Below are positions 1 through 10,517 of a stretch of 10,517 bases of DNA, piece by piece. The notes below the pieces were generated by a model. It searched no databases and had not been told where the DNA came from. It saw only the letters and a list, made by a program, of their open reading frames with translations. The translations under genes and the position numbers were made by a program. Within the stretch, counting starts at the first letter, position 1, and every line of letters starts with the position of its first letter. This DNA comes from Candidatus Bathyarchaeum sp. Its GTDB lineage: Archaea; Thermoproteota; Bathyarchaeia; Bathyarchaeales; Bathyarchaeaceae. Location: NCBI GenBank assembly GCA_003096235.1, contig PIXT01000105.1, forward strand, positions 1 through 10,517. The letters are read 5' to 3'.

Positions 1-296
1 AAACATTTCACGTTCATTTGATTTACCTCACGAAAGTAACGGCGACTTCTTATTCAAAGGGGAATCAAGCTATAAAAACTATCCAAAAGCTACATTCTGT
101 TTTTGATTTGCTAAGGTTTGTGTGAACTTTGGCAGCAAACTTTTGCGGTGCTTGAACTTTCAGAAAAAACCTAGATTTCAACAATGAACCTCTATTAGCA
201 TACTAATAGAATCGAACACAGAGTTAGGTTCTCCTGTGTTCTTAGATTTCATAATCCCATTACATCACTTGAATATTTAAAATCTAACTGTCTGGA
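1..296. other. Noncoding stretch downstream of the peptidase gene
   Basis: I see no convincing gene on either strand. The stretch is AT-rich and holds two adjacent perfect hairpins (191-210 and 214-241), followed on the minus strand by a run of six T (opposite 160-169). Because the gene at 297-1355 runs leftward, this is its 3' flank. No tRNA, C/D box or CRISPR-like pattern is visible, and the window edge may cut a further gene. Confidence 0.6.
191..241 (-). terminator. Tandem hairpins, probable 3' end of the peptidase transcript
   Basis: Two perfect 8-bp inverted repeats sit side by side. TCTATTAG (191-198) pairs with CTAATAGA (203-210) across a 4-nt loop. GAACACAG (214-221) pairs with CTGTGTTC (234-241), and AG/CT can add two more pairs beyond a single bulged C. 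On the minus strand they lie 56 nt past the peptidase stop and are followed by a T-run near 160-169. That arrangement suggests transcript termination or 3'-end protection. The structure is seen directly; the terminator role is inferred, since archaeal termination depends more on U-tracts than on hairpins. Confidence 0.4.
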
Positions 297-1355
297 TTAA
301 TCCAAGTTTTTTTGATTCACTACTGAGAAATCACCAAAATACACCTTAGAGGTTAACCCACCTTCTGATTCAAAGAACCCATATTTTGCTTCTTCTTCAG
401 GAGGATTCACATTCCAAAACGGTGTCATAGAATACCTTAAAGCCCCATAAGATTCTCCTAAAGAGACAAAACCATTTCCATTAAAATCATAATCTTTACT
501 TGCAATATATGAATAAGTTCTAGTGTATGGATTGTCATACACGTCACTTGTGCCATAAACATAAGCTAATGGCATAGTCACTAAGACATAAGGCGATGAA
601 GTGATTTTCAAAGAATTGATAGACCCCGCTTGTCCACAACAATAAAGTGTTATTGCAGTAGTTTTTGCGTGTATCTGGTCTAATATTTCTCCAAGTTCGT
701 CATAATGAACATAACACGTTGCGTTTGTATCATATCCAGTTCCATCATTAAACCAAACTCCTGTAGTGCTACCGTGTGATTCAAACATCAAATAAAAAAA
801 AGAATTTTTTTCAATAGAACTTGAAAACTCTGTAACAGCCCTTTGGAAATCATCAATTGTTGCCTTCTTATAAGTTAACTTAACAACTTTTTTAGAGTCA
901 AATTTTTGTTCATCGGTTAGGAAATAATAAGCAGAATCTCCTGCAACAGTATTTTCATCAGTATCAATTATTATTGCGTATCGTCCATTGTAAACATCAT
1001 AAGGCAAATCAGCAATAGTTTTTTCAAAGTAATTGTTCATGTTGTCTTTGTCCCAATCAAAATCACTGTGTTTCCCACTATGAATGAATTCTATTTGTTC
1101 TGTTTGTGTAAATTGTTTTAGGAAATTAATTTGATTAACTTCATCTTGAGAAATAACACCATCATCAAGAAAAACATCAAATTCGTATTGTAAAATTTCA
1201 CTAAAAGTTTGAACGTATTCATCAAACAAGATTCTAGACGCATCAGGTTCGACTTCCTCACCTAGTAACCCTAGAAAATCATTAGCAACAAAAAATCCAA
1301 CTACAACAAAAGCAACTATTGCTACAGAAATGATTCCGATTGTTTTTCTTGACAT
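297..1355 (-). CDS. Membrane-anchored clan CD (C13/legumain-like) cysteine peptidase with EF-hand-type loop
   Basis: The 352-residue protein starts with a short basic end and one hydrophobic segment (about 6-25), read as a signal anchor that leaves the rest outside the cell. The catalytic part (about 125-262) has the clan CD layout: a strand with YAIIID (126-131), then a hydrophobic strand ending in the catalytic His of ESHG (His194), then a strand ending in LYCCGQAGS, where Cys240 (or Cys239) would be the nucleophile. This matches the His-Gly and Cys-containing blocks of C13 legumain-type peptidases. Residues 290-301 (DFNGNGFVSLGE) form an EF-hand loop with ligands at positions 1, 3, 5, 9 and 12, so calcium binding is likely. 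A weaker half-site, DDGVISQDE, sits at 64-72. The substrate is unknown. The start ATG follows AGATGG at a 6-nt gap and a large inverted repeat. The fold class is likely; the exact family is less sure. Confidence 0.75.
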   Translation of the reverse strand: MSRKTIGIISVAIVAFVVVGFFVANDFLGLLGEEVEPDASRILFDEYVQTFSEILQYEFDVFLDDGVISQDEVNQINFLKQFTQTEQIEFIHSGKHSDFDWDKDNMNNYFEKTIADLPYDVYNGRYAIIIDTDENTVAGDSAYYFLTDEQKFDSKKVVKLTYKKATIDDFQRAVTEFSSSIEKNSFFYLMFESHGSTTGVWFNDGTGYDTNATCYVHYDELGEILDQIHAKTTAITLYCCGQAGSINSLKITSSPYVLVTMPLAYVYGTSDVYDNPYTRTYSYIASKDYDFNGNGFVSLGESYGALRYSMTPFWNVNPPEEEAKYGFFESEGGLTSKVYFGDFSVVNQKNLD

Positions 1356-1366
1356 TATGTTCCATC

Positions 1367-1406
1367 TCTTGTTTTGAAGTCATTAATAACGTTAATCAAA
1401 ACAAGA
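1367..1406. promoter_or_regulatory. 11-bp perfect inverted repeat in the divergent promoter region
   Basis: TCTTGTTTTGA (1367-1377) is exactly reverse-complementary to TCAAAACAAGA (1396-1406), with 18 nt between. Inside, TTAA (1383-1386) and TTAA (1392-1395) continue the dyad symmetry. It lies 11 bp upstream of the peptidase start codon. It could be a dimeric-regulator operator overlapping the transcription start, or a hairpin in the peptidase 5' leader. The symmetry is seen; the function is inferred. Confidence 0.5.
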
Positions 1407-1468
1407 TAAATTCTATTTTATTCTGCTTTCAAAATTATTCGGGGTTAATAAAAGTGATATTAAATAAA

Positions 1469-1618
1469 ATGAATCAGTTGACATGGAAATTGATTAATAT
1501 ATCTGCAACACTTGAGGAGAAGAAAAAGAAAGATTGCGAATTGAAGGAACTAAACCTTGTTATCGAGAAATGTGTTGCGATTGTTGCAGGAAAAAAATTT
1601 TCACAAGCATCTTTTTAG
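1469..1618 (+). CDS. Possible 49-residue small protein (doubtful)
   Basis: This short ORF starts at ATG 1469. It is preceded by GTGAT at a 10-nt gap, a plausible though weak Shine-Dalgarno match. It ends 34 bp before the beta-propeller gene on the same strand. The product has a charged, helix-prone middle (EEKKKKDCELKELNLVIEK) and no domain I recognise. The frame stays open further upstream to 1340, but that extension overlaps the start of the divergent peptidase gene and has non-protein-like composition, so I prefer the shorter form. It may be a leader peptide, a remnant, or chance. Confidence 0.25.
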   Translation: MNQLTWKLINISATLEEKKKKDCELKELNLVIEKCVAIVAGKKFSQASF

Positions 1619-1652
1619 GCGAAATTGTGGTTTACTTGATTGGGGCTAAGCT

Positions 1653-3005
1653 ATGAAGAAACTTCTTCCAATCGCATTTCTATTAGTTATAATGGTTTGC
1701 GGATTGGTTTTTGTCAACACCATGCATCTAGGCATAGCCCAAACAGAACTGGCTGGTGCAGAATTAAATTCAAAACTTGAAAACTCGGTAGTTGTACCTA
1801 ATTTGCTTTGGAATCTTACATTTCCTAAATATATAACGGGCTACTACAAAGGCACCCCAAACTATTATTTGCCTGAGTTTGGGTCACCTACTGTCGTTGA
1901 TGGTGTAGTTTACATAGCATGTAGTGGCGGTCCTAATCAAGGTCTGTACGCTTTGGATGCAAACACTGGGGAAACACTTTGGAATTGCAGCTACGAAAAC
2001 GATGCAGTTTCACGTCCAGCAGTAGATAATGGAGTTGTTTACATAAACTCCAGAAACGACATGTATGCTTTCGATGCCGATACAGGTGCGAAATTGTGGC
2101 AACTCAGCTTTTTTGGCATTACTAGATCGTTCCCTTTGGTCGTTGATGGTTTGCTGTATTTTGGCGAAGCTAGAGGCAACGTATACGCATTGAATGCCTC
2201 CAACGGTGATATAGTTTGGAATCATACGGTGGGGGTTCCGTCACCAAAAGATGGATTGTTTTATGGTACTTTTTCAGATGTTTCGATTGCTGACGGTGTG
2301 GCATATATTGGCTCACAAAATTACAAGCTTTACGCTTTTGATGCTTTGTATGGCGGCAAAATTTGGAGTTACACTACGGGCTATTCGGTTGTTGCTGCAC
2401 CCGCGATTGCTGAGGGAGCAGTTTATTTTGGTTCAGGAGACGGCACCGTTTATGCTTTGAATGCAACTAACGGCAAAAAGCTCTGGAGTTACATTACTCC
2501 TGAAAGCGAAAACAACGGCAACTGGATTGTTAGCACACCTTCTGTTGTTGACGGTGTAGTCTACATAGGTTCCGACAACGACGTATTTTATGCGTTAAAG
2601 GCTTCGAAAGGCACTAAAATCTGGAGTTACACTGCTGGCGGCAACATCCAGTCTTCTTCTACAGTTATTAACGGAGTGGTCTACGTTGCTTCCAGTGACA
2701 AAAACGTTTACGCCCTAAACGCTACTAACGGCGATAAAATCTGGAACTACACCACTGACGGCGGACGTTATACACACCCCACGGTCGCAAATAACGTGCT
2801 TTACATAGGCTCAAGATCAGGCAGCGTTTATGCCATAGGCGAATTAGCCGAGCCACCTCAAACATCACCCACAATACCTGAACAAACAATAATCACATTT
2901 GCCGCCATTCTAATCACAGCCACAACCATTGCCATAGTAGTCTCAAAGAAAAAAAGCAATAGTAAAGATAAAATTGGCACCCACAATTTGGGAAAAAACA
3001 TCTAA
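1653..3005 (+). CDS. Secreted PQQ-type beta-propeller protein with C-terminal membrane anchor
   Basis: The 450-residue protein has an N-terminal signal segment (residues 1-29: lysines, then a hydrophobic core ending in GIAQ). It then carries a run of PQQ-type propeller blades. The blade signature Y-A-[LF]-[DN]-A-x-x-G-x-x-[LI]-W recurs from about residues 99, 138, 178, 227, 267, 313 and 353, with a last partial YAIG at 393, fitting an eight-bladed ring like BamB or quinoprotein dehydrogenase propellers. I see no dehydrogenase active-site features, so a binding or scaffold role at the cell surface is more likely than catalysis. After a Pro/Thr linker (400-411), one TM segment (about 412-430) and a lysine-rich tail anchor it. 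Seven Asn-x-Ser/Thr sequons (N54, N111, N181, N190, N270, N356, N365) suit archaeal N-glycosylation. It is divergent from the peptidase gene. Ligand unknown. Confidence 0.85.
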   Translation: MKKLLPIAFLLVIMVCGLVFVNTMHLGIAQTELAGAELNSKLENSVVVPNLLWNLTFPKYITGYYKGTPNYYLPEFGSPTVVDGVVYIACSGGPNQGLYALDANTGETLWNCSYENDAVSRPAVDNGVVYINSRNDMYAFDADTGAKLWQLSFFGITRSFPLVVDGLLYFGEARGNVYALNASNGDIVWNHTVGVPSPKDGLFYGTFSDVSIADGVAYIGSQNYKLYAFDALYGGKIWSYTTGYSVVAAPAIAEGAVYFGSGDGTVYALNATNGKKLWSYITPESENNGNWIVSTPSVVDGVVYIGSDNDVFYALKASKGTKIWSYTAGGNIQSSSTVINGVVYVASSDKNVYALNATNGDKIWNYTTDGGRYTHPTVANNVLYIGSRSGSVYAIGELAEPPQTSPTIPEQTIITFAAILITATTIAIVVSKKKSNSKDKIGTHNLGKNI

Positions 3006-3032
3006 ACGCTGTTGCTAGCGTTTCTGTTTAGA
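3001..3032 (+). terminator. Hairpin overlapping the stop codon of the beta-propeller gene
   Basis: TCTAAAC (3001-3007) pairs perfectly with GTTTAGA (3026-3032), and GCT (3008-3010) with AGC (3017-3019) can continue the stem. Alternatively AAACGCT (3004-3010) pairs perfectly with AGCGTTT (3017-3023) across a 6-nt loop. The structure includes the stop codon (3003-3005) and lies between convergent genes. A transcript-end role is inferred. Confidence 0.45.
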
Positions 3033-3312
3033 CCCACATCCATACACACCAAATGTTGTAATTACCGAATTCATATAATACTAAAACAAAAATTAAAGGA
3101 AAAAAGATATATCCCATGCAAAATACGAATCACTCTGTAATAATCAGATTTCTCATATCCCCAAATCTTAGAGCTTGCAATAAGTTTGCCAAAAATAAAA
3201 TAATATCAACCCTGCTACCAACATGATGACTGAAATGTCCACATATTATCGAAAGTTGTAAGCAAGGATTCTGGGTTCATTTAAAAAGTTCCTCATTTCA
3301 TTACTTTTTTAG
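3033..3312. other. Noncoding gap between convergent genes
   Basis: This AT-rich stretch lies between two genes that end toward each other. I see no ORF with protein-like composition, no tRNA and no extended repeat. An ATGATGA at 3222 resembles a C box, but no D box follows at the right distance. It probably holds only the 3' ends of both transcripts, including a T-run on the minus strand near 3280-3285. Confidence 0.55.
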
Positions 3313-4191
3313 TTAAAGGAATGACTTAATTCGATCAAAGATATCAACAGGTTTAATTGCTGTATTACAATACTTGCAAAACAATACTTTTCCAGACTCT
3401 GGAATTTCAAGGGAGGCATTACATTTAGGACAATTATATGTAGTCATTATAATTCCACCCTTTGACATTTCATCTTGGATTGATGAAAAATCTAACAAAA
3501 CATGAATTCTAGATTTTTCCTTTTCAGATTGAATTAGAACTTTTCTGTCTGATATTGCGGAATTAATGACGGGTATAAGCGAATGTATGTTTCCCTGCAT
3601 AAAATTTCTATAGTTGTTATTTTTGTCCAGAATAATTAGTTTGTCTCCGAACGCGATTTTGCCTCCTGAAACTGAAAACACGTCTTCAAGATTAATTCCA
3701 AAAATTATTGCTGAAGTTTTTGACCTAAATCCAATTGTGCAAGCAAAAAGAATTCTTTGGTTAGTAATGACCAAATATCCTGTTTTACCTGCTTTTGCAC
3801 CCCACATAGCCATTGGGTCATCAAAACATTCAGTGCATCTCGAATGAGCAACATATTTTTCATCTTTTTGCCAAAATAGTCCGTTGTTTACTTCATCTGG
3901 AAGAGGAGAAACATTTGCATGTTCATTTGCTGTTGGCTTTAGTTCAACCGTAAGTTCTCGGATTCTTTTTGAACCTCTGCGTGTTCCGAGATATCCTTTA
4001 TATTCTATGCCTTTTGAATCTAGTAATTCTCTTTGACACGCTCTGCAGATTCTTTTATCTTTAAACTCAGAAAAAAGCCCTGCCGCAATAGCATTGATGT
4101 AGGAAAACAAACGATTATGTTGATTATCCCGCAAACCTAATTTTTTTTGGCATCTTGCACACAGAGTCATTGTTACATCTTCAATAAACAT
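3313..4191 (-). CDS. Zinc-ribbon / PH-GRAM-like / zinc-ribbon protein of unknown function
   Basis: This 292-residue protein has three parts. The N-terminal zinc ribbon has Cys pairs C11/C14 (CARC) and C49/C52 (CRAC) and resembles DUF4428-type treble-clef ribbons. The middle (about 137-215) has the pattern of bacterial/archaeal PH or GRAM-like domains: GYLVITNQRILF, followed by alternating strands and a C-terminal helix. It is preceded by an extra CTEC pair (C119/C122). The C-terminal zinc ribbon has C254/C257 and C272/C275 (CPKC...CKYC). No signal or TM segment is seen, so it is probably cytosolic or membrane-peripheral. A second start at Met8 (4168-4170) is realistic: TATA-like TTTAAATA (4192-4199) touches the first ATG and would place transcription start at about Met8. 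The gene is convergent with the beta-propeller and divergent from pcm. Function not recognised. Confidence 0.7.
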   Translation of the reverse strand: MFIEDVTMTLCARCQKKLGLRDNQHNRLFSYINAIAAGLFSEFKDKRICRACQRELLDSKGIEYKGYLGTRRGSKRIRELTVELKPTANEHANVSPLPDEVNNGLFWQKDEKYVAHSRCTECFDDPMAMWGAKAGKTGYLVITNQRILFACTIGFRSKTSAIIFGINLEDVFSVSGGKIAFGDKLIILDKNNNYRNFMQGNIHSLIPVINSAISDRKVLIQSEKEKSRIHVLLDFSSIQDEMSKGGIIMTTYNCPKCNASLEIPESGKVLFCKYCNTAIKPVDIFDRIKSFL

Positions 4192-4211
4192 TATTTAAAT
4201 TTTATTTTAAA
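4192..4211 (-). promoter_or_regulatory. Probable TATA region of the zinc-ribbon gene
   Basis: Read on the minus strand, this stretch contains TTTAAAAT (4204-4211) and TTTAAATA (4192-4199) within a pure A/T run ending at the first ATG. A box at 4192-4199 would place initiation near 4170, at the internal Met8; the other would place it near 4182. Either supports the shorter protein start. Confidence 0.4.
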
Positions 4212-4365
4212 GAGTTGTGTCTTCTAAATCTGAATTTTTTAACATATTTTGATATTTGATTTACTTTTTGATTTTATTTTTTTATGATTATTACTGAATA
4301 AATGTGGTAAAACGCACTGCTGTTTTGACCCCTTAGTCAATTTCTGAGTACAATCAAAAATTTCC

Positions 4366-4417
4366 AGATTGAGATCAAAAGTTCAGACGCTGAAAATCAT
4401 GTTCAATCTACAGCGTC
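4366..4417. promoter_or_regulatory. Two interlocked 7-bp inverted repeats upstream of pcm
   Basis: AGATTGA (4366-4372) is complementary to TCAATCT (4403-4409). GACGCTG (4386-4392) is complementary to CAGCGTC (4411-4417). The arms alternate, so the two hairpins overlap. With only one nucleotide between the last two arms they are more likely alternatives than a classic pseudoknot. The pair lies 24 bp upstream of the TATA-like box of pcm, which favours protein-binding sites over a leader RNA. Function is inferred. Confidence 0.4.
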
Positions 4418-4440
4418 AGCTAAAACAAGGTTGGTTGGGC

Positions 4441-4450
4441 TAAATTTTAA
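4441..4450 (+). promoter_or_regulatory. TATA-like box of pcm
   Basis: TAAATTTTAA is centred near 4445, which would place transcription start near 4471, just before the possible GTG (4474) and ATG (4486) starts. It stands out from the surrounding sequence. Position and composition fit an archaeal TATA box. Confidence 0.5.
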
Positions 4451-4485
4451 GGCATACATCATCGCATATTACTGTGGGGCGAGGT

Positions 4486-5190
4486 ATGAGTCAGCAAAAG
4501 TGGGAAGACCTGATTCAAAGACTGATTAAGGGTGGTGTTCTTCGGTCGCCTAGTGTAGTTAGGGCGTTGCGGAGGGTTCCTCGTGAACTGTTTCTTCCCG
4601 AAAACGTGAAAGCTAATGCAGCAGTGGATTGTCCGCTTTCGATTGGTTCAGGGCAAACGGCTTCGGCGCCTCTCAGTTGACACGTGCGGTCTACTGGGCG
4701 AAACATGGTATCCATAATGGATGAAGCCCTTGAACTAGAAGTCGGACACAAAGTCCTAGAGGTAGGAGGGGGCTGTGGATGGCACGCCGCCACCATAGCA
4801 GAAATAGTGGCGCCTTCGGATGCACCCAAAGAACAGCGGGGTCACGTTTACACCGTAGAAAGAATACCAGAGTTAGCTGCGTTTGCACAAGACAACATCA
4901 AAAAAGCAGGATACACAGACAAAATTACAGTAATTAACCAAGATGGAACCTTGGGGTACCCCGAACAGGCACCGTATGACCGCATCTTAGTTGCGGCTGC
5001 GGGTCCACAAGTCCCAGAACCATTGATTGATCAACTAAAAGATGGGGGCGTTCTTCTTGTTCCTGTGGGCGGCGCACAGTTCTACCAAAGATTGGTTAGA
5101 GTCAGGAAAATTGGCGAGGAAATTGTTGAGGAAAACTTGGGAGCTGTCGCATTTGTGCCCTTAATTGGCAAGCATGGGTTTGAACCGTAG
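4486..5190 (+). CDS. pcm: Protein-L-isoaspartate O-methyltransferase, interrupted by a 30-nt BHB intron
   Basis: The enzyme uses S-adenosylmethionine to methylate L-isoaspartyl residues in damaged proteins, starting their repair in the cytosol. The coding sequence joins exon 1 (4486-4672) to exon 2 (4703-5190), giving 224 residues, the usual archaeal length. Exon 1 carries the N-terminal helices, VPRELFLPE and the substrate loop IGSGQTASAP. Exon 2 carries the rest of SAPHM (Ser60, His63), the SAM motif VLEVGGGCGWHA (80-91), YTVERIPEL, the YDRILVAAAG strand and the C-terminal VAFVPLIG block. Without splicing, UGA at 4678-4680 ends translation after 64 residues, before the SAM site. ATG 4486 fits the family; GTG 4474 would add four residues. 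GAGGT directly touches the ATG, so it is not a normal Shine-Dalgarno. The stop codon lies 6 bp from that of convergent fen1. Confidence 0.85.
4673..4702 (+). other. Bulge-helix-bulge pre-mRNA intron within pcm
   Basis: A strict central BHB is visible: CGCC (4667-4670) pairs with GGCG (4697-4700), and the 3-nt bulges are TCT (4671-4673) and AAA (4701-4703). The inner helix is CAGT.T.GAC (4674-4681) with GTC.T.ACTG (4689-4696), seven Watson-Crick pairs and one T.T mismatch, closed by a 7-nt loop. Cutting each bulge after its second base removes exactly 30 nt. It deletes the in-frame UGA (4678-4680) and joins C to AC, creating His in the conserved Pro-His-Met of the family. The direct outer helix is weak (G4666-C4704 only), although GGCTTC (4659-4664) can pair with GAAGCC (4723-4728). 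Archaeal EndA cleaves such motifs and RtcB joins the exons. Splicing itself is inferred. Confidence 0.83.
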
Positions 5191-5196
5191 CGGGTT

Positions 5197-6231
5197 TTAG
5201 CCGAACCATGATTCAAGGGTTGTTTTGCTTTTTGCTTCTTTTTGTCCTTCAGCCATTCTGTTTAGGGTGTTGCGTATGCGCTGCTCGGAGAAGTCTCGTT
5301 CGCGACAAAGAAAATCTACCACACCCTCAATGTCAGGTTGCTTCCACTGCAGTTTATAGTTGTCTGTAACTTTTGGTTTAAGAAATATGTCTCTAATCGT
5401 TTTAGGGTCAGCAGGAAAAGTGGCATCTTTCAGGTTAGGAATAGTCTCTTCGATGCTTCCATACTTTTTTATCAATTTTAGAGCGGTCTTTGGTCCAACG
5501 CCCTTCACGCCATCAGGATTAAAGTCTGTTCCCACCAAAATAGCCACATCTATAAGCTGCTCACGAGTAACATCCAACTCTTTGAGAACATGATTCAACT
5601 TCATAATCTCGGGCACAACTTCAACGTAAACACGCTTTCTTGGAACCTTACGCCTACCACTCATAGTCACATTCCGCACAAGAGAAGTTGCACCAAACAG
5701 GAGGCTGTCATAGTCTTGGCTACCACAGTAGTCAGCATCACCCTTCATTGTCAAGTAGGCAGCTTGTGATTCACCTTCAGACGGCGCTTGAATCCACGGC
5801 ACACCCAATGCAGTAAGAAGCCGTTTCGAATCCTCAGGCATATAATCCTTAAGCTTAGAAGTCATCTGAGCATAGGTTCTTGCTTTCTCCATTTTTCCGT
5901 CTCTTACGGCTTGTTCATACTTAACCAGCGCCTCTGCCTTGACTTTAGCACGGCGTTTAATCTCTGCCTCTTTAAGAGCAGGCGGAGCCCCATCAAAAAC
6001 ATATGCAACTTTGATGCCCAACTCAGTTAATTTTGCGGTTCGATAAAACAGCCCACTCAAATGGCTGGTTATCTTACCCGAACGATCCTTCAAAGGCGTG
6101 CCGTCTGGCTGACGGATAATTGCCAAAAACTGGTAAAGAGCATTATAGGCATCAATTGCTACAGTCTTCCCGCTCAGGTTCTTAAAATCAACCTTTGTTT
6201 TAGGAATCAACACCCTCAAATTTACGCCCAA
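5197..6231 (-). CDS. fen: Flap endonuclease FEN1
   Basis: FEN1 is the structure-specific 5' nuclease that removes 5' flaps during Okazaki fragment maturation and base-excision repair, working with PCNA. The 344-residue protein shows the N (residues 1 to about 95) and I (about 120-245) nuclease domains. All expected metal-binding acids are present: Asp27 (AIDAYNAL), Asp80 (VFDG), Glu152 and Glu154 (APSEGES), Asp173 and Asp175 (SQDYD), and Asp236 (GTDFNPDGVKGVG, in the helix-hairpin-helix). The C-terminus TTLESWFG is a PIP box for PCNA. The start is TTG at 6229-6231: MGV-x(6)-IP matches the family N-terminus, where the amino group takes part in catalysis, and GGTGG lies 9 nt upstream. It follows the winged-helix gene by 63 nt on the same strand, probably co-transcribed with cdc48. 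Its stop is 6 bp from that of pcm. Confidence 0.96.
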   Translation of the reverse strand: MGVNLRVLIPKTKVDFKNLSGKTVAIDAYNALYQFLAIIRQPDGTPLKDRSGKITSHLSGLFYRTAKLTELGIKVAYVFDGAPPALKEAEIKRRAKVKAEALVKYEQAVRDGKMEKARTYAQMTSKLKDYMPEDSKRLLTALGVPWIQAPSEGESQAAYLTMKGDADYCGSQDYDSLLFGATSLVRNVTMSGRRKVPRKRVYVEVVPEIMKLNHVLKELDVTREQLIDVAILVGTDFNPDGVKGVGPKTALKLIKKYGSIEETIPNLKDATFPADPKTIRDIFLKPKVTDNYKLQWKQPDIEGVVDFLCRERDFSEQRIRNTLNRMAEGQKEAKSKTTLESWFG

Positions 6232-6294
6232 AGTTCCGTGCCACCAGAATACTGGTCTACATGACTGCCCTGCAAAGAGGCTAAAGGACAGCTC

Positions 6295-6525
6295 TTAACG
6301 CTGCTCGACTAATTCAACTCGCCGTTTACCCTTTGAACGAGTTGAAACATATATGGTGCCTTCAATCTCCATTTTCATCAGAGTCCGGTTCAGTTCGCCG
6401 AATCCTACACACTCATGAGTCCCCTTCACCAAATCAAACAAGTCCACATCAGTCATTGGACCCTTCCGCTCTAGAAACTCCTTTATCTGTGTAGATAGCG
6501 GATGAGATTTCCAAGTTTTCATCAT
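6295..6525 (-). CDS. Small winged-helix DNA-binding-like protein
   Basis: This 76-residue protein has a predicted winged helix-turn-helix layout. There is an initial helix (STQIKEFLERKGPMT), a second helix (DVDLFDLVKG), a recognition-like helix (GFGELNRTLMKMEIEG), then a two-strand wing (TIYVSTRSKGKRRVELVE) rich in basic residues. There is no other domain. It starts with ATGATG at 6520-6525, preceded by AGGAG (6538-6542) at a 12-nt gap, and lies 26 bp after cdc48 and 63 bp before fen1 on the same strand. That placement suggests co-transcription and perhaps regulation of, or work beside, these DNA and protein maintenance genes. Specific function not known. It could also bind RNA or a protein partner. 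Confidence 0.75.
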   Translation of the reverse strand: MMKTWKSHPLSTQIKEFLERKGPMTDVDLFDLVKGTHECVGFGELNRTLMKMEIEGTIYVSTRSKGKRRVELVEQR

Positions 6526-6551
6526 ATTATTGTTCTACTCCTGAAATGTTA

Positions 6552-8723
6552 CTATGCCACAGGTGTTGTAGGTTTCTTCAACTGACGAACATGCTTCATG
6601 AAGCCCTTATACCAAGTCTCCATGTTAGGCATTATAGAGGGACCAATCTTTTCAACAGCTTTCTTAAAGTCAGCAGCAGTAACTTCCTTGACTTTTATGT
6701 CAACACGCAAAGCATTCAACCCAGCCTCTCTACAAAGAGCCTCAATATCTGCCCCAGAATACTTCTTAGTTAAAGTAACCAACTGCGACAAATCCACATC
6801 TTTCGCCAACGGCATGTCTTTAGTGTAAATTTTAAAGATTTCTAGCCTACTGTCTTTGCTGGGCTCGGGAACGTAAATCAAACGATCAAACCTTCCAGGT
6901 CGAAGAATCGCAGGATCCACAATGTCTGGCCTGTTTGTCGCTGCAATAATAACAACGTCCTCCAAAGAAACAAGCCCATCCATCTCGGTCAACAGCTGGC
7001 TGATAACGCGCTCCGTGACTCCACTATCTGCGTAACCCATACCTCTTCCAGGAACTAGAGAATCAAATTCGTCAAAGAATATGACAGTTGGCGAAGCCAT
7101 CCGTGCCTTCCGGAAAACCTCCCGAATTGCCTTCTCTGATTCTCCTACCCACTTAGAAAAGACTTCTGGACCTTTTATTGTTATGAAGTTTGCTTCGCTT
7201 TCTGTAGCTACTGCTCGGGCAAGAAGGGTCTTTCCGCATCCCGGAGGTCCATAGAGCATGATGCCTTTTGGGGGACGTATTCCCATTCGAATGAAAACGT
7301 CTGGGTTCTTGAGAGGCCATTCAACAGCTTCTATGAGGTCTTCTTTTACGTCGTTTAAGCCTCCTATGGCTGTCCAGTGAACACTAGGCACTTCTATGTA
7401 GACTTCTCTCATGGCTGTCGGCGTGATTTCCCTGTAAGCATTTAAAAAGTCCTCCATTCGAACCTCCATTTTCTCTAGAACGCTAGGGGGAATACGCTCT
7501 TCTTCAAGGTTTATTTCTGGGAGGTATCTACGCAACGCTTTCATTGCGGTTTCGCGTCCCAAAGCCGACAAGTCTGCTCCAGTGTAACCGTGAGACATCT
7601 TAGACAACTTTTCCATGTCAACATCGTCTTTTAGAGGCATACCTCTAGTGTGAATCTGCAGAACTTCAAAGCGTCCTTTTTGGTCGGGTACACCTATTTC
7701 GATTTCCCGATCAAAACGTCCAGGTCTTCTCAAAGCAGGGTCAAGAGCTTCAGGCCTGTTTGTGGCGCCTATAACTATTAGGTATCCTCTTCCTGCAAGT
7801 CCATCCATCAACGCAAGAAGCTGAGCAACAACACGTCTCTCTACCTCTCCGGTTACCTCTTCTCTTTTGGGCGCGATGGCGTCAAGCTCATCGATGAATA
7901 TTATGCTTGGAGCATTTTTTTGGGCTTGCTGGAACATTTCGCGGAGTCTAGCTTCAGATTCGCCGTAAAATTTGCTCATTATTTCTGGACCGTTTATTGA
8001 GTAAAAGTTTGCTTCTGATTCGTTTGCTACTGCGCGTGCTAGAAGGGTTTTTCCGCATCCAGGTGGTCCATGTAACAGTACGCCTTTTGGGGGTTCTATT
8101 CCAAGTCTTTGGAAGAGTTCAGGGTGGCGTAGTGGAAGTTCAACCATTTCTCGGATACGTTGGATTTCTTCGTGGAGTCCTCCTATGTCCTCGTAGGTGG
8201 TTCGTGGTAAGCCTTCTGTTTCAGGGGCGGGTTCAGCTAGGATTTGGACGGCTGTGCCGTGGCTGATTCTGACTATTCCGTGGGGACGAGATTTTGTTAC
8301 TCTGAAGGGTATTGCGTGTCCGAGCATCATGACAAGGGTGGTGTCGCCTTCTACAAAGGTTCTTTCCATGAGCCTGTTTTTCACGAAGTTTGTGAAGTCT
8401 TCATCAACGTTTAGTTTCATGTCTATTGGGGCTAAAACTACGGTTGTGGCGTTGGTTACTTGTGTTGGACGAATTACAACTAGTTCGTGCATTGCCACTC
8501 CAGCATTTTTGCGTGTAAATCCGTCGATTCGGATTATGTCTCTGTTTTGGTCTTCAGAGTATGCTGGCCATGCTATGGCTGCTGTGTTTCTTTTTCCAAC
8601 AATTTCTATTACGTCGCCCGCTGAGATGCCTAATTTTTGCATTGTCTGCTGGTCGATTCGGGCGATTCCTCGATAAACGTCACGTTGCCGAGCGTCTTCT
8701 ACTCTAAGTTGTACTTCGCTCAC
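6552..8723 (-). CDS. cdc48: Cdc48/VAT-type AAA+ ATPase with two AAA domains
   Basis: This is an unfoldase/segregase, a homohexamer that threads proteins through its pore using ATP, in archaea feeding degradation and complex disassembly. The 723 residues comprise the N-domain (double-psi barrel plus four-stranded part, about 4-165) and two AAA domains. D1 (about 175-440) has Walker A GPPGCGKT (Lys225), Walker B FIDELD (Asp278, Glu279), sensor Asn322 and arginine fingers Arg336/Arg339 (RPGRFDR). D2 (about 450-700) has a second GPPGCGKT (Lys498), FFDEFD (Asp551, Glu552), Asn597 and Arg611/Arg614. Both ATP sites look intact. The C-terminus ends KKPTTPVA and lacks a hydrophobic-Tyr-X proteasome-docking tail. 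The start is GTG (8721-8723) with GGAAGG (8731-8736) 7 nt upstream; no better upstream start is seen. Probably the first gene of the cdc48-winged-helix-fen1 unit. Confidence 0.97.
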
Positions 8724-8782
8724 TTGTTTTCCTTCCGTTATGTGTGATCGTGAAGCTCCACATTTTTCGAAGGAGACTATTC

Positions 8783-8790
8783 ATATTTAA
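8783..8790 (-). promoter_or_regulatory. TATA box of the cdc48 unit
   Basis: On the minus strand this reads TTAAATAT, centred near 8787. That would start transcription near 8760, leaving a leader of about 37 nt containing the GGAAGG Shine-Dalgarno. It sits in the 79-bp gap after the EF-1 beta gene, suggesting that cdc48 has its own promoter. Confidence 0.55.
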
Positions 8791-8802
8791 GGTTTGACGA
8801 AA

Positions 8803-9069
8803 CTAGAGCCTAGTCATTCCTAAGGTCTGTAACTGACCAACTTCTTCGATGTCAGTCATTATTTTTTCTGTTTCGTCCAGTATTCCTTCTTTTTCGGGCA
8901 GAACCATGTTAACTTTTAGTGCACATAAACCAAAAGCTATGGGTTCTTCAGCGAACTGTTGAATTGAAGCAATTCCTTCAAGTTGCTTTCTAATTTTTTC
9001 TTTCAATAATTCAAGGTCAACTGTGGATTCTGATGGAAAAATTTTGTAAGCAATAACTATCTTTCCCAT
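8803..9069 (-). CDS. ef1b: Archaeal translation elongation factor 1 beta (EF-1A nucleotide exchange factor)
   Basis: This protein reloads elongation factor 1 alpha by swapping GDP for GTP during translation elongation. The 88 residues are the usual archaeal length, consisting only of the exchange domain with an alpha-beta sandwich fold. Family features include the first strand IVIAYKIFPS, the following acidic/lysine helix (DLELLKEKIRKQLE), the signature block EEPIAFGLCALKV (about residues 41-53), the VLPEKEG turn and a C-terminal strand ending MTRL. ATG 9067-9069 is preceded by AGGAG (9081-9085) at an 11-nt gap, the same wide spacing used by the winged-helix gene. In many archaea this gene follows a tiny zinc-finger gene; I do not see one in the upstream gap here. 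It is upstream of cdc48 on the same strand. Confidence 0.95.
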   Translation of the reverse strand: MGKIVIAYKIFPSESTVDLELLKEKIRKQLEGIASIQQFAEEPIAFGLCALKVNMVLPEKEGILDETEKIMTDIEEVGQLQTLGMTRL

Positions 9070-9107
9070 TGTTCTTGTATCTCCTAAAGTTCTGTTAAGC
9101 TGTTTTG

Positions 9108-9145
9108 TTACATTACAAAGGTTACGTGTATTTTTGGTAATGTGA
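9108..9145. repeat. Inverted repeat upstream of the EF-1 beta gene
   Basis: TTACATTAC (9108-9116) and GTAATGTGA (9137-9145) pair over nine positions with one T.G wobble, separated by 20 nt. It lies 38-76 bp upstream of the EF-1 beta start, where its promoter should be, and could be an operator. Function is inferred. Confidence 0.4.
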
Positions 9146-9177
9146 ACAGCATCCTAGACGATAAGCTGACCTATTAA

Positions 9178-9268
9178 CCTTACGATGTAAGGCTCTGATA
9201 CAGGTGTATTGAGTAATAATTCACTCAAAGAAGGCGTTAATGTTCAGATGTGGATTTTGTTAACAAAA
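9178..9268. repeat. Cluster of short perfect dyads in the gap before the small membrane protein
   Basis: Three perfect dyads occur within 91 bp. CCTTAC/GTAAGG (9178-9183 and 9187-9192) has a 3-nt loop. TTGAGT/ACTCAA (9209-9214 and 9223-9228) has an 8-nt loop. TTTTGTTAACAAAA (9255-9268) is a 14-bp palindrome, flanked by TGGA and TCCA (9251-9254 and 9272-9275). They lie in the divergent region between EF-1 beta and the small membrane gene. They could be regulator sites or a structured leader; I cannot choose. Confidence 0.4.
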
Positions 9269-9358
9269 AAGTCCAACAAATTCTAGTTTTAATATGTTGA
9301 GCTTGCCTTGAAATCGCAGTTTGGGGTTACGAAAAATTAGATTAAACAGCACAACATA

Positions 9359-9565
9359 ATGCATTATGAAGGGGTATCTGTGCAACTCAAAGATGAAACT
9401 ATTCTGGCAATAGGCATGATATCAATGGCACTAGGTATTCTGATTGGACAATTTGTACACGTTGAATATTCAGGTTTCTCGGTTTCAGATTTTGTGCAAG
9501 GAGTCCTCGTTGGCTTATCATTAACGATGAATCTTGCGTACCTCATATTTCGGGCAAAAAAGTGA
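9359..9565 (+). CDS. Small membrane protein with two predicted TM helices
   Basis: This short protein (68 residues from ATG 9359) has two hydrophobic segments, ILAIGMISMALGILIGQFV and, near the end, VQGVLVGLSLTMNLAYLIF. A short polar loop and a basic tail (RAKK) place the C-terminus in the cytosol by the positive-inside rule. GTG at 9380 is an equally good start: GGGGT (9371-9375) precedes it by 4 nt and would give 61 residues, removing the non-helical MHYEGVS. I recognise no family. It is 78 bp upstream of the DUF5661-type gene on the same strand, so the two may be expressed together. Confidence comes from the clear two-helix composition only. Confidence 0.6.
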   Translation: MHYEGVSVQLKDETILAIGMISMALGILIGQFVHVEYSGFSVSDFVQGVLVGLSLTMNLAYLIFRAKK

Positions 9566-9643
9566 AACATATAAGCAGGTAAATGCGCCACAGACGGTAA
9601 CTGTTTAATTTGCTGCAAACCAAATAGTTAGCAGTGATTTTGT

Positions 9644-10078
9644 ATGAATCTTCCAGAATATATTTCCGTGCAAGAAGTGAAAAGAGTTTGTGCTGAACTC
9701 AAAATCAGAGATTGGACCTTGCTAAAGAAGGCAGAAGTTTTACCTGAAGAAGCTGAAGCGATATTAGCTGAACTAGAAACAGCAGACATGAACATTACAC
9801 TAAAAGACTTTCAACGCGGACTTGAAGTTGAGCTGGAACATGGAATCGGTTTTGCAGAAGCAAACGTTACCAACAACCATCCGATATTAACCGGAAAAAT
9901 TGTTTTGGCGCACTTCAAGGAATCGCTCGACTATTATCAACGCTTAGAAGTGGCTGAAATCGAGGGCGACATTCTGAAGGCAGTAGTAGGCAAGAACCCT
10001 GCGAAAGCTGCTGCTTTGTATGAAAAACTTGTGAAAGCAAAACTGGAGTTAAGCAAAGTAGAATCAGAGATGCTTTAA
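9644..10078 (+). CDS. DUF5661-type protein of unknown function
   Basis: The 144-residue soluble protein has a central block that I recognise as DUF5661-like: LEVELEHGI, then ANVTNNHPILTGKIVLAHFK and SLDYYQRLEVAE (about residues 60-105). The family is mostly short, helical and uncharacterised in bacteria and archaea. Here the block is preceded by about 50 extra helical residues (ISVQEVKRVCAELKIRDW...) and followed by a helix rich in Ala, Lys and Leu (AALYEKLVKAKLELSKVE) that could pack or form a coiled coil. The conserved His and Glu in VELEHG and the His in LAHFK could bind metal, but that is speculation. No signal or TM segment. A hairpin follows the gene at 10103-10119. Confidence 0.7.
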   Translation: MNLPEYISVQEVKRVCAELKIRDWTLLKKAEVLPEEAEAILAELETADMNITLKDFQRGLEVELEHGIGFAEANVTNNHPILTGKIVLAHFKESLDYYQRLEVAEIEGDILKAVVGKNPAKAAALYEKLVKAKLELSKVESEML

Positions 10079-10102
10079 CAAGTTTAACATAAAACAGCTG
10101 TA

Positions 10103-10119
10103 GGCGCGTTTCTGGCGCC
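10103..10119 (+). terminator. GC-rich hairpin after the DUF5661-type gene
   Basis: GGCGC (10103-10107) pairs with GCGCC (10115-10119) around a 7-nt loop, 24 nt past the stop codon. TA-GG at 10101 and CCTA at 10122 can add outer pairing. It stands out in an AT-rich gap and is followed by TATATTT. A transcript-end role is inferred. Confidence 0.4.
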
Positions 10120-10150
10120 CACCTATATTTGGCGTGGTTGAGTTTTGAGC

Positions 10151-10240
10151 ATGAACACCAAAATACCGAACAGAATTTTTTGGATATCAAAAAAAGAAGC
10201 GGAAAAAAGGGGTTTTGTTGGTTTATTCTTGGTTGTTTAG
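10151..10240 (+). CDS. Possible 29-residue microprotein (doubtful)
   Basis: An ATG at 10151 opens a 29-residue frame ending at TAG 10238-10240, with a basic first half and a hydrophobic end (GFVGLFLVV). CTATATTT (10123-10130) lies 25 bp upstream, the right distance for a leaderless start at this ATG. It overlaps the last codons of the opposite-strand membrane gene, and its A-rich core is also that gene's T-rich terminator region, so chance is quite likely. Confidence 0.15.
   Translation: MNTKIPNRIFWISKKEAEKRGFVGLFLVV
10185..10222 (-). terminator. T-rich terminator of the small membrane gene
   Basis: Just past the stop of the 10223-10462 gene, the minus strand has a CCCC followed by six T, then a further run of T near 10189-10195. 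T-rich tracts without a strong hairpin are the typical archaeal termination signal. No hairpin is visible here. Confidence 0.45.
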
Positions 10241-10462
10241 TATTTTTAGTCCCAACATTCCAAGAATTGCTGTAATACCCAAGTCGGTCAAGTTCCAAAG
10301 AACATCGACCACTAAATCTAGTCCAGAGCTGTATCCGGCGGCAATGTATGAAAAGCCGCTGATTGAACTGAAGAAGAACGTAGCAGCCCATAGGAGCAGG
10401 AAGTAGGCTACAAGCTGATTCTTGGAAAAGCCTTCGACAAATTTTGATAATGGTTCACTCAT
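10223..10462 (-). CDS. Small membrane protein with two predicted TM helices
   Basis: The 79-residue protein has a polar N-terminus (MSEPLSKFVEGFSKNQ), a first hydrophobic segment (LVAYFLLLWAATFFFSSIS), a Gly/Ser/Tyr loop (GFSYIAAGYSSG) and a second hydrophobic stretch (about 48-74, LDLVVDVLWNLTDLGITAIL then GMLGLKIL), ending in a polar NNQE. I do not recognise the family. The start is firm: GGAGG (opposite 10470-10474) lies 7 nt upstream of ATG, the best Shine-Dalgarno in the window, behind a TATA-like box at 10501-10509. It therefore appears to be transcribed alone from its own promoter and ends in a T-rich tract. Confidence 0.75.
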   Translation of the reverse strand: MSEPLSKFVEGFSKNQLVAYFLLLWAATFFFSSISGFSYIAAGYSSGLDLVVDVLWNLTDLGITAILGMLGLKILNNQE

Positions 10463-10469
10463 TTTTTTT

Positions 10470-10474
10470 CCTCC
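10470..10474 (-). promoter_or_regulatory. Strong Shine-Dalgarno (GGAGG) of the small membrane gene
   Basis: GGAGG on the minus strand followed by a run of A up to the ATG is a full match to the archaeal anti-Shine-Dalgarno core. It fixes the start codon at 10460-10462. Confidence 0.8.
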
Positions 10475-10500
10475 TAATCATCCATGTTCAGCAAAAGTAA

Positions 10501-10509
10501 TATATTAAA
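10501..10509 (-). promoter_or_regulatory. TATA-like box of the small membrane gene
   Basis: On the minus strand it reads TTTAATATA, centred near 10505. That would start transcription near 10479, a leader of about 17 nt that just includes the GGAGG. The window ends here, so the B-recognition element is only partly visible. Confidence 0.55.
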
Positions 10510-10517
10510 TTTTAAGC

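Follow-up and report, generated by a model that had tools for sequence, protein, structure and literature searches.

A putative bulge-helix-bulge intron at a conserved position of pcm in Bathyarchaeia and Asgard archaea

We analysed a stretch of 10,517 nucleotides (positions 1 to 10,517 of contig PIXT01000105.1 of a Candidatus Bathyarchaeum genome), hereafter the window. Its pcm gene is interrupted by 30 nucleotides, positions 4673-4702, which are very probably an mRNA intron of the archaeal bulge-helix-bulge (BHB) kind. The insert and its stop codon, its exact absence elsewhere, its shared position, the covarying helices, the low dN/dS of the joined exons and the presence of EndA genes were all observed directly. 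As we infer it, splicing would begin with one RNA comprising the pcm exons and the insert. This RNA would fold into a relaxed BHB motif, the tRNA-splicing endonuclease EndA would cut it after 4672 and after 4702, and RtcB would ligate the exon ends to restore Ser-Ala-Pro-His-Met. An unspliced pcm RNA would give a truncated product only. Judged from genome sequences, pcm appears to be a new and deeply conserved host gene for a known kind of intron.

Results and discussion

Anatomy of the pcm insert

In the window, pcm is present as two open reading frames (ORFs) that share a frame, 4474-4680 and 4684-5190, which match neighbouring portions of the PCMT and pimt models in profile searches. Thirty nucleotides with an in-frame TGA separate the two parts of the gene, and this TGA (4678-4680) stops the unspliced reading frame. 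The first-pass annotation of this DNA had described a gene broken by an in-frame UGA within the motif SAPHM, and both the sequence and the ORF list confirm it. Joining 4672 to 4703 yields Ser-Ala-Pro-His-Met with a His codon split C|AC, so that the proposed removal of 4673-4702 does restore Pro-His-Met. Aligned with the joined Pcm protein, solved homologues read SAPHMV (1jg1) and SAIHMV (2yxe) across the junction. The features are as follows.

4486..4672, plus strand: pcm exon 1, from ATG 4486 (GTG 4474 in the ORF list) to the C of the split His codon; PCMT Pfam match, 8.5e-11
4667..4670, plus strand: CGCC, 5' strand of the central helix (4 bp), within the Ala-Pro codons of exon 1
4671..4673, plus strand: 5' bulge TCT, with a predicted cut after 4672, as the geometry of the motif and the regained His codon suggest
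4673..4702, plus strand: putative 30-nt intron, relaxed bulge-helix-bulge
4674..4681, plus strand: 5' strand of the inner (intron) helix, CAGT-T-GAC, with T4678 opposite T4692, unpaired
4678..4680, plus strand: in-frame TGA
4682..4688, plus strand: 7-nt loop
4689..4696, plus strand: 3' strand of the inner helix, GTC-T-ACTG
4697..4700, plus strand: GGCG, 3' strand of the central helix, within the putative intron
4701..4703, plus strand: 3' bulge AAA, with a predicted cut after 4702
4703..5190, plus strand: pcm exon 2, starting with the AC of the split His codon, followed by Met; PCMT Pfam match, 5e-43 for 4684-5190

The bulges TCT and AAA, the inner helix and its 7-nt loop thus lie where the annotation had placed them. 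It had taken CGCC and GGCG for flanks of the motif; both tetranucleotides are there, but they form its 4-bp central helix, and GGCG is intronic. The claim of BHB geometry likewise stands in part: the motif is present and conserved, but in a relaxed form, with one to three contiguous pairs in the outer helix. In the window, the contiguous part of this outer (exon) helix is the pair G4666-C4704 alone, which makes the motif a relaxed BHB.

The window also codes for FEN-1, a CDC48-type ATPase and EF-1 beta, as identified by profile searches, a gene content that, together with the nearest pcm relatives, points to Bathyarchaeia. Upstream of pcm, positions 1653-3005 (plus strand) code for a 450-residue PQQ-type beta-propeller protein with a C-terminal hydrophobic stretch. 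A 352-residue protein encoded at 297-1355 (minus strand) has SHG and CCGQAGS stretches and no Pfam or NCBIfam match; we presume from these stretches a likeness to caspase-like or legumain-like peptidases.

Distribution of the insert

A scan of genome contigs with exon 2 yielded 38 loci, the nearest pcm relatives being Candidatus Bathyarchaeota. Twelve of them (L001-L011 and L013) are interrupted at the same base, by 30 or 31 nt, and the remaining archaeal loci of this first reading (L012, L014-L026) have none. The insert is 31 nt long in five of the twelve and shifts the frame, which rules out its translation in those five loci. A 126-nt gap read from a bacterial homologue (L035) is meaningless and was left unused.

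Within the class Bathyarchaeia (256 genomes), a first covariance model, built from 12 rows, matched 114 places in 110 genomes. These places are in pcm in 107 cases, 106 of which are readable at the junction, all with the insert at C|AC; the other one, L103, lies at a contig end and lacks exon 1. L104 was left out of the tree as too short. The seven other matches (L145, L146, L149, L151-L154) are not pcm: inspected by eye, four fall within open reading frames for other proteins and none resembles a split gene. The motif search envisaged in the first-pass annotation picks out pcm in 105 of the 110 genomes, with a chance match only in the other five. When the 256 genomes were searched with the joined protein, 208 gave a pcm match. 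The junction was readable in 169 of these, of which 106 have the insert, including G037, which the covariance model had missed, and 63 lack it. In these 63 the codon is uninterrupted, and it codes for His in 61. Intronless copies thus lack exactly these nucleotides, as had been anticipated, including L155, whose protein is 78% identical to that of the window.

A second covariance model was applied more widely. It matched 42 of 398 genomes of the Thermoproteota phylum (that of G002), six of them outside the class, to which about 323 of the searched genomes do not belong. Among 227 genomes of the Asgard phylum (that of G005), which contains the named Borrarchaeum and Hodarchaeum genomes, it matched 12. 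All 18 matches outside the class are pcm with an insert at the same base. With no known positive at hand and with stricter filters, which lose weak matches, the model found nothing in samples of the Methanolobus phylum (0/196) and the Methanomassiliicoccaceae phylum (0/194) or in seven named outgroup genomes (0/7).

Altogether, same-site inserts of 21-48 nt occur in 125 genomes, namely that of the window and 124 others (106/256 of the class, six other Thermoproteota and 12/227 of the Asgard phylum). They represent 119 distinct sequences, 102 in what we call the class set (class genomes, the window and G005) and 17 others. An intron in this pcm gene, as first proposed, is supported by these data, and its range extends beyond one species to Bathyarchaeia, other Thermoproteota and Asgard archaea.

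This distribution bears on the possibility that pcm is a decayed gene or an assembly error, which a single in-frame stop in a metagenome record could well suggest. The insert is found at the same base in 124 other genomes, however, and several insert sites are on contigs >1 Mb. The joined gene codes for 220-239 residues in 155 of 171 rows, with and without insert, and dN/dS over the joined exons is 0.04-0.13 in ten pairs, with dS >1 in the four pairs involving the window. Conservation refutes decay or misassembly as a general explanation, and we give it practically no credit. The annotation had named a second intact pcm as a case against its reading; 98 of the 106 insert-bearing class genomes hold a single pcm match (E 1e-20) and the other eight hold two, both with the insert in G119. 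In G005, a second, uninterrupted pcm is present.

Conservation of the RNA motif

On its own, the 66-nt region of the window does not fold better than shuffled sequence (z 0.42; 126 of 200 shuffles fold equally well or better), and its single-sequence fold pairs CGCC with other bases. In a 54-nt context, the BHB motif lies within the minimum-energy fold. We then used RNAalifold on a MAFFT alignment of 12 distinct rows, the window and 11 loci (L003 being identical to L002). Both helices and the 5' bulge were predicted with no structure supplied. In this alignment, 95.5% of the cells are paired and 13 cells have changes on both sides, compared with 5.5 after shuffling. Neither value was reached in 500 shuffles; 21 of the 500 had as many pairs with changes on both sides. 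With 100 of the 102 class-set rows, fitted to the covariance model, 98.3% of cells are paired, and both-side changes affect 244 cells versus 81.6 in shuffles that ignore kinship (0/500), at 10 of 13 pairs, a number of pairs matched by 17 of 500 shuffles.

The central helix has all four pairs in 118 of the 119 distinct inserts and three of four in L074, and it can be imposed on the fold for 1 kcal/mol or less in 114 of the 119. Where the Ala codon is GCA, the intron strand reads GGTG in place of GGCG in eight out of eight inserts (three among the 102 class-set and five among the 17 other inserts), which indicates that the helix formed between exon and intron covaries. The outer helix has one contiguous pair in 70 inserts, two in 41 and three in eight, and cleavage would thus need an EndA that accepts relaxed motifs.

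Class-set bulges are mostly AC|A or TC|T on the 5' side and AA|A or AG|A on the 3' side. In the window, the predicted cut falls between bulge bases 2 and 3, and His is obtained solely by cutting after the first codon base, as in 32 of the 119 inserts; in the other 87, the cut position is not fixed by the His codon alone. Codon usage beside the site differs with the insert: Ala is GCG in 99 of 102 cases with it versus 20 of 62 Ala codons without it, and Pro is CCA or CCT in 102 of 102 versus 24 of 45 Pro codons. This bias is not significant on independent tree pairs, which are too few (n=4).

Translational bypassing would account for the same gene with no RNA removed, the ribosomes hopping over the insert with its hairpin as the hop signal. 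The hairpin is indeed there, and in 77 of the 119 inserts the codon following Pro is His in the unspliced sequence. In the window, though, the codon after Pro is Leu and that before Met is Asn, so that a hop would not yield the conserved His, and in 32 of the 119 inserts His arises solely from joining C to AC. Bypassing has no need for a covarying exon-intron helix with a 3-nt bulge, and cbf5, for which RNA splicing is reported in Crenarchaeota, shares this architecture in insert-bearing genomes. We consider bypassing very improbable, if slightly less so than the other alternatives to a spliced intron.

Insert lengths and stop codons

The 102 class-set inserts comprise 30 with lengths of 3n nucleotides, 48 of 3n+1 and 24 of 3n+2. 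All 30 of the 3n inserts contain an in-frame stop, compared with 9/30 and 7/30 for the other two frames, as do 40 of the 48 inserts of 3n+1 and 9 of the 24 of 3n+2. The stops are TGA, TAG or TAA, and their codon position varies, TGA at the third codon being found in many. Unspliced reading terminates within 31 codons in 100 of the 102. This pattern would fit selection against a readable unspliced message, with counts that are inflated by shared ancestry. If the stop were recoded, the insert of the window, with 30 nt in frame, could be translated as ten extra residues. This is hardly credible given that 72 of the 102 inserts are not multiples of three and that the in-frame stops are of all three kinds. 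A self-splicing intron does not fit either: group I and group II introns have a catalytic RNA core of more than a hundred nucleotides, the inserts have 21-48 nt, and the window contains no Rfam match.

Splicing machinery and cbf5

We looked for the enzymes that would process a BHB intron. EndA is encoded in all 43 relatives' genomes searched, in two sets without overlap (19/19 and 24/24), eight of the 43 being genomes without the insert. As to a possible hetero-oligomeric EndA of relaxed specificity, two EndA matches were found in 12 of the 19 and 19 of the 24 genomes (one of the latter below the cut-off), and one in the others. RtcB is the ligase of archaeal tRNA and rRNA BHB introns. It was detected in 15 of the 19 genomes and not in G004, G006, G009 and G014, the first three of which have the insert. 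G004 has both a pcm and a cbf5 insert and no RtcB match, which may mean another ligase or a missed match; as its record is titled chromosome, a missing contig does not easily explain this absence.

The cbf5 gene scored above the cut-off in 28 of 32 genomes bearing the pcm insert and was read in 24 of the 32, the join being the best-scoring one that gives Leu-Asp-Pro. It is interrupted in the Asp codon of this motif, after base one, in 19 of 24 loci and uninterrupted in five. We take this Asp to be that of the published account of the cbf5 intron. The 19 inserts are 16-76 nt long, and with the best-scoring join each has a complete central helix (4/4 pairs); in L294, L295, L301, L303 and L306, the inner helix begins with at most one pair.

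Interrupted cbf5 loci: L287 and L292-L309, in Bathyarchaeia, other Thermoproteota and Asgard archaea
Their genomes: G654, G002, G004, G006, G123, G010, G001, G188, G292, G264, G306, G299, G285, G652, G653 and G656-G659

The insert-bearing lineages, Asgard archaea included, thus seem to keep an mRNA intron of the kind reported for cbf5 alongside that of pcm. These cbf5 inserts are found beyond the two crenarchaeal orders described in PMC2738675. The 76-nt insert of L302 (G299) is longer than the 16-44 bp given there for crenarchaea.

Evolution of the pcm insert

The class tree requires at least 12 changes in insert state, four of them forced by well-supported branches; the sequence of its outgroup row, L022, is possibly a few residues off at the junction. 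L155, whose protein is more similar to that of the window than any other and which lacks exactly the insert, is placed between insert-bearing rows (support 98 and 97) and is most simply explained by a clean loss.

In the wider tree, ten of the insert-bearing Asgard copies fall together with Asgard pcm genes that have no intron, with a support of 81 when L248 is included and 41 when it is not. L248 belongs to Thermoproteota outside the class and is placed beside the Asgard rows. The intronless Asgard rows of this tree are best matches only, from 199 Asgard-phylum genomes with a pcm match. Its 17 changes are possibly inflated, L258, the same gene as L237 and carrying the insert, having been labelled intronless. 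The grouping of the ten copies speaks weakly against a recent transfer from Bathyarchaeia. Two further loci from Asgard bins, L005 (G005, Wukongarchaeum) and L239 (G746), fall among Bathyarchaeia; both genomes have further pcm matches, and the two contigs are probably mis-binned.

With occurrences in Bathyarchaeia, a few other Thermoproteota and Asgard archaea, the pcm intron looks old and possibly predates the split between Thermoproteota and Asgard archaea. There is, however, about an even chance that the Asgard and Thermoproteota introns were inserted independently at a favoured site or that they moved with the pcm gene. Their distribution is patchy (12 of 227 Asgard-phylum genomes and six of about 323 Thermoproteota genomes outside the class), and the positions of L005 and L239 among Bathyarchaeia and of L248 beside Asgard rows are in line with separate origins or transfer. 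Against these scenarios stand the placement of the remaining ten Asgard copies with intronless Asgard pcm genes rather than with Bathyarchaeia, for which support is weak (81/41), and the agreement between the two phyla in insert position, codon phase, central helix and parts of the intron sequence. More tentatively, the pcm and cbf5 introns may both have been present in the Thermoproteota-Asgard common ancestor, each inside a conserved enzyme motif. Selection might then keep the unspliced RNAs unreadable, so that each enzyme would be made only with a working EndA-RtcB system. If so, they would count with the oldest introns kept at one position in protein genes.

Significance and comparison with known archaeal introns

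The first-pass annotation had put forward pcm as a new intron host gene, and this holds in that the intron is conserved across genomes and no report of pcm as a host was found in the literature searched, where subscription papers and preprints are thinly covered and an earlier mention is possible. With the same limited coverage, no relevant intron report was found for Bathyarchaeota, Asgard or Lokiarchaeota. In that literature, the one archaeal protein gene with demonstrated introns in its coding sequence is cbf5, in two crenarchaeal orders. If spliced, the pcm inserts would make pcm a second widely kept host gene, in more than 100 species-level genomes of two phyla including Asgard archaea. 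It would also lend itself to comparative measurements of intron gain and loss, of codon constraint and of stop codons. Gene callers likely break pcm in such genomes, as in the ORF list of the window, where it forms two pieces, and thus some of the missing or truncated genes of archaeal bins may reflect introns. The occurrence in Asgard archaea bears on mRNA handling by the archaeal kin of eukaryotes.

The closest known system is the intron of the cbf5 pre-mRNA, described in PMC2738675 as 16-44 bp long in Desulfurococcales and Sulfolobales, with an unconventional BHB motif cut between bulge bases 2 and 3. As outlined there, it resembles the pcm insert in being a short intron of a protein gene, with an unconventional BHB and the same cut rule, that breaks a codon of a conserved motif and has lengths in and out of frame. 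Both have been lost in some lineages, and both are too short for a homing gene. They differ in their hosts, protein repair for pcm and pseudouridine synthase for cbf5, in their lineages, and in their evidence, genome sequences for pcm and cDNA for cbf5. According to a 2020 paper, just a single further BHB intron, that of cbf5 mRNA, had been described (PMC7714728).

According to the part of PMC2738675 that deals with them, protein genes of an archaeal virus have putative introns of 12 bp whose splicing is undemonstrated. These are likewise short inserts in archaeal protein genes, but unlike the pcm inserts they have 12 bp, and that part mentions no conservation over lineages. An archaeal mRNA is also known, from the passages describing it, to be cut by EndA at BHB sites; the likeness lies in EndA and the BHB, and the sites are there in the leader, whereas those predicted in pcm lie within the coding sequence, and the passages in question mention no conservation over lineages. 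Finally, archaeal tRNA and rRNA BHB introns, as presented in PMC12397907 and PMC6125680, have the same structure and the enzymes expected for pcm. The host of the putative pcm intron, in contrast, is a coding mRNA, in which one strand of the central helix is formed by codons.
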